Shown piece by piece: positions 1 to 64,000 of a DNA stretch of 64,000 nt; the stretch's first letter is position 1, and every line of letters begins with the position of its first letter. Below the pieces are notes generated by a model that was not told the DNA's origin, ran no database searches, and saw only the letters and a list, made by a program, of their open reading frames with translations. This DNA is from an uncultured Clostridia bacterium. Its GTDB lineage: Bacteria; Bacillota; Clostridia; Oscillospirales; Acutalibacteraceae. A program made the position numbers and the translations under genes. Location of the stretch: assembly GCA_944384815.1 (NCBI GenBank), contig CALWUW010000015.1:25208-89207 (forward strand), read 5' to 3'.

Positions 1-555
1 ATATTGCCGCAAATTTTCCTGATGGAAGGGAAAGGGCGGGTTGTTGGTGAGAACGCCTGCCGGGTCCGGATAGATATGCAGGCCGTCCCGGGTCTGCTCA
101 ATGACCAGCGCCTGACGGGCATCCGCCAAATGCCAGTGCAAAGGCGCCACCGGCAGTCCCGGCCGAAAAGGTGTGTCCACAAGCAGGACATTTTCCAGGA
201 TATTCCGGGCTTCTTCCACTGTGGCGCATTCTCCCAAAATGCGGGGAATAAGCTCATAGGGAGCCAGATTTTCTTTAGAGGGGGATGGGCAAGAGGCATA
301 CCAGGCGTTCCCGGGGAAATTCAGCCCAGCCATATACAGTCCTGCCTCGTTGGCGGCTTCTGCGTATAACGGGCAGCCGCCGTCCATGTGGGCCATGCCG
401 ATCATAGCGAAATGCCGGGGTATGGAGGGGCGGTGGTGAAAAGAAAATTCATATTCCCGGGGCGTAACAGCGATTTCCTCTCCGAAGGTATATTCCAGAT
501 CCAGATTGCGGCCGCAATAAAAACCGTCTTTTTGAAAAGTGAGGCTTGTACACAT
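1..555 (-). CDS. Choloylglycine hydrolase family protein (bile-salt-hydrolase-like), cut by window edge
   Basis: This is the N-terminal 185 residues of an Ntn-type amide hydrolase; the C-terminus lies beyond base 1. The protein starts Met-Cys-Thr, so removal of Met exposes Cys2, the nucleophile of the family. The other family landmarks follow in order: R16 and D19 in GRNLDLE, N79 in AGLNFPG, and N171 in VLTNNP. Spacing matches bile salt hydrolases closely, which cleave glycine or taurine from conjugated bile acids in the cytoplasm; penicillin V acylase is the alternative, and the missing C-terminal third is needed to decide. The ATG at 555 is chosen because it places Cys at position 2. The nearest AGGAG-type site is about 20 bases upstream, which is long, and a GTG lies nine bases upstream in frame. 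The gene has its own promoter-like sequence and is probably a single unit. Confidence 0.82.
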   Translation of the reverse strand, partial: MCTSLTFQKDGFYCGRNLDLEYTFGEEIAVTPREYEFSFHHRPSIPRHFAMIGMAHMDGGCPLYAEAANEAGLYMAGLNFPGNAWYASCPSPSKENLAPYELIPRILGECATVEEARNILENVLLVDTPFRPGLPVAPLHWHLADARQALVIEQTRDGLHIYPDPAGVLTNNPPFPFHQENLRQY

Positions 556-638
556 ATGAAGCACCGATAGCTTTTCTGAAAAAGCTCCTTTCTTCAAATA
601 TAACACCAGGTAAGGATTAAAGGCGTGAACCCGTTGCG

Positions 639-667
639 ATATAAAAATTTCGGAAAATTCTTTACAA
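639..667 (-). promoter_or_regulatory. Promoter candidate for the bile-salt-hydrolase-like gene
   Basis: On the minus strand a TTGTAA -35-like hexamer (662-667) is followed after 17 bases by TTATAT (639-644). It sits in the 133-bp gap between the ArsR-type gene and the hydrolase start. Confidence 0.4.
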
Positions 668-688
668 GTTTTGCCGGAATATTGCTTT

Positions 689-1651
689 TTATTCGATAAA
701 AGATTTGAGAATAATATCGTGGCTATAAGCGCCGAATTGCCGGCCGAAAATAGTAAATCCTCCGGAATAGGGTGCATCCGGCTTTACGCCTACGCGAAAC
801 CGGAAAAAAGGATGGCTGCCTACCATTTCCTCAAAGGAAAGAGAGGAGGTCTTTTTCTGGTTGACGTAGCAGCCTTCTGCGTCGATCCGCAGGGAGACCC
901 GAAAACCGTGGATGGGAAGGGAGCGCCACCAGCTGGGAGTGTACGTAGCTTTTTCCGGGTCTTTCCCTACCGGGATCAGCACACTTCCGGCTTCTTTTTG
1001 ATTGATCCAAAAGGTGATATGGGAAAGGTCGTCCGTGATCTGTTCCCGGGTGCGGTAAGGGGGAATCACCAGGTTTTTATGGTCTTTGATATTGTGCTGC
1101 GCAGAGATTTCCAGCTCCAGCTCCAAAGCCGTAACTTTTTTATCCGCAAATAAAGCATCCACAGGGATCTTATATTCCACGTATCCGAAGGAAGTCCATA
1201 CAATGCAGGCTTCTACCCGCTGAGGATCGCAGAAAACCGCCGGATCGTCCCATTTTTTAATGATACTGTTCTGAGAAGCCAGCCCGCAAGGGGACCAAGC
1301 CTCAAAATCAAAATAGTTTCCCACAGGGATACGGGTTTCATAGTATGTGGATTCTCCCGTACTGGATTTTCCCGGATCAAAGTTAAAAATCAGCCGGTCA
1401 TAGACTTTGTGGCAAATGCGCTGATTTCCAATGGAACCGGAAAGGTACTGGCTCTTAATAAATCCGGCTTCTTCCAAAATGTTTACATGGGTAAGGACAG
1501 CTGTTTTGGAAAGATTCAGCCGTTTGGCCAAAGCCTGCACATTCATATCCTGATCCGAAAGCAAATTGAGAATTTTCAGCCTGGCGTCATTGGATAGAGC
1601 TTTGACCACCGGTGCTACGGTAAGCCCTTCAATATAAAGATCGTTAGACAT
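689..1651 (-). CDS. ArsR-type winged-helix transcriptional regulator with long uncharacterised C-terminal domain
   Basis: A 320-residue protein. Residues about 10-90 form an ArsR-like winged helix (VVKALSNDARLKILNLLS, then a helix-turn-helix around NVQALAKRLNLSKTAVLTHV). That part resembles metal sensors, but the rest (about 95-320) is a beta-rich region with many aromatic residues that I cannot place in a named family, and no metal-binding cysteine pair is visible in the DNA-binding domain. Ordinary ArsR proteins are about 100 residues, so this is a regulator with an added sensor or carbohydrate-binding-like domain. It is divergent from the URO-D-like/GH51 pair, and the gap holds repeated TTTGGGAAA-type boxes, so it probably controls that pair and itself. 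The ligand is unknown; a sugar or glycoside is a reasonable guess from context only. Confidence 0.75.
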   Translation of the reverse strand: MSNDLYIEGLTVAPVVKALSNDARLKILNLLSDQDMNVQALAKRLNLSKTAVLTHVNILEEAGFIKSQYLSGSIGNQRICHKVYDRLIFNFDPGKSSTGESTYYETRIPVGNYFDFEAWSPCGLASQNSIIKKWDDPAVFCDPQRVEACIVWTSFGYVEYKIPVDALFADKKVTALELELEISAQHNIKDHKNLVIPPYRTREQITDDLSHITFWINQKEAGSVLIPVGKDPEKATYTPSWWRSLPIHGFRVSLRIDAEGCYVNQKKTSSLSFEEMVGSHPFFRFRVGVKPDAPYSGGFTIFGRQFGAYSHDIILKSFIE

Positions 1652-1719
1652 GAATGATAAGAACCTCTTTTCCTGAATAATCCATAAAGTATAAAAGTAT
1701 ACGTGCGTTTATCAGCTCT

Positions 1720-1748
1720 ATACTACCGCAAAAGTTCTGCGGAAGCAA
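1720..1748 (-). promoter_or_regulatory. Promoter candidate for the ArsR-type regulator
   Basis: Minus strand TTGCTT (1743-1748), 17-base spacer, TAGTAT (1720-1725). It overlaps the cluster of putative operator boxes, consistent with autoregulation. Confidence 0.4.
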
Positions 1749-1752
1749 GAGA

Positions 1753-1820
1753 TTTCCCAAAGGCTTTCTATAGCGGACATTGGGAAAAAAATAATAAATT
1801 TGGGAAAAAAGTAACAAATT
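1753..1820. promoter_or_regulatory. Putative operator cluster (three TTTGGGAAA-type boxes)
   Basis: A 20-bp unit is repeated in tandem at 1781-1800 and 1801-1820 with two mismatches; each copy includes TTGGGAAAAAA. The same core occurs inverted as TTTCCCAAA at 1753-1761. The cluster lies between the divergent ArsR-type gene and the URO-D-like gene, upstream of both promoters. It is a plausible binding site for the neighbouring regulator; no binding evidence exists in the sequence itself. Confidence 0.5.
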
Positions 1821-1852
1821 AAAAAATTATAACCAGAATTTGTGGAAAATTA

Positions 1853-1881
1853 TTGACATTTCAGTGCATAAAATTTAATAT
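1853..1881 (+). promoter_or_regulatory. Strong sigma-A promoter for the URO-D-like/abfA pair
   Basis: Perfect TTGACA (1853-1858), 17-base spacer, TAATAT (1876-1881). It is followed by a leader of about 60 bases and an AGGGGG ribosome binding site before the ATG at 1948. Confidence 0.7.
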
Positions 1882-1947
1882 TGAACTATAAAATACGACT
1901 GCGTTCTAAATTGTTAAATGAATTTTATGGAAATAGGGGGAAATACA

Positions 1948-3084
1948 ATGGAGTTTAAGCCGGATTGGGAACAGGCAAAAGAACGGTTCCTTCAGTTTTG
2001 GAACAACGAGAACGAGGAAAGGGCGCTTTTGGCTGTAACAGCCCCCAATCGATTCTTTGACCGTCAAAAGTATTATGAAACCTACGATGTAGAACGTTTT
2101 GACGATACCGATGCGGAGTCCATCCGCCACTGGTGGTGCGATACGGAAGAAAATGTTCGCCGCAACGAATACCTGTTTTCCACCACCTTTTTTGGAGGAG
2201 AGGCGCTGCCCATAGCCTTTACCAACTGGGGCGCCATGGCGATGTGCTCTTTTTACGGGTGTCAGCCGGTGTTCAATAAAAAAAGCGTCTGGTACCATAA
2301 AGTCATTGAGGATTGGTCCCAGTGGAAATGGCAGCGGCAGGATAACGAATATCTGAAAGCCACGTTTGATATTACCCGGGCGTTTGCGGAAAACGGAGTG
2401 GGCCGCTATTTTGCCGGTATGCCGGAACTGGGAAGCGCCGGGGACCTTCTTTCCCTTATGCGTGGCATGGATGATCTCTGCCTGGATGTATACGATGAGC
2501 CGGAGGCTTTCCATCAGGCAGTGGATTTTCTCACCCGGGAATTTTTGGACCTGCAGGATCAGCTTTGGCCCATTTTGACGCCTACATCCGATGGAGGCAG
2601 CACGCTGCCCTGGATGAGCCTTTGGATGCCTGGGCGGGGCGGAAACCAGCTGGCCTGTGATTTTTCTTGGGTAATTTCCAATGAAACATTTCGGGAGTTT
2701 TTCTTTAAGGAACTGCAGGCAGAAGGCCGTTGGAACGATTATGCCACATACCATCTGGATGGCCCCCAGTGTATGAAAACCCATTTGGACAGTTTGCTGA
2801 CCTTGCCGGAGATCAAGGCCATTGAATGGACCCCCGGTGCCGGATGTCCTCCTGCCAGCACGCCGGAATATCTGCCCCGCTACCGGCAGATTTTGGAATC
2901 CGGGAAGAAACTGGTTTTGGTGGCGGATCCGGAAGAAATTGATTTTCTCACAGCGAACCTTCCGCCTCAGGGGGTATTTATTAAAACCACCGCTGCCTCG
3001 GAAGAGGACGCCAAAGCGCTGCTGAAGATTGCGGAACGCAACGCAGCCAACTGGAGGAAAGAGCATAAGGGAGGAACGCTATGA
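1948..3084 (+). CDS. URO-D-superfamily protein (corrinoid-methyltransferase-like)
   Basis: A 378-residue soluble protein with the overall pattern of uroporphyrinogen-decarboxylase-fold proteins related to corrinoid methyltransferases (often labelled 'trimethylamine corrinoid protein 2' by automatic annotation). It is clearly not HemE. A conserved-looking segment YHLDGPQ near residue 270, followed by IEWTPGAG, is typical of this subgroup; the H-x-C zinc motif of MtaA-type enzymes is not obvious. The start at 1948 is preferred over an upstream in-frame ATG at 1918 because AGGGGG (1935-1940) is correctly spaced. Its stop overlaps the GH51 start by four bases (ATGA), so the two are translationally coupled and probably share one pathway, perhaps removing or moving a methyl group on a released sugar or aglycone. 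That role is inference. Confidence 0.6.
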   Translation: MEFKPDWEQAKERFLQFWNNENEERALLAVTAPNRFFDRQKYYETYDVERFDDTDAESIRHWWCDTEENVRRNEYLFSTTFFGGEALPIAFTNWGAMAMCSFYGCQPVFNKKSVWYHKVIEDWSQWKWQRQDNEYLKATFDITRAFAENGVGRYFAGMPELGSAGDLLSLMRGMDDLCLDVYDEPEAFHQAVDFLTREFLDLQDQLWPILTPTSDGGSTLPWMSLWMPGRGGNQLACDFSWVISNETFREFFFKELQAEGRWNDYATYHLDGPQCMKTHLDSLLTLPEIKAIEWTPGAGCPPASTPEYLPRYRQILESGKKLVLVADPEEIDFLTANLPPQGVFIKTTAASEEDAKALLKIAERNAANWRKEHKGGTL

Positions 3085-4592
3085 AAGCGAAAGCCGTTTT
3101 CAGCAAGGATTTTGCCATAGGGGAAGCAGGAGCCAGACTGTATGGTTCTTTTTTGGAGCATGGAGGCCGTGCGGTATATGGCGGCGTGTATGAGCCGGAC
3201 CACCCCAACGCCGATTCCCAGGGCCTTCGCCGGGACGTAATGGATTTGGTAAAGGAGCTGCAGGTTTCCGCCGTGCGGTATCCCGGAGGAAATTTTGTCT
3301 CGGCCTATGATTGGCGGGACAGTATCGGCCCCAAAGAAAAGCGCCCCGTTCGTACGGAGCTGGCCTGGCTTTCTCTGGAAACCAATCAGTTTGGCCTGGA
3401 TGAGTTTATGGACTGGTGCAAAAAAACCGGCACAGAGCCTATGATCACGGTGAACCTGGCCACCCGCGGCATTCAGGAAGCCCGGGATATTGTGGAGTAT
3501 TGCAATTTTCCGGCGGAAACGGATTTAAGCCGGGAACGGGAGAAAAACGGCCATAAGGAACCTTATGGGGTGAAATTATGGTGTCTGGGCAATGAGATGG
3601 ACGGCGAATGGCAGATGGGCCAGAAAACTGCCGAGGACTATGGTGAGATCGCCAAGCAGGCAGCAAAGGCCATGCGGGCGGTGGATCCGGATATAGAGCT
3701 GGTGGCTTGCTATAACACCTGCCTGGGGATGGAGAACCATACGGATTGGGGAGACCGGGTGTTGGAGCGCTGCTACGACTATATTGATTATATTTCTCTG
3801 CATAAATATTGCGCCAACGAGGAGAAAAATACAGGGGATTTTCTGGCGTCCACCCTGGATATGGAAAAATACATAGAGGCGGCCATCGCTTCCTGTGACC
3901 GTGCCAAAGCCCTGGCCCATAGCCAGAAGACGCTGTATCTGAGCTTTGATGAATGGAATGTCTGGTATCATTCCCTGGAACAGGACGCCCACCGGGAGAA
4001 ATGGCTGAAAGGCCCGGCGGTGCTGGAAGATATTTATAATGTGGAAGACGCCGTGGTGGTGGGGCTGAACCTGATCCTGCTGCTTCGTCATGCGGATCGG
4101 GTGCGCATCGGCTGTTTGGCCCAGCTGGTGAACGTGATTGCGCCTATTTTTACCCGAAACGGCGGCGAGGCGATCCGTCAGACCATTTTCTATCCCTTCC
4201 TGCAGGCTTCCCGTTACGGCAGAGGAACCGTACTCCGGGGGATTTTGGAGAGTCCTTCCTATGAATCCCGGTATGGCCAAACGAATTATTTGGACGCCAC
4301 GGCCGTATATAACGAAGAGAAAGAAGAGCTTACCGTTTTTGCCGTAAACCGCAGCCAGGAGGAAGAAATGGAGCTGGAATGCAGCCTGCGGGATTTTGCT
4401 TTCCTGGAGCTTGTGGAGCATTTGGGGCTTCATCATCCGAATCGCTATGCGGAAAATACATTGGAGCATCCGGATACCTGTCTCCCCATTTCGGAAACGG
4501 GAACTTCCCTGGAGGAAGGCGTCCTGCGGGCAAAGCTGGCGCCGCTTTCCTGGAATGTGATCCGGATTCGTGTGCCTTCGGAGAAAAAGTAA
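3081..4592 (+). CDS. abfA: GH51 alpha-L-arabinofuranosidase
   Basis: A 503-residue enzyme without a signal peptide, so intracellular. It hydrolyses terminal alpha-L-arabinofuranosyl groups from arabino-oligosaccharides. GH51 hallmarks: GSFLEHGGRAVYGGVY near residue 23, VRYPGGNFVSAYDWRD near 65, acid/base E172 in CLGNEMDG, and nucleophile E291 in SFDEWNVWY, inside a TIM barrel (about 1-370) followed by a beta-sandwich (about 380-503). The length is normal for the family. It is coupled to the upstream URO-D-like gene and is followed 84 bp later by another URO-D-family gene. The divergent ArsR-type regulator probably controls it. The enzyme implies use of arabinan or arabinoxylan fragments taken up from outside. 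Confidence 0.95.
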   Translation: MKAKAVFSKDFAIGEAGARLYGSFLEHGGRAVYGGVYEPDHPNADSQGLRRDVMDLVKELQVSAVRYPGGNFVSAYDWRDSIGPKEKRPVRTELAWLSLETNQFGLDEFMDWCKKTGTEPMITVNLATRGIQEARDIVEYCNFPAETDLSREREKNGHKEPYGVKLWCLGNEMDGEWQMGQKTAEDYGEIAKQAAKAMRAVDPDIELVACYNTCLGMENHTDWGDRVLERCYDYIDYISLHKYCANEEKNTGDFLASTLDMEKYIEAAIASCDRAKALAHSQKTLYLSFDEWNVWYHSLEQDAHREKWLKGPAVLEDIYNVEDAVVVGLNLILLLRHADRVRIGCLAQLVNVIAPIFTRNGGEAIRQTIFYPFLQASRYGRGTVLRGILESPSYESRYGQTNYLDATAVYNEEKEELTVFAVNRSQEEEMELECSLRDFAFLELVEHLGLHHPNRYAENTLEHPDTCLPISETGTSLEEGVLRAKLAPLSWNVIRIRVPSEKK

Positions 4593-4676
4593 TAAACACA
4601 GAGCGGAACAGGAAGATTCCTCCAAGGCGAGGCTTCCCGTATTGGCTCATAGTTTCAGAAGAAAGGAGCAGCGGAA

Positions 4677-5693
4677 ATGACACCCAGAGAACTTGTGATA
4701 CAGGCCCTGGAACATAAAGAGACGCCCATTCTTCCCTACCATATGGAGTTTACGGCGCAGGCGCTGGAAAATCTGATCCGGTATACAGGGGATCCTCACA
4801 TTGAGGAAAAAATGGGAAGCTGCCTTTATTATTGGCAGTATTGGGGATGGCCTACGGAGGTTCCCGGAAAGCCCGGCGTGTTTCGGGACGATTTCGGCGT
4901 GGAATGGGATCGAAACGGAGCGGATAAAGACATTGGTCTGCCTTTGGAATATCAGATCGAGGATCTGGAGGACTGCGACTATGTGTTCCCAACGGTGGAC
5001 GAAGCCCGGCTGCGGGCGCAGTATGAGAAAATGATGCGGGAAAAGGGCGACCGTTTTTGCATGGCCGGCTTTGGGTTTGTTATGTTTGAGCGGTTATGGA
5101 GCCTGATGTCCATGGAGAATGCGTTGGTGAGCATGGTGGCCTGTCCGGAAGAGCTGGAAGCCTTTCTGGATCGCATTTGCGATTATTTCTCCCATTTGGT
5201 GGACATTGCTTTGGAATATGATTTTGACGGTATTTATTTCGGAGATGACTGGGGCCAGCAAAAAGGCCTGATCATGGGCCCCCAGCACTGGCGCCGGTTT
5301 ATTCGGCCCCGGATGGAAAGATTATATGCCAAAGTGAAGAAAGCCGGGCTGTATGTGATACAGCATTCCTGCGGGGACTGCAGTGAAATTTTGCCGGATC
5401 TGGTAGAGATGGGCCTGGATTGTTACCAGACGTTCCAGCCGGAAATTTACGATATCAGCCGCATCAAAAAAGAATACGGGGATCGTTTGTCTTTCTGGGG
5501 AGGAATTTCCACCCAGCGCTGCCTGCCTTATGCCACGCCGGAGGAAGTCAAGAAAGAAGCCCGGCGCATTGCGGATATCCTTGGGCCGGGAGGCGGCTAT
5601 ATCTGGGCGCCTACCCACGCCATCGCTTTCGATGTGCCGCCGGAAAACTGTCTGGCGCTGGCTCAGGTGTTTCAGGAGCAAGATCCTAAATAA
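4677..5693 (+). CDS. Uroporphyrinogen-decarboxylase-family methyltransferase-like protein
   Basis: A 338-residue URO-D family protein beginning TPRELVIQALEH, the usual N-terminus of MtaA/CmuA-like proteins. H230 and C232 (IQHSCGD) form the H-x-C motif that binds zinc in MtaA-type methyltransferases; GIYFGDDWG and FWGGISTQ are further family segments. Members move methyl groups between corrinoid proteins, thiols or pterins, but many remain uncharacterised and true heme biosynthesis is unlikely because the arginines of the HemE N-terminus are absent. GGAG 9-12 bases upstream supports the ATG. It lies 84 bp after abfA on the same strand and ends at a strong shared terminator. Substrate not inferable. 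Confidence 0.75.
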   Translation: MTPRELVIQALEHKETPILPYHMEFTAQALENLIRYTGDPHIEEKMGSCLYYWQYWGWPTEVPGKPGVFRDDFGVEWDRNGADKDIGLPLEYQIEDLEDCDYVFPTVDEARLRAQYEKMMREKGDRFCMAGFGFVMFERLWSLMSMENALVSMVACPEELEAFLDRICDYFSHLVDIALEYDFDGIYFGDDWGQQKGLIMGPQHWRRFIRPRMERLYAKVKKAGLYVIQHSCGDCSEILPDLVEMGLDCYQTFQPEIYDISRIKKEYGDRLSFWGGISTQRCLPYATPEEVKKEARRIADILGPGGGYIWAPTHAIAFDVPPENCLALAQVFQEQDPK

Positions 5694-5697
5694 AAAA

Positions 5698-5721
5698 CCG
5701 CACCCGGGCTTCCGGGTGCGG
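5698..5721. terminator. Bidirectional intrinsic terminator
   Basis: A perfect 10-bp GC-rich stem (5698-5707 with 5712-5721) with loop GCTT. There is an A-run before it and TTTCTC after it, so it can serve both converging URO-D-family genes. Confidence 0.85.
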
Positions 5722-5734
5722 TTTCTCAAAATCG

Positions 5735-6838
5735 TCAGCGATTGCGAATATACGCGGAGATGCTTTTGAATTTTTCCAAAGATACTCCGGGCGGGCAGCT
5801 GTCGCTGTTAGCCAGGATAAAGGCGGTGCCGTCCAAAGTGTCACACAGATCCTGGGTTTGCCGCAGCAGTTCTTCTTCCGGGGCGTTCAGGAATACCGTA
5901 GGCTCCACACCCCCGATGAGAGCAATGTTGCTGGGAAGAAGGGGGCGGGCTTCCTGGAGGGAAATATTCCCTGTGGGGGGCGGAGAGATGGACTCGATGC
6001 AGTCGATCTTGGATGTGGCAAAGGTGGGCAGCAAATTCCGCAAATGCCCGCAGGCATGGTGAATGAAACGCTTTCCGCCGGCGTGGAGAATGTCGCACCA
6101 ACGGTTGATTTCCGGCATAATGTATTCCGCAAACTGGAAGGGGGAGGTGTTTGTGGTGGAAGAGTCTTCCCAGGAGATCACAAACTCCGCCTTGGAGGCT
6201 GCGGCGATTTCCGCCGCCCGGATGGAAACGGTTTTCATGGCGTGTAAGGTTTCCAGCACCGTGTCCTCATAATCCGCCATGGCATAGGCCAGATTTTCTA
6301 CACCCACCCAGTTTTCCAGCAAAGACTGGAAAGAAGATTTTCCACAAGGCGGAAGGAGGGGAACCAGCAGGGCTTCCTCCCCATATTGCTGGGAAAGTGT
6401 ATCAAAAGCCGTGTAATTCGGTTCTAAAACCGTATGCTCCATAATATAGGTAAGGGTTTTGAAATCCTCTTCTTCCTTTAAGGGATGCCCCACCAAAAAC
6501 CAGGAGTTGCTTGCCGGGGTGTAGCGATATACGCTTTCCAGGGTTCCCACAGGCGTTTCCTGGAACACGGTTTGCAAATCGCCGCTGGCGGTGCTGCGGG
6601 TCTGGCAGTTCTGAACGGACTTAGAATACAGGACCAGATCCTGCGCGCCTTCCTGGGACCAGGGATGGTGGCCCCGGATCAGAGGATCGGCTCCAATGGA
6701 TTTTAAAAATTCCACTTCTCCCATTTTCTGCAGGGAGGGGCTTTGTGCGTCCCACCAATAGGCCAAAAAAGGTGACCAGGGGATTCGCGGAACAGGTTCG
6801 CCTTTTAAAGCGGCTGTCAGCAGTTCTTTTGCAGTCAT
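5735..6838 (-). CDS. Uroporphyrinogen-decarboxylase-family protein
   Basis: A 367-residue member of the same superfamily as its converging neighbour, again opening with MTAKELLTAALKGE. An H-x-C pair in IHHACGHLRNLLP (about residues 261/263) marks it as an MtaA/CmuA-type protein with a potential zinc site, and FVISWEDSS plus LIGGVEPT are family segments. The ATG at 6838 is chosen over one two codons upstream because ACGGAGGA ends only about three bases before the latter. It is divergent from an AraC-type regulator, which may control it. No corrinoid protein is directly adjacent, so it may depend on the one at 9392. Reaction unknown. Confidence 0.72.
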   Translation of the reverse strand: MTAKELLTAALKGEPVPRIPWSPFLAYWWDAQSPSLQKMGEVEFLKSIGADPLIRGHHPWSQEGAQDLVLYSKSVQNCQTRSTASGDLQTVFQETPVGTLESVYRYTPASNSWFLVGHPLKEEEDFKTLTYIMEHTVLEPNYTAFDTLSQQYGEEALLVPLLPPCGKSSFQSLLENWVGVENLAYAMADYEDTVLETLHAMKTVSIRAAEIAAASKAEFVISWEDSSTTNTSPFQFAEYIMPEINRWCDILHAGGKRFIHHACGHLRNLLPTFATSKIDCIESISPPPTGNISLQEARPLLPSNIALIGGVEPTVFLNAPEEELLRQTQDLCDTLDGTAFILANSDSCPPGVSLEKFKSISAYIRNR

Positions 6839-6951
6839 ACGCATTTCCTCCGTATCGCTTTTCCGGAATGTGTTCGGCAGAGAAAACCCTTTCCGGAAAG
6901 TGGTTTCTATCTTCAGTATAGATTGGTTTTAAAGGAATGTAAATTCAGATT

Positions 6952-7923
6952 ATGAAGAACTATAACACAAAATTAAACAATTTCCTTTCTCCTACTCAAG
7001 AGGTAGTAGAAATCCCCCTGACCATGCCACCTCGGGTGACTATGCTGGGGCATACCATTTGCCGTAAGGATTGGAGTTTGGAGCCAAGAGTCCTGGGAGA
7101 ATATGAGCTTCTGGTGGTTACGGAAGGAGAATGCTTCTTCACCGTAGACGAACAGGAGATTTTATTGAAGAAAAAAGAATATGTTCTGCTTCCTCCCGGA
7201 GTGAAGCACAGCGCCCGGTTGACCCAGGAAAAAAGCGGATGCCAGTTTTACTATGTGCATTTTTCTGCCAAATCCGGTTCCTGCTGGAGCACGGAGGATT
7301 TCTGCCTGCAAGCTTCCGCCATTCGTTTGGCGAAAGCTTCCGGAGAAGATTTTTATGTGATTTCCGGCCGTTTTTTCCGCAGTGCGGCTCTTTTGAAAAA
7401 AGGCAGTATCGGGGAAGAATATCCGGAAGTTACGGCTTGCTTTGAGCGGGCCATTCTGGAAAGGAACCGTCCTTTTATCAACACAGGAACCATGCTGGAA
7501 TGTTACGTAAGCCAGGTTTTGTGCTTTTTGACCCGGAGCACGTTTAAGGTCCTTCAGATGGATTGCGTCTGGGAATCACGAGGAGAACTGCCTGCTGTGA
7601 TCCAGGAAGCGCTGGAATACATCCACGAAAATCTTTCCGCAGGGCTAACGGTGCAGACTTTGAGCAGCTTTCTGCATATTTCGCCCCAGCATTTGATCCG
7701 GATGTTCCGAAAATATGTAGGAACCACGCCCGGGCAATATATTAACCTGCTGGTAGTGGAAAAAAGCAAGGAATACCTCCGGGATACCAACCGTACCATC
7801 AAAGAGATCTCTTATTTGCTGGGAGTGGATAACCCTCATTATTTCAGTTATCTGTTTAAAAAGATTGAAGGCATTCAGCCGGCGGAATACCGCCGGATTC
7901 ACGACAGTCTGCCCAATACCTGA
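6952..7923 (+). CDS. AraC-family transcriptional regulator with cupin sensor domain
   Basis: A 323-residue regulator. Residues about 40-120 fit an AraC-type cupin pocket (ELLVVTEGECFFTVDEQ, then VLLPPGVKHSARL), and residues about 215-318 hold the double helix-turn-helix, ending in the signature ISYLLGVDNPHYFSYLFKKIEGIQPAEYRR. AraC proteins with this layout bind sugars or related small molecules. The gene is divergent from the URO-D gene at 5735-6838 and close to the GH51 gene, so it may respond to a plant sugar, glycoside or methylated compound. It ends inside a terminator whose loop contains the stop codon. The spacing of AAAGGA to the ATG is slightly long. Confidence 0.85.
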   Translation: MKNYNTKLNNFLSPTQEVVEIPLTMPPRVTMLGHTICRKDWSLEPRVLGEYELLVVTEGECFFTVDEQEILLKKKEYVLLPPGVKHSARLTQEKSGCQFYYVHFSAKSGSCWSTEDFCLQASAIRLAKASGEDFYVISGRFFRSAALLKKGSIGEEYPEVTACFERAILERNRPFINTGTMLECYVSQVLCFLTRSTFKVLQMDCVWESRGELPAVIQEALEYIHENLSAGLTVQTLSSFLHISPQHLIRMFRKYVGTTPGQYINLLVVEKSKEYLRDTNRTIKEISYLLGVDNPHYFSYLFKKIEGIQPAEYRRIHDSLPNT

Positions 7924-7936
7924 TGGTATTGGGCAG
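7909..7936. terminator. Intrinsic terminator between converging regulators
   Basis: A perfect 12-bp stem (7909-7920 with 7925-7936), loop TGAT, followed by ATCGTTTTA. The stop codon of the plus-strand AraC gene lies in the loop, and the hairpin also lies just after the PocR-type gene on the minus strand. Confidence 0.8.
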
Positions 7937-7942
7937 ATCGTT

Positions 7943-9196
7943 TTATGTTTTTAATTTTTCCCGGAAAGAGCGGGGGTTTTCTCCCGTGATGCGTTTAAAT
8001 ACTTTGGTAAAATAGCTCTGGTCCTCATAGCCTACCAGCTGAGAAATTTCAGCTAGGGAAAGCTCTGGGTGGCGAAGAAGCTCCTGAGCCTTTCCGATAC
8101 GTACCTGATTCAGGTATTGGTTGAAGGTCACGCCAGTTTCCTGCTTGAAAATACGGCTGAGATAGGGCGGGGAAAGATAGACCATGGCAGCGGTGCTTTC
8201 CAAAGTGATATGGCTTCCGTATTGGCTTCCGATATGCTGCACACAGCGGTGGATAATGTTGGCGTGTTTGGCATCCAAAAAGGAGAAGGCATTTTCCATA
8301 AACTGATTGATCACATCCGAAAGCCAGACACACATGGCATCCAGGGACTGAAATTTCTGGATGGTGACAAAATTCTGCCGGTTTTGCGCCAAGATGCGGG
8401 AGCGGTCCGTGCCGTTTTCCGCTGTCACTCGGGAAATCAGCACCAAAAGCTCGTAGATCCGGCTTTTGATCAGCTCCAGATTTCCCCCTTCCGCAAACAA
8501 AATGGCGCCTAGCAGTTCATTCAGCAGACGTTGGGCCGTTTCCTTGTCCCCTCTGAAAATGCTTCGAAGCAAAGCTTCTTCGGTTTCAAAGGGGTATTCC
8601 GGAGCGGCATTTTCCCCTTTCAGCTCCAGGATATAGGAAGTGATCTGCCCCTGAATCTTCTCCGACCGTTCCGCGTGGAGCAGACGATTTTCTGCGGATA
8701 CATTGTTCATAAACCCAACGGACATAAATAAAAGCATGGATAAGGAATTCACCTTTTCCGGAGAGATAAAGGGCACGTCCTCCAAAATTTGCCGGGCTTT
8801 TTCCAGGGCTTCTCCGGAAAGGTGAAAATTTTCTGTTAGCTCACAGTCTGTAAAATCCTGCTTTTCCACCATAATGAAAGGGCCCGCGGTAATTTTGGCA
8901 GCGCTGCCTTTGTCCCCTAAAATAGGAGAAACAAAGCAGGTAAGGCCCATAGGGCAGAAATAAATATATTGGCCTCCGAAACGTTCCGCTTCCCACATGC
9001 CGTAAATATGAGCATTGACACATTTTTCCCGGGGAAACTGCACAGCGGAGCACATTTTACAGCTTTCGCAGCCATAGCCGTATTCTGCCAGAATGGTTCC
9101 TTCCTTATCCGAAACCGTGCAGCCAAGGCCGGTGGAAGTGGAAAAAGCCTGGGCGCATTCGCAGGCTAGTTTTTTATCAAAGGTTTCCGATTTCAA
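7943..9196 (-). CDS. PocR-domain AraC-family transcriptional regulator
   Basis: A 417-residue regulator. Residues about 5-165 match the PocR sensor domain, with cysteine-rich ESCKMC, EKCVNAHIYG and FCPMGLTCFVSPI segments; PocR in Salmonella senses 1,2-propanediol and activates cobalamin and propanediol genes. Residues about 315-415 are an AraC helix-turn-helix ending YFTKVFKRITGENPRSFREKL. Translation starts at a TTG (9196), supported by GGAGG seven bases upstream; no in-frame ATG fits. It is divergent from the corrinoid-protein operon at 9392, so it is the most likely activator of that operon, responding to a small C1-C3 compound or a methylated substrate. Related PocR-AraC proteins are common beside corrinoid methyltransferase genes. 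Ligand is inference. Confidence 0.85.
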   Translation of the reverse strand: MKSETFDKKLACECAQAFSTSTGLGCTVSDKEGTILAEYGYGCESCKMCSAVQFPREKCVNAHIYGMWEAERFGGQYIYFCPMGLTCFVSPILGDKGSAAKITAGPFIMVEKQDFTDCELTENFHLSGEALEKARQILEDVPFISPEKVNSLSMLLFMSVGFMNNVSAENRLLHAERSEKIQGQITSYILELKGENAAPEYPFETEEALLRSIFRGDKETAQRLLNELLGAILFAEGGNLELIKSRIYELLVLISRVTAENGTDRSRILAQNRQNFVTIQKFQSLDAMCVWLSDVINQFMENAFSFLDAKHANIIHRCVQHIGSQYGSHITLESTAAMVYLSPPYLSRIFKQETGVTFNQYLNQVRIGKAQELLRHPELSLAEISQLVGYEDQSYFTKVFKRITGENPRSFREKLKT

Positions 9197-9315
9197 AATT
9201 TCGCCTCCGTTTTCTGCCGAAAGGATTTGTTATGCTTTATTATGGTATGAACAGGTTTGGTATGTCAAGAATAAGGATAAATAAATACCAAAAGTGTTCG
9301 TTTAGTACAAGATAA

Positions 9316-9382
9316 AAGAAAAGAATTTTCGTATAGTAAAGGAGAAATAAACCGCCGGCGTCGGACGGAAAAATAAAGGAGA
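9316..9382 (+). promoter_or_regulatory. Promoter region of the corrinoid operon, likely activator-dependent
   Basis: A good -10 (TATAGT, 9332-9337) has no matching -35 hexamer 16-18 bases upstream, only AT-rich DNA. That is typical of promoters needing an activator such as the divergent PocR-type protein. A ribosome binding site AAAGGAGAG precedes the ATG at 9392. Confidence 0.5.
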
Positions 9383-9391
9383 GGTTTTGTT

Positions 9392-10033
9392 ATGAGTATT
9401 CTTACTGACATTTCTGAGAACCTGCAGCGTGGAAAAGCGAAAGTTGTAAAGGAACTGGTGCAGCAGGCTATTGATGAGGGAATCCCTGTAAAACAGATTC
9501 TGGACGAAGGCCTTCTGGATGGCATGAACGTGATCGGCGAAAAATTCAAGAACAACGAAGTGTTTGTTCCGGAAGTTTTGGTGGCGGCCAGAGCCATGAA
9601 CATGGGTGCCACGCTTTTGAAGCCCCTGCTGGCGGAAGCCGGCGTAGAGGCCACCGGCAAGGTGTGTATCGGTACGGTTAAGGGAGACCTGCATGACATC
9701 GGAAAGAATCTGGTAAAGATGATGATGGAAGGTAAGGGCCTGGAAGTTGTGGATTTGGGAACGGACGTGGATCCCGAGACCTATGTGCGCACCGCTAAGG
9801 AGCAGAATTGCCAGATCATCTGCTGCTCCGCTCTGTTGACCACCACCATGGGCGTTATGGGCGAAGTGGTAAAGAAAGCGGAAGAAGAAGGCATTCGGGA
9901 TAAGGTTCGCATCATGGTAGGCGGCGCGCCGGTAACGGATGCATTCTGCCAGCAGATCGGTGCGGATAAATATACCCCCGATGCGGCCAGCGCGGCGGAC
10001 GCAGCGGTAGAACTTTGCAAATCTTTGGCATAA
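9392..10033 (+). CDS. Corrinoid (B12-binding) methyl-carrier protein
   Basis: A 213-residue corrinoid protein of the MtaC/MtbC/MtmC type. Residues 1-85 form the helical cap domain that covers methylcobalamin, and residues 88-213 form the Rossmann-like B12 domain. The lower-ligand motif is intact: D99-L-H101-D-I-G104 in KGDLHDIGKN, followed by CSALLTTT and VGGAPVT. Such proteins accept a methyl group on Co(I) from a substrate-specific methyltransferase and pass it on. It opens the operon, followed 13 bp later by an MtaA-like gene, and the RACo-type activator at 13961 would restore it after oxidation. The substrate of the system cannot be read from this protein. Confidence 0.95.
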   Translation: MSILTDISENLQRGKAKVVKELVQQAIDEGIPVKQILDEGLLDGMNVIGEKFKNNEVFVPEVLVAARAMNMGATLLKPLLAEAGVEATGKVCIGTVKGDLHDIGKNLVKMMMEGKGLEVVDLGTDVDPETYVRTAKEQNCQIICCSALLTTTMGVMGEVVKKAEEEGIRDKVRIMVGGAPVTDAFCQQIGADKYTPDAASAADAAVELCKSLA

Positions 10034-10046
10034 CGGCGGGGGAAGT

Positions 10047-11405
10047 ATGACGGGAAAAGAACTGATTTTTAAAACTCTTCGCCATGAGGCGACACCGCGG
10101 GCTCCCTGGGTGCCCTTTGCAGGTGTCCACGCCGGTCTGCTTACCGGAGCGGATGCCACCCAGGTTCTTACCGACGAGGAAGAGCTGGTAAAAGCTCTGC
10201 TGGAAGTCAACCGGCTTTATAAGCCCGACGGGCAGCCGGTGGTATTCGATCTGCAGCTGGAAGCGGAGATCCTGGGCTGCGACCTGGTTTGGGCCAAGGA
10301 TTGCCCGCCCAGCGTTTCCACCCATCCCCTGGCGGAAACCATGACGGTTCCCTGCCGCTGCAAATTGCCTACAGCGGAAAAAGGCCGTATGCCTATGGTA
10401 CTTTCCGCCATGCGGCGGATGAAGGAAGCTGTGGGAGAGACCACCGCCCTTTACGGCTTGCTTTGCGGTCCCTTTACTCTGGCCAGTCATCTCCGCGGCA
10501 ATGATATTTTCATGGATATGTTTGACGATGAGGACTACGTGAAGGATCTTCTGGCCTTCTGTACGGACTGCGCCAAGCGTATGAGCGATCTCTACCTGGA
10601 AGCCGGTATGGACGTGGTGGCTGTGGTGGATCCTTTGGTGAGCCAGATCTCCGCGGATCATTTTGAGGAATTCCTTTCGGAGCCGTATACGGAAATTTTC
10701 CGGTATCTGCGGGAAGAAAAGAAGGCGTTCTCTTCCTTCTTTGTATGCGGAAACGCCACCCGGAATATCGAAGTGATGTGCAAAACCGCTCCGGATTCCA
10801 TTTCCGTGGATGAAAACGTGGACATCCTGGAAGCCAAAAAGATCTGCGACCAGTACAATGCAGCCATCGGCGGAAATATTCCCCTTACGTCCATTATGCT
10901 GCACGGAACCCAGCAGGACAATATGAAGTATGTGGTGGATCTTTTGGAGCAGCTTCCGGAATACCGGAACTTTATTGTGGCCCCGGGCTGTGATATGCCC
11001 TACGCGGTTCCTGTGGAAAATGCTATCGGCGCCGCTCAGGCTGTCCTGGAAACGGAATCCGTCCGGCATATGGTGGAAAACTATGTTTCCCAGCAGGAGG
11101 ATGTGGACGTACAGCTTCCGGATTATCAGAACCTACAGAAGCCCCTGGTGGAGGTTTGTACGCTGGACAGCGCCACCTGCGCGGCCTGCACCTATATGAT
11201 GGGCGCGGCCAACGCGGTAAAAGAAGTGTTTGGCGACCGGATCGACATGGTGGAGTATAAATTTACGGAAAAAGAGAACATTGCCCGCTTTAAGAAGATG
11301 GGTGTCAAAAGTTTGCCCTCCATTTATGTGAACGGCGTGCTGTGTTTCTCGTCCATTATTCCTAGCCGGGATGAGCTGGTGGAAGAAATCCAGAAAGTAC
11401 TGTAA
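10047..11405 (+). CDS. MtaA/CmuA-like methyltransferase fused to a thioredoxin-like domain
   Basis: A 452-residue fusion. Residues 1-345 are an MtaA/CmuA-type URO-D domain (TGKELIFKTLRHEATPRAPWVPF; GPFTLASHLRG). Residues about 366-452 form a thioredoxin/glutaredoxin-like domain with a C378-A-A-C381 dithiol and the cis-Pro-type segment VKSLPSIYVNG. In MtaA the zinc ligands are H-x-C plus a later Cys; here C234 (FFVCGN) and C315 (APGCDMP) are present, but Phe232 stands where the His is expected. MtaA normally moves methyl from the corrinoid to coenzyme M, which Firmicutes are not known to use, so the acceptor may be tetrahydrofolate, another thiol, or the fused dithiol. It directly follows the corrinoid protein gene. 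Confidence 0.85.
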   Translation: MTGKELIFKTLRHEATPRAPWVPFAGVHAGLLTGADATQVLTDEEELVKALLEVNRLYKPDGQPVVFDLQLEAEILGCDLVWAKDCPPSVSTHPLAETMTVPCRCKLPTAEKGRMPMVLSAMRRMKEAVGETTALYGLLCGPFTLASHLRGNDIFMDMFDDEDYVKDLLAFCTDCAKRMSDLYLEAGMDVVAVVDPLVSQISADHFEEFLSEPYTEIFRYLREEKKAFSSFFVCGNATRNIEVMCKTAPDSISVDENVDILEAKKICDQYNAAIGGNIPLTSIMLHGTQQDNMKYVVDLLEQLPEYRNFIVAPGCDMPYAVPVENAIGAAQAVLETESVRHMVENYVSQQEDVDVQLPDYQNLQKPLVEVCTLDSATCAACTYMMGAANAVKEVFGDRIDMVEYKFTEKENIARFKKMGVKSLPSIYVNGVLCFSSIIPSRDELVEEIQKVL

Positions 11406-11415
11406 CGGATAGAGC

Positions 11416-11446
11416 ATATAGGCTATAGGCTATAGGATATAGGTTC
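11416..11446. repeat. Short degenerate tandem array (7-bp unit)
   Basis: Units CTATAGG and near variants repeat about four times just after the stop codon of the MtaA-like gene. This resembles the other 3'-flanking arrays of the window but has a 7-bp unit. Confidence 0.6.
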
Positions 11447-11532
11447 AGGCGGCCGTAGGGCGTGTTTGCTTCTGAAAAGAAGGTAGAACGGCTGCGGCCG
11501 CCTTTTTTAGGGATGGAGAAAGGGGAAATGTC

Positions 11533-12432
11533 ATGATCCCCCTGTATTTGATCACAGGCTTTTTGGGCGCTGGGAAAACCACCCTGATGAAAAACTTGAT
11601 CCGGCTGTTTTCTTCCGGGACGGTTCATCTGATTATCAATGAATTTGGCAGGGAAGGGGTGGACGGCGCCCTTTTGCGGGACCGCGGCGCTACTTTGTCC
11701 GAAATCAATAACGGCTCGGTATTCTGCGCCTGCCGGCTGGAAACCTTTGAGCAGGAGCTGGAGCGCTCTGCGGATCTGGGCCCGGATGTGATCCTGGTGG
11801 AGACCAGCGGCCTTTCGGATCCTACGCAGATCCTCAGCGTGGCGCACCGGCATCCCCGCCTGGAATACCAGGGAAGCATTTGCGTGGCGGATACCTCCCG
11901 GCTGACCAAAACCCTGGCCTGCGCCCAGGCCTGTTCCAGGCAGCTGGAAGTTTCGGAGCTGATCCTTCTTAATAAGGCGGATCTGGTTTCGCCCCAGCGG
12001 CTGGAAGCAGCCCGGGAACAGATCCTGGCCATTCAGCCCCACGCCCGGATCTATATCACCCAGTTCGGGGCCATTGAAAAGCAGTGGCTGGACGGCTTGC
12101 ATCCCATAGAGAAGGAGCCGGGAGATTCTTCCATGGATATTACCCTTCAGAAGGCCTGGGTGCAGCTGCAGCCAAATTTAACGGAAGCAAAGCTTTTGGC
12201 GCTTTTGGAGCGTTTGGTCACCGGATCGGACCGAATCAAAGGCTTTGTGGGGCTTAAGGAAAAAAATGTTCTGGTGGACTGCACCGGAGAGGCTGTGCGT
12301 CTTCTCCCTTGGGACGGGGAGGCGGAAAACCGGTTGATGCTGCTGGCCGGAAAGGGGATGCCCCTGCGGAAAACCATTTTAGATGCAAAAAAGCAAGATG
12401 AGGAATGGATTGCAAAGGTGGAATGGGGATGA
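11533..12432 (+). CDS. CobW/HypB/UreG-family GTPase (metal chaperone)
   Basis: A 299-residue G3E GTPase. The Walker A loop is GFLGAGKTT (residues 9-17), NEFGREGVD and VLVETSGLSDP give switch regions, and LLNKADLV is the guanine-specificity motif. The usual G-C-x-C-C metal site is represented by SVFCACR, so one cysteine of the CxCC pattern is missing or shifted. The C-terminal CobW domain (about 205-290) is present. Such proteins insert zinc or cobalt; next to zinc-dependent corrinoid methyltransferases, loading of zinc or service to the corrinoid protein is likely. It is coupled by ATGA to the radical SAM gene. Substrate metal is inference. Confidence 0.88.
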   Translation: MIPLYLITGFLGAGKTTLMKNLIRLFSSGTVHLIINEFGREGVDGALLRDRGATLSEINNGSVFCACRLETFEQELERSADLGPDVILVETSGLSDPTQILSVAHRHPRLEYQGSICVADTSRLTKTLACAQACSRQLEVSELILLNKADLVSPQRLEAAREQILAIQPHARIYITQFGAIEKQWLDGLHPIEKEPGDSSMDITLQKAWVQLQPNLTEAKLLALLERLVTGSDRIKGFVGLKEKNVLVDCTGEAVRLLPWDGEAENRLMLLAGKGMPLRKTILDAKKQDEEWIAKVEWG

Positions 12433-13409
12433 AGAAAATGTGGGAGGAAAGCCTCCTTCAGGGAGAGCTCAGCCGGGTAAAGGCACTGGAATTGCTGGAG
12501 CTGCCTACGGAAGGCCCGGAATTTGAAGCGCTGCTGCAAGCGGCGGATACATATTCTCGAAACACATTTCAGGGAAAGGGAAAAATTTTCGCCCAGATCG
12601 GGCTGGATTGGCAGCCCTGCAGCGGAGGCTGTCAGTTTTGCAGCTTAGCGGCTGCCTGCGGAAATCAGGAGGGTCCCTTTTATCGGGACCCGGAAGAAAC
12701 AGCGGCTTTAGCCGGCCGGCTGGCCCGTTCCGGCGGGGAGGATATTTTTCTGATGACTACGGCGGATTATCCCCGGGAGCAATTTCTTTCCATAATAGCC
12801 GCCGTCCGGAAAGCGATTCCGGAAGGGACCCGTCTGGTAGCCAATACAGGGGATTTTGACCTTGCCTACGCCCGGCGGCTGAAAGAGGCGGGATGCACAG
12901 GCGCCTACCACATTTGCCGTCTTCGGGAAGGGGTGGACACCGCTATTCCTCTCCAGCGGCGGATGCAGACCCTGGAAGCCATACGGGATGCCGGGTTGGA
13001 ACTGTATTACTGTGTGGAGCCTATCGGGCCGGAGCATACCAACGAGGAATTGGTGGAGGAAATGCTGCGAATTCGGGATTTCCCTGTGGGAGTTATGGCC
13101 GTGATGAAGCGGGTGGCTGTGCCGGGAACGAAATTGGCGGCAAATGGAGAGATTCCTTCCCAAAAATTGGCCCAGATCTGCGCTGTGGCCACATTGCTTT
13201 GCCGCCCTGAGCGTGCTATGGGTGTTCATGAGCCGGATCGTCTTTGCCTGAGATCCGGCGCCAATCAGATTTACGGGGAATACGGCGTGAATCCCCGGGA
13301 TACGGAAAGGAACACCGAAGAAAACAGAGGCTATTCTCTGGAAAAAGCCCAAAAACTTTTGGAAGAGACCGGATGGTCCTGCCAAAAAGGAGGAGTTTGC
13401 AATGATTGA
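12429..13409 (+). CDS. BioB-like radical SAM protein
   Basis: A 326-residue radical SAM enzyme. C64-x3-C68-x2-C71 (CSGGCQFC) binds the [4Fe-4S] cluster used to cleave S-adenosylmethionine. The layout (short N-terminal helix, barrel, EPIGPEHTNEELVEEM segment) resembles biotin synthase, HydE and PylB, but operon context argues against biotin synthesis. The start at 12429 overlaps the CobW stop by four bases; a GTG-like start further upstream is unlikely. The product overlaps the DUF2284 gene by eight bases, so the four genes from CobW to RACo are tightly coupled. A role in maturing the corrinoid methyltransferase or acting on its substrate is possible; the actual reaction is unknown. Confidence 0.8.
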   Translation: MKKMWEESLLQGELSRVKALELLELPTEGPEFEALLQAADTYSRNTFQGKGKIFAQIGLDWQPCSGGCQFCSLAAACGNQEGPFYRDPEETAALAGRLARSGGEDIFLMTTADYPREQFLSIIAAVRKAIPEGTRLVANTGDFDLAYARRLKEAGCTGAYHICRLREGVDTAIPLQRRMQTLEAIRDAGLELYYCVEPIGPEHTNEELVEEMLRIRDFPVGVMAVMKRVAVPGTKLAANGEIPSQKLAQICAVATLLCRPERAMGVHEPDRLCLRSGANQIYGEYGVNPRDTERNTEENRGYSLEKAQKLLEETGWSCQKGGVCND

Positions 13410-13956
13410 AGATCGTTTGACAGAGCTTACGAAACAAATTGAGGAAATGGGAGCCAACCATGCCGGATGGATTCCGGTGGAAAAAATTACCTTTGACCCC
13501 TATTTCCGCGAAATGTGCAAAGCCAATGCCTGTGGGAATTACGGCAAATGCTGGATGTGCCCCCCGGATGTGGGTGATATCCATGAGCTGATTCAAGAAG
13601 CCAAGCAGTTTCAGTATGCTATTGTCTATCAAACCATCGGCACATTGGAGGATAGTTACGATTTTGAGGGAATGATGGAGGCCGGAGGCCGTCATAACCA
13701 GCTGGCCCGCAAGATTTTTGACGCGTTTTCCCAGATGCCTTTTTCTCGGAAACTGCATTTGGGAGCGGGAGGATGCCGGGTTTGCCCGGTATGCGCCAAG
13801 CGGGAAAATAAACCCTGCCGCCATCCGGAACTGGCCATGGCTTCTTTGGAGACCTACGGCGTGAACGTTTCGGAGTTGGCCGCGTCCTGCGGGATGAAAT
13901 ACATCAATGGCCCGGATACGGTGACGTATTTCGGAGCTGTGCTTTTGACGGAGTGA
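13402..13956 (+). CDS. DUF2284 predicted metal-binding protein
   Basis: A 184-residue cysteine-rich protein of the DUF2284 type. C39, C44, C50 and C53 cluster in MCKANACGNYGKCWMCPP, and a second cluster GGCRVCPVCAKRENKPC lies near residues 125-145. The spacing suggests two iron-sulfur or zinc sites. Members occur beside corrinoid methyltransferases and their activators, where an electron-transfer or cluster-handling role is likely but not established. It overlaps the preceding radical SAM gene and is followed four bases later by the RACo-type gene. Confidence 0.82.
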   Translation: MIEDRLTELTKQIEEMGANHAGWIPVEKITFDPYFREMCKANACGNYGKCWMCPPDVGDIHELIQEAKQFQYAIVYQTIGTLEDSYDFEGMMEAGGRHNQLARKIFDAFSQMPFSRKLHLGAGGCRVCPVCAKRENKPCRHPELAMASLETYGVNVSELAASCGMKYINGPDTVTYFGAVLLTE

Positions 13957-13960
13957 GACC

Positions 13961-15460
13961 ATGGCCAGATTAACCATAGGAGAAACCACCTTCCAGGTTC
14001 CGGAAGGAATATTGCTTTCCCAGGCGCTGTATGGGAAAAGCGCTTTGGAGATGCCTTGCGCCGGCCAGGGACGCTGCGGTAAATGCCGGGTTCGGGTGCA
14101 GGGAGAATTGACCCCTCCGGGAGAGGAAGAGAAAAAGCATCTTTCCCGGAAAGAGCTGGAATCCGGCATCCGCTTGGCGTGCCAGACCCGGATCCTGGGA
14201 GATTGCCGGGTGGAATCCCGAAAAGATTCCGCTTCCCAGATCCAGGGGTCCGGCCAGGAGCGGCCGGTGGAGGGAACGCCGCTGTTTTCCCGTTACGGCG
14301 CGGCGGTGGATGTGGGCACCACCACGTTGGCTGCCCGGCTGTATGGCAAAGAAGGTATGCTGGCCCAGGCGTCTGCCTTAAACCGGCAGAACCGGATGGG
14401 GGCGGACGTGATCTCCCGGATCGAAAAATCCCTGGCCGGTTATGCCGGAGAGCTGGCGGATTCCATCCGGCAGGATATTTCCGCTTTGCTGAAGGAAATG
14501 GCCGCAGAAGCAGGCATTTTGCCGGAAGAGATAGACGCTGTGGTGATCACCGGAAATACAGCCATGCTGTACTTTTTAACGGAAAGCTGCCCGGAGCCTT
14601 TTTCCCACGCGCCCTTTCAGGCGGACCGGCTGTTTGGAGAGACGGTTTCCGGAGAGGATCTGGAGCTGCCCTGCCCAAAGGCCAGGGTGTATCTTCCTCC
14701 CTGCATCTCTGCGTTTGTAGGCGCGGATATTACCACCGCTTTGCTTTCCAGCGGGCTTTGCAGCGGAGAAGACACAAAGCTTCTGGTGGATATTGGCACA
14801 AACGGCGAAATGGCTCTATGGCATAAGGGGGAGCTGTTTTGCTGCTCCACAGCGGCCGGCCCTGCCTTTGAAGGCGCAGGGCTTTCCATGGGCATGGGAG
14901 GCCGGGAAGGAGCCGTGGACCATGTGTCCCTTTCTCAGCAGGAACCGGGGGGAATGAAAGCCCACGTGATCGGTGACGGGGAGCCTATAGGAATCTGCGG
15001 CAGCGGCGTAATTGATGCGGTGGCCTGCCTTTTGGAGCTGGAACGGCTGGATGAAACCGGATATATGGAAGAGGAGCGGGAGGAGATCCTTCCTCCTGTG
15101 GGGCTGACGCAAAAAGACGTCCGCATGATCCAGCTGGCTAAAAGCGCCATTTGCGCTGGGTTGGAAACGCTGATGGAAACTCGGCAGCTTTCTCCGGAGC
15201 AAATAGGTGAGCTTTGCATCGCCGGGGGATTTGGAAGCTATCTGAATGTGGAGAACGCAGGCAGGATCGGGCTGATCCCGGAAAAATTGGTGCCGCGAGT
15301 CCACGTAGTAGGCAACGCGGCTCTTGCCGGCGCCTGCCGTTTGCTTCTTTCCCGGGAGGAAATGGAAATTTGCCGGGACATCGCCCGCCAGGCCCATACG
15401 GTGGAGCTATCCTCCAATCCTCTTTTTATGGAGAAATACACGGAGGGAATGTTCTTCTAA
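13961..15460 (+). CDS. Reductive activator of corrinoid proteins (RACo/RamA-like, ferredoxin plus ASKHA ATPase)
   Basis: A 499-residue protein. Residues 1-80 are a plant-type [2Fe-2S] ferredoxin domain with ligands C33, C39, C42 and C74 (CAGQGRCGKC...C). Residues about 95-485 form the ASKHA ATPase domain (DUF4445), with AAVDVGTTTLAARL, LLVDIGTNGEMAL, GICGSGVIDAV and CIAGGFGSYLN. Such enzymes spend ATP to reduce inactive Co(II) corrinoid proteins to Co(I). At about 500 residues it is shorter than RACo of Carboxydothermus (about 630), lacking most of its linker domain. It is in the same operon as the corrinoid protein at 9392, its obvious client. Confidence 0.93.
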   Translation: MARLTIGETTFQVPEGILLSQALYGKSALEMPCAGQGRCGKCRVRVQGELTPPGEEEKKHLSRKELESGIRLACQTRILGDCRVESRKDSASQIQGSGQERPVEGTPLFSRYGAAVDVGTTTLAARLYGKEGMLAQASALNRQNRMGADVISRIEKSLAGYAGELADSIRQDISALLKEMAAEAGILPEEIDAVVITGNTAMLYFLTESCPEPFSHAPFQADRLFGETVSGEDLELPCPKARVYLPPCISAFVGADITTALLSSGLCSGEDTKLLVDIGTNGEMALWHKGELFCCSTAAGPAFEGAGLSMGMGGREGAVDHVSLSQQEPGGMKAHVIGDGEPIGICGSGVIDAVACLLELERLDETGYMEEEREEILPPVGLTQKDVRMIQLAKSAICAGLETLMETRQLSPEQIGELCIAGGFGSYLNVENAGRIGLIPEKLVPRVHVVGNAALAGACRLLLSREEMEICRDIARQAHTVELSSNPLFMEKYTEGMFF

Positions 15461-15579
15461 GGGTAAAAGAGCAGAAAAGCGAAAGAGCAAAAAGAGGATG
15501 CCTCTGATTCAGGCGTTTTGATCCGGTTAGAATAAACTGTGAAGAGAAAAAATTTGCGCTTTTGGGAGGAGGTCTGCAG

Positions 15580-16824
15580 GTGAAAGACAGAGAGATTTTG
15601 CGGGAACTGATCTGCCGGTACGCGGAAGCGGCCAACGCTCCCCGTAATCGGGAAGCTATGGAGGTAGGGCGGAATGTTAACGATCTGAAATCCAGCCGGC
15701 CGGCGGTTTTATTGGGAGAAATTCCCTGGCATGAGTTAAATGAAAACGGAGAGCTTACACTGCAGTGTCAGGATCCGTACTGGCACCCTTTGGAAGAAAT
15801 GCTCCGGCGGACATTGTTCCAGAACCGGTATTTCCCCGGGGATATGATGATCGCACCCTATCTCTGGGTGGATAAGAAGATCCATTCCACGGGGATTGGC
15901 GTGGAGATCCAGGAAGAAATCCGGGTAACGGACCAGAAAAACGGGATCGTTTCTCATAAATACCAGAATCTGATCCAGAGAGAAGAAGATCTGGAAAAGC
16001 TTCACCCGCCGGTGATCTCCTATGACGAAGCAGGTACCATGGAGGATTTTTACCGCCTGGCGGATTTGGCGGCGGATCTGCTGCCGGTGAAGATTCGGGG
16101 CGCCGCCACCGGCTACGGCTTGGGTTGCACCAACTGGGATACCATTTCCCAGCTGATGGATATTGACACCATGCTGCTGCGGATGCTGGATGAACCGGAG
16201 CTGATGCACGCGCTGGTCCAGAAGCTGACGGATCTTTTCCTTTCAGAAATGCGGCAGTATGAAGAAATGAACCTTTTGGACGGGGATGCTCTGTATATCC
16301 ATGAAACCCCGGCTTTGTCCCAGGATCTGGCCAGTGAACCCATGGACCGGCAGCACGTGAAACTGAAAAACGTGTGGGGAAGAGGGCTGGCACAGATTCT
16401 CTCCACGGTTTCCCCGGCGATGCACCAGGAGTTTGACATTGCTTATATGAAAAAGGCCATGGAGCCTTTCGGCTTGGTATACTATGGCTGCTGCGAGCCT
16501 TTGGACCGTAAGATCAAGATCCTGGAAGAGATCCCTCATTTGCGGAAGATCTCCATTTCTCCCTGGGCGGACGTAAATGTGGCGGCGGAAGTTATAGGAA
16601 ACCGCTATGTGGCTTCGGTCAAACCTAATCCGGCTTTTGTGGCAGGGCCCAATCCGGATTTTGATGTGATCCGCAAAGATCTGGAAAACAGCATCCGTGC
16701 CTGCCGGAAAAACAATACGCCCTTTGAACTGGTGCTGAAAGATATCAGCACCGTTAGTTATCGTCCGGATACGTTGGTAAAATGGGAGCAGCTGGCCATG
16801 AGCCTTGCGAAAAACATGGATTAA
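15580..16824 (+). CDS. URO-D-superfamily protein, candidate substrate:corrinoid methyltransferase
   Basis: A 414-residue protein related to the one at 1948-3084. VKIRGAATGYGLGCTNWDTISQLMD and VYYGCCEPLDRKIKILEEIPHLRKISISPWADV are characteristic of this branch of the URO-D fold, and the GCC pair (near residue 305) could bind zinc. The start is set at GTG 15580 because GGAGGAGG (15565-15572) lies eight bases upstream; an in-frame TTG at 15562 would lie before and inside that ribosome binding site. It is the last gene of the corrinoid operon. No MttB, MtaB or MtrH-type gene is present, so this protein is the best candidate for the substrate-side methyltransferase. That assignment is inference. 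Confidence 0.62.
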   Translation: MKDREILRELICRYAEAANAPRNREAMEVGRNVNDLKSSRPAVLLGEIPWHELNENGELTLQCQDPYWHPLEEMLRRTLFQNRYFPGDMMIAPYLWVDKKIHSTGIGVEIQEEIRVTDQKNGIVSHKYQNLIQREEDLEKLHPPVISYDEAGTMEDFYRLADLAADLLPVKIRGAATGYGLGCTNWDTISQLMDIDTMLLRMLDEPELMHALVQKLTDLFLSEMRQYEEMNLLDGDALYIHETPALSQDLASEPMDRQHVKLKNVWGRGLAQILSTVSPAMHQEFDIAYMKKAMEPFGLVYYGCCEPLDRKIKILEEIPHLRKISISPWADVNVAAEVIGNRYVASVKPNPAFVAGPNPDFDVIRKDLENSIRACRKNNTPFELVLKDISTVSYRPDTLVKWEQLAMSLAKNMD

Positions 16825-16863
16825 CAGGTGAGAGCCCTGTTGGCGGAAAGATGAAAAACCATA

Positions 16864-16895
16864 GTGTAACAGCGTAACGGCGTAACAATGTATAA
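16864..16895. repeat. Degenerate tandem array, 8-bp unit
   Basis: Four consecutive octamers: GTGTAACA, GCGTAACG, GCGTAACA, ATGTATAA. They lie between the stop of the URO-D-like gene and the terminator. Confidence 0.7.
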
Positions 16896-16925
16896 GAAAA
16901 GCCAGTGGTGAAAAGTAAATATCCG

Positions 16926-16967
16926 GGGCCGGTTCTTTTGTTTTTAACAGAAGAACCGGCCCTTTTT
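16926..16967 (+). terminator. Intrinsic terminator of the corrinoid operon
   Basis: A 12-bp perfect stem (16926-16937 with 16951-16962), a 13-base loop, and a run of five T. Confidence 0.85.
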
Positions 16968-17013
16968 CTGTATATGTAAGATTTGTAAAATACGGAAAAC
17001 ACAGAAAAAACAC

Positions 17014-17068
17014 TTTACACAGGTTTAACATTGGCCGGATTTTAGATTTAACACAAAAACCGTATACT
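17014..17068 (+). promoter_or_regulatory. Pho-box-like promoter of pstS
   Basis: TTTACA (17014), TTTAACA (17024) and TTTAACA (17047) are spaced by about 11 and 23 bases, that is one and two helical turns, matching the direct repeats bound by PhoB/PhoP-type regulators. TATACT (17063-17068) is a fair -10, and no standard -35 exists at the right distance. The cognate response regulator is encoded at 21437. Confidence 0.6.
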
Positions 17069-17113
17069 CACTACAGAACAAAAGAAAACGAGATGTAAAG
17101 GAGTTATCACATT

Positions 17114-17998
17114 ATGAAAAAAGTATTGGCTGTGCTTTTGGCTGGCTTGATGCTGTGCGGCGCAGTAGCCTGCAGCAACAACGGAGGAACCTCTTCCGCA
17201 GCGTCCGGCACCACTTCTTCCGGAAGCTCTTCTCAGGCAGAGGAATCCAAGAATGAAGAAATCAGCGGCATTGTAAAGACCGGCGGTTCCACTTCCGTAG
17301 AAAAGGTAATGAACGCTTTGATCTATCAGTTCCAGGGGAACAACCAGGGCGTAACCGTGAACTACGAAATGAACGGTTCCGGAGACGGAATCCAGGGCGT
17401 AATCGACGGCAAGTATGAGATCGGCCATTCCAGCCGTGATCTGAAGGACGAAGAGAAAGAGGCCGGCTTGGTAGGAACTCCCTACGCAGTGGACGGCATC
17501 GCAGTTGTTATCCATCCGGACAACACCGTAGAAAACCTGACTCAGGAGCAGATCCTGAAGATTTACACCGGCGAGATCACCAACTGGAGCGAAGTAGGCG
17601 GCGCCGATGCTCCCATTACGGTTATCACCCGTGAGCCCGGCTCCGGCACCCGCAGCGCTTTCACCGAGATCGTAGGCATTGAAGAGATCGTTTCCACCGC
17701 TTCCGAGTGCAAAGACACCGGCGCTGTTCAGACGGCGGTTTCCCAGAACGCCAACGCCATCGGCTATATGTCCTTCTCCGATCTGGACGAAGAAATGGTG
17801 AAGGCTGTGAAGTATGAAGGCGTAGCTATCAGCACTGAAGCTCTGAAAGACAGCAGCTACAAACTCCAGCGTTCCTTCCTGCTGGTAACCAAAGAGGACG
17901 CGGAACTCTCCGCTGCGGCTCAGGCGTTTATCGACTTCATCCTCAGCGACGAAGGTCAGCAGCTGGTTGCGGATAACGCCCTGGTAACCGTGAAATAA
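17114..17998 (+). CDS. pstS: Phosphate ABC transporter substrate-binding lipoprotein
   Basis: A 294-residue exported lipoprotein. Residues 1-19 are a signal peptide and C20 (AVAC) is the lipidated cysteine, followed by a Ser/Gly-rich linker (about 22-45). The mature domain has the PstS phosphate-binding segments GGSTSVEKVMNAL, NGSGDGIQGVIDGKYEIGHSSRDL and REPGSGTRSAF, whose Ser/Thr/Arg residues hold phosphate. It feeds the PstCAB transporter encoded next. A GGAG ribosome binding site precedes the ATG. The Pho-box-like sequence upstream indicates induction under phosphate limitation, and hairpins downstream may raise its expression over pstCAB. Confidence 0.96.
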   Translation: MKKVLAVLLAGLMLCGAVACSNNGGTSSAASGTTSSGSSSQAEESKNEEISGIVKTGGSTSVEKVMNALIYQFQGNNQGVTVNYEMNGSGDGIQGVIDGKYEIGHSSRDLKDEEKEAGLVGTPYAVDGIAVVIHPDNTVENLTQEQILKIYTGEITNWSEVGGADAPITVITREPGSGTRSAFTEIVGIEEIVSTASECKDTGAVQTAVSQNANAIGYMSFSDLDEEMVKAVKYEGVAISTEALKDSSYKLQRSFLLVTKEDAELSAAAQAFIDFILSDEGQQLVADNALVTVK

Positions 17999-18040
17999 GG
18001 ATCCTTTCTGAAACTTTCCCATGACATAAACGGAAACTCG

Positions 18041-18140
18041 GGCATGCAGCGCTTGTCCGGGTTTTCCGCATGCCGGGAACTTTTGCAGGAAACATAGGGC
18101 CGGGCTCTTCTGCGGCGTCTGCAAAGAGACAGAGTCCGGC
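18041..18140 (+). promoter_or_regulatory. Intercistronic hairpins between pstS and pstC
   Basis: Two stems without a T-run: GGCATGC (18041-18047) with GCATGCC (18068-18074), and a 10-bp stem 18099-18108 with 18131-18140. Such structures commonly protect the binding-protein message and lower downstream expression. Confidence 0.55.
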
Positions 18141-18161
18141 GATAGAAAGGTGGAAAACATA

Positions 18162-19079
18162 GTGCGGACAACGGGAAATTCCCAAACTTCCTCCGTGCAC
18201 GGAAAAGCCCATACCAAGGCCATGGCTGAACGAATCATGGGTATGATCTTTTTTGTCTGCGGATTGATCGCTGTGATCAGCGTAATTTTTATCTCCCTGT
18301 ATATGCTTTTATCCGGCGGCCCGGCGATTTTCAAAATCGGCCCGGCGGAGTTCCTTTTGGGAACCGATTGGGATCCTGAAAATGAAGTGTTTGGGATCCT
18401 TCCTATGATTCTGGCCTCTGTTGTGGCAACATTGGCGGCAGTGCTGATCGCGGTTCCCATCGGCGTGCTCACGGCTGTGTTCCTTTCCCATATTGCCCAG
18501 AAACGTCTGGCGGGAATCGTTCGTCCTATGGTGGACTTGCTTTCCGGAATCCCCTCGGTGGTGTACGGCCTTTTGGGAGCCATTTTGATCGTGCCCCTGA
18601 TTTTCCGGCTGCAGGAAAGCCTGTCCATGCCTACAGGAGGATGTCTGCTGTCCGCCATTATCGTGTTGGTGATCATGATCCTTCCCACCATTATCAGCGT
18701 CAGTGAAACCGCTTTGCGGGCAGTTCCCGCTTCTTATTACGAAGCGTCCATGGGATTGGGAGCTTCCAAGATCCAGAGCATTTTCCGGGCAGTGCTTCCG
18801 GCGGCCAGAAGCGGCATCGTAGCCGGAATGGTGCTGGGAACCGGGCGCGCCATCGGCGAGACCATGGCGGTGATGATGGTAGCAGGAAACGCGGTAATCA
18901 TGCCGGAACTTTTGAAACCGGTGCGGCTGCTTACAGTCAGCATTCCTTTTGAATGGGCCTATTCCAGCGGCATTCACAGAGAAGCTCTGTTTGGAGTAGG
19001 ATTGGTTCTGTTTGTGTTTATTATGATTATCAACTTTACCTTAAATGGGATCCTGAAAAAAGGAGGGAAAGCGGAATGA
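18162..19079 (+). CDS. pstC: Phosphate ABC transporter permease
   Basis: A 305-residue inner-membrane permease with about six transmembrane segments and the EAA-type loop ASYYEASMGLGASKIQSIFRAVLPAARSGI that contacts PstB. GTG at 18162 is chosen because GAAAGGTGG lies about eight bases upstream; a GTG four codons earlier lies directly against that site. PstC pairs with PstA to form the channel for phosphate. Its stop overlaps the pstA start (ATGA). Confidence 0.94.
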   Translation: MRTTGNSQTSSVHGKAHTKAMAERIMGMIFFVCGLIAVISVIFISLYMLLSGGPAIFKIGPAEFLLGTDWDPENEVFGILPMILASVVATLAAVLIAVPIGVLTAVFLSHIAQKRLAGIVRPMVDLLSGIPSVVYGLLGAILIVPLIFRLQESLSMPTGGCLLSAIIVLVIMILPTIISVSETALRAVPASYYEASMGLGASKIQSIFRAVLPAARSGIVAGMVLGTGRAIGETMAVMMVAGNAVIMPELLKPVRLLTVSIPFEWAYSSGIHREALFGVGLVLFVFIMIINFTLNGILKKGGKAE

Positions 19080-19972
19080 AGACAGCCAAAACAGAAGGTT
19101 CGTCCGGGTCTCTGATGAAAAAACGTCGTCGTCCCGGAGATATGATTTTGTATGCCTTGATTTACTTTTTCTCCGCGGCCATTCTTTGCATGGTTCTCTA
19201 CTTTGTGGGATACATTTTATGGGAAGGTCTGCCTATGCTGACGCCGCAATTTCTCACATCGGCGCCCAACCCCATTGAACATACGGAGGGAATTCTTCCT
19301 GCGTTGATCAATACTTCTTACATCATTCTTCTTTCTTTGCTGATCTCCGTGCCCATTGGCGTGGGAGGAGCGGTTTATCTCAATGAGTACGCGAAAAACA
19401 AGCGGCTGATCCGTGTGATCGAGTTTACAACGGAGACCCTGGCCGGAATTCCTTCCATTATTTTCGGTGTTTTCGGTTACGTGTTTTTCTGCACGGCGCT
19501 GAATCTGAAGGTTTCCCTGGTTTCCGGCGCATTGACCCTGACGCTGATGGTGCTTCCCACTATTATCCGAACCATGCAGGAAGCGCTGAAGGCGGTCCCC
19601 AAAAGTTACCGGGAAGGCGCCGCGGGCTTGGGCGCCGCTAAATGGTATACCATCCGCACTATTCTTCTTCCCGCATCCCTGCCCGGTTTGGTTACTTCCG
19701 TGATCCTGGCGGTGGGGCGTATTGTGGGAGAATCCGCTGCTTTGATCCTTGTGGCGGGAGGCGCCGCCATTTATATGCCCCGGGGAAATCTGTTTGAACA
19801 GCTGATGAGCTCCGGCGGCACTTTGTCTGTGGAACTTTACCGGTATTCCTACTCCCAGGGAAAAAACGACGTGGGATTTGGGATCGCCGCCGTATTGATG
19901 CTGATCGTTTTGCTGCTGAATTTAGTGACCCGCTATATCAGCCGCCGGCTGGAAAAAAAGTATCAGAAATAG
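19076..19972 (+). CDS. pstA: Phosphate ABC transporter permease
   Basis: A 298-residue permease partner of PstC, with about six transmembrane segments, [17 protein letters not shown] and the coupling loop [30 protein letters not shown]. The ATG at 19076 overlaps the pstC stop and has GGAGGGAAAG upstream; earlier in-frame starts lie inside pstC and are not credible. Ten bases separate it from pstB. Confidence 0.94.
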
Positions 19973-19982
19973 GAGAGAGAAT

Positions 19983-20738
19983 ATGGAAAGTAAATTATAT
20001 TCCCGGGATCTGCATTTGTATTACGGGGACAATCACGCGCTGAAAGGAATCAGCCTGGACATAAAGGAAAATCAGATCACCGCCTTTATCGGACCCAGCG
20101 GATGCGGAAAATCCACCTTTTTAAAGACTCTGAACCGTATGAATGATCTGGTGCCCAATGTAAAAATTTCCGGCCAGGTGATTTTGGACGGTGAGGACAT
20201 TTACGCCAAGGAAGTGGACGTGACGCTTTTGCGGAAAAAGGTGGGCATGGTTTTCCAAAGCCCCAATCCCTTCCCTATGAGCATTTACGATAATATCGCT
20301 TACGGCCCCCGGCTTCACGGGATCCGCAAACGTGTGCAGCTGGATGAGATCGTGGAAAAAAGCCTGAAGGGAGCGGCCATCTGGGATGAAGTGAAAGATC
20401 GGCTGAAGAAGTCGGCTTTGGGGCTTTCCGGCGGCCAGCAGCAGCGGCTTTGCATCGCCCGGGCTTTGGCTGTGGAGCCGGAGATCCTTTTGATGGATGA
20501 ACCCACTTCTGCGCTGGATCCTATTTCCACCATGAAGATTGAGGAACTGATGGCGGAGCTGAAAGAAAAGTATACCGTGGCTATTGTGACCCACAATATG
20601 CAGCAGGCCGCCCGTATTTCCGATTATACCGCCTTTTTCCTGGTAGGAGAGATGGTGGAATTCGGCAAGACGGACCAGATGTTCTCCATGCCCAAGGATA
20701 AGCGCACGGAAGATTATATTACCGGGAGGTTCGGATAA
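19983..20738 (+). CDS. pstB: Phosphate ABC transporter ATP-binding protein
   Basis: A 251-residue ATPase. Walker A is GPSGCGKST (residues 37-45), the signature is LSGGQQQR, Walker B is [13 protein letters not shown], and the H-loop is VTHNM. The [16 protein letters not shown] segment is typical of PstB rather than other ABC ATPases. It powers PstCA in the cytoplasmic membrane. Its stop shares a base with the phoU start (TAATG). Confidence 0.97.
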
Positions 20739-21400
20739 TGAGAAATCGCTTTGATGAACAGCTGGAGCAGCTGCATGTGGAAATCATAAAAATGGGTGCT
20801 CTTTGCGAGACGGCCATCTCTGCGGCAGCCCAGTGCCTGCAAAAAGAGGAAAAGGAGCTTCAGCGCCAGGTGTTTTCCACTGACGCGGAGATCGACGAAA
20901 AGGAAAAGGAGATCGAATCCCTTTGCCTGCGGCTTTTGCTGCATCAGCAGCCGGTTGCCGGGGATCTGCGGCGCATTTCCGCCGCCATGAAAATGATCTC
21001 CGATATGGAGCGAATCGGCGATCAGGCGGCGGACATTGCGGAACTGGCGCCGTATATCGTGCAGAAAAATCTCAGCGGACGGGTGAAGATCGTGGACATG
21101 GCCCGGGCGGCTGTGGGAATGGTTACGGACAGCGTGGAAGCTTTCGTCCGTTCCGATCTGGCTCTGGCGGAAAAGGTGATCGAAGAGGATGACGCCGTGG
21201 ATGCCTTGTTTGACCAGATAAAGGAAGAGATCATAGAGCAGATCCGCCGGCAGGACGTGGACGCAAAGGTATCCATGGATCTTCTGATGGCGGCCAAGTA
21301 TCTGGAGCGGATCGGGGATCACGCAGTGAATGTGGCGGAATGGGTGCAGTATTCCATCACCGGCGTGCATAAAAGCAATGAACATCATCCGGATTTGTGA
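20738..21400 (+). CDS. phoU: Phosphate signalling regulator PhoU
   Basis: A 220-residue all-helical protein made of two PhoU repeats. RNRFDEQLEQLHVEIIKMGALCETAI opens it, DLRRISAAMKMISDMERIGDQAADIAE and LMAAKYLERIGDHAVNVAEWV are the two metal-binding E/D-x3-D motifs. PhoU links PstB activity to the histidine kinase and silences the Pho response when phosphate is plentiful. It is overlapped with pstB and followed by the two-component genes, so transport and signalling sit in one cluster. Confidence 0.96.
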   Translation: MRNRFDEQLEQLHVEIIKMGALCETAISAAAQCLQKEEKELQRQVFSTDAEIDEKEKEIESLCLRLLLHQQPVAGDLRRISAAMKMISDMERIGDQAADIAELAPYIVQKNLSGRVKIVDMARAAVGMVTDSVEAFVRSDLALAEKVIEEDDAVDALFDQIKEEIIEQIRRQDVDAKVSMDLLMAAKYLERIGDHAVNVAEWVQYSITGVHKSNEHHPDL

Positions 21401-21436
21401 TACAATACAGGAAAAGAAAAAAATGAGGTGAATGCC

Positions 21437-22129
21437 ATGGGGCGCCGAATCTACCTGGTGGAAGACGACGGAAGCATCCGGGAATTGGTGACATATACAT
21501 TAAACAGCCAGGGAATGGAAGCGGAAGGATTCGCCCAGCCTTCCGCCTTTTGGGAAGCAATGAAAAAAGAAAAACCCGCTCTGGTTCTTCTGGACATTAT
21601 GCTGCCGGAGGAAGATGGGCTGAGCATTTTAAAACGGCTTCGGTCGGATCCGGGAACCCAGAAACTTCCTGTGATCCTGCTGACGGCCAAAGGAAGCGAG
21701 TACGATACGGTTTTGGGTCTGGACAGCGGCGCGGACGATTATATTCCCAAGCCTTTCCGCATGATGGAGCTGCTTTCCCGAATCCGGGCGCTTTTGCGAC
21801 GGACGGAGGAATCTCCCTTGCTGGAATACCGCTTAGGGGATTTGTATGTCTGCCCGGCGCAGCATATCGTAAAAGTAAACGGAGAAACCGTTACGCTGAC
21901 TTTGAAGGAATTTGAGCTGCTTTGTCTCTTTTTATCGGATCCGGAAACGGTTTTTACCCGCTCTCAGCTTCTGGACCGCATTTGGGGCTATTCCTTCGGA
22001 GGAGAAAGCCGTACGGTGGATGTGCATATCCGTACACTGCGGCAAAAATTAGGTGCGGCCGGAGACGCCATTGAGACCGTGCGGGGCATTGGCTATAAAT
22101 TGAGAAGAACAGAGAGGGAAGGCGCATGA
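21437..22129 (+). CDS. phoB: PhoB/PhoP-type response regulator
   Basis: A 230-residue OmpR-family regulator. D53 (LVLLDIMLPEED) is the phosphoacceptor, with E9-D10-D11 and the Lys in IPKPF completing the receiver. Residues about 130-228 are a winged helix ending GGESRTVDVHIRTLRQKLG...VRGIGYKL. ATG 21437 is preferred over GTG 21428 because GAGGTG (21425-21430) is correctly spaced for it. It overlaps the kinase gene by four bases. It should bind the direct repeats upstream of pstS. Confidence 0.92.
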   Translation: MGRRIYLVEDDGSIRELVTYTLNSQGMEAEGFAQPSAFWEAMKKEKPALVLLDIMLPEEDGLSILKRLRSDPGTQKLPVILLTAKGSEYDTVLGLDSGADDYIPKPFRMMELLSRIRALLRRTEESPLLEYRLGDLYVCPAQHIVKVNGETVTLTLKEFELLCLFLSDPETVFTRSQLLDRIWGYSFGGESRTVDVHIRTLRQKLGAAGDAIETVRGIGYKLRRTEREGA

Positions 22130-23790
22130 CAAAACGGATTTTTTCCGCCATTGTAGGCGTGAGCGCGTTGGTGGTTGCGCTGGGCATGGCTCTGGTGGTG
22201 GGCGTGTTATACGGCCATTTCAGCGGTCAGCTGGAAAAGGAGCTGGAGAAAGAAGCCAGATACCTGGCTGTGGCCGTGGAAAACGGCGGAGCCGAAGTTT
22301 TGGAGGCTTTAACCGGGCAGCAGGAACGCATTACCCTGATCCAGGAAGATGGGACCGTGCTGTATGATAACCGGGCTTCTGTAGGTTCTATGGAAAATCA
22401 CAAGGACCGGAAGGAATTTCAGGATGCTTTAAAATACGGATCCGGAAAGGATTCCCGGCAGTCCGATACCTTGTCGGAGCAAACGGTTTATTATGCGCTG
22501 CGGCTGAAGGATAACACCGTTCTTCGGGTTTCCAGCACACAGTATAGCGTGCTCTCTATTTTGTACGGTTTGCTGCAGCCTATTGCCTGCGTGATTGTAG
22601 TGCTGTTGGTGGTGGCGGGGCTGGTGGCTTCCAAAGCCTCTAAAAAGATCGTGGAGCCTATCAACCGCATGGATTTGGATCATCCGGAAACCACGGAGGC
22701 ATATGATGAAGTGGCTCCCCTTCTCACCAAGATCCTTCATCAGAAACGCACCATCCGGGAGCAGCTTTTGGAAGCCAAAAGGCGGCAGGAACAGTTTGCT
22801 TTGATCACGGAAAATATGGAAGAAGGCCTTTTGGTAATCGACTCCAAAACGGAATTGCTTTCCTGCAATTCCAGCGCCCTGCGGCTTCTGGGGGGCAAGC
22901 GCTTGCCGGACCCCCAAAGTGTCCTGGCGCTGAATCGCAGCGAACCATTCCGAAAAGCGGTGGAAACTGTGCTTCAGGGCAATCACGAGATCCTTTCCAT
23001 TCCCCTGGGAGGAAAGGTTTGCCGGCTGATCGTTAATCCCGTCTTCCGGGAAAAGGAAGTTACGGGAGCTGTTCTTCTTCTTTTGGACATCACCGAGAAA
23101 ACCTGCCGGGAAGATCTGCGCAGGGAGTTTACGGCCAATGTTTCCCATGAGCTGAAAACGCCGCTGACTTCTATCTCCGGCTTTGCGGAGATCCTTCGTG
23201 ACGGTTTGGTGAAAACCCAGGATGTGGAGCGCATTGGAGACCGGATCTTTACGGAAGCGCAGCGTCTGATTACCCTAGTGAACGACGTGATCAAAATTTC
23301 CCAACTGGATGAAGGCTGCATTCCCTATGAAAAGGAAACGGTGAATTTGTACCGGATGGGCCAGGAAATTTTGGAACGCCTGCAAAGTGAAGCGGAAAAA
23401 GCGGATGTAACGCTGCATTTGGAAGGCGGCCAGGCGGAGCTGGTCAGCGTGCCCTCTATTTTGGAGGAGATTCTCTTTAATCTGTGCGATAATGCCGTCA
23501 AGTATAACCGGCCGGGCGGAAGCGTGACCCTGAGCGTAAAAGAAACGGAAAAAGGCACGGAAGTGTTGGTTACGGATACGGGGATCGGAATTCCGGCTTC
23601 CCAGCGGGACCGGATCTTTGAGCGGTTTTACCGGGTGGATAAAAGCCACTCCAAGGAGATCGGCGGTACAGGATTGGGACTGTCCATCGTTAAACATGGA
23701 GCGGCCTACCTGGGGGCGGAGATCTCTCTGGAAAGCGTGGAAGGCTCCGGCAGCACATTCCGGTTGTTCTGGCCGGATACGGCGGAATAA
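22126..23790 (+). CDS. phoR: Phosphate-responsive sensor histidine kinase
   Basis: A 554-residue membrane kinase. Transmembrane segments at about 8-28 and 155-180 enclose an extracytoplasmic sensor domain of about 125 residues. A PAS-like domain (about 230-320) follows, then the HisKA dimer domain with H341 in VSHELKTPLTS, then a HATPase domain with N-box NLCDNAVKYNRPGG and G-boxes DTGIGIP and GGTGLGLSIVKH. The order matches PhoR kinases controlled by PhoU/PstB. The gene closes the pst cluster at a strong terminator. Confidence 0.92.
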   Translation: MTKRIFSAIVGVSALVVALGMALVVGVLYGHFSGQLEKELEKEARYLAVAVENGGAEVLEALTGQQERITLIQEDGTVLYDNRASVGSMENHKDRKEFQDALKYGSGKDSRQSDTLSEQTVYYALRLKDNTVLRVSSTQYSVLSILYGLLQPIACVIVVLLVVAGLVASKASKKIVEPINRMDLDHPETTEAYDEVAPLLTKILHQKRTIREQLLEAKRRQEQFALITENMEEGLLVIDSKTELLSCNSSALRLLGGKRLPDPQSVLALNRSEPFRKAVETVLQGNHEILSIPLGGKVCRLIVNPVFREKEVTGAVLLLLDITEKTCREDLRREFTANVSHELKTPLTSISGFAEILRDGLVKTQDVERIGDRIFTEAQRLITLVNDVIKISQLDEGCIPYEKETVNLYRMGQEILERLQSEAEKADVTLHLEGGQAELVSVPSILEEILFNLCDNAVKYNRPGGSVTLSVKETEKGTEVLVTDTGIGIPASQRDRIFERFYRVDKSHSKEIGGTGLGLSIVKHGAAYLGAEISLESVEGSGSTFRLFWPDTAE

Positions 23791-23820
23791 AGAAGAAAGT
23801 AAAAGGCAAAACAAAGAGCA

Positions 23821-23872
23821 AGATCCCTCTCTATGGAAAGTGGGTTTCCTTAGAGAGGGATCTATTTTTTTT
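23821..23872 (+). terminator. Intrinsic terminator of the pst-pho cluster
   Basis: A 13-bp perfect stem (23821-23833 with 23851-23863), a 17-base loop, and eight T. Confidence 0.88.
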
Positions 23873-23879
23873 AGAAAAG

Positions 23880-24310
23880 TATCTGTGGAAAATCGGAAGG
23901 AAGCGTAGGAGAGCGTAGAAAGACAGCCTTTTAGGAAAGCTTTAGGAAAGCAGGAAATGGTAAAAGCTTGCGGGAAGAGGGGAGAGAGGGACTGCACAAC
24001 TGCGGAATTTTAAAGAGGTTCCTAATGAAAAGCACTGCCATGAATGATAAATGACAAGTGATACGTGACAAGTGATAAGCAGGAAGCAAAAAAGGCAAGC
24101 AGAAAATCAGTAAAGTGATAAGCAGAAAAGCGACAAAGCCGTAAAACAGTAAAACAGTAAGACAGTCAGCGGTAGCGGCAAATAAGCAGGCATCACCCCA
24201 GGCAAACCGTAAACCGCAAGCGGCACACATCTCAAATGGTAAGGCGGGCGCAAGCCGAATCAGGTTGAAAAAGAAGCACGCTTACCGCATACCTACACAC
24301 GGGGAACTAA
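23880..24310. repeat. Noncoding stretch rich in degenerate 8-bp repeats
   Basis: No convincing gene lies in this 430-bp gap. From about 24047 to 24182 the sequence reads as loosely repeated octamers; the clearest run is GTAAAACA, GTAAAACA, GTAAGACA, GTCAGCGG near 24140-24175. Further on, GGTAAG (24240-24245) can pair with CTTACC (24281-24286) around a GGC-GCAA-GCC hairpin, so part of the gap may be transcribed and folded. I see no promoter or match to a known RNA family. Confidence 0.55.
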
Positions 24311-24351
24311 GAAAAAACAGCCTGTATTCGCTATAAAGCGGATACAGGCTG
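24311..24351 (-). terminator. Intrinsic terminator of the CPA2 antiporter gene
   Basis: Read on the minus strand, a 14-bp stem (24351-24338 with 24331-24318, one G-T pair) with a 6-base loop is followed by six T and C. Confidence 0.8.
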
Positions 24352-24421
24352 AACGTTTAGGAAAAATGGCGCTCTCTCATCGAAGAACGTCAGAAGATAC
24401 AGAAAAGAAAACCTAACAGAT

Positions 24422-25651
24422 TTACGCTTGAGCACTTTCCGGCGTCAGGACCTCAGGGGCTTTCGTGTCCGGCGTATCGCTGGGCGTTTCGCCCCGATAG
24501 AGGATCTTCAGCAGAATAGGCGTGGCAATGGAGGAAACCATGATCAGCAGGATCACAGAGGTAAAGTACACCGGATCCATCATTCCCACAGCCAAACCTT
24601 TCTGAGAAACGATCAAAGCCACTTCGCCTCGGGTCATCATTCCTATGCCGACCTTCAGGGAATCCTTATTGCTGAACCGGCAGAGTTTCGCCACCAGTCC
24701 GCAGCCAATGATCTTGCCCACCAGGGCCACCAGAATAAAGCAAAGAGAAAACAGCAGGATCTCCGGCGTCAGGCCGTCAATGGTGGTTTTCAGACCAATG
24801 CTGGCAAAAAACACTGGGCCGAACAGCATGTAAGAGCTGACATCCATCTTTCTGGCAATGTATTTGGAATCCTGCACGCTGCACAGGATAATACCGGCCA
24901 GATAAGCACCGGTGATATCGGCAATGCCGAAAAATTTCTCCGCCATATAGGAGAGCAGGAAGCAAAGAGCCAGCCCATAGATGGGGGTACGGCGATGATG
25001 AGGATACCGGTTGCTCATAAATTTGAAGAAGAAGTAGAATACAATGCCCAGTACCGCGCTAATCACAAAGAACAGAAGGGTGTTGACGATTACCATTCCA
25101 GGCTGAGAATCGGGGTTCTTAAAGCCGATTACAAAGGTCAGCACGATAATGCCGATAACATCGTCTATAATGGCCGCGCTGACAATGGTGGTTCCCACTT
25201 TTCCTTTCAGATGCCCCAATTCCCGAAGGGATTGTACCGTGATGCTTACGGAGGTAGCGGTCATAATGGTGCCGATAAAGACAGCGCGGTAAAATCCGTC
25301 CGTTCCCACGGCATCCCAGCCGTAAAAGCAGCCGTAAAGCACAGATCCCATAACCAGAGGGAGAAACACACCGGCACAGGCAACCAAAAACGCGATGGGT
25401 CCCGTTTTCAGAAGATCCCGAATGTCCGTTTCCAAACCGGCCAGGAACATTAGGAGCACCACGCCGATCTCCGCCATGCGGGTCAAAAAGTCATTTTGTG
25501 CCACCAAGCCCAAGACGCTGGGGCCGATGATCAAGCCGGCAATGATCTCTCCTACCACTTGGGGAGCGTGAAGTTTTCCTGCCAGCAGGCCAAAGCATTT
25601 GGCGGCAACGATAATGATCGCCAAATCCTTGAAAATTTCAATTGTTTCCAT
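24422..25651 (-). CDS. CPA2-family Na+(K+)/H+ antiporter
   Basis: A 409-residue membrane protein with about 12-13 hydrophobic segments and the features of Kef/NapA-type cation:proton antiporters: GEIIAGLIIGPSVLG, LLMFLAGLETD, TATSVSITVQSLRELG and the ion-binding pair AAIIDDVIG (tandem Asp). The TrkA-N/RCK domain of KefB is absent and the protein ends in a short acidic/Pro-rich tail, so it is closer to the plain NapA/GerN type. Function: exchange of Na+ or K+ for H+. It is divergent from a Crp/Fnr regulator; the shared gap contains a perfect palindrome. Confidence 0.88.
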   Translation of the reverse strand: METIEIFKDLAIIIVAAKCFGLLAGKLHAPQVVGEIIAGLIIGPSVLGLVAQNDFLTRMAEIGVVLLMFLAGLETDIRDLLKTGPIAFLVACAGVFLPLVMGSVLYGCFYGWDAVGTDGFYRAVFIGTIMTATSVSITVQSLRELGHLKGKVGTTIVSAAIIDDVIGIIVLTFVIGFKNPDSQPGMVIVNTLLFFVISAVLGIVFYFFFKFMSNRYPHHRRTPIYGLALCFLLSYMAEKFFGIADITGAYLAGIILCSVQDSKYIARKMDVSSYMLFGPVFFASIGLKTTIDGLTPEILLFSLCFILVALVGKIIGCGLVAKLCRFSNKDSLKVGIGMMTRGEVALIVSQKGLAVGMMDPVYFTSVILLIMVSSIATPILLKILYRGETPSDTPDTKAPEVLTPESAQA

Positions 25652-25722
25652 AATCGTAATCCCTGCCTCTGTCTACATCATTTATTTCTAGGCTAGTGTA
25701 TCACCCGGCGGCCATAAAAAAA

Positions 25723-25757
25723 GTTGCCATGGCAACAATCGTGTGCTATGCTATAAT
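25723..25757 (+). promoter_or_regulatory. Palindrome (possible operator) and -10 element before the Crp/Fnr gene
   Basis: A perfect 14-bp palindrome GTTGCCATGGCAAC (25723-25736) lies 15 bases before TATAAT (25752-25757). It sits between the divergent antiporter and Crp/Fnr genes, so it may be the binding site of that regulator. Confidence 0.5.
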
Positions 25758-25810
25758 AAATATTTGTAAAAGGATCCTTTGAATTTTTAGATATTTTGCG
25801 GAGGCAGTAT

Positions 25811-26464
25811 ATGTGGACCCACAGATTGTTTGCCGGAATCCCAGAAAAAGATGTTTCTTCTTTGCTGCTGCAAATGGAGGCGTACACCCGAAGTTTTCGA
25901 AAAGGGGAGTACATTGTTTTGCAGGGGACCCCTGTTCATACATTGGGCCTGTTGCTTTCCGGAAGAGCGTTTATGGAGAAAGAAGATTTTCTGGGAAAAA
26001 TCTATCTGTATTCCGAAGTCAGCCGTGAAGACCCTTGGGGAGTGAGCCTTTTATATCCGGCCCCCGGGGGCAGTGAATTCAGCTGCCGGGCCATTACCCC
26101 CTGCACGTTTTTGTTTATTCCGTATCCCCGCTTTACGGTGTCCACAAAAGAAGGAAGTGCGTGGGGGGCGGTTTTGCTGCAAAATTTTGTTAAGGTGGCC
26201 ATGCTCCAGAACCATATTTTACTGGAAAAATTAAACCTGCTTTCCCGCCGTTCCCTGCGGGAGAGAATTTATCTGTATTTTTACAAATTGGCTAAGACAC
26301 AATCCGGAGAAGGGGTGGCTTCGCCTTTGAACCGCACGGAGCTGGCGGAATTTCTCTGTGTCAATCGGAGCGCGTTATCCCGGGAATTGTTTCGGATGCA
26401 GGAGGAAGGAATTTTGCGGATCCAGAGGAATGTGTATTTTATTCGATTTCCCTGGGCCCCATGA
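25811..26464 (+). CDS. Crp/Fnr-family transcriptional regulator
   Basis: A 217-residue regulator: an N-terminal cyclic-nucleotide-binding-like beta-barrel (about 8-125; RSFRKGEYIVLQGTPVHTLGLLLSGRAFMEKED) and a C-terminal Crp-type helix-turn-helix (about 150-210; LNRTELAEFLCVNRSALSRELFRMQEEGILRIQRN). No N-terminal cysteine cluster exists, so it is not a classical oxygen-sensing FNR. ATG 25811 is chosen because GGAGG lies nine bases upstream; a TTG five codons earlier precedes that site. It lies between two cation antiporters and may control either. The ligand is unknown. Confidence 0.88.
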   Translation: MWTHRLFAGIPEKDVSSLLLQMEAYTRSFRKGEYIVLQGTPVHTLGLLLSGRAFMEKEDFLGKIYLYSEVSREDPWGVSLLYPAPGGSEFSCRAITPCTFLFIPYPRFTVSTKEGSAWGAVLLQNFVKVAMLQNHILLEKLNLLSRRSLRERIYLYFYKLAKTQSGEGVASPLNRTELAEFLCVNRSALSRELFRMQEEGILRIQRNVYFIRFPWAP

Positions 26465-26531
26465 CAGGGCCGGCGCCTTTTTTCAAAGAAACAGGATTCC
26501 AGGGGAAATAACTGTTCTTTTTCGTTTTTTC

Positions 26532-26540
26532 TGGTATACT
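26532..26540 (+). promoter_or_regulatory. Extended -10 promoter of the nhaC gene
   Basis: TGGTATACT (26532-26540) is an extended -10 element with a T-rich upstream region; the GAGGAGGG ribosome binding site follows before 26594. Confidence 0.5.
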
Positions 26541-26593
26541 GTAGAAAACCGTTGCGGACAAGGTGGGGAAATTTTGCTTGAGGAGGGACCAAT

Positions 26594-27967
26594 ATGGAAA
26601 AAATAAGCCGGGAAGGGAAAGAAGCCGGGCAGGCGTCTTCCGGTAAGCTCTCAGGGCTTTTGCCCGTGGGCGTCTTTTTACTTTTATTTTTAGGCGGCGG
26701 CGTGTGGCTGAAAGATTTTTACGCCATGCCGGCAGTAGCGGCGTTTTTAGTGGCGCTGATGGTGGCTTTTCTGCAAAACAGAAAGCTGCCGTTTTCCCAA
26801 AAGATGGAAGCGGCAACCCGAAGCATGGGGGATGAAAATGTCATGGTAATGTGCCTGATTTTTGTGCTGGCCGGCGCTTTTTCCGGAGCGGCCCAGGCTG
26901 CCGGGGGTGTTACCAGCACGGTGAATTTCGGGCTTTCTGTTCTTCCGCCCCAGGTAGCGGTGGCGGGGCTCTTTGTCATTGGCTGCTTTATTTCCACCGC
27001 CATGGGAACTTCCGTGGGAACCATTGCCGCATTGACGCCCATCGCGGTGGAGCTGAGCCAAAAAACAGGGATCCCGGGGGCAATGTGTGTAGGAGCCGTG
27101 GTTTGCGGAGCCATGTTCGGCGATAACCTTTCCGTGATCTCCGATACCACCATTGCAGCCACCAGAACCCAAGGCTGCGATATGAAGGATAAATTTAGGG
27201 AAAACATCCGTATTGTTTGGCCGGCGGCAGTGGTTACATTGGTGTTGTTCCTGGTTTTGGCCAACCATTCTCAGTATGCCGTCCAAGGCGATCTGGATTA
27301 CAATTTGATCCAGGTGGTGCCGTATCTGGTGGTGCTGGTGGGCGCCATGAGTGGTTTGAATGTATTTTTTGTGCTGGGATTAGGGACGGTGCTTTCTTTG
27401 GCAGCCGGTCTTATCACCCAGTCTATCCGCCCGGAAGACTTGTTTTCCGTAATGGCCAAAGGAGCGGATGGTTCCGGAGGCATTATGGGGATGTACGATA
27501 TTACGGTGATCTCTATTTTGGTTGCCGGTATTATCGGGCTTGTGAAACTCAACGGAGGAATGGATTGGATCCTGCATGCCATTGGGAAGCGGATCAAAAG
27601 CCCCAGAGGCGCTCAGCTGGGCATTGCTTTGCTGAGTTCGCTGATGGACATTTCCACGGCCAATAACACGGTGGCCATTGTTATGGCAGGCCCTATCGCC
27701 AAGGATATTTCCCAGCAGTATGGGGTCCCCGCCAAACGGACGGCGTCTCTATTGGATATTTTCACTTCCGTGTGGCAAGGGATCCTGCCTTACGGAGCCC
27801 AAATCTTGTATGCTTGCGCAGGGGCAAGCGCTTTGGGATTGACCCCTTATCAGCTTCTTCCCTTTTTGTTTTATCCCGTGCTGATGGGTCTTGTTTCTCT
27901 GCTGTGGATCTTTTTCGGAAGCGGTAAGCGCAGCGGATTTCCGGAAAAAGCCGGAAGAAAATTTTAA
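26594..27967 (+). CDS. nhaC: NhaC-family Na+/H+ antiporter
   Basis: A 457-residue membrane protein with about 11-12 hydrophobic segments. The best family marker is MFGDNLSVISDTTIAATRTQGCDMKDKF, with AMGTSVGTIAALTPIAVELS before it and STANNTVAIVMAGPIAKDIS later. NhaC proteins expel Na+ in exchange for H+, but close relatives carry malate, lactate or amino acids, so the substrate is not certain. The promoter is its own; a strong terminator lies downstream. The nearby CPA2 antiporter and Crp/Fnr gene suggest a small ion-homeostasis island. Confidence 0.88.
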   Translation: MEKISREGKEAGQASSGKLSGLLPVGVFLLLFLGGGVWLKDFYAMPAVAAFLVALMVAFLQNRKLPFSQKMEAATRSMGDENVMVMCLIFVLAGAFSGAAQAAGGVTSTVNFGLSVLPPQVAVAGLFVIGCFISTAMGTSVGTIAALTPIAVELSQKTGIPGAMCVGAVVCGAMFGDNLSVISDTTIAATRTQGCDMKDKFRENIRIVWPAAVVTLVLFLVLANHSQYAVQGDLDYNLIQVVPYLVVLVGAMSGLNVFFVLGLGTVLSLAAGLITQSIRPEDLFSVMAKGADGSGGIMGMYDITVISILVAGIIGLVKLNGGMDWILHAIGKRIKSPRGAQLGIALLSSLMDISTANNTVAIVMAGPIAKDISQQYGVPAKRTASLLDIFTSVWQGILPYGAQILYACAGASALGLTPYQLLPFLFYPVLMGLVSLLWIFFGSGKRSGFPEKAGRKF

Positions 27968-28110
27968 GCAGGGAGAAGCGCCTGGTTTTGGACGGACCGT
28001 ATAAAAGCGCCCTTGGCAGGAAAAGTATATTTTCACAGGAGGCGCCGGATTTGCGCCGGTATGTTTTGAATAAGGAAATAAGGAGATAAAAATATCCGGT
28101 AAAAGCAGAA

Positions 28111-28161
28111 AAAGCCCAGGGATCGGAAGGTTTTTCCTTCCGATCCCCGGGCTTTTTTAAG
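28111..28161. terminator. Intrinsic terminator after nhaC
   Basis: A 20-bp stem (28111-28130 with 28136-28155, one A-C mismatch), a 5-base loop and TTTTTTAA. The symmetric A-run upstream lets it also serve the converging glycosyltransferase gene. Confidence 0.85.
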
Positions 28162-28251
28162 ACGAAATGTGCTTTATGAAAATACCTGGGCCCATAAAAT
28201 ACCCACAACACCCAGGTGCATTTTTGAGATTTTCAGGCGATTTCAGAACTT

Positions 28252-29397
28252 TTACAGTTCAGGCGTATCCGCTTGGTTCGGCGCTTCCCGGAGAAGCCTC
28301 CGAATGGTTTCCAGAATGTTCCGACAGGAGGCGGAACGATCAAAGGCGCGGCAGTTTTCCGCCATTTCCCGAAGCTTTTCCGGATTGGTCAGTAGGGGGC
28401 GGATTTGGGCGGCACAATCCTGGGATGATTTTAGCGGAATGGCCATGCCGTGGCGGATCAGGAAATTGGCGTTGTCTTCCTCCTGCCCGGGAATGGCGTC
28501 AAATACAGCCATGGGGATCCCGGCGGCCAGCGCTTCCGAAACCGTAAGCCCGCCGGGCTTGGTGATCAAAAGGTCGCTCATATGCATAAAGTCAGCCACA
28601 CGGTCTGTAAAATAGAAAAGCCGGGTATCCTTGGGGCTTCCTTTGATTTCTTTTTGGAAAGCGTCATAAAGCTTTTGGTTTCGCCCGGTGATCACGACGA
28701 TTTGGAAGTTTTCGGGGATCTGCACCAGCTGGCGGTAGATCCCTAAAATATTGTTGACGCCGAAGCTGCCGGCCATAAACAGAACGGTGGGAAGATGGGG
28801 CGTGAAGTTAAATTCCCGAAGAAGGGAGGGCTTGTCACCTGGCGCAAAAAAAGCTTCTCCTACGGGAATGCCGAAAGGAAAGATCTTTTCTTCCGGGGCT
28901 CCCATTTCTACCATAGGCGCAGTCATATCCCCGTTGGCTGTGATGTAGGCGTCCACATTGGGAGCGATCCAGGCTTTATGAGGACCGTAGTCCGTCATGA
29001 GACAAAGCAAAGGGGTTTTTAGGACCCCTTTCTCTTTCAGCACGGACAGCATCTCCGTGGCAAAGGGATGGGTGGAAAGCACGGCATCCGGCTGTTCCTC
29101 TTCCAGGGTTTTCAGAAGCTTCTTGCTGAACTGCCGTGTAAGGCCGGACATCATATTGAACATGGGGGTCTTACGGTTGGTACGGGTGTAAAGAAAACCA
29201 AAAAGGCCGGGGGTATGCCGGACCATAAAGTAATATCCGTCACAGCATACGGTGTCCACAAAGCCGTTGATAAGCTTTAACGTATCGATAACCGTTACCT
29301 GATCCTCCGGAGAAGATTGGTGAATGTATTGCTCTAAAGTGTGAGCGGCCCGCATATGTCCGCCGCCGGTGGCTGCGGAAAAAATAACCAGTTTCAT
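28252..29397 (-). CDS. MGDG-synthase/UgtP-type diacylglycerol glycosyltransferase
   Basis: A 381-residue GT28-family glycosyltransferase. Residues about 3-170 match the MGDG synthase N-terminal domain (VIFSAATGGGHMRAAHTLEQY, LMTDYGPHKAWIAPNVDAYI) and the C-terminal half has the nucleotide-sugar site LITKPGGLTVSEALAAGIPM. Such enzymes add glucose or galactose to diacylglycerol, making membrane glycolipids and the lipoteichoic acid anchor. ATG 29397 is chosen because GGAGG lies nine bases upstream; a longer in-frame start at 29499 has no such support. Single-gene unit converging on nhaC. Confidence 0.88.
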   Translation of the reverse strand: MKLVIFSAATGGGHMRAAHTLEQYIHQSSPEDQVTVIDTLKLINGFVDTVCCDGYYFMVRHTPGLFGFLYTRTNRKTPMFNMMSGLTRQFSKKLLKTLEEEQPDAVLSTHPFATEMLSVLKEKGVLKTPLLCLMTDYGPHKAWIAPNVDAYITANGDMTAPMVEMGAPEEKIFPFGIPVGEAFFAPGDKPSLLREFNFTPHLPTVLFMAGSFGVNNILGIYRQLVQIPENFQIVVITGRNQKLYDAFQKEIKGSPKDTRLFYFTDRVADFMHMSDLLITKPGGLTVSEALAAGIPMAVFDAIPGQEEDNANFLIRHGMAIPLKSSQDCAAQIRPLLTNPEKLREMAENCRAFDRSASCRNILETIRRLLREAPNQADTPEL

Positions 29398-29538
29398 CTT
29401 TGGCACCTCCTGCCTTGCGGCTGTGCAAAAATAGAGGGAAACCCCATTTCCGGTGAAGCGTCGGGATTTCTTTGGAGTTATTATAGCATAAGTGCGCAAA
29501 ATGGTAAATTCATAAATAGAATATTATAAACCTGTAAC

Positions 29539-29567
29539 TTTACTTTATAAAGAAAAAAGGATATGAT
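29539..29567 (+). promoter_or_regulatory. Promoter candidate of the VanW gene
   Basis: TTTACT (29539-29544), 17-base spacer, TATGAT (29562-29567), followed by GGAGG before the ATG at 29644. Confidence 0.5.
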
Positions 29568-29643
29568 GTACACGGAAAATGCGTTTTCTGTATGGTGTGA
29601 CGCGATATGGAAAATAGTATAGAAAAAGGATGGAGGTAGGGAC

Positions 29644-31332
29644 ATGGCAAAATACAGACCGTCGAGCCAAGAATTTGAAAACATTTCATCCAACTCTGGA
29701 AAAAACCGGAAAAAAACCGTCTGGATTGCTGTGATTTCTGCGGTTGTAATCATTGCTTTAGCGGTAACGGCTTATTTTGTGGTGCGCTCTGTGCAGGAAG
29801 CGGAAATTCGAAATGCCCATGAGCAAGAAATAGCGGCCTTGCTGGACACGGATACGTTTTATAAAGGAATTCGCATTAACGGGCAGGACGTAGGCGGCAA
29901 AACCCTGGAAGAAGTCCGGGAAAGCCTTGTAAAAGAGTATGAGGAAGAAGTCCGGGATTTTTGCCGGTTGGAGCTTACCTACGGAGAGAAAACCTGGAGT
30001 TTTGATGCCCAGGAACTGGGGATTTCTTTCACTTCCGAAAAGGTTTTGGAAGAGGCTATGGCTTACGGGCGGGAAGGAGACCGTGAGGAACGGTACAGAA
30101 CCGTCATTGCCCTGCAGGAAGCCCCTGTGGAATTTGAGATCAGCTATACCCTAGGAGAAAATATTTTGACACAAAAAGTTGCGGAGATCGCCAAAGAGCT
30201 GGACACGGAAATGAAAAATGCCCAGGTGGAAGGGTTTAACGCAGAAACAAAAGCCTTCCAGGTTTCGGAAGGAACCCCCGGCATCACCGTGCAGCAAGAG
30301 GCTTTGCTGGCAACAATCCAAAAGGATCTGCAGGAAAAGAAACCGGCCGTGGAAGAAATTCCTGTAAAAGAAATTCCCGTGGAAGTTACGGCAGAAGAAC
30401 TGCGGCCCAATCTGAAGCAGATCGGGTATTATGAAACGGTGGCTACCGCGGCATACAATTCCCGCTTTAACATGGGAAGAGCTTTGGATACGTTTAACGG
30501 AACCGTGGTGCAGCCCGGAGAAGTTTGTTCGTATCTGGGCGTTATTGGCCCCTGCGGCAAGGCGGAAGGATATCTTCCGGCCAATGCGATCTTGAACGGC
30601 CGTTTCGTGGCTTCTTACGGCGGCGGAATCTGCCAGTCCTCCACCACGGTATACGGCGCCATCCTTCGGGCAGGCATAGAAATTGTGGAGCGGAGCAATC
30701 ACAGCATTCCGTCTACCTATTGCCCGCTGGGTCAGGATTCCACGATCAGCTATCCCACAACGGACCTGAAATTCCGGAATCATACCGAATATCCCATGTA
30801 CTTCCTGTCCGGCATGAAAGGAAATGTATGCTGGGTGGCGGTGTATGGCTGGCAGGATCCTTCTTACGATACCATTAAGGTTTATTCCAAAACCACGGAA
30901 GTTCTCCCTGCCAGAAACACAAAGAGCTACGCTGTGGATAACACACTGAAAAAAGGCCAGGTGCGCTTGGATTCCAACGGAAGAACCGGATACCGGGCCA
31001 GCGCATGGAGAGTATATTTTAAGGACGGCCAGGAAGTAAAGCGGGAAAATTTGCCCTCTTCTTACTATCCGGCCAGCGGAGCCTACTATTCCTACGGCCC
31101 CGGTACAAAGTTGGATGAAAACGGAGTGCCTATTGTAGAGAGCGGTTCTTCCTCTTCTTCCTCTTCGTCTTCGTCGTCTTCTTCCTCCTCTTCGTCCTCT
31201 TCTTCGTCTCAGCCTTCTTCTTCGCAGCCGGAGTCTTCCCAGTCTTCCACTCCGGAATCTTCCAGCCCAGAAATTTCCTCTGAAATTTCTTCAGAAATTT
31301 CAGAAAACCCCTCCACAACAGAAGAAAATTGA
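29644..31332 (+). CDS. VanW-family cell-envelope protein with poly-serine tail
   Basis: A 562-residue protein. A single transmembrane helix at about 22-45 anchors it with the rest outside. Residues about 60-265 hold two peptidoglycan-binding-type domains (IRINGQDVGGKTLEEVRESL). Residues about 275-400 are the VanW domain (NRGALDTFNG-like SRFNMGRALDTFNGTVV, SYGGGICQSSTTVYGAIL, ERSNHS). A G5-like segment follows, then a low-complexity tail from about 500 with 21 serines in a row and further Ser/Pro/Glu clusters to the end. VanW proteins accompany glycopeptide resistance in some species, but here no van genes are near and the role in the envelope is unknown. Confidence 0.88.
   Translation: MAKYRPSSQEFENISSNSGKNRKKTVWIAVISAVVIIALAVTAYFVVRSVQEAEIRNAHEQEIAALLDTDTFYKGIRINGQDVGGKTLEEVRESLVKEYEEEVRDFCRLELTYGEKTWSFDAQELGISFTSEKVLEEAMAYGREGDREERYRTVIALQEAPVEFEISYTLGENILTQKVAEIAKELDTEMKNAQVEGFNAETKAFQVSEGTPGITVQQEALLATIQKDLQEKKPAVEEIPVKEIPVEVTAEELRPNLKQIGYYETVATAAYNSRFNMGRALDTFNGTVVQPGEVCSYLGVIGPCGKAEGYLPANAILNGRFVASYGGGICQSSTTVYGAILRAGIEIVERSNHSIPSTYCPLGQDSTISYPTTDLKFRNHTEYPMYFLSGMKGNVCWVAVYGWQDPSYDTIKVYSKTTEVLPARNTKSYAVDNTLKKGQVRLDSNGRTGYRASAWRVYFKDGQEVKRENLPSSYYPASGAYYSYGPGTKLDENGVPIVESGSSSSSSSSSSSSSSSSSSSSSQPSSSQPESSQSSTPESSSPEISSEISSEISENPSTTEEN
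31147..31209 (+). repeat. Poly-serine codon tract (21 codons)
   Basis: TCT, TCC and TCG codons alternate without regular order over 63 bases, encoding only serine within the VanW gene. Mixed codon use shows selection for serine rather than a simple slippage run. Confidence 0.9.
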
Positions 31333-31449
31333 TGTATACTGTATCTGATAATACGATACAAGAAACCATTTGCCGCGGAGTTCCGAAAGGGGCCCGCGGC
31401 GTTGGAGCATAGTTGAAAATAGACTGTGCTTTAGAAAGGACTTCTGAGA

Positions 31450-32433
31450 ATGGAAAAAACTCCCAAGATTAGTGTGATTATTCCCGTGTATAACGTGGAA
31501 AAATATTTGGGCAAATGCCTTTCATCCCTGATGGAACAGACTTTCCGGGACTTTGAGGTAATTGCCGTAAACGATGGTTCCACCGACGGGAGCTTGGAGA
31601 TTTTGCGGCGGTTCGAGGCGGAATACAGCAATCTTGTGGTTTTGGATCAGAAAAACGGCGGCGTTTCCAGTGCCAGAAACAAGGCAATGGAGCAAGCCAG
31701 AGGAGAATATCTCTGCTTTGTGGACAGCGATGATTTTGTGGCGCCTTCCTATTTGCAGAGGCTGTATGAGCTTTGTACGGAAAATCAGGCGGATATTGCC
31801 TGCTGTTCGTATTACTTCCGGTTTGTGGAATGGGATTTTCTGATCCAGTATCCTTTCCGCTGCAAAGGAGTATATACCAGAAAGCAAGCCATTAAACGGC
31901 TCCTTCACGACTGTTCCCTGCAAAGTTTGCTTTGGAATAAGATTTATAAGCGCTCTTTGTTTGTGGAAAGCGGCGTGCAGTTTCCCAAAATGTGCTTTGA
32001 AGACCTGGCAGTTTTAAATCGGGTATTTGCGTGTGCGGATCGAGTTGCTATTACCAACGAGCCTTTGTATTATTACAATAAGCATAAGGCCAGCACGTTG
32101 GCGACTATGAACGCGAAAAAAGTAAATGACTTCCTCCGTTCCATTGCCATGGTTCGAACTTCTCTGGAAGAAAGCGGAGAGTTCAAAACCTATCGCCGCA
32201 GTTATTGGTTTTTAGCGCAGAAAACGTTCACCTGTTGCCGGTCGTATCTTTACAGGATGCATCGGGAACATAAAACAACCAAGGGGCTGCTTCGCAATTT
32301 GAAAGCATTGGCAAAAGGAATTGAGTATTGTGCAGGGGATTCCTTCCGGCCGGTGCATTACAGCCATGAATTCCCGGATTTTGTTCGGGAGCCTGGTTCC
32401 CCGGAACTTCTGGAGGAAGATTATATCCGCTAG
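31450..32433 (+). CDS. GT2-family glycosyltransferase
   Basis: A 327-residue family 2 glycosyltransferase. ISVIIPVYNVEKYLGKCLSSLMEQTF and VNDGSTDGS bind the nucleotide sugar, FVDSDD (around residue 94) is the DxD metal motif, and GGVSSARNKAMEQARG is the usual third block. The C-terminal third lacks transmembrane helices, so it is a cytosolic or peripheral enzyme, probably for capsule, teichoic acid or glycolipid sugars. It precedes the flippase-like gene by 14 bp, so the two may modify and move the same envelope lipid. The sugar is not predictable. Confidence 0.9.
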   Translation: MEKTPKISVIIPVYNVEKYLGKCLSSLMEQTFRDFEVIAVNDGSTDGSLEILRRFEAEYSNLVVLDQKNGGVSSARNKAMEQARGEYLCFVDSDDFVAPSYLQRLYELCTENQADIACCSYYFRFVEWDFLIQYPFRCKGVYTRKQAIKRLLHDCSLQSLLWNKIYKRSLFVESGVQFPKMCFEDLAVLNRVFACADRVAITNEPLYYYNKHKASTLATMNAKKVNDFLRSIAMVRTSLEESGEFKTYRRSYWFLAQKTFTCCRSYLYRMHREHKTTKGLLRNLKALAKGIEYCAGDSFRPVHYSHEFPDFVREPGSPELLEEDYIR

Positions 32434-32447
32434 GAGCTGTTGTTTGT

Positions 32448-33527
32448 ATGAAATTTGGCCGGAGCAAATCCGTATTTTTTCAGGCGGCGCTGTTTGCCGT
32501 CACCGTGGGAATGCTGGTTTACTTTTGTGTTTCCGGCAACAATTTAATGCTGCTTTTGAAAAGTCTGCCCGGTTTGAGCCTGCTTTGGCTGCTGGGCAGT
32601 CTGTTTTGTACAGCGGGAAGCTGGATGGTGGAGACCCGCATTTTGCAATTGTTGCTTCGCTCAGCGGGGAAGGATCCCTGTTCGTTTTGGAAGACGTTTC
32701 AAGCGGTGATGACCGGGCTGTATTTCGGCGCTGTGACGCCGTTTGCGGTGGCCGGGCAGCCTATGCAGTTTTTGGCGCTGACCCGTCAGGGGGTCCCTTC
32801 CGGACGAGCTGTTTCCGCTTTGGCGCAGAAATTTCTGGTCTATCAAACTACGTTAGTAGTTCTTTCCGCAGGGATACTGCTGCTGGAAGGCGGTTTTTTC
32901 AGCGAAAATATTCCGGGGATCTTTACGCTGGCCTGCGTGGCGTTTGCTTACCAATCCGCAGCCATTGTGCTTTTGTTCTTTTTTACCCACAACCGGAAAG
33001 TCACCACTGGATTGATCCACTGGTTTTTGCGGGTGCTTACCAAAATTCGTTTGGTTCGTTCCCCGGAAAAGGTGGAAGAAACGGTGAACCGGCAGCTGGA
33101 GTTTTATTTGGAAGCCAACCGGACCATGCACAAGGACCACAAAACCAGCTTCCAGGTTTACGGATGGACGGTTTTGCAGCAGCTTCTGGTGTTTTCGGTT
33201 CCGTTTTTTCTCTATAAGGCTTTTTCCCATCCGGGATTTCCCGTGGTGGACATGATTTCTTCTCAGTGTGTGGTGACCATGCTCTCCGCCTGTACGCCTT
33301 TGCCCGGTGCGGCGGGAGCGGCGGAAGGAAGCTTTTTGGGTGTGTTCCGATTGTTTTTCCAGGAAGATGTTTTGCAGCAGGCTATGCTGCTTTGGAGATT
33401 GATCACGTATTATTCCTGCATTGTTGTAGGTGTGTTTTTTGCCGGTTCCTTGCGGAAAAAAGATCAAAAGGGAAGAAAAGCTGCTTTGCCCGGCCAAAGC
33501 GAGCCCTTTTCGGGAGGTAGTGTATGA
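32448..33527 (+). CDS. Lysylphosphatidylglycerol synthase TM-region/flippase-like membrane protein
   Basis: A 359-residue polytopic membrane protein of the UPF0104/AglD family, equivalent to the membrane half of MprF without the aminoacyl-transfer domain. About eight hydrophobic segments are visible, with family segments GLYFGAVTPFAVAGQPMQFLAL and CTPLPGAAGAAEGSF. The family moves lipids across the membrane. It sits between a GT2 gene and nadE, overlapping the latter by four bases (ATGA). Substrate is unknown. Confidence 0.85.
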   Translation: MKFGRSKSVFFQAALFAVTVGMLVYFCVSGNNLMLLLKSLPGLSLLWLLGSLFCTAGSWMVETRILQLLLRSAGKDPCSFWKTFQAVMTGLYFGAVTPFAVAGQPMQFLALTRQGVPSGRAVSALAQKFLVYQTTLVVLSAGILLLEGGFFSENIPGIFTLACVAFAYQSAAIVLLFFFTHNRKVTTGLIHWFLRVLTKIRLVRSPEKVEETVNRQLEFYLEANRTMHKDHKTSFQVYGWTVLQQLLVFSVPFFLYKAFSHPGFPVVDMISSQCVVTMLSACTPLPGAAGAAEGSFLGVFRLFFQEDVLQQAMLLWRLITYYSCIVVGVFFAGSLRKKDQKGRKAALPGQSEPFSGGSV

Positions 33528-35452
33528 AAGACGGATTTATTCGATGCGCTTGCACGTCCCCGGTTATACGGCCGGGGGATTGTCAGGGAAACCGGGAGTC
33601 CATTGGGCAGGCTCTGCGCCAGACGGCCCAGGCAGGGGCCAGTGTAGTGGTGTTTCCGGAGCTTTGTCTTACCGGCTATACCTGCGGAGATCTGTTCCGG
33701 GGAGAAACGCTGCTTAAAGGAGCGGAAAGGGCGCTGGAGCAGCTGATCCGGGATACGGCGGAGCTGCCGGTGCTGGCGGCTGTAGGTGTTCCTGTGGCGG
33801 CGGGAGGCCAGCTCTATAACTGCGCGGCGGTTTTTTGCCGGGGAGAGCTTCTGGGCCTGGCGGCAAAAACATATTTGCCCAACTATAATGAGTTTTACGA
33901 GGCCCGTCATTTTTCTCCCGCTCCGGATACAGAGTTGGAAGTGACGTTTTGCGGGAAAACGGTTCCCTTGGGGAACGATTTGCTGTTTTGTTGCACCACC
34001 ATTCCGGATTGTGCGGTGGGTGTGGAGATCTGCGAGGATCTTTGGACCATGGTTCCCCCGGGAACCAACCTGGCTGCCGCAGGGGCGACTCTTCTTTTGA
34101 ATCTTTCCGCCAGCGATGAAGTGGTAGGAAAAGCGGAATATCGCCGGCAGCTGGTGGCCATGCAGTCTGCCCGGCTGCTGTGCGGATATGTGTATGCCGA
34201 TGCCGGCCGGGGAGAATCCACTACGGATCTGGTGTTTTCCGGTCATGACCTGATTGCGGAAAACGGCACGGTGCTGGGCGAGATCCCGGCCTTTTCCACG
34301 GCTCCTTTTTTAACGGCGGACGTGGACCTGCAGCGTATGCAGCTGGAACGCAGAAGGACCAACACATGGAAATCCGGAGGAAAAGCCCGGAAGATCTACT
34401 TTGCTTTGCCGGAAGAAGCGGAGGAAAAGAAGCAGTTGCAGCGCCAGATTTCCCCGCTGCCCTTTGTCCCTCAGGAAAAGGAAAACCTGGCGGGACGCTG
34501 CCGGCAGATCCTGACGATCCAGGCGCAGGGATTAGGCACCCGGCTGAAACATACGGGTTGCAAAAATGTGGTCATCGGGGTTTCCGGCGGGTTGGATTCC
34601 ACCTTGGCGCTGTTGGTGGCTGCCCGGGCCTTTGCCGAGGAAGGGCTTTCCCCGGAAGGAATCCTGGCGGTGTCCATGCCCGGGTTCGGGACCACGTCCC
34701 GAACCAAAAGCAACGCCCAGCGCCTTTCGGAGCTTTTGGGCGCCTGCTTCCGGGAGATCCCCATTGGCGCCGCGGTGGAGCAGCATTTCCGGGATATCGG
34801 CCATGACCCCCAGGTGCAGGATGTGACCTATGAAAACGCCCAGGCTCGGGAACGCACCCAAATTTTGATGGATCTGGCAAACCAGACAGGCAGCATGGTA
34901 GTGGGAACCGGAGATCTTTCTGAGCTGGCCTTGGGATGGGCTACCTATAACGGAGACCATATGAGTATGTATGGCGTCAACAGCTCCATTCCCAAAACGC
35001 TGGTGCGCCATTTGGTGCGGTATGTGGCCCAGGAGACCGGCGGCGAATTGGGGAACGTGCTGGAAGATATTTTGGATACGCCGGTGAGCCCGGAGCTTCT
35101 TCCTCCGGTGAACGGTGAAATTTCCCAGAAAACCGAGGATATTGTGGGGCCCTATGAGCTTCACGACTTTTTCCTCTATTATCTGCTGCGCTTTGGATTT
35201 GGACCGGGCAAGATTTTCCGGTTGGCGGAAAAGGCCTTTGCGGGACAGTACGACTCCCAGGTGATCGGAAAATGGCTGGAAACTTTCTTCCGGCGTTTCT
35301 TTGCCCAGCAGTTTAAGCGCTCCTGCCTGCCGGACGGCCCGAAAGTGGGAAGCGTGACTCTTTCTCCCCGTGGAGATTGGCGGATGCCCAGCGACGCCAG
35401 CGCGGCGCTGTGGATGGAAGAAATCCGGGAGCTGAAGCAGCAGAAGGGATAA
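33524..35452 (+). CDS. nadE: Glutamine-dependent NAD+ synthetase
   Basis: A 642-residue two-domain enzyme that converts nicotinate adenine dinucleotide to NAD+, using ammonia released from glutamine. Residues 1-290 are a nitrilase-type glutaminase with the triad E46 (FPELCLTGY), K115 (AAKTYLPNY) and C170 (VEICEDLW). Residues about 320-642 form the synthetase domain with the PP-loop SGGLDSTLAL near 350, and GTGDLSELALGWATYNGDHMSMY. The length fits the group of long bacterial NadE enzymes. ATG 33524 overlaps the preceding stop. A tandem repeat array follows the stop. Confidence 0.95.
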   Translation: MKDGFIRCACTSPVIRPGDCQGNRESIGQALRQTAQAGASVVVFPELCLTGYTCGDLFRGETLLKGAERALEQLIRDTAELPVLAAVGVPVAAGGQLYNCAAVFCRGELLGLAAKTYLPNYNEFYEARHFSPAPDTELEVTFCGKTVPLGNDLLFCCTTIPDCAVGVEICEDLWTMVPPGTNLAAAGATLLLNLSASDEVVGKAEYRRQLVAMQSARLLCGYVYADAGRGESTTDLVFSGHDLIAENGTVLGEIPAFSTAPFLTADVDLQRMQLERRRTNTWKSGGKARKIYFALPEEAEEKKQLQRQISPLPFVPQEKENLAGRCRQILTIQAQGLGTRLKHTGCKNVVIGVSGGLDSTLALLVAARAFAEEGLSPEGILAVSMPGFGTTSRTKSNAQRLSELLGACFREIPIGAAVEQHFRDIGHDPQVQDVTYENAQARERTQILMDLANQTGSMVVGTGDLSELALGWATYNGDHMSMYGVNSSIPKTLVRHLVRYVAQETGGELGNVLEDILDTPVSPELLPPVNGEISQKTEDIVGPYELHDFFLYYLLRFGFGPGKIFRLAEKAFAGQYDSQVIGKWLETFFRRFFAQQFKRSCLPDGPKVGSVTLSPRGDWRMPSDASAALWMEEIRELKQQKG

Positions 35453-35512
35453 AGTGGAGGCCGTATGCCCAAAGGCAGCGGCTGAAAGTGAGCGGCTGCG
35501 CCTGAACATCCC

Positions 35513-35576
35513 GCAGCACAGGAACACGGAGCACAGGAGCACCGCAACACTGCCACACCGTAACACTGTAACAGTA
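35513..35576. repeat. Degenerate tandem array, eight 8-bp units
   Basis: Octamers in order: GCAGCACA, GGAACACG, GAGCACAG, GAGCACCG, CAACACTG, CCACACCG, TAACACTG, TAACAGTA. It starts about 60 bp after the nadE stop codon. Confidence 0.75.
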
Positions 35577-35635
35577 ACATAGGGGCGCAGAGCCAAAGGA
35601 ATACAGGAAATTCCTTCCGACTTCTAAAAAAGATA

Positions 35636-35680
35636 TTGACATATGTCGGAAACTGGTGCATACTTATTACGGACATATGT
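35636..35680 (+). promoter_or_regulatory. Promoter with paired ACATATGT boxes before DUF134
   Basis: TTGACA (35636-35641), 17-base spacer, CATACT (35659-35664). The palindrome ACATATGT occurs at 35639-35646, overlapping the -35, and again at 35673-35680, at the expected start of transcription. Two identical palindromes 34 bases apart on the same promoter look like a repressor operator, perhaps for the DUF134 protein itself. Confidence 0.6.
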
Positions 35681-35699
35681 GGGAAACGAGGTGACGCAT

Positions 35700-36086
35700 A
35701 TGCCAAGGCCTCTTAAAAAGCGATATGTTTGCCATATGCCTGCAAACCAAAGTTTTTTCCCTGGGGAACCCCGGGAAGCGGAATGCGTTCGTTTGGCGGT
35801 GGACGAATATGAAACCGTGCGGCTTTTGGACCTGGAGGAATATACCCAGGAGGAATGCGCCCAGCAGATGGGCGTTTCCAGGACTACGGTCCAGGGAATG
35901 TACGATTCGGCCCGCCGAAAAATAGCGGACGCTTTGGTCAACGGGAAAAAGCTGGAGATCGCCGGGGGCGAATATGTGGTGTGCAATCGCTTCGGAAAAC
36001 ATTGCCCAGGAGGCTGCCAGAAGCATTGCGGGAAACATTCGGCACATTTGGCATATTTTCAGGAAGCGGAGGAATCGGAGAAATGA
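35700..36086 (+). CDS. DUF134 helix-turn-helix protein
   Basis: A 128-residue small DNA-binding-like protein: MPRPLKKRYVCHMP at the start, a sigma-70-region-4-like helix-turn-helix at about 40-80 (LRLLDLEEYTQEECAQQMGVSRTTVQGMYDSARRKIADAL pattern), and a cysteine-rich end CNRFGKHCPGGCQKHCGKH that may bind metal. DUF134 is commonly found with NifX-type proteins, as here, where the two genes overlap by four bases. GAGGTG seven bases upstream supports ATG 35700; earlier in-frame starts lie in the promoter. It probably regulates its own pair in response to metal or cluster status; that is inference. Confidence 0.88.
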   Translation: MPRPLKKRYVCHMPANQSFFPGEPREAECVRLAVDEYETVRLLDLEEYTQEECAQQMGVSRTTVQGMYDSARRKIADALVNGKKLEIAGGEYVVCNRFGKHCPGGCQKHCGKHSAHLAYFQEAEESEK

Positions 36087-36502
36087 AAATAGCGGTAACG
36101 TATGAAAGCGGGCGTATTTTTCAGCATTTCGGCCATACCCAGCAGTTTAAGATCTATGAAGTGACAGAGGGAGAGATCCGCAGCGAAGCTTTGGTGGACG
36201 CGGCCGGAAGCGGGCACGGCGCCTTGGCAGGCTTTTTGGCGGCCCAGGGTGTGGACACGCTGATTTGCGGCGGCATTGGCGGCGGAGCCCAGCAGGCTTT
36301 GGCCCAGGCCGGGATTCAGGTTTATGGCGGAGCTTCCGGTGAAACGGAGAAAGCGGTAAAAGATTTGCTGGAAGGCAAACTGGTTTATGATCCTTTTGTG
36401 CGCTGCCAGCATCATGAGCATGCCCATGGAGAGGGCGGGCACAGCTGCGGAGATCATGGCTGCGGCCAGCATACCTGCGGGGATCATTCCTGCCATAACT
36501 AA
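36083..36502 (+). CDS. NifX/NifB-type iron-molybdenum cofactor binding-domain protein with His/Cys-rich tail
   Basis: A 139-residue protein. Residues 1-105 are the dinitrogenase iron-molybdenum cofactor domain (MKIAVTYESGRIFQHFGHTQQFKIYEV, then ICGGIGGGAQQALAQAGIQVYGG). The tail (about 110-139) is extremely rich in His, Cys and Gly with repeated GDH and C residues, suitable for binding zinc, nickel or an iron-sulfur cluster. No nitrogenase genes are near, so this is one of the many stand-alone members of unknown role. It overlaps the DUF134 gene and ends before a strong terminator. Confidence 0.88.
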   Translation: MKIAVTYESGRIFQHFGHTQQFKIYEVTEGEIRSEALVDAAGSGHGALAGFLAAQGVDTLICGGIGGGAQQALAQAGIQVYGGASGETEKAVKDLLEGKLVYDPFVRCQHHEHAHGEGGHSCGDHGCGQHTCGDHSCHN

Positions 36503-36532
36503 GGCAAAAAGCCTGAAAGTTTTTGCCCATAA

Positions 36533-36566
36533 AAAGCCGGCAGACACAAAGTCTGCCGGCTTTTTT
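36533..36566 (+). terminator. Intrinsic terminator after the DUF134-NifX pair
   Basis: A 13-bp perfect stem (36533-36545 with 36551-36563), loop of five bases and six T. Confidence 0.88.
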
Positions 36567-36724
36567 CATGGAAAAATGAAACCATTGCAAAACAGACGGA
36601 CGACGGATTTCTCCAAAATTAAATTGCGGATTTTTTGAGAGATGTGGTATACTGGGGAAGATTTTGAAAAGCATCGAAAAAGTGGCGGGCCTTTTCTAAG
36701 GAATACAAGAAAGCAGGCGAAAAC

Positions 36725-37858
36725 ATGAACGAAAAGGAAGTATCGGAGATCCGGCGGCGGTTTCGTCCGGAGAAAAGCAATATTCGGGAAATTCGGGGCT
36801 GCTATGTGAACCAGCAGCGGGAGATCGTTTCCCGGTTTACCCAGTCTTTGGCGATCACTCCCCGGGAAGAAGCGGAAAATCTTTTGGCGCTTTTAAAGAA
36901 GACCTTATCCGGAACATTAGGGAAAAATCTTCTGGATCTTTCCTTTCAGACGTCCCAGGTGGTGGACAGCCCGGAACACCGGCTGCTGATGGCGCTGCGG
37001 GATTCTTCCCTGAAAGACGAGGACGCTGTGGAGACTCTGTTTCAGCAGATGGCGGAGTCCCTTTCCATGGAGGGGGAATACCTGATCCTGCTGGCGCAGG
37101 ACACCTATGATGTGTTTTACCGTTCCAAGGATGGAGAGCGGCAGGAGGATGCTTCTTCGGAAGTGTTTTCCTATTTTCTGTGCAGCGTGTGCCCGGTAAA
37201 GACTACCAAGCCTGCGCTGAGCTTTGATATTCCCCAAAGCCTGTTTCATAACCGCAGTGTGGATTGGCTGGTGGCTCCTCCGGAAGTGGGATTTTTGTTC
37301 CCGGCTTTTGATGACCGCTGTGCCAATCTTTACGGCACTTTGTACTATACCCGGAACACAGGGGAAAATCATCCGGAGCTGATCCGCAGTCTGTTTCATT
37401 TGGAGCCTCCCATGCCGGCGCAGACTCAGCGGGAGACCTTCCAGTCAGTTTTGGCGGAAAGTTTGGGAGAAGACTGCAGCTATCAGGTGGTGGAAAGCGT
37501 CCACGGGCAGATCTGCCAGCTGATGGAGGAACATAAGGAAAGCAAAAATCCGGAACCGCTTACGTTCTCCAAGGAAACGGTCCGCACAGTGCTGGAATCC
37601 TGCGGGGTCCCCCAGGAACAGGCGGAAGTCTTTGAGGAAGCTTACACCCGTGAATTCGGTGAGGACACTCAGATATCTCCGGGGAATCTGGTGGATAGGA
37701 AACAGTTCCAGGTGCGCACGCCGGATGTGACCATTCAGGTGAATCCTCAGCGAAGGGATCTGCTGGAGACCCGTATCCTGGATGGTGTGCGGTATATTTT
37801 GATCCGCGCCGAGGAAGGCGTGGAGGTCAATGGCGTATCTGTCCGGATCCAGGAATGA
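36725..37858 (+). CDS. DUF4317 family protein
   Basis: A 377-residue cytosolic protein of the DUF4317 family, which is largely limited to Clostridia. It opens NEKEVSEIRRRFRPEKSNIREIRGCYVNQQREIVSRF, a highly typical start. No catalytic motif, membrane segment or signal peptide is visible; the end (about 310-377) reads like a small beta-rich domain. An extended -10 (GTGGTATACT near 36645) lies upstream, and the gene stands alone. No function is known. Confidence 0.88.
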   Translation: MNEKEVSEIRRRFRPEKSNIREIRGCYVNQQREIVSRFTQSLAITPREEAENLLALLKKTLSGTLGKNLLDLSFQTSQVVDSPEHRLLMALRDSSLKDEDAVETLFQQMAESLSMEGEYLILLAQDTYDVFYRSKDGERQEDASSEVFSYFLCSVCPVKTTKPALSFDIPQSLFHNRSVDWLVAPPEVGFLFPAFDDRCANLYGTLYYTRNTGENHPELIRSLFHLEPPMPAQTQRETFQSVLAESLGEDCSYQVVESVHGQICQLMEEHKESKNPEPLTFSKETVRTVLESCGVPQEQAEVFEEAYTREFGEDTQISPGNLVDRKQFQVRTPDVTIQVNPQRRDLLETRILDGVRYILIRAEEGVEVNGVSVRIQE

Positions 37859-38059
37859 TCGCTTTCCCCTTGGGCCGCTGGGAGAATGCGTCTGAGAGCT
37901 TCAGAAAATTGTAAGATTTTCCTTCTTTTATCTCTTTAAGAATGACGAAAAATAGGGTAAAGTACGGTTAGATTCCGAAAAAGAAAACGAAAAAGATTAC
38001 TTTTTGTATTTTTGTAGAATGATTATACGAAAAGTTTGTAGATTAAAGAGGAAAATCCT

Positions 38060-38872
38060 ATGGAAAAGAAGAAAAATGGAAAAAGAGAAACCATGACACA
38101 AACGATGTCCCAAACAATGACGCCGGGAAGGATCCTTTGCCTGGTTCTGGGGATCTGCGGAGTTTTGTGGTTTTTGCCGCCCTTTGTCTGCGGCGTCTAT
38201 AATATAGGCGGAAGTTTGGGAATGGCGATATCCGTAAGTTTTTTGGCCGGAAGCCTGCTTTTACCTTTGTTTGCCCCAGCCTGGAGCGAAACCGGGAAAA
38301 AATGGTGCAGAAGGATTTTTTACGGCGGGGTCTGCCTGGGCGGGGGATGGGTGCTTTTTTTATCCGGCTGCATGATTTCCGGCACCTTGCAGTCCCTGCC
38401 TCCGGAAGAGCCTCACACGGTGGTGATTTTAGGAAGCAAGGTCAATGGGACGGTTCCCAGCGCGGACCTGCAGCAGAGGATCCAAACAGCGGAAGCGTAC
38501 TTGAAAGCTCACCCGGAGGTAAAGGCGGTGGCCAGCGGCGGAAAGGGCCAGGGGGAAGAGATCTCCGAAGCCAAAGCGATCCAAACCGCTTTGGTGGCTT
38601 CCGGTATTTCACCGGATCGGATTTTCCTGGAAGAACGATCTTCTTCCACCTGGGAAAATTTGCAGTATACCAAAGAAATTCTGGAAGAAGAAGGCTTAAG
38701 CCAGACGGTAGTGCTGGTGACGGATGAGTATCATCAGTTTCGGGCACAGCAAATGGCCAGGCAGCAGGGGCTGACGGCCTTTGGAGTATGCGCGCCAACG
38801 CCCTGGTACATTTTTTCAGCTTGCTGGGCCCGGGAACTTTTGGCCCTGACATGGTGGTTCTTCTTTTTATAA
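38060..38872 (+). CDS. DUF218/YdcF-like membrane protein
   Basis: A 270-residue protein with three hydrophobic segments (about 20-105) and a DUF218 domain (about 115-250): HTVVILGSKVNGTVPSADLQQRI, ASGGKGQGEEISEAKAI, EERSSSTWENLQYTKEIL and VTDEYHQFRAQQMA. This is the pattern of ElyC/SanA/YdcF proteins, linked to envelope integrity in E. coli. Its biochemical role is unclear. It is a lone gene between DUF4317 and the pyr operon, ending before a terminator. Confidence 0.88.
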   Translation: MEKKKNGKRETMTQTMSQTMTPGRILCLVLGICGVLWFLPPFVCGVYNIGGSLGMAISVSFLAGSLLLPLFAPAWSETGKKWCRRIFYGGVCLGGGWVLFLSGCMISGTLQSLPPEEPHTVVILGSKVNGTVPSADLQQRIQTAEAYLKAHPEVKAVASGGKGQGEEISEAKAIQTALVASGISPDRIFLEERSSSTWENLQYTKEILEEEGLSQTVVLVTDEYHQFRAQQMARQQGLTAFGVCAPTPWYIFSACWARELLALTWWFFFL

Positions 38873-38977
38873 ATTGTAATATTTTGTATGTTTTATACCA
38901 ATAGGAATAGATTTAGTTGAAAAACGGACGATCCTGAAAGCTCCCGGCGCCAGGGAACAGCTTTGGGTGAGACCGGG

Positions 38978-39010
38978 AAAAAGGAACCCTTTCCCCAAGG
39001 GCTCCTTTTT
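38978..39010 (+). terminator. Intrinsic terminator after the DUF218 gene
   Basis: AAAAAGGA (38978-38985) pairs with TCCTTTTT (39003-39010), and CCCTT with AAGGG inside, separated by one mismatch, ending in T-rich CTTTTTG. Confidence 0.7.
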
Positions 39011-39061
39011 CTTTTTGCGCCTTCTGTCCGGGAGAAAAATTGGGATTTTTATGGTTGTGGA

Positions 39062-39131
39062 TTTACGGAAAAGAGAAAATAGTGTATACTAAATCTGATA
39101 TGACCTTCCCTTGAAAAACAGCAGGGAAGGC
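39062..39131 (+). promoter_or_regulatory. pyrC promoter and leader hairpin
   Basis: TTTACG (39062-39067), 17-base spacer, TATACT (39085-39090). The leader then contains CCTTCCCT (39104-39111) pairing with AGGGAAGG (39123-39130) without a T-run. I do not see the PyrR-binding loop typical of Bacillus pyr leaders. Confidence 0.5.
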
Positions 39132-39157
39132 GTGGGAAACCGGAAAAGAGGGAAAGC

Positions 39158-40450
39158 ATGGAAAAGCTTTTGATCCGAAATGTCAGGATCTATGATCCGT
39201 CTCAAAATCTAAACGGTGTTCTGGGGAATCTCCTTTTGGAAGGAGGCAGGATCCTGGAAGCCGGAGCGGGAGTAGAAGATCCCCAGGCTTTGGTTTTGGA
39301 AGGGAACGGGCTTTGCGCCGCCCCCGGGCTGGTGGACCTGCATGTGCATCTGCGGGACCCCGGATACACCTATAAGGAAGATATTTTCACCGGATGCCGG
39401 GCGGCGGCGGCCGGGGGCGTGACGTCCCTGGTGTGTATGCCCAATACCAGCCCGGCTTTGGATTCTCCCCAGACCATCGCCTATGTGCTGGAACAGGGAG
39501 AAAAGGCGGACGCCCGGGTGTATCCTGCGGCGGCCATCACCAAAGGTTTGGAGGATAACGGTGGCCTTTGCGATTTGGAAGAGCTGGCCCGGGCAGGCGC
39601 GGCGGCCTTCAGCAATGACGGAAGGCCGGTGGTAAACTCTGCGGAAATGGCAGAGGCTATGGAAAGGGCAGCCGCTTTACACAAGCCGGTGCTTTCCCAC
39701 TGTGAAGACCTTTACCTTTCCCAGGGAGGAAAAATGCATCAGGGCAGCGTAAGCCGGGAACTGGGGGTTCCCGGTGTGCCTGCGGCGGCGGAGGAATGCT
39801 GCACGGCCCGGGAGATCGCCCTGGCGGCGGCTTATCATGTTCCGGTGCATATCTGCCATGTAAGCACGGCAGGCAGCGTGGCCATGATCCGGGACGCCCG
39901 GCGGCGGGGAGTGAAAGTGACCGGGGAAACAGCGCCCCACTATTTTGCCCTGACCCATGAGGAGCTGAGAGCCCGGGACGGAGACTTTCGCATGAGCCCT
40001 CCCCTGCGGGAAACGGAAGATGTACAGGCCATTATTCAGGGACTGAAGGACGGAACGCTGCAGGCCATTGCTACGGACCATGCCCCCCATTCCCCGGAAG
40101 AGAAAGAGGATTTCTTAAAAGCCCCCAACGGGAGCATCGGCATGGAGACCTCTCTGGCCGCCGCCATCACCTATTTGGTGAAACCGGGGCACCTTTCTCT
40201 CCTGGACGTGATCCGGCTGATGAGCACATCCCCCGCCGGGATTTTGGGTATTCCCGCCGGGACCCTTGCGCCGGGAGCTCCGGCGGACGTAGTGCTGTTT
40301 GATCCGGAGGAAGCCTGGACGGTGTGCCCGGAGCAGCTTCACGGCAAAAGCCGCAACGCGGTGTTCAAAGGGCGCACGCTGTTTGGAAAAGTAAAGTATA
40401 CCCTTTGCCGGGGAAAAATCGTTTTCAAAGACGCTTCCGGCGAAGCTTAA
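39158..40450 (+). CDS. pyrC: Dihydroorotase
   Basis: A 430-residue amidohydrolase that closes carbamoyl-aspartate to dihydroorotate, the third step of pyrimidine synthesis. H62 and H64 in DLHVHLRDPG bind zinc, MPNTSPALDS and KVTGETAPHYF are class I signatures, and IATDHAPHSPEEK holds the catalytic Asp. The length matches PyrC of Gram-positive bacteria. It is the first gene of pyrC-pyrF-pyrK-pyrD, downstream of a promoter and leader hairpin. pyrB, pyrI and carAB are absent from the window and must lie elsewhere. Confidence 0.96.
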   Translation: MEKLLIRNVRIYDPSQNLNGVLGNLLLEGGRILEAGAGVEDPQALVLEGNGLCAAPGLVDLHVHLRDPGYTYKEDIFTGCRAAAAGGVTSLVCMPNTSPALDSPQTIAYVLEQGEKADARVYPAAAITKGLEDNGGLCDLEELARAGAAAFSNDGRPVVNSAEMAEAMERAAALHKPVLSHCEDLYLSQGGKMHQGSVSRELGVPGVPAAAEECCTAREIALAAAYHVPVHICHVSTAGSVAMIRDARRRGVKVTGETAPHYFALTHEELRARDGDFRMSPPLRETEDVQAIIQGLKDGTLQAIATDHAPHSPEEKEDFLKAPNGSIGMETSLAAAITYLVKPGHLSLLDVIRLMSTSPAGILGIPAGTLAPGAPADVVLFDPEEAWTVCPEQLHGKSRNAVFKGRTLFGKVKYTLCRGKIVFKDASGEA

Positions 40451-40505
40451 GACTTAGAAACGACTGAAGAATATACAGAATAACGGAATAACGGAGGTAC
40501 AGACC

Positions 40506-41441
40506 ATGTCCCTGGACAGAATGATTGAACGAATTGCCAAAATGCAGAACCCCACCGTGGCCGGTTTGGATCCCAAGCTTTCCTACATTCCCGGCTATAT
40601 TCGGGAAAAAGCGGCAAAGCAGTGGGGGGAGCACACCCTGGAAGCGGCTGCGGCGGCTATTTTGGAGTATAATAAAGGGCTGATCGACGCGCTGAGCCCC
40701 ATTGTGCCGGCTGTAAAACCCCAGGCGGCCTATTATGAGATGTACGGCTGGCAGGGCGTAAAGACTCTGGCAGAGACCATCGCCTATGCCCGTTCCAAGG
40801 GGATGTTTGTGATCACCGACGGAAAGCGGAACGATATCGGCACCACCATGGAGGCCTATGCGGCCGCCCATGTGGGAACCACCGATGTGGAAGGAGAAGC
40901 AGTGCAGGCCTTCGGCGGGGATGCGTTGACGGTAAACGGCTATTTGGGTTCCGACGGGATCGTGCCCATGTTGAAAGTATGCCGGGAACAGGACAAGGGT
41001 ATGTTTGTGCTGGTGAAAACCTCCAACCCCTCTTCCGGAGAACTGCAGGATCAGATTCTGGAAAACGGAAAAACCGTTTATGCCACCATGGGCCAGTGGT
41101 GTGAGGCCTGGGGCAAGGAGCTTCCGGGAAAATACGGCTATTCCGGCGTGGGCGCCGTTGTAGGCGCCACCTATCCGGCGCAGCTGGGCGAGCTTCGCCG
41201 GGCGCTGCCCTCCACCTTCTTCCTGGTCCCCGGTTACGGAGCTCAGGGCGGCGGAGCCAAAGATGTGGCGGAAGCCTTTGATTCCAACGGTTTGGGCGCT
41301 ATTGTAAACGCTTCCCGCTCCATTCTCTGTGCCTGGCATAAAACCGGCGCTGCCGAAGAAGATTTCGCCAAAGCGGCGGCGGAGGAAGCGGTGCGTATGC
41401 GGGAGGACATCCTCTCCCATATTGGGCAGATTCGGCTGTAA
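40506..41441 (+). CDS. pyrF: Orotidine 5'-phosphate decarboxylase
   Basis: A 311-residue enzyme converting OMP to UMP. D105, K107 and D110 in ITDGKRNDIG are the catalytic residues. It is of the long subfamily (about 270-310 residues) rather than the 235-residue type of Bacillus, with AVKPQAAYYEMYGWQG and VGATYPAQLGELRRALP as subfamily signatures. It lies 55 bp after pyrC and 13 bp before pyrK, in the pyr operon. Confidence 0.95.
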   Translation: MSLDRMIERIAKMQNPTVAGLDPKLSYIPGYIREKAAKQWGEHTLEAAAAAILEYNKGLIDALSPIVPAVKPQAAYYEMYGWQGVKTLAETIAYARSKGMFVITDGKRNDIGTTMEAYAAAHVGTTDVEGEAVQAFGGDALTVNGYLGSDGIVPMLKVCREQDKGMFVLVKTSNPSSGELQDQILENGKTVYATMGQWCEAWGKELPGKYGYSGVGAVVGATYPAQLGELRRALPSTFFLVPGYGAQGGGAKDVAEAFDSNGLGAIVNASRSILCAWHKTGAAEEDFAKAAAEEAVRMREDILSHIGQIRL

Positions 41442-41454
41442 GGGAGGAACCAAC

Positions 41455-42216
41455 GTGAAGAAATATGATGTGCAGTCCTGCCAGATCCTTTCCAAAAAGC
41501 AGCTGACGGAAGATATTTACGACGTAGTCGTCCGCACGGAGCTGGCCCGCATTGCCCAGCCGGGGCAGTTTGCCCAGATCTATGTGGAAGGGAAAACCCT
41601 GCGCCGCCCCATTTCCATTTGTGAGATCGGGGAGGACACCCTGCGGTTTGTATTCCAGGTGCGGGGAGACGGGACGGATCGCCTTTCCCACAGCCAGGTG
41701 GGAGAAAGCTGGAATATCCTGGCGCCTTTGGGCCACGGCTTTTCCCTAGGGGATCTTTCCCGGAAGGTCTGCTTTGTAGGAGGCGGGATCGGTGTTCCGC
41801 CGCTTTTGGAAGCCGCCCGGCGGTTTGGTTCCCAGGCCACGGTGATTACCGGTTTCCGCAATAAGGACGCTGTGATTTTGCAGGAAGACTTTCAAAAGGC
41901 AGGCTGCCGTTTGATCCTGACCACAGATGACGGTTCCGCTGGAGAACACGGCCTTGTAACGCAGTTTTTGCCGGAGGATTGCCAGGCGATTTTTGCCTGC
42001 GGCCCCACGCCTATGCTGAAAGCTCTGGCGGCCCAGGCGGAAAAGAAGGGGATTCCCTGCCAGATCTCTCTGGAAGAGCGAATGGCCTGCGGGGTAGGCG
42101 CCTGTTTGGGCTGTGCCTGCAAGCTGAAAACCCAGGAAAACCCTGCCGGATGGAAATACGGGCACGTATGCAAGGATGGGCCTGTGTTTGATTCCCGGGA
42201 AGTGGACTTTGAGTAA
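41455..42216 (+). CDS. pyrK: Dihydroorotate dehydrogenase electron-transfer subunit
   Basis: A 253-residue FAD and [2Fe-2S] protein that passes electrons from dihydroorotate dehydrogenase to NAD+. The FAD domain opens at QPGQFAQIYVEGKTLRRPISI, VGGGIGVPPLLEAA binds NAD, and the cluster ligands are the cysteines in MACGVGACLGCACK and HVCKDGPVF at the C-terminus. The GTG start at 41455 has GGGAGG about eight bases upstream; longer in-frame extensions lie within pyrF. It is coupled with pyrD. Confidence 0.95.
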   Translation: MKKYDVQSCQILSKKQLTEDIYDVVVRTELARIAQPGQFAQIYVEGKTLRRPISICEIGEDTLRFVFQVRGDGTDRLSHSQVGESWNILAPLGHGFSLGDLSRKVCFVGGGIGVPPLLEAARRFGSQATVITGFRNKDAVILQEDFQKAGCRLILTTDDGSAGEHGLVTQFLPEDCQAIFACGPTPMLKALAAQAEKKGIPCQISLEERMACGVGACLGCACKLKTQENPAGWKYGHVCKDGPVFDSREVDFE

Positions 42217-42228
42217 GGGGGAGACAAA

Positions 42229-43140
42229 ATGGCGGATCTTCGCGTGAATTTGGCAGGGGTGGAGCTTTCCAACCCACTGATTGCCGCTTCAGGCACATTC
42301 GGCTTCGGCCGTGAATACGGGGAGTTGTACCCCCTTTCGGTTTTAGGAGGAATTTCCTGTAAGGGAATTACATTAAAGGAACGGCCGGGAAACCCGCCTC
42401 CCAGAGTGGCGGAAACCCCCGGAGGAATGCTGAATGCTGTAGGACTTCAAAATCCCGGTGTGGATCATTTTCTGGAAAACGATCTGCCCTGGCTCCGGCA
42501 GCAGGGAACGGCGGTGATCGCCAATATTGCCGGGAACACTCCGGAGGATTACTGCGCGATGGCAGAAAAGCTTTCGGATTCTTCTGTGGATATGGTGGAA
42601 ATGAATATTTCCTGCCCCAATGTAAAACAAGGGGGCGTGCAGTTTGGCACCAGCTGCCAGGGTGTGGAAAGCATCACCGCCCAAGTTCGGAAATATTGCA
42701 AAAAGCCGCTGATGGTGAAGCTTTCTCCCAACGTGGCGGATATCGGTGAAATTGCCGCCGCAGCGGAAGCAGCGGGAGCGGACGCCATTTCCCTGATCAA
42801 TACCCTTACGGGAATGCGCATTGATATTCGCACCCGGCGCCCCATTATCCGCAACAATACCGGCGGTCTGTCCGGCCCGGCGGTTTTTCCTGTAGCGGTG
42901 CGGATGGTATGGCAGGCAGCCCAGCGGGTGAAGATCCCGGTGGTGGGCCTGGGAGGGATCTCCACCTGGCAGGATGCGGTGGAAATGCTTCTGGCCGGCG
43001 CGGATGCTTTGCAGATCGGAACGGTTCTGTTTACGGATCCGTACGCGCCCATAAAGATTTTGGAAGGGCTGGAAGCCTTTTTGGAAAAAGAAGGGCTCCA
43101 CTCTGTAACGGAGCTCACCGGGCAGGTACGGCCCTGGTAA
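42229..43140 (+). CDS. pyrD: NAD-linked dihydroorotate dehydrogenase, catalytic subunit (class 1B)
   Basis: A 303-residue FMN enzyme that oxidises dihydroorotate to orotate. C129 in MNISCPNVKQGG is the active-site base of class 1 enzymes, GLQNPGVDHFL and SLINTLTGMRIDI bind substrate and FMN, and GLGGISTWQDA closes the phosphate site. Adjacent pyrK makes this the 1B type. It is the last pyr gene before a terminator. Confidence 0.96.
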   Translation: MADLRVNLAGVELSNPLIAASGTFGFGREYGELYPLSVLGGISCKGITLKERPGNPPPRVAETPGGMLNAVGLQNPGVDHFLENDLPWLRQQGTAVIANIAGNTPEDYCAMAEKLSDSSVDMVEMNISCPNVKQGGVQFGTSCQGVESITAQVRKYCKKPLMVKLSPNVADIGEIAAAAEAAGADAISLINTLTGMRIDIRTRRPIIRNNTGGLSGPAVFPVAVRMVWQAAQRVKIPVVGLGGISTWQDAVEMLLAGADALQIGTVLFTDPYAPIKILEGLEAFLEKEGLHSVTELTGQVRPW

Positions 43141-43147
43141 AAAAGAG

Positions 43148-43186
43148 AAAGGCGGGAGCGGATCAGGTTCGCTTTCGCCTTTTTAA
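43148..43186 (+). terminator. Intrinsic terminator of the pyr operon
   Basis: A 13-bp stem (43148-43160 with 43170-43182, two G-T pairs), a 9-base loop and TTTT. Confidence 0.8.
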
Positions 43187-43199
43187 GGAGAACGGGTAA

Positions 43200-43279
43200 G
43201 GAAACAGAAAACAGGAGGCAGGAAACAAGAAGGGCGGAACTGCCCGGACGCTGATCCTGCAGGCCTGCAGGTCTGCAGG
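43200..43279. repeat. Degenerate 8-bp repeats after the pyr operon
   Basis: Purine-rich octamers GGAAACAG, AAAACAGG, AGGCAGGA, AACAAGAA (43200-43231), then three near-identical units CCTGCAGG, CCTGCAGG, TCTGCAGG (43256-43279). Confidence 0.6.
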
Positions 43280-43354
43280 GCGGCCGAAAAATGCCTGCTG
43301 CCTGCCTTGCCGTGAAATCACAACGGAATGGTAGAGAAAGTAAGGGAGAACGAC

Positions 43355-44470
43355 ATGTATACCTTTTATGTACCGGTAAAACTCATTGGAGGAGAGGGAG
43401 CCATCTCTTCTCACAGGGAGCAATTTGCCGCTTTGGGAAAAAGCTGTTTATTGGTGACAGGCCGGCATTCCGCCAAAGCCAGCGGCGCTTTTCAGAATGT
43501 GACGGATGCTTTGGAATCCCAGGGGATTTCCTGGCAGGTCTATGACGCTATTGGGGAAAATCCCCTTTTGGAAAGCTGCCGGGAAGCGGGAAGAATGGCT
43601 CAGGCTTGCGGCGCCGATTTTGTAGTGGGAATTGGCGGCGGATCCCCCATGGACGCGGCCAAGGCTGTGGCGGCATTGGCCGGGAACCCGGAACTTCCCC
43701 AGGAAGAACTGTTTGCCTGCCGGTGGGAAAAAGAGCCTCTGCCCATTGTTTTGGTGGGGACCACCAGCGGCACCGGAAGTGAAGTCAGCCCCACATCGGT
43801 CCTCACTTGTCCGGACGGAAGAAAGCGTTCCATCACCCATCCTGCTTTGTTTGCCGCCGTGGCGTTCGGAGATCCTCGCTATACGTATACCATGAGCTGG
43901 AGCTCCACGGTAAGTACAGGCCTGGACGCCCTGTCCCATGCGGTGGAGGGGTATTTTTCTCCCAAAAGCAGCAAAATTACAGATGGTTTTGCGGAAATGG
44001 CCATCCCGGTTTTGTGGAAGCATTTGTATGCTTTGTGGAAGGGAGAAGAACTGACGGAAACCATGCACAGAGAGCTGTATGAAGCCTCTTTGTGGGCCGG
44101 ATATGTTTTGGCTTCCAACGGAACGTCGTTCCCCCATCCTTTCGGGTATTTCCTGACAGAGCAGTTTCAGGTTCCCCACGGCAGAGCCTGCACCACGTTT
44201 ATGCCGGCATTTTTTGACTGGGTCTCTCAAAAAGCCCCGAAAAAAGCGGGCAAAGTTCTGGAACTTTGCGGCTGCTCCGGGGAAGTGTTCCGGCAGGTGA
44301 CGGGAGAACTCAGCGATACCGGATGGATCTCCATGACGGAAGAAGAGATCCAGGCCCTTCGGCCGCGGTTTACCGGGCTGAAGCACTACGGAAATGTGCC
44401 CGGAGGATATGATGCAGACCGGGCTCTGGATGTATATAAGAAGCTGTTCCTTAAAACGGCGGAGAAATGA
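43355..44470 (+). CDS. Iron-containing alcohol dehydrogenase family protein
   Basis: A 371-residue group III (iron-dependent) dehydrogenase. VGIGGGSPMDAAKAVAAL binds NAD(P), TTSGTGSEVSPTSVL follows, and the metal site is spread over DALSHAVEGY (Asp/His), HPFGYFLTEQFQVPHG and the following His. The family reduces aldehydes or oxidises small alcohols, and the exact substrate is open. ATG 43355 fits GGGAG nine bases upstream; an ATG at 43328 lacks one. It is followed after overlap-like spacing by a phosphatase gene. Confidence 0.88.
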   Translation: MYTFYVPVKLIGGEGAISSHREQFAALGKSCLLVTGRHSAKASGAFQNVTDALESQGISWQVYDAIGENPLLESCREAGRMAQACGADFVVGIGGGSPMDAAKAVAALAGNPELPQEELFACRWEKEPLPIVLVGTTSGTGSEVSPTSVLTCPDGRKRSITHPALFAAVAFGDPRYTYTMSWSSTVSTGLDALSHAVEGYFSPKSSKITDGFAEMAIPVLWKHLYALWKGEELTETMHRELYEASLWAGYVLASNGTSFPHPFGYFLTEQFQVPHGRACTTFMPAFFDWVSQKAPKKAGKVLELCGCSGEVFRQVTGELSDTGWISMTEEEIQALRPRFTGLKHYGNVPGGYDADRALDVYKKLFLKTAEK

Positions 44471-44484
44471 AACGGGGGAGAAAT

Positions 44485-45261
44485 ATGCGCCATATGCGGC
44501 AGGAAGAAAAGGCCCAGGCGGAAAATTGCCGGGGGGATATGGCTTCCTATGCGGCTATCCCGCCTAAAAGGCCGGAAGACACCCGAATTCTTTTGGTGCG
44601 GCATTGCGAAGCCCAAGGTAACACCATGGGCGTGTTTCAGGGGCAGATCGATACGGACATCAGCGAAAACGGGGAAAAGCAGCTGGAACTTTTGGCGCTG
44701 CGCTGCCGGAATATGCCCATAGAGGTGCTGGTTTCCAGCCCGTTGAAGCGAGCGGTCAAAACCGCGCAGGCTTTGAACCGGTATCATGGGCTTCCCCTGG
44801 AAACCGACCCCCTTTTTGCGGAGATCAACGCCGGCGAATTTGAAGGGGTCCCCTGGAAAGAGCTTCCGGAAAAATTTCCGGAAGAAAGCCGGCTTTGGTA
44901 TCAGGAACCCTGGAAATTCCGGGCTCCGGGGGGAGAATCTATGGAAGAAGTATATCAGCGGACCTGGAAGGGCGTGGAAGGCCTTTTGAAGCGATACCGG
45001 AGCAAATGGATCGCGGTCTGCTCCCACGGCTGTGCCATCCGGAACCTTCTTTGCCGGGCGTTGGGGCTTCCCTTGGAGAAAATCGGAGAAGTCCCCTGGA
45101 TGGATAACACAGCGCTGAGTGTGCTGGAGATCTCCCCGGAGGGAGAGATCTCTGTGCCGGTTCTGGGAGATGCCTCCCACCTTTCTCCGGAAACCTCGGG
45201 TTTCGCCGGACAAAGCTGGTGGAGCGCGCCGGAAAATACACAAAGGAAGGAAAACCAATGA
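44485..45261 (+). CDS. Histidine phosphatase (phosphoglycerate-mutase-like) family protein
   Basis: A 258-residue phosphatase. LLVRHCEAQGN carries the phosphohistidine in an RHC motif where the family usually has RHG; later VSSPLKRAVKTAQAL, the acid residue in FAEINAGEFEGVPW and the second His in VCSHGCAIRNLL are intact. Similar clostridial proteins act on small phosphate esters or as alpha-ribazole phosphatase-like enzymes; the substrate is not assignable. ATG 44485 is preferred because GGGGGAG is properly spaced; ATG 44467 has its GGAG only two bases away. It overlaps ruvX by four bases. Confidence 0.85.
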   Translation: MRHMRQEEKAQAENCRGDMASYAAIPPKRPEDTRILLVRHCEAQGNTMGVFQGQIDTDISENGEKQLELLALRCRNMPIEVLVSSPLKRAVKTAQALNRYHGLPLETDPLFAEINAGEFEGVPWKELPEKFPEESRLWYQEPWKFRAPGGESMEEVYQRTWKGVEGLLKRYRSKWIAVCSHGCAIRNLLCRALGLPLEKIGEVPWMDNTALSVLEISPEGEISVPVLGDASHLSPETSGFAGQSWWSAPENTQRKENQ

Positions 45262-45689
45262 AAATTTTAGCAGTGGATCTGGGAAAAGCACGGACAGGCC
45301 TGGCAATTTGCGATCCGGAGGAACGGCTGGCATCCCCTGTGGGGACAATTACCGAGTATAATCCGGAAAAGCGGCTGGAAAAAGTGACCCAGAAAGCCAA
45401 GGAGTTGGAGTGCCAGGCGATTGTGGTAGGGCTTCCCCGAAATATGGACGGCAGCGAAGGCGAAAGCGCCGCAGGGGCAAGAGCGTTTGCTCAAATGCTG
45501 CAGGAAGCTACCGGTCTTCCGGTGGAATTGCGGGATGAAAGGCTGACCACCGTTTCCGCTCACGGTTTCCTCAGCGCCGCGGATAAGCGGGGGAAAAAGC
45601 GCAAGGCGCTGGTGGATACCGTTTCCGCTGTGCTGATTCTGGAAGAATATTTGCGGTATCGCCAAAACCAAAGGAAACGAAATCCGTAA
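45258..45689 (+). CDS. ruvX: RuvX/YqgF-family Holliday junction resolvase-like nuclease
   Basis: A 143-residue RNase H-fold protein. The first Asp is in ILAVDLGKARTGLAICD, VVGLPRNMDGSEG is the second family block, and RDERLTTVSA holds the second acid. YqgF is linked to pre-16S rRNA processing, and the family has resolvase-like members. It overlaps the phosphatase gene (ATGA) and ends at a strong terminator. In Firmicutes yqgF typically neighbours a DUF1292 gene; here one lies 2.3 kb downstream on the other strand. Confidence 0.92.
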   Translation: MKILAVDLGKARTGLAICDPEERLASPVGTITEYNPEKRLEKVTQKAKELECQAIVVGLPRNMDGSEGESAAGARAFAQMLQEATGLPVELRDERLTTVSAHGFLSAADKRGKKRKALVDTVSAVLILEEYLRYRQNQRKRNP

Positions 45690-45707
45690 GAAGCCCCAAT
45701 ATAGAAA

Positions 45708-45765
45708 AACAGCCCCAGCGCCGGTGTGAAAGCACAAAGCGCAGGAGCTGTTCTGTTTTTCTTTG
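45708..45765. terminator. Intrinsic terminator between ruvX and the degV genes
   Basis: A 14-bp imperfect stem (45708-45721 with 45739-45752, two mismatches) followed by CTGTTTTTCTTTG on the plus strand, and by A-rich DNA on the other side, so it can serve converging transcripts. Confidence 0.65.
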
Positions 45766-45771
45766 TTCCAA

Positions 45772-46668
45772 TCAGGAAATGGAAGGAGCGTTTTTCTCCG
45801 AGTTTTCTCCCATATAGAAAATGGCGGTTCCCCCGGGGCCGGTGTGGGTGCCCAGGATGGGACCCAGGTCATTGACCACGATCTTTTTGACTTTTACCCG
45901 GTCCTTGATCTGGCGGACCAGGTATTTCGCATCTTCCGGGGTATCGCTGTGAACCACGAACACCACTTGTTCTTCCGGATCCTGAATGGTGGCAGCCATT
46001 TTTTTGGCCAAGGTATCCAGGGATTGCTTCCGACCCCGGACTTTTGCCACGGCTACCAAATGGCCGTCTTTATCGCTGCTGAGAATAGGCTTGATGCCCA
46101 GCACTGTTCCCATTAAAGCGGCGGCGCCGGAGAGCCTGCCGCCCCGTTTTAAATGGAACAGGTCGTCTACGGTAAAATACTGGGAAAGAAAATGCCGATG
46201 ATGATTCACCCAGGCGGCTACCTGCTCAATGGAGGCGCCTTTTTTCTTTTCCTGCACAGCGTAATATACCAGAAGCCCTTCGCCCATGGAATAAGCCAGG
46301 GTATCCGCCGCCAGAATTTTCCGTTCCGGGTATGCCTTTTTCAGCTCCTCAATGGCTTCCAAAGCCCGGGTAAAGGTTCCGGAAAGGGCGGAAGAAAAGC
46401 CGATATAAAGCACGTCCTTTCCTTCCTGGAGGTACGGCTCGAAGGTTTCCAGAAAAGTGACGGTATTGATCTGATTGGTTTTGGCGATTTCTCCGTTTTT
46501 CAGCCGGCGGAAAAATTCCGGGCTGGACATTTCCCGGGCGTCGGGATAATTATGATAAACTTCATCCCCGAAAACAAATTCCATGGGGATCACATGTACA
46601 TCCAGTTCCTCCACAAGTTCCGGCGTAAGATCCGTTGTGGAATCCGTAATAATTTTAAAATCGGACAT
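45772..46668 (-). CDS. degV: DegV-family fatty-acid-binding protein
   Basis: A 298-residue two-domain protein. FKIITDSTTDLTPELVEEL is the canonical DegV start, with SSALSGTFTRALEAIEELK near 85 and VVHSDTPEDAKYL later. DegV/FakB proteins bind a fatty acid and present it to the kinase FakA. No fakA is present in the window. It is 38 bp downstream of a paralogue (46707-47582) with the same layout, suggesting a tandem duplication of similar but diverged copies (perhaps different acyl preference). Confidence 0.9.
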   Translation of the reverse strand: MSDFKIITDSTTDLTPELVEELDVHVIPMEFVFGDEVYHNYPDAREMSSPEFFRRLKNGEIAKTNQINTVTFLETFEPYLQEGKDVLYIGFSSALSGTFTRALEAIEELKKAYPERKILAADTLAYSMGEGLLVYYAVQEKKKGASIEQVAAWVNHHRHFLSQYFTVDDLFHLKRGGRLSGAAALMGTVLGIKPILSSDKDGHLVAVAKVRGRKQSLDTLAKKMAATIQDPEEQVVFVVHSDTPEDAKYLVRQIKDRVKVKKIVVNDLGPILGTHTGPGGTAIFYMGENSEKNAPSIS

Positions 46669-46706
46669 AAAATGCTCCTCTTTGCAGGCCCAAAATGCCG
46701 GGCCTG

Positions 46707-47582
46707 TTAGTTTTTATCTTTAGCCAAATAAAACAAGGCAATGGTTCCCGGGCCGGAATGGGCGCCGATCACCGGGCCGATGGTATGAATATAGATCTGT
46801 TTAACCGGGAATGCTTCCCGAATCTTTTCCGCCACATATTGGGCGTCTTCCTGGGCGTCTCCGTGGCTGATGCAAATGGTCTGCCCTTCCGGATGTTCGG
46901 CGGATTTTTTCATATGGGCCACCAAAGCGTCCAGAGACTGCCGCCGTCCCCGCACTTTTTCCATGGGGATCAGGTGACCTTCATCATCCACATGAAGAAC
47001 CGGCTTGATGCCCAGCACGGTTCCGAAGAAAGCCGCCGCTCCGCTGACTCTTCCTCCCCGTTTCAGATGATTCAGATCGTCCACGGTAAACCAGTGAGCC
47101 AGTTTGTTCCGGTGAGTCTCCACCCAGGTTTTCAGCTCTTCGATGGAGAGCCCTTCCTTTTTCTTTTCGGCAGCCAGGTAAACCAAAAGCCCTTCGCCCA
47201 TGGAAGCGGCCAAAGTGTCCACCACAATGACCTTTTGCTGAGGATATTGAGCGGAAAGCTCTTCCGCTGCCATACAGGCGTTATTATATGTGCCGGAAAG
47301 GCCGGAAGAAAACGCCATATAAAATACATCTTTTCCTGCTTGCAAAACAGGCTCAAAGGCTTCTACAAACTGAACACTGTTCAGCTGATTGGTGGTGGAG
47401 GATTCTCCCTGGCGGATCCGCCGGTAAAATTCTTTACTGCTTAGGTCCCTCTCATCGGGATAATTGAGATATGCTTTTCCGCCCAGCAAAAAGGAAAGAG
47501 GAATGATTTCAACCCCTATCTCCTGGATCAAAGCAGGAGAAAGATCCGTAGTAGAATCGGAAAAGATCACGTAATCGTTCAT
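46707..47582 (-). CDS. degV: DegV-family fatty-acid-binding protein, paralogue
   Basis: A 291-residue DegV protein, visibly related to its downstream neighbour over its whole length: YVIFSDSTTDLSPALIQEIGVEIIPL, SSGLSGTYNNACMAAEEL and RGGRVSGAAAFFGTVLGIKPVL. The conserved ligand-binding Ser/Thr residues in DSTTD are present. It comes first in the transcription order of the pair. A GGAG site about nine bases upstream supports ATG 47582. Confidence 0.9.
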   Translation of the reverse strand: MNDYVIFSDSTTDLSPALIQEIGVEIIPLSFLLGGKAYLNYPDERDLSSKEFYRRIRQGESSTTNQLNSVQFVEAFEPVLQAGKDVFYMAFSSGLSGTYNNACMAAEELSAQYPQQKVIVVDTLAASMGEGLLVYLAAEKKKEGLSIEELKTWVETHRNKLAHWFTVDDLNHLKRGGRVSGAAAFFGTVLGIKPVLHVDDEGHLIPMEKVRGRRQSLDALVAHMKKSAEHPEGQTICISHGDAQEDAQYVAEKIREAFPVKQIYIHTIGPVIGAHSGPGTIALFYLAKDKN

Positions 47583-47726
47583 GTATTTCGCTCCTTTACA
47601 AGGATAACGGCGGAATTCCGTGGAAAATCCGCCTCTTATGTCCTCTATTATACATGGTTTTTAAGCAAGTGTCTATGATTTTCCACGGGAAAAACATATT
47701 CCGTGAAAAGATTTTTTTCTGAAATA

Positions 47727-47764
47727 CAAAAAGCCGGCTGCTTCTTTTCCGGAAGCAACCGGCT
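47727..47764 (-). terminator. Intrinsic terminator of the 6S-like RNA
   Basis: Minus strand: a 13-bp stem with one mismatch (47764-47752 with 47744-47732), then TTTTTG. No T-run follows on the plus strand, so it works for a minus-strand transcript from the right. Confidence 0.8.
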
Positions 47765-47958
47765 GCATGTCTTAAAATCCCGCCCAGCCGTAATGTGCCA
47801 AAATAACCTGCCTACAAGAGACAGGTGGGTGCCCTCCCAACGGGTTTCCGCTCCCTTCGTCCGGCAAAAGCCGGGAGGTCTGCAGTCCGCCGCCGGAGAC
47901 GAGCCCCCGTTTAAAAAAGTGTAGGGTTATTTGTGCACAGGTCCGCGAACCGGGCAGG
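47765..47958 (-). ncRNA. ssrS: 6S RNA (SsrS)-like small RNA
   Basis: About 195 bases of noncoding sequence between the DUF1292 stop and a strong terminator on the minus strand. The ends close on each other: minus-strand bases 47938-47925 (TGTGC...AAATAACC) pair with 47808-47794 (GGTTATTTT..GCACA), 13 of 15 positions matching, and GCCCGG-like segments outside extend the stem. Inside lie an AC-TTTTTTAAACGGG segment that can pair with CCCGTT, a hairpin CCGGC-TTTT-GCCGG and a GC-rich terminal arm. One long rod with a central bubble, of 180-230 nt, is the 6S RNA form, and the GGGAGGGCACCCACC segment fits what I recall of clostridial members. 6S RNA binds sigma-A RNA polymerase. A covariance search would settle it. 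Confidence 0.72.
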
Positions 47959-47966
47959 GGGAAAGC

Positions 47967-48284
47967 TTATTCCTGCTCTTCGGGATCTTCTTCGTCCTCA
48001 CTATCATACAGTTCCTGGAAGTGGGACTCAAAAACAGCCGCCAGACGATCCAGCAATTCTTCGTCTTCCACTTCTGCCAGCTGCTGCTCGCCGTTTTCTT
48101 CAATAGCTTCAAAAATAAAGTACATTCCTTCGGATTCCAGCTGTTCCTGAGGATCCTCAAAGGTGGGGAGAAGGGCATAGAAGCAACCCTCATCGTTTTC
48201 AATAACATCCAGAATTTCAAACTCGTGTTCCTGGCCTTCGTCGTCAATTAAAGTGATCAGATCTGCGCTGAATTCTTCGTTCAT
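47967..48284 (-). CDS. DUF1292 (YrzB-like) protein
   Basis: A 105-residue very acidic protein, calculated by eye at about one-third Asp/Glu, of the DUF1292 family. DLITLIDDEGQEHEFEILDVIENDEGCFYALLP is the usual core, and an acidic tail follows. Function is unknown; the family is conserved in Firmicutes and often near yqgF/alaS. Its own promoter is on the minus strand at 48344-48372. Confidence 0.9.
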   Translation of the reverse strand: MNEEFSADLITLIDDEGQEHEFEILDVIENDEGCFYALLPTFEDPQEQLESEGMYFIFEAIEENGEQQLAEVEDEELLDRLAAVFESHFQELYDSEDEEDPEEQE

Positions 48285-48343
48285 ACGTTTTGTCTCCTTG
48301 CGTTTCTAGGAGGGGGAGAAATCCCGCTCCGGAATCTACTGTT

Positions 48344-48372
48344 ATTGTATCTGGTTAAGGCTGTAAAGTCAA
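48344..48372 (-). promoter_or_regulatory. Sigma-A promoter of the DUF1292 gene
   Basis: Minus strand TTGACT (48372-48367), 17-base spacer, TACAAT (48349-48344). Confidence 0.65.
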
Positions 48373-48396
48373 TAAGGACGGGAAAAAAACAAGAGA

Positions 48397-48493
48397 AGGA
48401 ATACTCCTTTTGGCAGAACCTTAGCTCTGCGCCTTTTTCTTCCATAGGTATTGGTGAAACACAGCAAGTATTCCTTATTTTAGAGGGAATACT
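48397..48493. repeat. Cluster of inverted GGAATACT motifs
   Basis: AAGGA-ATAC-TCCTT (48397-48410) is a self-contained hairpin that holds GGAATACTCC. Further on, AGTATTCC (48467-48474) and GGAATACT (48486-48493) form a second perfect 8-bp hairpin. GGCAGA..TCTG.GCCTTTTTC near 48412-48445 lies between and looks terminator-like. These three elements lie between two divergent promoters and have no gene assignment. Confidence 0.6.
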
Positions 48494-48564
48494 CTGTATA
48501 AAGGGGAAAAAATAAGAATTCGGTAAAAACAGTAATAAAAATTAAAAAAAGTTTATAAAAACTA

Positions 48565-48594
48565 TTGACAATGTAGATGAAGATATGCTATAGT
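48565..48594 (+). promoter_or_regulatory. Strong sigma-A promoter of the putative large RNA
   Basis: Perfect TTGACA (48565-48570), 18-base spacer, TATAGT (48589-48594), preceded by A/T tracts that resemble an UP element. Transcription would begin near 48601. Confidence 0.75.
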
Positions 48595-48600
48595 ATAGAC

Positions 48601-49467
48601 ACAGAAAAGAGAGGGAAAACCTTCAGAGAAGATCCCCAAAAAAGCCTTAAGCAGGCGGCGAAAAGGGCGTTTGCTGGAAAGCCAGAAGGCGTTTCCAAAA
48701 AGAAGAGGCTGATAGAGTGTACGAGGATTTGTAGACGAATTGGGATCAGGAGAAAGCCCTTTCGCTGAATGAAAAGAATGTGAGGTGAGTCCAATGGACA
48801 GCGAGCAGTTTCGTTCAGCAGTTGGCGGTCTGTTGGGCTGCAGCTGCTGAATAAAAGGAAAGCTTCCAAAATGTTTCGTTGGTGAAAGCAGCGAAACAGG
48901 ATAAGGAAGCCGGTAAGGTAAAAATTGCCTTACGCAATCTTAGAGTAAAGGAATGAGTCCCAAGTACAAGTTTTTCGTAAAGCCATTTTTATGAAAGGAC
49001 AGGGTAAGAGATTACGATCTGTTTTGAAATAGATGGTAGAAACGGAGAGCTTCAAGAGAGAAAAGGATAACACATCTTTTTGGATTCCTGTTTAAGCTTT
49101 TTTTAAAAGTGAGTTCCGGAAGGGATATGTTTTGAACCGAGAAGAAGATGGAATATGGATCCGGTCTCTTGAGGATGTAAACTTTGCTGAGGTAAAGCCA
49201 ATGTACTGATTTGATCGCTTGTTTATAGAACAGGCAAAGGAAATCAGAAATCATAGAACTTGGATCTGAGAGGTACGAGAACCAGGGAGCACGCTCCGAT
49301 TCATAGCAGGATGTGATGGTACGGAATGCGGAAGGGAAAGCGTGTAGTGCAGAAAAACAGAAACTTTGGTTGACAAGAGTGCTGTAGATGCAGTCCCGCA
49401 GTGAAGAGTTCGTATAAAACAAATCAATGAGGGGTTCGGACCGCAAGGCCGGAACCCCTTTTCTTTT
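48601..49467 (+). ncRNA. Putative large structured noncoding RNA, about 870 nt, class unknown
   Basis: From a near-consensus promoter to a T-run terminator no reading frame has a convincing start, ribosome binding site and codon pattern. Base composition is clearly poorer in GC than the flanking genes and purine-rich, with many GAAA/GGAAA segments as in large structured RNAs. Local helices are dense: GTCC-AAT-GGAC (48789-48799), CAGCAGTTG with CAGCTGCTG (48816-48824/48841-48849), TGTTTCG with CGAAACA nested in GCTTCC with GGAAGC (48862-48910), GTAAGG with CCTTAC (48913-48933), CTGATTT with AAATCAG enclosing GCTTGTT with AACAGGC (49206-49247), and GGAG-CACG-CTCC (49286-49297). The length resembles ROOL, GOLLD and OLE-type RNAs, but I do not recognise any of their signature sequences. 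RNase P, tmRNA and group II intron cores are absent. Confidence 0.6.
49431..49467 (+). terminator. Intrinsic terminator of the putative large RNA
   Basis: GGGGTTC (49431-49437) pairs with GAACCCC (49452-49458), with further pairs and a GCAA loop inside, then TTTTCTTTTT. Confidence 0.88.
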
Positions 49468-49657
49468 TAGCAGGCGTCAAAAAAGACTTGTTTTTTTCCG
49501 CGTTTTTGTATACCATGAAGTGGAGAGAAATTTCTTTTGTCCGTGCGGGACCTTTATTGGAATGGAAATCCCAGTGCCCGGATATTCTATACGTGTTTCT
49601 TACAAACGCGTTTTTTACGAACACAGCGCTTAGCTGGCGGAAATGGAGGATTTACCC

Positions 49658-50602
49658 ATGCAGGAAAAAGTATACGATGTAGTTGTGATTGGAGCAGGGC
49701 CTTGCGGCTGTACGGCGGCTCTGTATGCAGGCCGGGCGGGGCTTTCCGTTTTGGTTTTGGAAGCGCTTGCCCCCGGAGGGCAAATGGCAACCACGGACCG
49801 AGTGGAAAATTACCCTGGGTTCCCTGAAGGAATCGGCGGGTTTGAATTGGCGGACCAGATGTGTGCCGGCGCCAAACGATTCGGCGCGGTGTTCCAGTAT
49901 GCCCAGGCACAATCTCTGGAGCTGGAAGGGGACGTTAAAAAGATCCATACCAGCGCGGGCGTTGTTTTGGGGAAAAGTGTGATCCTGGCCATGGGGGCAG
50001 CTCCCAGAGAATTGGGTCTGGAATCGGAAACGGCTTTGCGGGGCAGAGGCGTTTCCTATTGCGCGACCTGTGACGGTATGTTCTATAAGGATAAAGAGGT
50101 GGCTATTATAGGAGGAGGCGATACGGCAGCTGCGGACGCGGTCTATCTTTCCCGTATTTGCCGGAAGGTAACGCTGATTCACCGGCGGGATACCCTTCGT
50201 GCATCCCGGGCCTATACCCAGCCTTTGCACGCCTGCGAAAATCTGGATTTTCTCTGGGATACCGTTCCCACGGCCATTTTGGGAGAAAATGCCGTGGAAG
50301 GCTTGGAGCTGAAACACGTAAAAACCGGTGAAATTTCTCGTCTGGACTGCCAAGGTGTGTTTGTGGCTATTGGAAATGTTCCCAATTCCGGCCTGGTTCG
50401 TGGCCTTTTGGAATTGGATGCGGGAGGATATATTGTAGCGGATGATTCCGGCAAGACGGCTATTCCCGGCGTGTTTGCGGCGGGAGATGTCCGGAAGAAA
50501 ACCCTTCGGCAGGTGGTCACGGCAGTTTCCGACGGAGCTCAGGCGTCCCTTTCTGCGGAGGAATACCTTTCTTCTCTTTTAGCGGAGAAGAAAGAGGGAT
50601 AA
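49658..50602 (+). CDS. trxB: Thioredoxin-disulfide reductase
   Basis: A 314-residue FAD enzyme that reduces thioredoxin with NADPH. VVVIGAGPCGCTAALYAGRAGL binds FAD, C135-A-T-C138 (SYCATCDG) is the redox dithiol, IIGGGDTAAADAVYLSRIC with HRRDTLRA binds the second nucleotide, and GVFAAGDVRKKTLRQVVTA closes the FAD site. ATG 49658 is chosen because GGAGG (49644-49648) is nine bases upstream; an in-frame ATG at 49643 precedes it. It is a lone gene between the putative RNA and the riboswitch unit. Confidence 0.94.
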   Translation: MQEKVYDVVVIGAGPCGCTAALYAGRAGLSVLVLEALAPGGQMATTDRVENYPGFPEGIGGFELADQMCAGAKRFGAVFQYAQAQSLELEGDVKKIHTSAGVVLGKSVILAMGAAPRELGLESETALRGRGVSYCATCDGMFYKDKEVAIIGGGDTAAADAVYLSRICRKVTLIHRRDTLRASRAYTQPLHACENLDFLWDTVPTAILGENAVEGLELKHVKTGEISRLDCQGVFVAIGNVPNSGLVRGLLELDAGGYIVADDSGKTAIPGVFAAGDVRKKTLRQVVTAVSDGAQASLSAEEYLSSLLAEKKEG

Positions 50603-50617
50603 AAAAGACGTGTTTTA

Positions 50618-50638
50618 GGTTACAGGTTACAGGTTTCA
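50618..50638. repeat. Short 7-bp tandem array after trxB
   Basis: GGTTACA, GGTTACA, GGTTTCA, 15 bp after the stop codon. Confidence 0.6.
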
Positions 50639-50717
50639 ATACTTTTGAACGTTCATGGGGTAAAAAGTTTTTTCCAAGCGCTTTCTTAAAAAAGAATGCT
50701 GTTTTTTACCATCCCTC

Positions 50718-50746
50718 TTGCAAAAGAAAAATCAGTGTGGTATGCT
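50718..50746 (+). promoter_or_regulatory. Promoter of the cobalamin-riboswitch transcript
   Basis: TTGCAA (50718-50723), 17-base spacer, TATGCT (50741-50746), about 65 bases before the aptamer. Confidence 0.55.
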
Positions 50747-50810
50747 GAGGACAAAATTTGTGTTGATTCCAATGCAAAGTTGCAAGTGAATAAGCGATCT
50801 GTAGAGAAGA

Positions 50811-51033
50811 ATACGGTTTGAAATGCCAAGGAACCAGGAAACAGGGGAAATACGTACCTGGGAACAAGGCAAAGTAGATCAATAGGGAAGCCGGTGGGAA
50901 TCCGGCGCAACCGCCATTACTGTATTTGAAGAGCAAAAGCCCATGGCCATTGGAGTTTTCTGAGAAGGCGGGCTTTGGCGAGAGCAGTTTTTCACAAACT
51001 GTCGGGATTCATAAGTCAGGAGACCTGCCGTAT
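50811..51033 (+). promoter_or_regulatory. Cobalamin riboswitch aptamer
   Basis: The B12-box signature is complete: AATAGGGAAGCCGGTGGGAA, then TCCGGCGCAACCGCC with ACTGTA, and GTCAGGAGACCTGCC near the 3' end. P1 is perfect: ATACGG (50811-50816) with CCGTAT (51028-51033). P3 TGCC/GGCA brackets the 5' arm. It senses adenosyl- or related cobalamins and lowers expression when they are plentiful. Confidence 0.95.
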
Positions 51034-51049
51034 TTGGATTGGTTCGTAC

Positions 51050-51166
51050 CTCTTGGGCTAAGGAAGAGTGCCGCCAAAAGTATGGATCTGATGTATGGGT
51101 GGTTTGTAAGAGCCGCTCTGTTCAGTGACGCTTTGGTGTGCTTTTCCGTTTGGAAAAGCACTTTTT
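51050..51166 (+). terminator. Riboswitch expression platform: antiterminator and intrinsic terminator
   Basis: The terminator is a perfect 10-bp stem (51138-51147 with 51152-51161, loop GTTT) and five T. GGAAGAGTGC (51062-51071) can instead pair with the 5' terminator arm 51138-51147 (10 pairs, three of them wobble), forming an antiterminator. CTCTT (51050-51054) can pair with AAGAG (51064-51068) to block that. Control is therefore by transcription termination. The gene starts about 120 bases beyond. Confidence 0.8.
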
Positions 51167-51283
51167 ATTTTGGGAGGAGGGTAAAACGCAGAAGTAGCTG
51201 CGGGGGAGGAAAATGTCAGCCCGCAACCATCCGGGAAGAGCCCGGGTGAAGAAATTTTCGGGAAATTTAAAGGAGAATGTAAA

Positions 51284-53191
51284 ATGAAACGGTTTTTTAG
51301 CAGAACAGCATCGGCTTTGCTGTCCGTTTTACTGCTTATTTCTGTTTTTGCCGTAAACGTATCCGCCGAAGGGGGAGCATCCGGAGCCGCCGGAACCTTT
51401 ACTTTGGTGGGCGATACAGCGCATGGCGATTCGGGGCACACGGCCTATTCCGTGTGGCTTCAGGATGTTCCCTTTACCATTGAGGAAGGGGATACTGCCC
51501 TGGAGGTATTCAAAGAGATCCTGACGGAGAACGGGTATGCGTATGAAGGAGATCCGTATATTTCCGCCATTACCACTCCCGGCGGTTGCCGGTTGGCTTC
51601 CGGAACTAACGGAAGCGCCAGTGGCTGGATGTACTACGTCAACGGAGAGATGGCCAGCGTAGGAGCGGACCAATATGTGCTGCAGGCTGGCGATCAGCTT
51701 CTCTGGATGTATGTGGATAATTGGGCGGACGATTCCCGTGTGGAAGGCGACCAGGTGGTAGCCGATACGGACGTGGTTCTTCCCTCCTACACATCTTCCT
51801 GGAATAGCTTCCGGGGAAATGAAAACAACATTGCCGTTTATCAGGGAAACACCCCTCTTACCCAGGATCAGGCACAGAAAGCCTGGAGTTTTGCTTTGAA
51901 ACAGCCTTCTGAGTGGAGCAAAAATGTTTCCGATCCTATTTTTGTAAACGGCAATATGTATGTGGCCGTAGGCAGCGAATTGCTGGTGCTGGATGCGAAA
52001 GGAAATTGCCTGAAACGGGTTCCTTTGGCGGCTTCCATCGAATTTACCTGCCGCCCTGTTTATGGGGACGGCCGGATCTTGGTGCCGCTGCCTGGAGGAC
52101 GGGTGCAGGCGCTGGCAGCAGATACGCTGCAGACCCTTTGGGTAACGGAAGAATTGCCGCTGTATACAGCGGCCGGAGGCACGGAGTATACCCATCAAAC
52201 CATGGCCAGCCTGACGTATAAGGATGGCTATGTGTATTTAGGTACAGCTTGCGCAGACTTTGTGACCAGTTATGGTGGAACATACCTGTGCATCGAGGCT
52301 TCTACGGGGACCACCGTATGGAAGTATGAGAATACCCAGGCCGGTTACTATTGGGGTGGCGCTGTATGTGTAGGCGATGCGCTGGTATTTGCCGGGGATG
52401 ATGGAAAATTGGTTTCCCTGAATGCGAAAACCGGAGCCAAGATCGCGGAGCTGGATTTGGGCGCCGGATGCCGTTCTACCACTGTATATGAAGGCGGAAA
52501 CGTGTATGTGACCACGCTGGACGGCGCTGTGCATAAGGTAGCCATGCAGGCAGACGGTTCCTTCGGAGCCCATGCCCAGGCCTCCTTTGGCGCATACAGC
52601 ACCTGTACTCCCGCTGTGTACGGCGGAAAGATCTATGTAGGCGGCTCGGATGCCAATTATAAGGGCGTTTTTGCTATTTTGGACAGCGAAAGCCTTAAAG
52701 TTCTTCAGAGTTATGAAGCTCCTGCGGACGTAAAATCGGCGCCGCTGGTGGCTGTTCAGGAAGACGGAACCGTGGCTGCCTATTTCACCAGCAATACAAG
52801 ACCCGGCGCTTTGTATGCAGTGGAAGCGGGTAAAGAAGGCGTAAGCGTAGTCTTTACGCCGGAAGAGGCGCTGCAGAATTACTGCATGGCCAGCGTGTCC
52901 GCAGGACCTGACGGAACGTTGTATTACACCAACGATTCCGGCTCCCTGTTTGCTATCTCTATGGTAGAAGAAGAGCCGGAAAGCAGTTCTTCCGGTTCCG
53001 GCACGGAGTCTTCTTCCTCTTCTCAGTCCTCTGAATCCGGTTCTTCCGGCACAGGATCTGAATCTTCCTCTCAAAACGGAGAGAATTTCCCCACAGGTGA
53101 GTCTTCCTGGTCTATGGCCGCATTTGTGCTGTTGACTGTTTCTCTGGCCGGCGGCTTGCTTTGCCTGAGAAAATCGGAAAAAACGGCGTGA
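51284..53191 (+). CDS. Secreted DUF4430 (transcobalamin-like) plus PQQ-type beta-propeller protein with sortase-like anchor
   Basis: A 635-residue surface protein. Residues 1-28 are a signal peptide (cut near VSA-EG). Residues about 40-135 match DUF4430, the domain shared with the C-terminal half of transcobalamin/intrinsic factor (SVWLQDVPFTIEEGDTALEVFKEIL, ASGWMYYVNGE). Residues about 150-560 form a PQQ-like beta-propeller of repeated GNMYVAVGSELLVLDA-type blades. A Ser/Gly/Glu linker (about 565-605) precedes FPTGE, a hydrophobic helix and LRKSEK, the layout of a sortase-anchored protein with LPxTG replaced by FPTGE. The cobalamin riboswitch directly upstream means repression by B12, so capture of corrinoids at the cell wall is the natural inference. 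No transporter gene is adjacent. Confidence 0.85.
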   Translation: MKRFFSRTASALLSVLLLISVFAVNVSAEGGASGAAGTFTLVGDTAHGDSGHTAYSVWLQDVPFTIEEGDTALEVFKEILTENGYAYEGDPYISAITTPGGCRLASGTNGSASGWMYYVNGEMASVGADQYVLQAGDQLLWMYVDNWADDSRVEGDQVVADTDVVLPSYTSSWNSFRGNENNIAVYQGNTPLTQDQAQKAWSFALKQPSEWSKNVSDPIFVNGNMYVAVGSELLVLDAKGNCLKRVPLAASIEFTCRPVYGDGRILVPLPGGRVQALAADTLQTLWVTEELPLYTAAGGTEYTHQTMASLTYKDGYVYLGTACADFVTSYGGTYLCIEASTGTTVWKYENTQAGYYWGGAVCVGDALVFAGDDGKLVSLNAKTGAKIAELDLGAGCRSTTVYEGGNVYVTTLDGAVHKVAMQADGSFGAHAQASFGAYSTCTPAVYGGKIYVGGSDANYKGVFAILDSESLKVLQSYEAPADVKSAPLVAVQEDGTVAAYFTSNTRPGALYAVEAGKEGVSVVFTPEEALQNYCMASVSAGPDGTLYYTNDSGSLFAISMVEEEPESSSSGSGTESSSSSQSSESGSSGTGSESSSQNGENFPTGESSWSMAAFVLLTVSLAGGLLCLRKSEKTA

Positions 53192-53238
53192 TCCCGGGAA
53201 GATCCTTTAGGAAGACAAAATAAAGCTTTGTAAATGAC

Positions 53239-53277
53239 AAAAACGCTTTGCCCCATAAAAGGCGGCAAAGCGTTTTT
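53239..53277 (+). terminator. Intrinsic terminator of the riboswitch-controlled gene
   Basis: A 14-bp perfect stem (53239-53252 with 53264-53277) ending in TTTTT, symmetric enough to work on both strands. Confidence 0.88.
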
Positions 53278-53393
53278 GTCTGCAGCTACGGTTCCGAAAG
53301 GAAAGCTTGCCATTTCCCGTGAGAAACGGTATACTTTAAAGGCGCCAGAGAGGCCAGCAGGAAAATCAAAGCCCTAGGAAAAGAGGAAAAGCA

Positions 53394-53873
53394 ATGCATA
53401 AAATACGCCAGTGGTTTGATTGGACTTTTTTAAAATTTGTGCTGATCGGAATCCTTAATACTCTTTTCGGAACGGCTGTAATGTTTTTATTTTACAACGT
53501 TTTTCATCTGAATTATTGGATCTCCTCCGCTTCCAACTATATTTTCGGAAGCATTCTGAGCTTTTTTTTGAACAAACATTTTACCTTTCAAAACCGGGAA
53601 AAAAGCTCCAAAGTGGTTTGGAAGTTTATTCTGAGCATCACCATATGTTATCTTTGCGCGTATGGAGCGGCAAAGCCTTTGGCTCTTTGGATCCTTTCCG
53701 GAGCGCCGCAGAATTTGCAGGAAAATGTGGCCATGTTGGTGGGAATGGGCCTGTTTGTGATTTTAAACTACTTCGGGCAAAGATTTTTTGCTTTTAAGTC
53801 CGCCGCTCCCGCTGCTCCCGCCCCGTCCGGTTCTTCGGAAGAAGATGCTTCACGGAAAAAGGATAGCCAGTGA
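53394..53873 (+). CDS. GtrA-family membrane protein
   Basis: A 159-residue protein with four hydrophobic segments and the GtrA family start WTFLKFVLIGILNTLFGTAVMFLFYNV. The basic loop FFLNKHFTFQNREKSSK and NYFGQRFFAFK are conserved family parts; a Pro/Ala/Ser tail follows. GtrA proteins move bactoprenol-linked sugars across the membrane for surface polysaccharides or teichoic acid decoration. No glycosyltransferase is next to it here. Confidence 0.9.
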   Translation: MHKIRQWFDWTFLKFVLIGILNTLFGTAVMFLFYNVFHLNYWISSASNYIFGSILSFFLNKHFTFQNREKSSKVVWKFILSITICYLCAYGAAKPLALWILSGAPQNLQENVAMLVGMGLFVILNYFGQRFFAFKSAAPAAPAPSGSSEEDASRKKDSQ

Positions 53874-53886
53874 CGATAGCTTCATA

Positions 53887-53982
53887 GTCTTACGGTCTTA
53901 CGGTCTTACAGTCTTACAGTCTTACAGTCCTACAGCCTTATAGCCTCACAGCCCCACAGCCTCACAGTTTCACAGTTTCACA
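53887..53982. repeat. Tandem array of twelve 8-bp units
   Basis: Units in order: GTCTTACG, GTCTTACG, GTCTTACA, GTCTTACA, GTCTTACA, GTCCTACA, GCCTTATA, GCCTCACA, GCCCCACA, GCCTCACA, GTTTCACA, GTTTCACA. The phase holds for 96 bases without an indel, starting 13 bp after the gtrA stop. The degeneration is gradual from one end, as in a growing array. Confidence 0.9.
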
Positions 53983-54091
53983 ACCATAACCCCTGCAAGC
54001 AAGCCCACGGCTCCGCAGACCTTAAAAGCTTACAGGATTCCATAGTCTTTCAATACGCAGTCGGCTAACCAGAAAAAAAGGAGGATTTTGT

Positions 54092-55711
54092 ATGCCGCCT
54101 GATTTTTCCCCTTATCAATATCCGTTTCCCTCCCGCAGAATGGTGCACTATGCTTCCCGAGGGATGGTTTCTTCCACACACCCCGCCGCGTCCAACGCCG
54201 GGCTTTCCATCCTGCACCAGGGAGGCAACGCGGTGGATGCGGCCATTGCCATGGCAGCGGTGCTCACCATTGTAGAGCCGGCAGCCAATGGCTTGGGAAG
54301 CGATAATTTTGCTCTTGTGTGGAGCGGGAACAAGCTTTACGGCATGAATTCTTCCGGGTGTTCTCCTGCCGCTCTTACATATCAGCAACTGACCCGAAAC
54401 GGAGAAACTTCCATTCCGCCTTACGGTTGGCAGGCTGTAACGGTGCCCGGAGCGCCGGCAGGCTGGGCGGAGCTTTCCCGGCGTTTCGGAAAGCTTCCTT
54501 TTTCCAAATTGATGGAACCGGCCATTGATGTGGCGGAAAATGGGCACGCCCTTTCCGCGCATGCGGTTGCCAGCTGGGAAAGAATGTGCGGGATGTATAA
54601 GGAAAAGCTGGGGTCTTTGGCGGATCCCTTCGTGGAGCTTTTCAGCTGCCAGGGTCGGGCCTATCAGCCCGGAGAGATTTACAGAAGCCCCGGCCATGGG
54701 AAAACCCTGCGCCGCATTGGAGAAAGCAATGCCCGGGATTTTTATGAAGGCGAAATCGCGGAAGCCATTTGCCGTTTTGCCAAAGAAACCGGCGGTTATT
54801 TTACCAAAGAGGATTTTGCTTCCTATACCCCCACCTGGGTAGAGCCGCTTCGGGTGAATTACAGAGGCTATGACGTTTGGGAGCTTCCTCCTAACGGGCA
54901 GGGAATTGTGGCGCTGATGGCCCTGAACCTTCTCAAGGGGTATTCCTTTGCCCCCAGTGAATTCGGAACTTCCAGAACGCTGCATTTGCAGCTGGAAGCT
55001 TTGAAGCTGGCCTTTGCGGATGCTGCTCGGTATGTTTCCGATCCCAGCAGCATGCGGGTATCTCCCGAAGATTTGCTGAGCGAAGCCTATGCCGCGGAAA
55101 GGCGGAAGGAGATTTCCAAAACCCAGGCCCGGGATCCTCACCCGGGAACGCCTCCTTCCGGAGGAACCGTGTATTTTGCCGCGGCGGATTGCAGCGGCAC
55201 CATGATCTCCATGATCCAGTCCAACTATATGGGATTTGGGTCCGGCGTTTGTGTGCCGGGATACGGCATTTCCCTGCAGAACCGGGGAGTGAATTTCTCC
55301 CTGGAAGAAGGCCACGCCAACGTGTACGCCCCCGGTAAACGCCCGTATCACACCATTATTCCCGGATTCCTCACCAAGGACGGAGAAGCGGTGGGACCTT
55401 TCGGCGTTATGGGTGGATTTATGCAGCCCCAGGGGCATGTGCAGGTGATTATGAATACATTGGATTTCCATATGAATCCCCAGTCCGCTTTGGATGCTCC
55501 CCGCTTTTGCTGGGAAAAGGGAAAAGCGGCGGCAGTGGAAGGCTTTAACGACGCGGTGATCCAGGATCTCCAGAGAAAAGGGCATCGGCTTCGCATCATT
55601 TCCCCGGGGGATGGCCTTACCGGACGAGGGCAGATCATTTGGCGTACGCCCCATAATACCCTTTGCGGCGGAACGGAACCCAGAGGGGACGGAACCATCT
55701 ATTCCTATTAA
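54092..55711 (+). CDS. Gamma-glutamyltransferase family protein
   Basis: A 539-residue Ntn hydrolase of the GGT family. T359 in PSGGTVYFAAAD is the expected nucleophile exposed by self-cleavage, after which GYGISLQNRG and PGKRPYHTIIPGFL (substrate-binding) follow. The N-terminal half contains AASNAGLSILHQGGNAVDAAIAMAAVLTIVEP, a family signature. No signal peptide is visible, so it should stay in the cytoplasm, unlike periplasmic or secreted GGT. Glutathione or gamma-glutamyl peptides are the classic substrates; intracellular relatives include oxamate and acylase-type enzymes, so the substrate is open. It stands alone between a repeat array and a terminator. Confidence 0.88.
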   Translation: MPPDFSPYQYPFPSRRMVHYASRGMVSSTHPAASNAGLSILHQGGNAVDAAIAMAAVLTIVEPAANGLGSDNFALVWSGNKLYGMNSSGCSPAALTYQQLTRNGETSIPPYGWQAVTVPGAPAGWAELSRRFGKLPFSKLMEPAIDVAENGHALSAHAVASWERMCGMYKEKLGSLADPFVELFSCQGRAYQPGEIYRSPGHGKTLRRIGESNARDFYEGEIAEAICRFAKETGGYFTKEDFASYTPTWVEPLRVNYRGYDVWELPPNGQGIVALMALNLLKGYSFAPSEFGTSRTLHLQLEALKLAFADAARYVSDPSSMRVSPEDLLSEAYAAERRKEISKTQARDPHPGTPPSGGTVYFAAADCSGTMISMIQSNYMGFGSGVCVPGYGISLQNRGVNFSLEEGHANVYAPGKRPYHTIIPGFLTKDGEAVGPFGVMGGFMQPQGHVQVIMNTLDFHMNPQSALDAPRFCWEKGKAAAVEGFNDAVIQDLQRKGHRLRIISPGDGLTGRGQIIWRTPHNTLCGGTEPRGDGTIYSY

Positions 55712-55712
55712 C

Positions 55713-55742
55713 CTGTGGTAAACTGTGTTAAGCTGTGCTGAA
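55713..55742. repeat. Short 10-bp tandem array after the GGT gene
   Basis: CTGTGGTAAA, CTGTGTTAAG, CTGTGCTGAA, starting one base after the stop codon. Confidence 0.6.
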
Positions 55743-55751
55743 CTAGGATTT

Positions 55752-55787
55752 AAAAACCCGGCGTTCTGAAAAGAACGCCGGGTTTTT
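55752..55787. terminator. Bidirectional intrinsic terminator
   Basis: A 16-bp perfect stem (55752-55767 with 55772-55787) with loop GAAA and A/T runs on both sides, between the converging GGT and GH42 genes. Confidence 0.9.
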
Positions 55788-55850
55788 GTGTTAAGTATGA
55801 TTTTCAAAAAGGTTTGAGAAAAAGTTCAGAAAGGTTTCAGAAAGGTTTCC

Positions 55851-57896
55851 TCAGCAGGAACGGAGGATGCGAACGCCGTACCCCTCCATCTGCAAAGCGG
55901 AAAGTGTTTCTCCCGTTTCCACATCTTTCAGTTCCTTGGGAAGGGCCAGGGAAACCGATCCGGCATTGAAATTCTGGAAGAAATAGTATTCCACGCCGGT
56001 TTCCGGGTTTTTCCTGGTGTTCAAAGTCACTTTATGAGGCAATGCAACCGGGAAAGGCTGCAGGGAAAGCTCCCCGATCAGCGCGCCCAGGAAATCCTGG
56101 TAAAAATCCTCTCCCATACGGGCTGCCACATAATAGACCTTTCCTTTGCCAAAGGAATTTACGGTAAGAGCCGGCATTCCGGCATAAAAATCTTCCCCGT
56201 AAGTTCCCAGAGCCTGGGCCGTGGAAAGGTGCACCAGATCGCAAAGGTCCCCGGTGGTATACTCGGTTTTCATTCCCGGCAGAGGCTTCTGCAGCCGCAT
56301 GGTGTTGCTTTCTCCGGGATACAAAGCGTCGATCTCTTCTGCACGAAGGCCGCAAAGCTCCATCATGCCGTCTCCCGGCATACCGCCCAGGAAGCAAAGA
56401 TCGTTCTCATCCACAATGCCGCTCCAATAGGTGGCGACTAAAGTGCCTCCGTTTTCCACAAAGCGGCGGAGCTTTTCGGCGATGCCGCCTCGCAGCATAT
56501 AGAGCATGGGGGCAACCACCAGTTTATAACCGGTGAAATCGCTTTCCATATCCAGCATATCCACATTTACGCCGTTTTGGAAGAAGGGACGGTAAATGGT
56601 CATCAGATCTTCCAAATAGCCCTGGCGGCCGTTGTGCAGACCTTGCATTTCACCAATGGCCCAGCGGTTCTCCATATCGTAGATCATAGCCGCCGGGGAA
56701 GTATAGGTAGTGGCGCAGATTTCGGAGGTGAGCTTTTTCAGCCGCTGGCCCACAGAAGCTACGTCCCGGAATACGCGGGTGTCGCTTTTTCCGTAATGAT
56801 CCACCACAGCGCCGTGGAATTTTTCGAAGCTTCCCCGGCCTTTTCTCCACTGGAAGTAGAGAACGCTGTCCGAGCCATGGGCAACGGCCTGCATGGAAGC
56901 CAGCATGTGCATTCCCGGACGGCGCAGCTTGCACACCAGCTGCCAGTTGGTGGCGCTGGGGGAGGATTCCATCAGGATCCAGGGGCGGCCGGGATGAATA
57001 GAGCGCATCACATCGTGGGTCATGGCGATCCGGGCGGGAACGGTCTCCTCGTTTTCACTGTGCCAAAGAGGGTAGTTATCCCAGGAGATCACATCGCACA
57101 CGTCTTTAAACTTATAGTAATTCAGGCCGTCATAAAGGCCCATCATGTTGGTGGTCACGGGGATATCCGGGTTTTCCTGTTTGAGAGGCTCCACTTCCGC
57201 TTTCATAAAGTCTACTGTCATTTCCGTAGAGAATCGCTTCCAGTCCAAAACCAGGTTGTGGATGCTTTGCTCGCCGTTATCCAAAGGCGGGAAAATCTGG
57301 CTCCAATCCATATAGGTGTGGCTCCAGAAGGAAGACCAGTAAGCCTGGTTCAAAGCTTCCAGCGTGCCGTATTTTTTCTGCAGCCATTTCCGGAAATTTT
57401 CCTGGCAGAGCGGGCAATAGCAGGAGCCGCCGTACTCGTTGGAGATATGCCAGAGGATCACGCCGGGATGGTGTGCAAAACGTTTGGCCAGGGCTGTGTT
57501 GATGCCCCGCACTTTCTCCCGGTAAATGGGGGAGCTGTAGCAGTGATTATGACGGTCGGAAAACAAAATGCGGCGGCCGTCCCGCTCTACCCGCAGTACT
57601 TCCGGGTATTTTTGCGCCATCCAGGCCGGACGTGCGCCGGAAGGCGTAGCCAGAATGGTGTAGATCCCGTTTTCATACAGCCGCTGGATAATGGTTTCCA
57701 GCCAGTCCAGCTGGTAGACGCCTTCTTCCGGTTCCAGCTTGCTCCAGGCGAAAATGCCCAGGGAAAAGGCATTGCATCCGGCTTCTTTCATCAGAGCGAT
57801 GTCCTGTTCCAGAATGTCCGGCCGATCCAGCCATTGATCCGGGTTGTAATCCCCTCCGTGCAGCAGGACGGGAAATTTTGGGGTTGTGTATTGCAT
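55851..57896 (-). CDS. GH42 beta-galactosidase
   Basis: A 681-residue cytosolic enzyme. The acid/base is E154 in WHISNEYGG and the nucleophile E310 in ILMESSPSATNW, both in the TIM barrel (about 10-390). C119, C159, C161 and C164 are the four zinc ligands characteristic of GH42. A trimerisation domain (about 395-600) and a C-terminal beta domain follow. GH42 enzymes cleave galacto-oligosaccharides or lactose. The ATG is preceded by GGAGGAAAG. It is 93 bp downstream of the but gene on the same strand. Confidence 0.95.
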   Translation of the reverse strand: MQYTTPKFPVLLHGGDYNPDQWLDRPDILEQDIALMKEAGCNAFSLGIFAWSKLEPEEGVYQLDWLETIIQRLYENGIYTILATPSGARPAWMAQKYPEVLRVERDGRRILFSDRHNHCYSSPIYREKVRGINTALAKRFAHHPGVILWHISNEYGGSCYCPLCQENFRKWLQKKYGTLEALNQAYWSSFWSHTYMDWSQIFPPLDNGEQSIHNLVLDWKRFSTEMTVDFMKAEVEPLKQENPDIPVTTNMMGLYDGLNYYKFKDVCDVISWDNYPLWHSENEETVPARIAMTHDVMRSIHPGRPWILMESSPSATNWQLVCKLRRPGMHMLASMQAVAHGSDSVLYFQWRKGRGSFEKFHGAVVDHYGKSDTRVFRDVASVGQRLKKLTSEICATTYTSPAAMIYDMENRWAIGEMQGLHNGRQGYLEDLMTIYRPFFQNGVNVDMLDMESDFTGYKLVVAPMLYMLRGGIAEKLRRFVENGGTLVATYWSGIVDENDLCFLGGMPGDGMMELCGLRAEEIDALYPGESNTMRLQKPLPGMKTEYTTGDLCDLVHLSTAQALGTYGEDFYAGMPALTVNSFGKGKVYYVAARMGEDFYQDFLGALIGELSLQPFPVALPHKVTLNTRKNPETGVEYYFFQNFNAGSVSLALPKELKDVETGETLSALQMEGYGVRILRSC

Positions 57897-57989
57897 GTTC
57901 TTTCCTCCTTTTATCTGCGGAAAATTGAAACACCATGGGTAAATGGTGTAAGAAATTGATGGGGAAACTTCTTTCCAAAGCGTTGCAAC

Positions 57990-59327
57990 TCAGCGGTTGG
58001 AGCGCCGCCAGATATGGAAGCTTTCCGCCTGGCGGATCAATTCCTCCCGGAATTGGGGATGAGCTACGGAGATGATGGCTTCCGCTTTTTCCCAGGTGGA
58101 AAGGCCTTTGAGGTTCACCTTTCCGTATTCCGTCACCAGATAATGGATGTTAGCCCGGGTATCCGTTACAATGGAGCCGGGATCCAGAATGGGAAGGATC
58201 CGGGATTTCAGCTCTCCGGTGTGGGTTGTGTAGGTGGAGGAGCAGCAAATGAAGCTCTTTCCACCTTTGGAAAGGTAAGCGCCCAGCACGAAATCCAGCT
58301 GGCCGCCAGCGCCGCTGATGGGTTTTACGCCGGAGGATTCCGCGTTGACCTGGCCGAAAATATCCACGTTTACAGCGTTGTTGATGGAAATGAAGGAATC
58401 AATAGCGGAAATGGTGCGCACGTCGTTGGTGTAATCCACCGGAGCGCTGAGCAAGCCGGGATTGTTGTGCATATAATCGTACAATTTCTGCGTGCCGGCG
58501 CCAAAGGCATAGGTTTGCAGGCCGGTGTCGATATTCTTCCGGGCGCCGGTAATTTTACCTGCCTGGGCAATATCTACAAACGCATCCACATACATTTCCG
58601 TGTGTACGCCCAGATCCTTAAGGTCACTTTGCGCGATCAAAGAGCCCACTGCGTTTGGCATACCGCCGATTCCCAGCTGCAGGCAGGCGCCGTTGGGGAT
58701 TTCCTCTACGATCTGCCGGGCCACCGCGTGATCCACCTCGTTTACGGCGCCGGCTTTCAGCTGGCCGATAGGTGGATTGCTTCCCTCCACAATGGCCGAG
58801 ACCTGGGAAATGTGCACGGCGTGCTCGCCTCTTCCCAGACAAACCGGCATATTGCGGTTTACTTCCACGATCACGGTTTTGCTGGTTTCACACAAAGCCG
58901 CCATGTGGGAAGCGTTGGGGCCGAAATTAAAGTATCCCTCTTCATCCATGGGCGCTACCTGGAACATAGCCACATCCGCCGGGCGAATGTTTTCCCGATA
59001 ATACCGGGGAAGCTCCGAGTAGCGAATGGGGCAGTAGTAGGCAAGCCCCGAAGCGGCTTGTTTGCGGTCCGCGCCGGACATATGCCAGGAATTCCAGACA
59101 AAATGCTCCGCGGGATTTTCAATCTGGAAAACAGCGGGTACCCAAAGTAGCACACCTCCCCGGAGCACTACATCCTCCAGTTCAGGCATCCGCTTTGCCA
59201 GCGCCTGATCCAGGTCCACCGGCGTACCGGTGCACCATCCGTAATCCACCCAGTCTCCGGAACGGATCCTTTTTACAGCTTCTTCCGCAGTGGTTTTCTT
59301 CGCTGCATATTCTTCTATATAACCCAT
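57990..59327 (-). CDS. but: Butyryl-CoA:acetate CoA-transferase
   Basis: A 445-residue enzyme that transfers CoA from butyryl-CoA to acetate, the last step of butyrate formation in most gut butyrate producers. The protein is closely similar to the Roseburia/Faecalibacterium But sequences I know: [76 protein letters not shown] and the ending [10 protein letters not shown]244 in [10 protein letters not shown] is the expected catalytic Glu that carries the CoA thioester. A strong promoter with a Rex-like box lies upstream. The related 4-hydroxybutyrate CoA-transferase is the main alternative, and the long identical blocks favour But. Confidence 0.92.
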
Positions 59328-59413
59328 ACTCCATTACTCCTTTTCAGCCCGCAGAGAAAGAGATTTTTCCGCTCTGCAAAGGCGACATTTTAATGGCTTC
59401 TTGGCTTGTTTCT

Positions 59414-59442
59414 ATTATAGTATAGGGAAAAGGGAGGGTCAA
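59414..59442 (-). promoter_or_regulatory. Sigma-A promoter of the but gene
   Basis: Minus strand TTGACC (59442-59437), 17-base spacer, TATAAT (59419-59414). Confidence 0.75.
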
Positions 59443-59447
59443 TAAAA

Positions 59448-59465
59448 TTGTTATTTTATTAACAA
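59448..59465. promoter_or_regulatory. Rex-like operator upstream of but
   Basis: TTGTTATTTTATTAACAA matches the Rex consensus TTGTTAA-N4-TTAACAA at 13 of 14 fixed positions. It lies five bases upstream of the -35 of the but promoter. Rex is a redox-sensing repressor that leaves DNA when NADH is high. Confidence 0.65.
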
Positions 59466-59500
59466 TTTAGCTATGTCCATTCAGCTATACCCATTTCTTG

Positions 59501-60493
59501 TTAGATGGAGTGCATTCCCATATAGTCCAAAGCTTCCCGGGCGGTGCGAACCAGATACTCCCCTGCCTCCAACGGATAGTTTCCCGCGGCGGTTTCCCCT
59601 GTGAGCATCAGGGAAGAAGCGCCGTCTAAAACCGCGTTAAAAATATCGCACACTTCCGCCCGGGTAGGCACGGCGTTCTGCTCCATAGAAGCCAGCATCT
59701 GGGTTACCACCATAAAGGGTTTTCCTGCCTTTTTGCAGCGCCGTGCAATTTCCTTTTGCAGCGCCGGAAGCTGCCAAAGGGGTTGGCAGTTGCCCAAATC
59801 TCCTCTGGCAATCACGATTTCATCTGCCAGTGGAAGAAATTCTTCCAGCTTGGAGACGCCGGAAAGATTTTCGATTTTGGCGAAAATGCGGATCTGGGAT
59901 CCGCCTCTTTCGTCCAGGGCCTGGCGAAGAATTTTGAGATCTTCCGCTCCCCGGACAAAGGGCTGCATCACTCCCGTAACGCCCCATCGGGGAGCCAAGG
60001 ATAAATTTTCCAAATCTTCTTCCGTCAAAGTAGGTGTGGGGATCTCCCGGCCTGTTACTGCGATGCTTTTCCGGGAGCGGAGAATGCCTCCTCGAAGAAC
60101 GCGGCAAAGCCAGCCTTCCTCTTTGGGAGAGCAGGCTTCCAGCAGCAGACGTCCGTCATCTACCAAAAGCGTATCTCTCGGGACCAAGGATGAAAGGAGA
60201 ATGGGAGGAACCGGAAAAGATTCTCCCCCTAAAAGGACCATATCGTTTTCCGTTAAGGAGAGAGGGGCGTCCAAGGTTCCCACCCGAAGTTCCGGCCCCT
60301 GCAGGTCGATGAGAATTTCCGGGGTGTATTGGCTGATCCGGGCCGCTTCCTGTAAAACAGAAAGCTGGTGGCCTCTTCCGGCAAGGCCGCCGTGGGATAA
60401 ATTCAGCCGAACGCCCGTAATGCCTTTTTGAAACAATTCCGCCAGCAGTTCAGGGGTCTCACAGGCGGGCCCCAGTGTGCAGTAATAACGCAT
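59501..60493 (-). CDS. Short pyruvate-kinase-family protein without C-terminal domain
   Basis: A 330-residue protein that aligns with the A and B domains of pyruvate kinase and stops before the regulatory C-domain (normal enzymes are 470-590 residues). Catalytic features are mostly kept: GVRLNLSHG (Arg and Asn), IFAKIEN (catalytic Lys), ARGDLG and LTGETAAGNYPLEA. RGDLGNCQP replaces the usual RGDLGVE-P. ATG 60493 is chosen; a TTG at 60505 lies directly against the GGAG. It is 46 bp downstream of the TPR-like gene, so probably cotranscribed. It may be an ancillary or non-allosteric enzyme, or have a new role. Confidence 0.82.
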   Translation of the reverse strand: MRYYCTLGPACETPELLAELFQKGITGVRLNLSHGGLAGRGHQLSVLQEAARISQYTPEILIDLQGPELRVGTLDAPLSLTENDMVLLGGESFPVPPILLSSLVPRDTLLVDDGRLLLEACSPKEEGWLCRVLRGGILRSRKSIAVTGREIPTPTLTEEDLENLSLAPRWGVTGVMQPFVRGAEDLKILRQALDERGGSQIRIFAKIENLSGVSKLEEFLPLADEIVIARGDLGNCQPLWQLPALQKEIARRCKKAGKPFMVVTQMLASMEQNAVPTRAEVCDIFNAVLDGASSLMLTGETAAGNYPLEAGEYLVRTAREALDYMGMHSI

Positions 60494-60538
60494 AAAAAGC
60501 GGCAACTCCTTCCGTACCGTAACAAAGAGAGGATAGTT

Positions 60539-61339
60539 TCAGCCTTCCGATGAAAAATCGTTCAGGATTGCTTGGGCCTGGCGAGCGATTTCCAAATGAT
60601 TTCCTTTTTCCGCCACATATCGCAGGCAGGAAAGCATGGGTCCGGTTTCACCCTGCTGCTGGTAGCAGAGAAACAGCAGATACTGGATCTGTACCCGTTC
60701 GTAAAGGGAAGAAGCCCGCTGCAGATTTGCCGTCAGGCTTTCCTCACATCTCTGGGACTGGTGTGTCAAGACTCTTCTGCGCAATTCCAAAAGGTTCATC
60801 TGGCTGCGAAGCTTTCGCCCAAGGGGGGACTGTGCCGGCGTGTGAAAAATAAACTCATAGGCCGATTGAAACATGGGTTCCGCTTCTTCCGGCCGCCCGG
60901 CTACCAAAAGCATGGTGCACAGATTCATGTAAACCACAGGTAGAAGAGACGGATCCCGTTTAACTCTGGGATCTTCCAGAATCTTTTTGGAAAGAGCAAT
61001 GCCCTTTTCGGTTTCGCCTGCGGAATAAAATCCTACAGCCAGATTGCTTCTGGCTGCGTTGTACAGCTTGCTTTTAGAAGAAAGGCGGCGCAGCAATTTC
61101 TCGTGGGCCAGGATATAGGGCTCCGGGTCGCAGCGGAGAAAAAGCGGTTGGCTGAGTTTGGAAAATTCCTGCAGTATGATTTTGCGCACGGTATAGGTAG
61201 CTGCCAATTCCGCCGCGAAAAACAACAAAAGCGTCAGGAAAGGTCCCAGATAAAAGAAACCGGCCACCAAAATTAGCAAAAGCAAAGCGCCGAAAAGCAG
61301 CGCTGCGCCGGCGGAACGTTTAAAACAAAACACAAGCAA
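60539..61339 (-). CDS. TPR-like membrane-anchored protein
   Basis: A 266-residue protein with two hydrophobic segments at the start (about 8-50) and a helical region (about 75-260) that reads as tetratricopeptide-like repeats (NAARSNLAVGFYSAGETEKGIALSKKIL; VVYMNLCTMLLVAGRPEEAEPMFQSAYEF; YLLFLCYQQQGETGPMLSCLRYV). The start is TTG 61339 with GGAAGGAAG upstream; no in-frame ATG fits. No enzymatic motif is seen. It precedes the short pyruvate-kinase-like gene. Confidence 0.72.
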   Translation of the reverse strand: MLVFCFKRSAGAALLFGALLLLILVAGFFYLGPFLTLLLFFAAELAATYTVRKIILQEFSKLSQPLFLRCDPEPYILAHEKLLRRLSSKSKLYNAARSNLAVGFYSAGETEKGIALSKKILEDPRVKRDPSLLPVVYMNLCTMLLVAGRPEEAEPMFQSAYEFIFHTPAQSPLGRKLRSQMNLLELRRRVLTHQSQRCEESLTANLQRASSLYERVQIQYLLFLCYQQQGETGPMLSCLRYVAEKGNHLEIARQAQAILNDFSSEG

Positions 61340-61379
61340 AGAGATTCTTCCTTCCTATTTGGGAAATATTAAGAAAATT

Positions 61380-61467
61380 GGTTAACGGCTCAACAGGTCA
61401 ACAGGTTAACAGGTCAACAGGTTAATGGGTTGACTGATTGACCGGTTGATCAGTCAATTAGCCAATC
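61380..61467. repeat. Tandem array of eleven 8-bp units
   Basis: Units in order: GGTTAACG, GCTCAACA, GGTCAACA, GGTTAACA, GGTCAACA, GGTTAATG, GGTTGACT, GATTGACC, GGTTGATC, AGTCAATT, AGCCAATC. It lies just 3' of the M20 peptidase gene (minus strand) and 5' of the TPR-like gene, and the phase holds without indels. Confidence 0.85.
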
Positions 61468-61503
61468 AAGGGAACAAGTCAAAAGGGCGACAGGGAAACC
61501 AAA

Positions 61504-62952
61504 TCAACAGTTTTGCAGGATCCTGGCAAAAAATTCAGCCGCTTTTCCGATTTTCTCTTTGGGGATCCGTTCGTTCAGACCATGGATCTCTTTCCGTTCC
61601 TCTTTGGAAAGCTCCATAGCGGAAAAGCGGAATACATTGGGGCAGATCTCACAGAAATGCCGGGAGTCGCTGCAGGCTACCATCATGTACGGGGCGGCAA
61701 TGGCTTCCGGCCAGGTGGAATGGATGGCGGAGCAAACCCGATCCCAGGCTTCTCCCTGGGAAGGAGAGCAGGGGGAGGGATCGCTTCCCTGAATTCGGCG
61801 CACATGGATGTCAGAATCCCCGATCACCTTCCGAATGTAGGCCTCGCAGCGGTCCATGGTGTCGCCGGGAATCATCCGGAGATTGGCTGTAACGCTGGCC
61901 TGGGTGGGAATGGCGTTGGGAGCCGGGCTTCCTTTCATCTGGGTGAAGCAGCAGGTGGTTCGCATGAGAGCGTTGAGTTCTCCTCCGGCGGCTTTGCAGA
62001 TTTTTTTCAGCAAAGGCAAAAACAGCCAAAGATTGGCAAATACCAGGCGGAGACCAAAGGAAGAGTATCTCCCCAAAGTTAAAAACATCTCCTTGGCTCC
62101 GGGGGTAAGAACGGCGGGAAAGGGGTGCTTTTCCAAACGGCACACGGCTTTGCAAAGAGAAGCCACCGGTGTTTTTACAGGAGGAGCGGAAGTATGCCCG
62201 CCGGCGCTGAGAATGGAAAGTTCAATATCCATCTGCCCTTTTTCGCAAACTCCCACTACAGCGGTTTTTTGCTTTACCCCAGGGAACGCCCCTTCTACAA
62301 TGGCACCGCCTTCGTCCAGAACCCATGCGGGATGAATACCGCGTTTTTTCAGGGTCTCCACAATGGCCGGAGCGCTGGGGCCCATGATCTCTTCATCTCC
62401 GGAGAAGGAAAAGTAGACATCCTGCTCCGGAGTAAACCCGGATTCCAGCAGCGCTTCCGCCGCTTCCAAAATGCCGCACAGGGTGCCTTTGGTATCCAGC
62501 GTCCCTCTTCCCCAAAGCACCTGGTTCTCGTCTATTTCGCCGGAGAAGGGAGGCTTCTTCCAGGAGGAAAGATCTCCCGGAGGCACTACGTCGTAGTGCG
62601 CCATCAAAATCATAGGGTTTTGGGATTTCTTCCCTTTCCAGTGGTATAAAAGCCCGGTTTCGCCGATGCGCTCCCTGGAGCAGACAGCGGAAACCCGGGG
62701 ATACAGCGTGGAAAGAAGCTGCTGAAATTCCAGAAATGCCGACTCCTGAGAAAGAGACTTTTCCCGGGAAGAAACCGTGGGGATACGCACCATCTGCGCC
62801 AAATGCTCGGCAGCCTTCTCATAATCCACAGGCACAGGAGCCTGGGAAGAAGCAGGTTTTTCTTTGGGAACAAACAAAAGGGTTCGCAGCAGTACTACTA
62901 GCACTAAAGCTGCCAAAAGCAGAAGGACTCCGCCAAGGATCCATCCCAACAT
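61504..62952 (-). CDS. M20-family peptidase/deacylase with N-terminal membrane anchor
   Basis: A 482-residue zinc hydrolase. An N-terminal transmembrane helix (about 3-26) is followed by the M20 catalytic domain: LMAHYDVVPPG (His zinc ligand and Asp), GRGTLDTKG (bridging Asp), SFSGDEEIMG (catalytic Glu, zinc Glu) and CSDSRHFCEI near 430 for the last zinc His. A dimerisation domain sits between. Related PM20D1-type enzymes hydrolyse N-acyl amino acids and others cleave dipeptides, so the substrate is not settled. It is three bases downstream of a membrane protein gene, and both are probably one operon. Confidence 0.88.
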   Translation of the reverse strand: MLGWILGGVLLLLAALVLVVLLRTLLFVPKEKPASSQAPVPVDYEKAAEHLAQMVRIPTVSSREKSLSQESAFLEFQQLLSTLYPRVSAVCSRERIGETGLLYHWKGKKSQNPMILMAHYDVVPPGDLSSWKKPPFSGEIDENQVLWGRGTLDTKGTLCGILEAAEALLESGFTPEQDVYFSFSGDEEIMGPSAPAIVETLKKRGIHPAWVLDEGGAIVEGAFPGVKQKTAVVGVCEKGQMDIELSILSAGGHTSAPPVKTPVASLCKAVCRLEKHPFPAVLTPGAKEMFLTLGRYSSFGLRLVFANLWLFLPLLKKICKAAGGELNALMRTTCCFTQMKGSPAPNAIPTQASVTANLRMIPGDTMDRCEAYIRKVIGDSDIHVRRIQGSDPSPCSPSQGEAWDRVCSAIHSTWPEAIAAPYMMVACSDSRHFCEICPNVFRFSAMELSKEERKEIHGLNERIPKEKIGKAAEFFARILQNC

Positions 62953-62955
62953 ATG

Positions 62956-63636
62956 TTACACCTTCCCCTTTTTGTAAAGAATACGGGCGGCGCCAATGGC
63001 GATCAGAGCCCCTACGGGAACCAGTACGCTGACGGAAGACGCCAGAGAAGGAACCGCCGCAAACAGGGCGATCATTACCACAAGAGGGGCCACAGCCAGC
63101 TTCCAGTTTTTCGCCACATAAACGACGCCTAGGCCGCCGAACAATGCAGGCAAAATCATCTTAAAGGCAGGCTTTAAAGCGGGAGCCTCTAAAATGGGAG
63201 TGAGCTGGGTAAACAGAAGAACACCCAGAGCCAGGATCAAAGTGGTGACAATGGAGGTGGTGGCGATAGCGATGGTGGAGATCACTTCTCCCTCTTCGCT
63301 GCCGGGCTTTACTTTGGCCGCTTCCATGGCGTTAATGGCGGCCGGTGCTTTCAGGTTGGTGATATTTCCGGTGACAAACGCCAGATAGGTCCCGCCGCTG
63401 CCCAGCATGGGAGCGTAGGTAAATACTTCAATGGCACAGACTACCCAATAAATAGGCGCTACGCCCAAGAGCCCCTTCAAAACGCTTAAGGGATCCGGCC
63501 AGGCGCCGAAATAGATACACATGGAAACAGGAACCAGAAGCATCGTCAGCAAGGCGGAAATCATCCAGATCCGGCCGTACAGATGGGTCAGCTCCTGAAA
63601 GACGCCTTCTTTTTTGGAAGAAGATACAGATTTCAT
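62956..63636 (-). CDS. Uncharacterised multipass membrane protein
   Basis: A 226-residue protein with about five to six hydrophobic segments. I do not recognise its family; possible landmarks are MLGSGGTYLAFVTGNITNLKAPAAINAMEAA and a short cytosolic KPGSEEGEV loop. ATG 63636 has GGAGGG eight bases upstream. The M20 peptidase gene follows three bases after the stop, so they probably act together, for example import of a peptide or acyl-amino acid and its hydrolysis. Only about 40 bp separate its start from the inferred mobile element, leaving little room for its promoter. Confidence 0.75.
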   Translation of the reverse strand: MKSVSSSKKEGVFQELTHLYGRIWMISALLTMLLVPVSMCIYFGAWPDPLSVLKGLLGVAPIYWVVCAIEVFTYAPMLGSGGTYLAFVTGNITNLKAPAAINAMEAAKVKPGSEEGEVISTIAIATTSIVTTLILALGVLLFTQLTPILEAPALKPAFKMILPALFGGLGVVYVAKNWKLAVAPLVVMIALFAAVPSLASSVSVLVPVGALIAIGAARILYKKGKV

Positions 63637-63706
63637 AGCAATCCCTCCTCGTATAATAAGTTTCAAAGTTAATAGTTTCAGGTATCAGCAGGCTATGAGA
63701 TGCCCG

Positions 63707-63715
63707 TGATACAAT
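63707..63715 (+). promoter_or_regulatory. Extended -10 element in the IS110 left end
   Basis: TG (63707-63708), one base, TACAAT (63710-63715). In IS110-type elements the -10 of the bridge RNA promoter sits in the left end, and the -35 is supplied by the right end in the circular form. The absence of a -35 here fits that. Confidence 0.6.
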
Positions 63716-63721
63716 AGCTGT

Positions 63722-63905
63722 AGGACAGCAGGGCCAAGTTCATGTACCTCCAGTTGAGCCACAAGGTTGCTTCGTAAGTTAGTCTGTTCCCCTGAGCCGG
63801 AAGTTAGCTGCAGACTCATTGGCTGTTTGCCGGAGGCAAGGCCGCCCTTTCAGCAGTGAGGGATATCGCATTGGCCTGCTCCGGAATGATTCTGATAAGC
63901 GAGGG
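63722..63905 (+). ncRNA. Putative IS110 bridge RNA
   Basis: After the -10, helices follow in series: AGTCTG with CAGACT (63781-63786/63811-63816) around a loop of 24 bases, TTGCC-GGA-GGCAA (63827-63839), and GGCC with GGCC (63840-63843/63873-63876) around CCCT with AGGG (63845-63848/63859-63862). Two large internal loops after a 5' stem-loop correspond to the target- and donor-binding loops of bridge RNAs. The 3' end is uncertain. Confidence 0.5.
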
Positions 63906-63978
63906 TGCAGATGCTCCGGTTATCATGGGTATCTCAAAGCCTGCTGGCCTGAACTCTCCATGAGGGGAGGTGAAAATT

Positions 63979-64000
63979 GTGAACCCACTATTCGTTGGCA
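63979..64000 (+). CDS. IS110-family transposase, first seven codons only
   Basis: GTG at 63979 has GGGGAGG eight bases upstream. The visible peptide MNPLFVG and the next base (A, fitting Ile) match the conserved start MNP(L/I)FVGID of IS110 transposases, whose DEDD catalytic domain begins there. The identification rests on seven residues plus context. Confidence 0.6.

Follow-up and report, generated by a model that had tools for sequence, protein, structure and literature searches.

Devices that silence ribosomes are, as known so far, mostly proteins, and 6S RNA binds and holds RNA polymerase. OLE, a large structured RNA of Bacillota linked to the anti-Shine-Dalgarno region of 16S rRNA (PMC12054373), carries an internal mimic of the Shine-Dalgarno/anti-Shine-Dalgarno duplex that binds ribosomal protein bS21, and sequestration of bS21 has been proposed (PMC12054373, PMC12286853). 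The second of these reports states that GOLLD binds ribosomes in pull-downs and describes ROOL and GOLLD as phage- or prophage-encoded, often near tRNA islands and with conserved complex folds (PMC12286853). On a smaller scale, two-codon minigenes or start-stop sites consist of AUG, one codon and a stop behind a Shine-Dalgarno sequence, and are described as single elements in leaders or inside genes (PMC8708949, PMC11955535), while STAB-SD stabilisers are strong Shine-Dalgarno sites that work without translation of a gene and are described as single 5' elements of mRNA (PMC3997798).

The locus compared here lies in the window, as we call the whole 64,000-nt stretch of Clostridia DNA that was analysed, and comprises a predicted RNA of ~870 nt near a 6S RNA gene. 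With OLE, which provides one precedent, it shares large size, structure, a Bacillota host and a (predicted) link to the anti-Shine-Dalgarno region of 16S rRNA; OLE mimics the duplex internally, whereas the RNA in the window has free Shine-Dalgarno-like sites with start-stop ORFs, several per molecule, and no Rfam match to OLE. Size class is its likeness to ROOL and GOLLD, from which it differs in being chromosomal, beside 6S RNA, variable in length and folding across its class, and without an Rfam match. In contrast to the single minigenes and the single STAB-SD elements of these accounts, sites of these kinds are repeated here along a stand-alone non-mRNA, as an array found in many genera. 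The 6S RNA (RF00013) is its immediate neighbour and offers a proposed analogy, that of holding a core machine, although the two differ in sequence and the partner would be the ribosome, not the polymerase. We take the RNA to be of a new kind because no known RNA class among those tested or turned up by searches of open-access papers is an array of start-stop ribosome sites. The elements of the locus are as follows.

47773-47963, minus strand: 6S RNA gene (RF00013; Rfam covariance model, 59.4 bits)
47967-48284, minus strand: DUF1292 protein gene (PF06949, Pfam), divergent neighbour and syntenic marker, used for locating the locus in other genomes
48565-48594, plus strand: sigma-A-type promoter TTGACA-18-TATAGT with TG before the -10 (promoter scan; conserved in the congeners G001 and G002)
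48601-49468, plus strand: predicted transcript of ~870 nt, its start inferred from the promoter and its end from the terminator
49431-49468, plus strand: intrinsic terminator, bulged stem plus T-run (seen in the sequence; the RNA fold pairs the stem)

An initial annotation had described a near-perfect sigma-A promoter, a T-run terminator, a GC content lower than that of the neighbours and an adjacent 6S-like RNA, all of which are present. The promoter matches the consensus at 11 of 12 positions, and its surroundings are 82-83% identical over ~50 nt in the two congeners; its quality alone sets it apart, since the promoter scan returned five sites of this type in 3 kb and shuffled sequence averaged 2.8. 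The terminator is formed by stem halves at 49431-49439 and 49449-49458 and a T-rich run reaching 49468, and was missed by an ungapped scanner because of the bulge in its stem; in G001 and G002 a different hairpin plus T-run ends the RNA at the same place. GC content is 0.37-0.46 in the RNA body versus ~0.48-0.58 in the flanking genes, the RNA is purine-rich (A+G 0.62), and BLASTN found a single copy of it in the window genome. The order in the window is 6S RNA, the divergent DUF1292 gene, the long RNA and then a trxB-like gene (pyridine nucleotide-disulphide oxidoreductase according to Pfam). Further out, two adjacent similar DegV-like genes (45772-47582, minus strand; Pfam scan of the second) are found on the far side of the 6S RNA gene, and a cobalamin riboswitch (50850-51046, 75 bits) is located upstream of a large protein gene (51284-53191) whose product has DUF4430 and PQQ-type repeats and is possibly a corrinoid-linked surface protein.

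The claim that this stretch has no credible reading frame was borne out in so far as the longest sense ATG frame inside the RNA is 23 aa, but it overlooked an 18-codon ORF with a strong ribosome-binding site (48782-48850). An antisense frame of 144 aa is also present. Protein-coding homologues had been named by the initial annotation as evidence against an RNA; the antisense frame had no convincing relative in the two congeners (tblastn best E 0.013 over 33 residues), and a protein gene on either strand was rejected because of the short sense frames and this missing likeness. Likewise, its statement that no signature of ROOL, GOLLD or OLE was recognisable agrees with Rfam 15, in which no family matched the RNA in the window at the gathering threshold. 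OLE, ROOL, GOLLD and HEARO were not among the six Rfam matches at E ≤ 10 over 48300-49650, and known large RNAs were ruled out as its identity by cmscan; BjrC68 scored 25.5 bits, below its gathering score of 39, in a match largely due to the terminator hairpin. The 6S covariance model matched 47773-47963 on the other strand and not the long RNA itself. Among the papers listed by searches of open-access literature, no description of such an RNA was found, and those listed by one of these searches made no mention of DUF1292.

The sequence features inside the RNA centre on a strong ribosome-binding motif, GGTGAGTCC-A-ATG, which opens the 18-codon ORF and is accompanied by two weaker copies:

48782-48793, plus strand: motif copy R1, GAGGTGAGTCCA, a ribosome-binding site (16S 3' tail duplex predicted at -19.0 kcal/mol, flank included)
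48794-48850, plus strand: 18-codon ORF MDSEQFRSAVGGLLGCSC plus stop; first-copy ORF also in G001 and G002, with other forms in other genera
48950-48961, plus strand: motif copy R2, GGAATGAGTCCC and then AAGTACAAG, lacking ATG (pairing with the 16S tail predicted to be weak, -9.9; G001 and G002 conserve it as GGAATGATTCCC)
49189-49200, plus strand: motif copy R3, GAGGTAAAGCCA, a degenerate form (pairing with the 16S tail predicted at -12.9; congeners have GAGGTAACCACCA)
49201-49209, plus strand: start-stop mini-ORF ATG-TAC-TGA (Met-Tyr-stop), identical in G001 and G002

R1 lies ~180 nt downstream of the presumed 5' end of the RNA in the window, and in another locus (L114) the motif is near the presumed 5' end. 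The stretch most conserved against the congeners, GAGGTGAGTCCAATGGACAG, is the ribosome-binding site and start of the 18-codon ORF, not a helix, and the congener versions of this ORF differ at three positions. Positions 49189-49209 contain the Shine-Dalgarno sequence (a moderate one), AUG, single codon and stop of a two-codon minigene; R3 is degenerate and outside the regex of the start-stop test, and the mini-ORF of the window is absent from the counts given below. A DUF1292-like gene on a rumen Oscillospiraceae contig (L045) starts with GAGGTGAGTCCAATGGACAGTGAA, a ribosome-binding site and first codons (MDSE) as in the small ORF of the RNA.

A BLASTN search of 60 relatives recovered the core of the RNA in the two congeners, 77% and 75% identical over ~290 nt, and beyond these mostly short pieces near the AT-rich promoter. 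In G001 an array of an 8-nt unit, CAAGAGAT, in the 5' part of the RNA divides it over two contig ends (L032 1-85 and L033 1-75); the assembly probably broke at a tandem repeat inside the RNA gene. By pattern search, the motif was found at ≤1 mismatch in 9 of 300 family genomes, and in two of these nine, from other genera, it was at the same place, beside 6S RNA and divergent from DUF1292; the region divergent from DUF1292 therefore served as an independent frame for sampling.

Of 120 genomes searched in the window's family, 100 have a DUF1292 gene, as do 53 of 61 in a second family. Of the first-family matches, 30 were already among the loci and 40 were added; of the second-family ones, 29 of 30 new loci were used together with five added for the motif, with seven duplicate loci dropped before the start-stop and regex counts and five before the count of a stricter form. 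With a fixed regex, and with five of the 34 and at least two of the 71 (L061 and L062) having been chosen because the motif was present, at least one copy was seen in 32/71 DUF1292-divergent regions of the window's family and at least two in 17/71 (antisense, at least two in 0/71); for the second family these figures were 26/34 and 20/34 (antisense 1/34), and 15 of 29 had at least two copies when the five motif-chosen loci were left out. The stricter motif form gave 24 sense copies in 73 loci, with zero on the antisense strand and zero in every one of 20 shuffles. Loci carried up to six copies, spread along the RNA. G143 is one of the genomes that have the RNA, with a start-stop copy. In many genera of the two families, the motif recurs in a predicted transcript divergent from DUF1292 and mostly next to 6S RNA; 6S RNA was on the same fragment in 19/20 and 18/20 regions scanned with Rfam, some of these 40 being without the motif. 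As the same regex found no copy in 39/71 and 8/34 DUF1292 loci, the RNA may be absent, moved or too diverged there. Within the class, RNA length ranges from ~200 nt (L148) to ~2000 nt (L123, with copies as far as position 2030).

Across the order, a short form of the motif was present in 35 of 147 genomes, with 55 matches versus 7 for a reversed control pattern. A strict pattern found nothing in 118 genomes of the class, which says little about spread beyond the order because the same pattern misses the window's own genome. A phage origin was rejected: the lone exact motif match in viral contigs opens a longer ORF, and a longer pattern returned none; a second motif pattern had eight matches in viral contigs. 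Outside the DUF1292 locus, one genome (G107) has a locus with several motif copies, a promoter and a terminator. In family f13, a 16-18-codon ORF follows this motif in four genomes; in three of the f13 loci (L196, L198 and L199) an 18-codon ORF, MVSEIEQ(E/Q)FRTARLAGAH or nearly so, follows AAAGGGGTGAGTCC, with no 6S RNA or DUF1292 in the fragment, and is a possible relocated relative.

What follows the motif depends on the position of the copy. First ATG copies opened frames of 11-34 codons in 29 of 44 cases, and later ATG copies met a stop within three codons in 34 of 36, in 28 of them right after codon two; for the remaining ATGs of these loci the figure was 164 of 1026 (Fisher p ~7e-17). 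The same held with one genome per genus (24/26 within three codons; L066, L220, L221 and L224, second members of a genus, were omitted here and from the energy tests), and the motif regex excludes the bases downstream. All three stops were used (TAA 23, TAG 7, TGA 4) after varied second codons (AAA 10, TAC 5, ATT 4, ACT 3, AGA 3 and others), which argues for selection for a stop rather than for one repeated word. Early stops were also seen in the +1 frame of 22/36 later copies and in the +2 frame of 6/36, the former mainly because A often starts the second codon and the resulting ATGA contains TGA. An ATG follows 34/62 and 44/75 motif copies; AAG, AAA and CC versions are frequent, and the CC pair recurs, as do GUACAGU-like bases downstream. 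Away from DUF1292, 39 distinct cases of motif plus ATG comprised 6 with a stop within three codons, 23 with a stop at 4-40 and 10 beyond 40. Single start-stop sites also occur elsewhere: on the minus strand of L064 (G178), motifs at 5088 and 4208 with mini-ORFs MYN and MYS each lie directly before a terminator-like hairpin, as leaders outside the 6S locus, ~880 nt apart and each upstream of a gene, and in Caproicibacter fermentans (L035 / L060), at a place away from DUF1292, the motif opens a three-codon ORF (Met-Asp-Tyr-stop) that precedes the gene of a secreted-looking protein.

Pairing was predicted against what we take to be the 3' tail of 16S rRNA, the core of which was found in 6 of 10 genomes searched. 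The extended motif, for instance AGAAAGAGGUGAGUCCA, is predicted to pair with this tail over its full length with one bulged base per strand (-19.2 kcal/mol). For the 20 nt upstream, predicted energies were -16.6 kcal/mol at first ATG copies (n = 40) and -12.7 kcal/mol at later ones (n = 26), and copies with AAG or AAA retained strong predicted complementarity (-15.1 kcal/mol, n = 23), compared with -8.9 before long ORFs (n = 171) and -7.0 kcal/mol for random sequence. Because the copies had been chosen by their GG-CC core, the same cores in random flanks were used as a control, and the real flanks paired more strongly (-15.1 vs -12.5, p 1e-13, n = 89). The window holds 107 other, unrelated 17-mers that reach -15 or better, and pairing energy is therefore no proof by itself.

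Folding of the window RNA is strong (MFE -276.5 kcal/mol, z -7.8 vs 20 shuffles). Two helices were compared across the window and the two congeners:

48862-48867, plus strand: helix H1, 5' side, GCTTCC (6/6 pairs kept in 3/3 sequences, 2 pairs with both sides changed)
48905-48910, plus strand: helix H1, 3' side, GGAAGC, partner of 48862-48867
48913-48918, plus strand: helix H2, 5' side, GTAAGG (6/6 pairs kept in 3/3 sequences, 2 pairs with both sides changed)
48928-48933, plus strand: helix H2, 3' side, CCTTAC, partner of 48913-48918

Together, 12/12 pairs are kept in three species with four two-sided changes, and since both helices were chosen by eye, this covariation supports H1 and H2 only. 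The nested helix that the initial annotation had placed at 48862-48910 is real, and its outer stem covaries. Relatives with conserved sequence and covarying helices, which it had proposed to look for, exist as the core in two congeners and as H1 and H2, but the picture is less clear for the core as a whole, where RNAalifold gave 14/116 pairs with two-sided changes, along with numerous broken pairs and a covariation term that was small (-2.07). Over nine loci, folding z ranged from -8.2 to -0.9, being below -5 in four and above -2.5 in another four. Single-sequence folds of the first-copy ORF in different loci disagreed and gave no common fold, and a single-stranded motif core was unsupported (mean unpaired 0.38 vs 0.49 for the rest; 53 copies, 14 loci). 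The class is a loose scaffold with a conserved motif as its most constant property; the ornate profile suggested earlier, like that of ROOL, GOLLD or OLE, suits the window copy better than the class because strong folding is not constant across loci. The broader proposal of a large structured RNA in an RNA-rich locus stands as regards a predicted stand-alone, structured, mostly non-coding RNA of ~870 nt; the repeated ribosome-binding motifs, small ORF and start-stop mini-ORFs were unforeseen.

The motif, its synteny, the start-stop bias, the 16S complementarity and the two covarying helices are established by sequence; expression, docking, translation and a storage role are what we infer. The features that stay constant are a strong promoter, repeated ribosome-binding motifs and a barrier to translation past a few codons, and they lead us to docking at several places per RNA. 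We tentatively propose, with slightly less than even confidence, that this stand-alone RNA offers small ribosomal subunits several docking sites with almost no translation, most likely storing or occupying initiation-competent subunits. A strong promoter beside the 6S RNA and DUF1292 genes would produce a stand-alone RNA not translated as a whole, with several ribosome-binding sites built on the common motif (AAAG)GGUGA-N-UCCA, each of which could form a duplex with the 16S 3' tail with one bulged base. The first site would open a short ORF (18 codons in the window, usually 11-34 codons in relatives); at later AUG sites a stop comes after one to three codons, which would force any ribosome starting there to stop at once, and sites with AAG or CC in place of AUG could only hold a small subunit. 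The RNA would thereby keep docked small subunits engaged without productive translation, beside 6S RNA acting likewise on RNA polymerase. Weighing against this reading are the DUF1292 loci without a motif copy, the weak pairing of R2 and R3, the 107 comparable 17-mers, motif cores predicted to be no more open than other bases, the early +1 stops and the longer frames that often follow motif plus ATG elsewhere. It is possible, if doubtful, that this amounts to a ribosome counterpart of 6S RNA, a dedicated RNA, widespread in the order, whose start-stop array would park small subunits or ribosomes in the act of initiating; the nearness of 6S RNA to the long RNA is suggestive only.

The main rival, which we consider somewhat unlikely, supposes an RNA of another function whose 5'-3' decay is blocked by subunits sitting at strong ribosome-binding sites, whether or not these have a start codon. 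Motif copies without AUG and the strongly folded window RNA (z -7.8) fit such protection well, and for single sites such protection has precedent (PMC3997798, PMC8708949); a site close to the 5' end ought to be enough, however, and loci have up to six along the RNA, while folding is weak in several relatives. We favour occupation or storage because the sites recur along the RNA and because copies that lack a start codon have been retained too. It is unlikely that the product is instead the peptide of the first small ORF, with the remainder regulating it or representing a long 3' part of such a dual-function or coding RNA. The 11-34-codon frames of 29/44 first ATG copies speak for a peptide, as do an N-terminus that is often M-(G/D)-x-x-E, the string QFRSAV common to the window and L194 (another genus) and the sequence MVSEIEQ(E/Q)FRTARLAGAH behind the same motif in a third family, yet sequence and length vary strongly, some short loci (L148, L152, L114) have no such ORF, and G001 and L193 have the same bases coding QFQSAV, so that RNA-level homology explains part of the likeness.

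Recognition of the motif by a protein or another RNA, with its likeness to a ribosome-binding site incidental and selection merely removing translation where AUG follows, appears quite improbable. The frequent AAG, AAA and CC versions and the CC pair and downstream GUACAGU-like bases, which recur without ribosomal need, would be accounted for; but if initiation were unwanted, loss of AUG would be easier than AUG plus a stop, and ATG nonetheless follows 34/62 and 44/75 copies. An ordinary leader of the downstream trxB-like gene, or a decayed gene relic, is disfavoured as highly improbable: that gene does follow in the window and in L062, but a terminator and ~170 nt separate it from the RNA, the next ORF past the terminator is on the opposite strand in G001 and G002, and the antisense frame has no protein likeness in the congeners.

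If the proposed docking of small subunits is true, an RNA capturing ribosomes via repeated start-stop sites would be a new control of translation capacity, in bacteria abundant in animal guts, and the 6S/DUF1292 locus would encode one RNA holding RNA polymerase and another holding ribosomes. Should ribosomes do no more than protect the RNA, a non-coding RNA with arrays of minimal ORFs in it would still be a new design, and the start-stop bias suggests a general way of finding similar RNAs.
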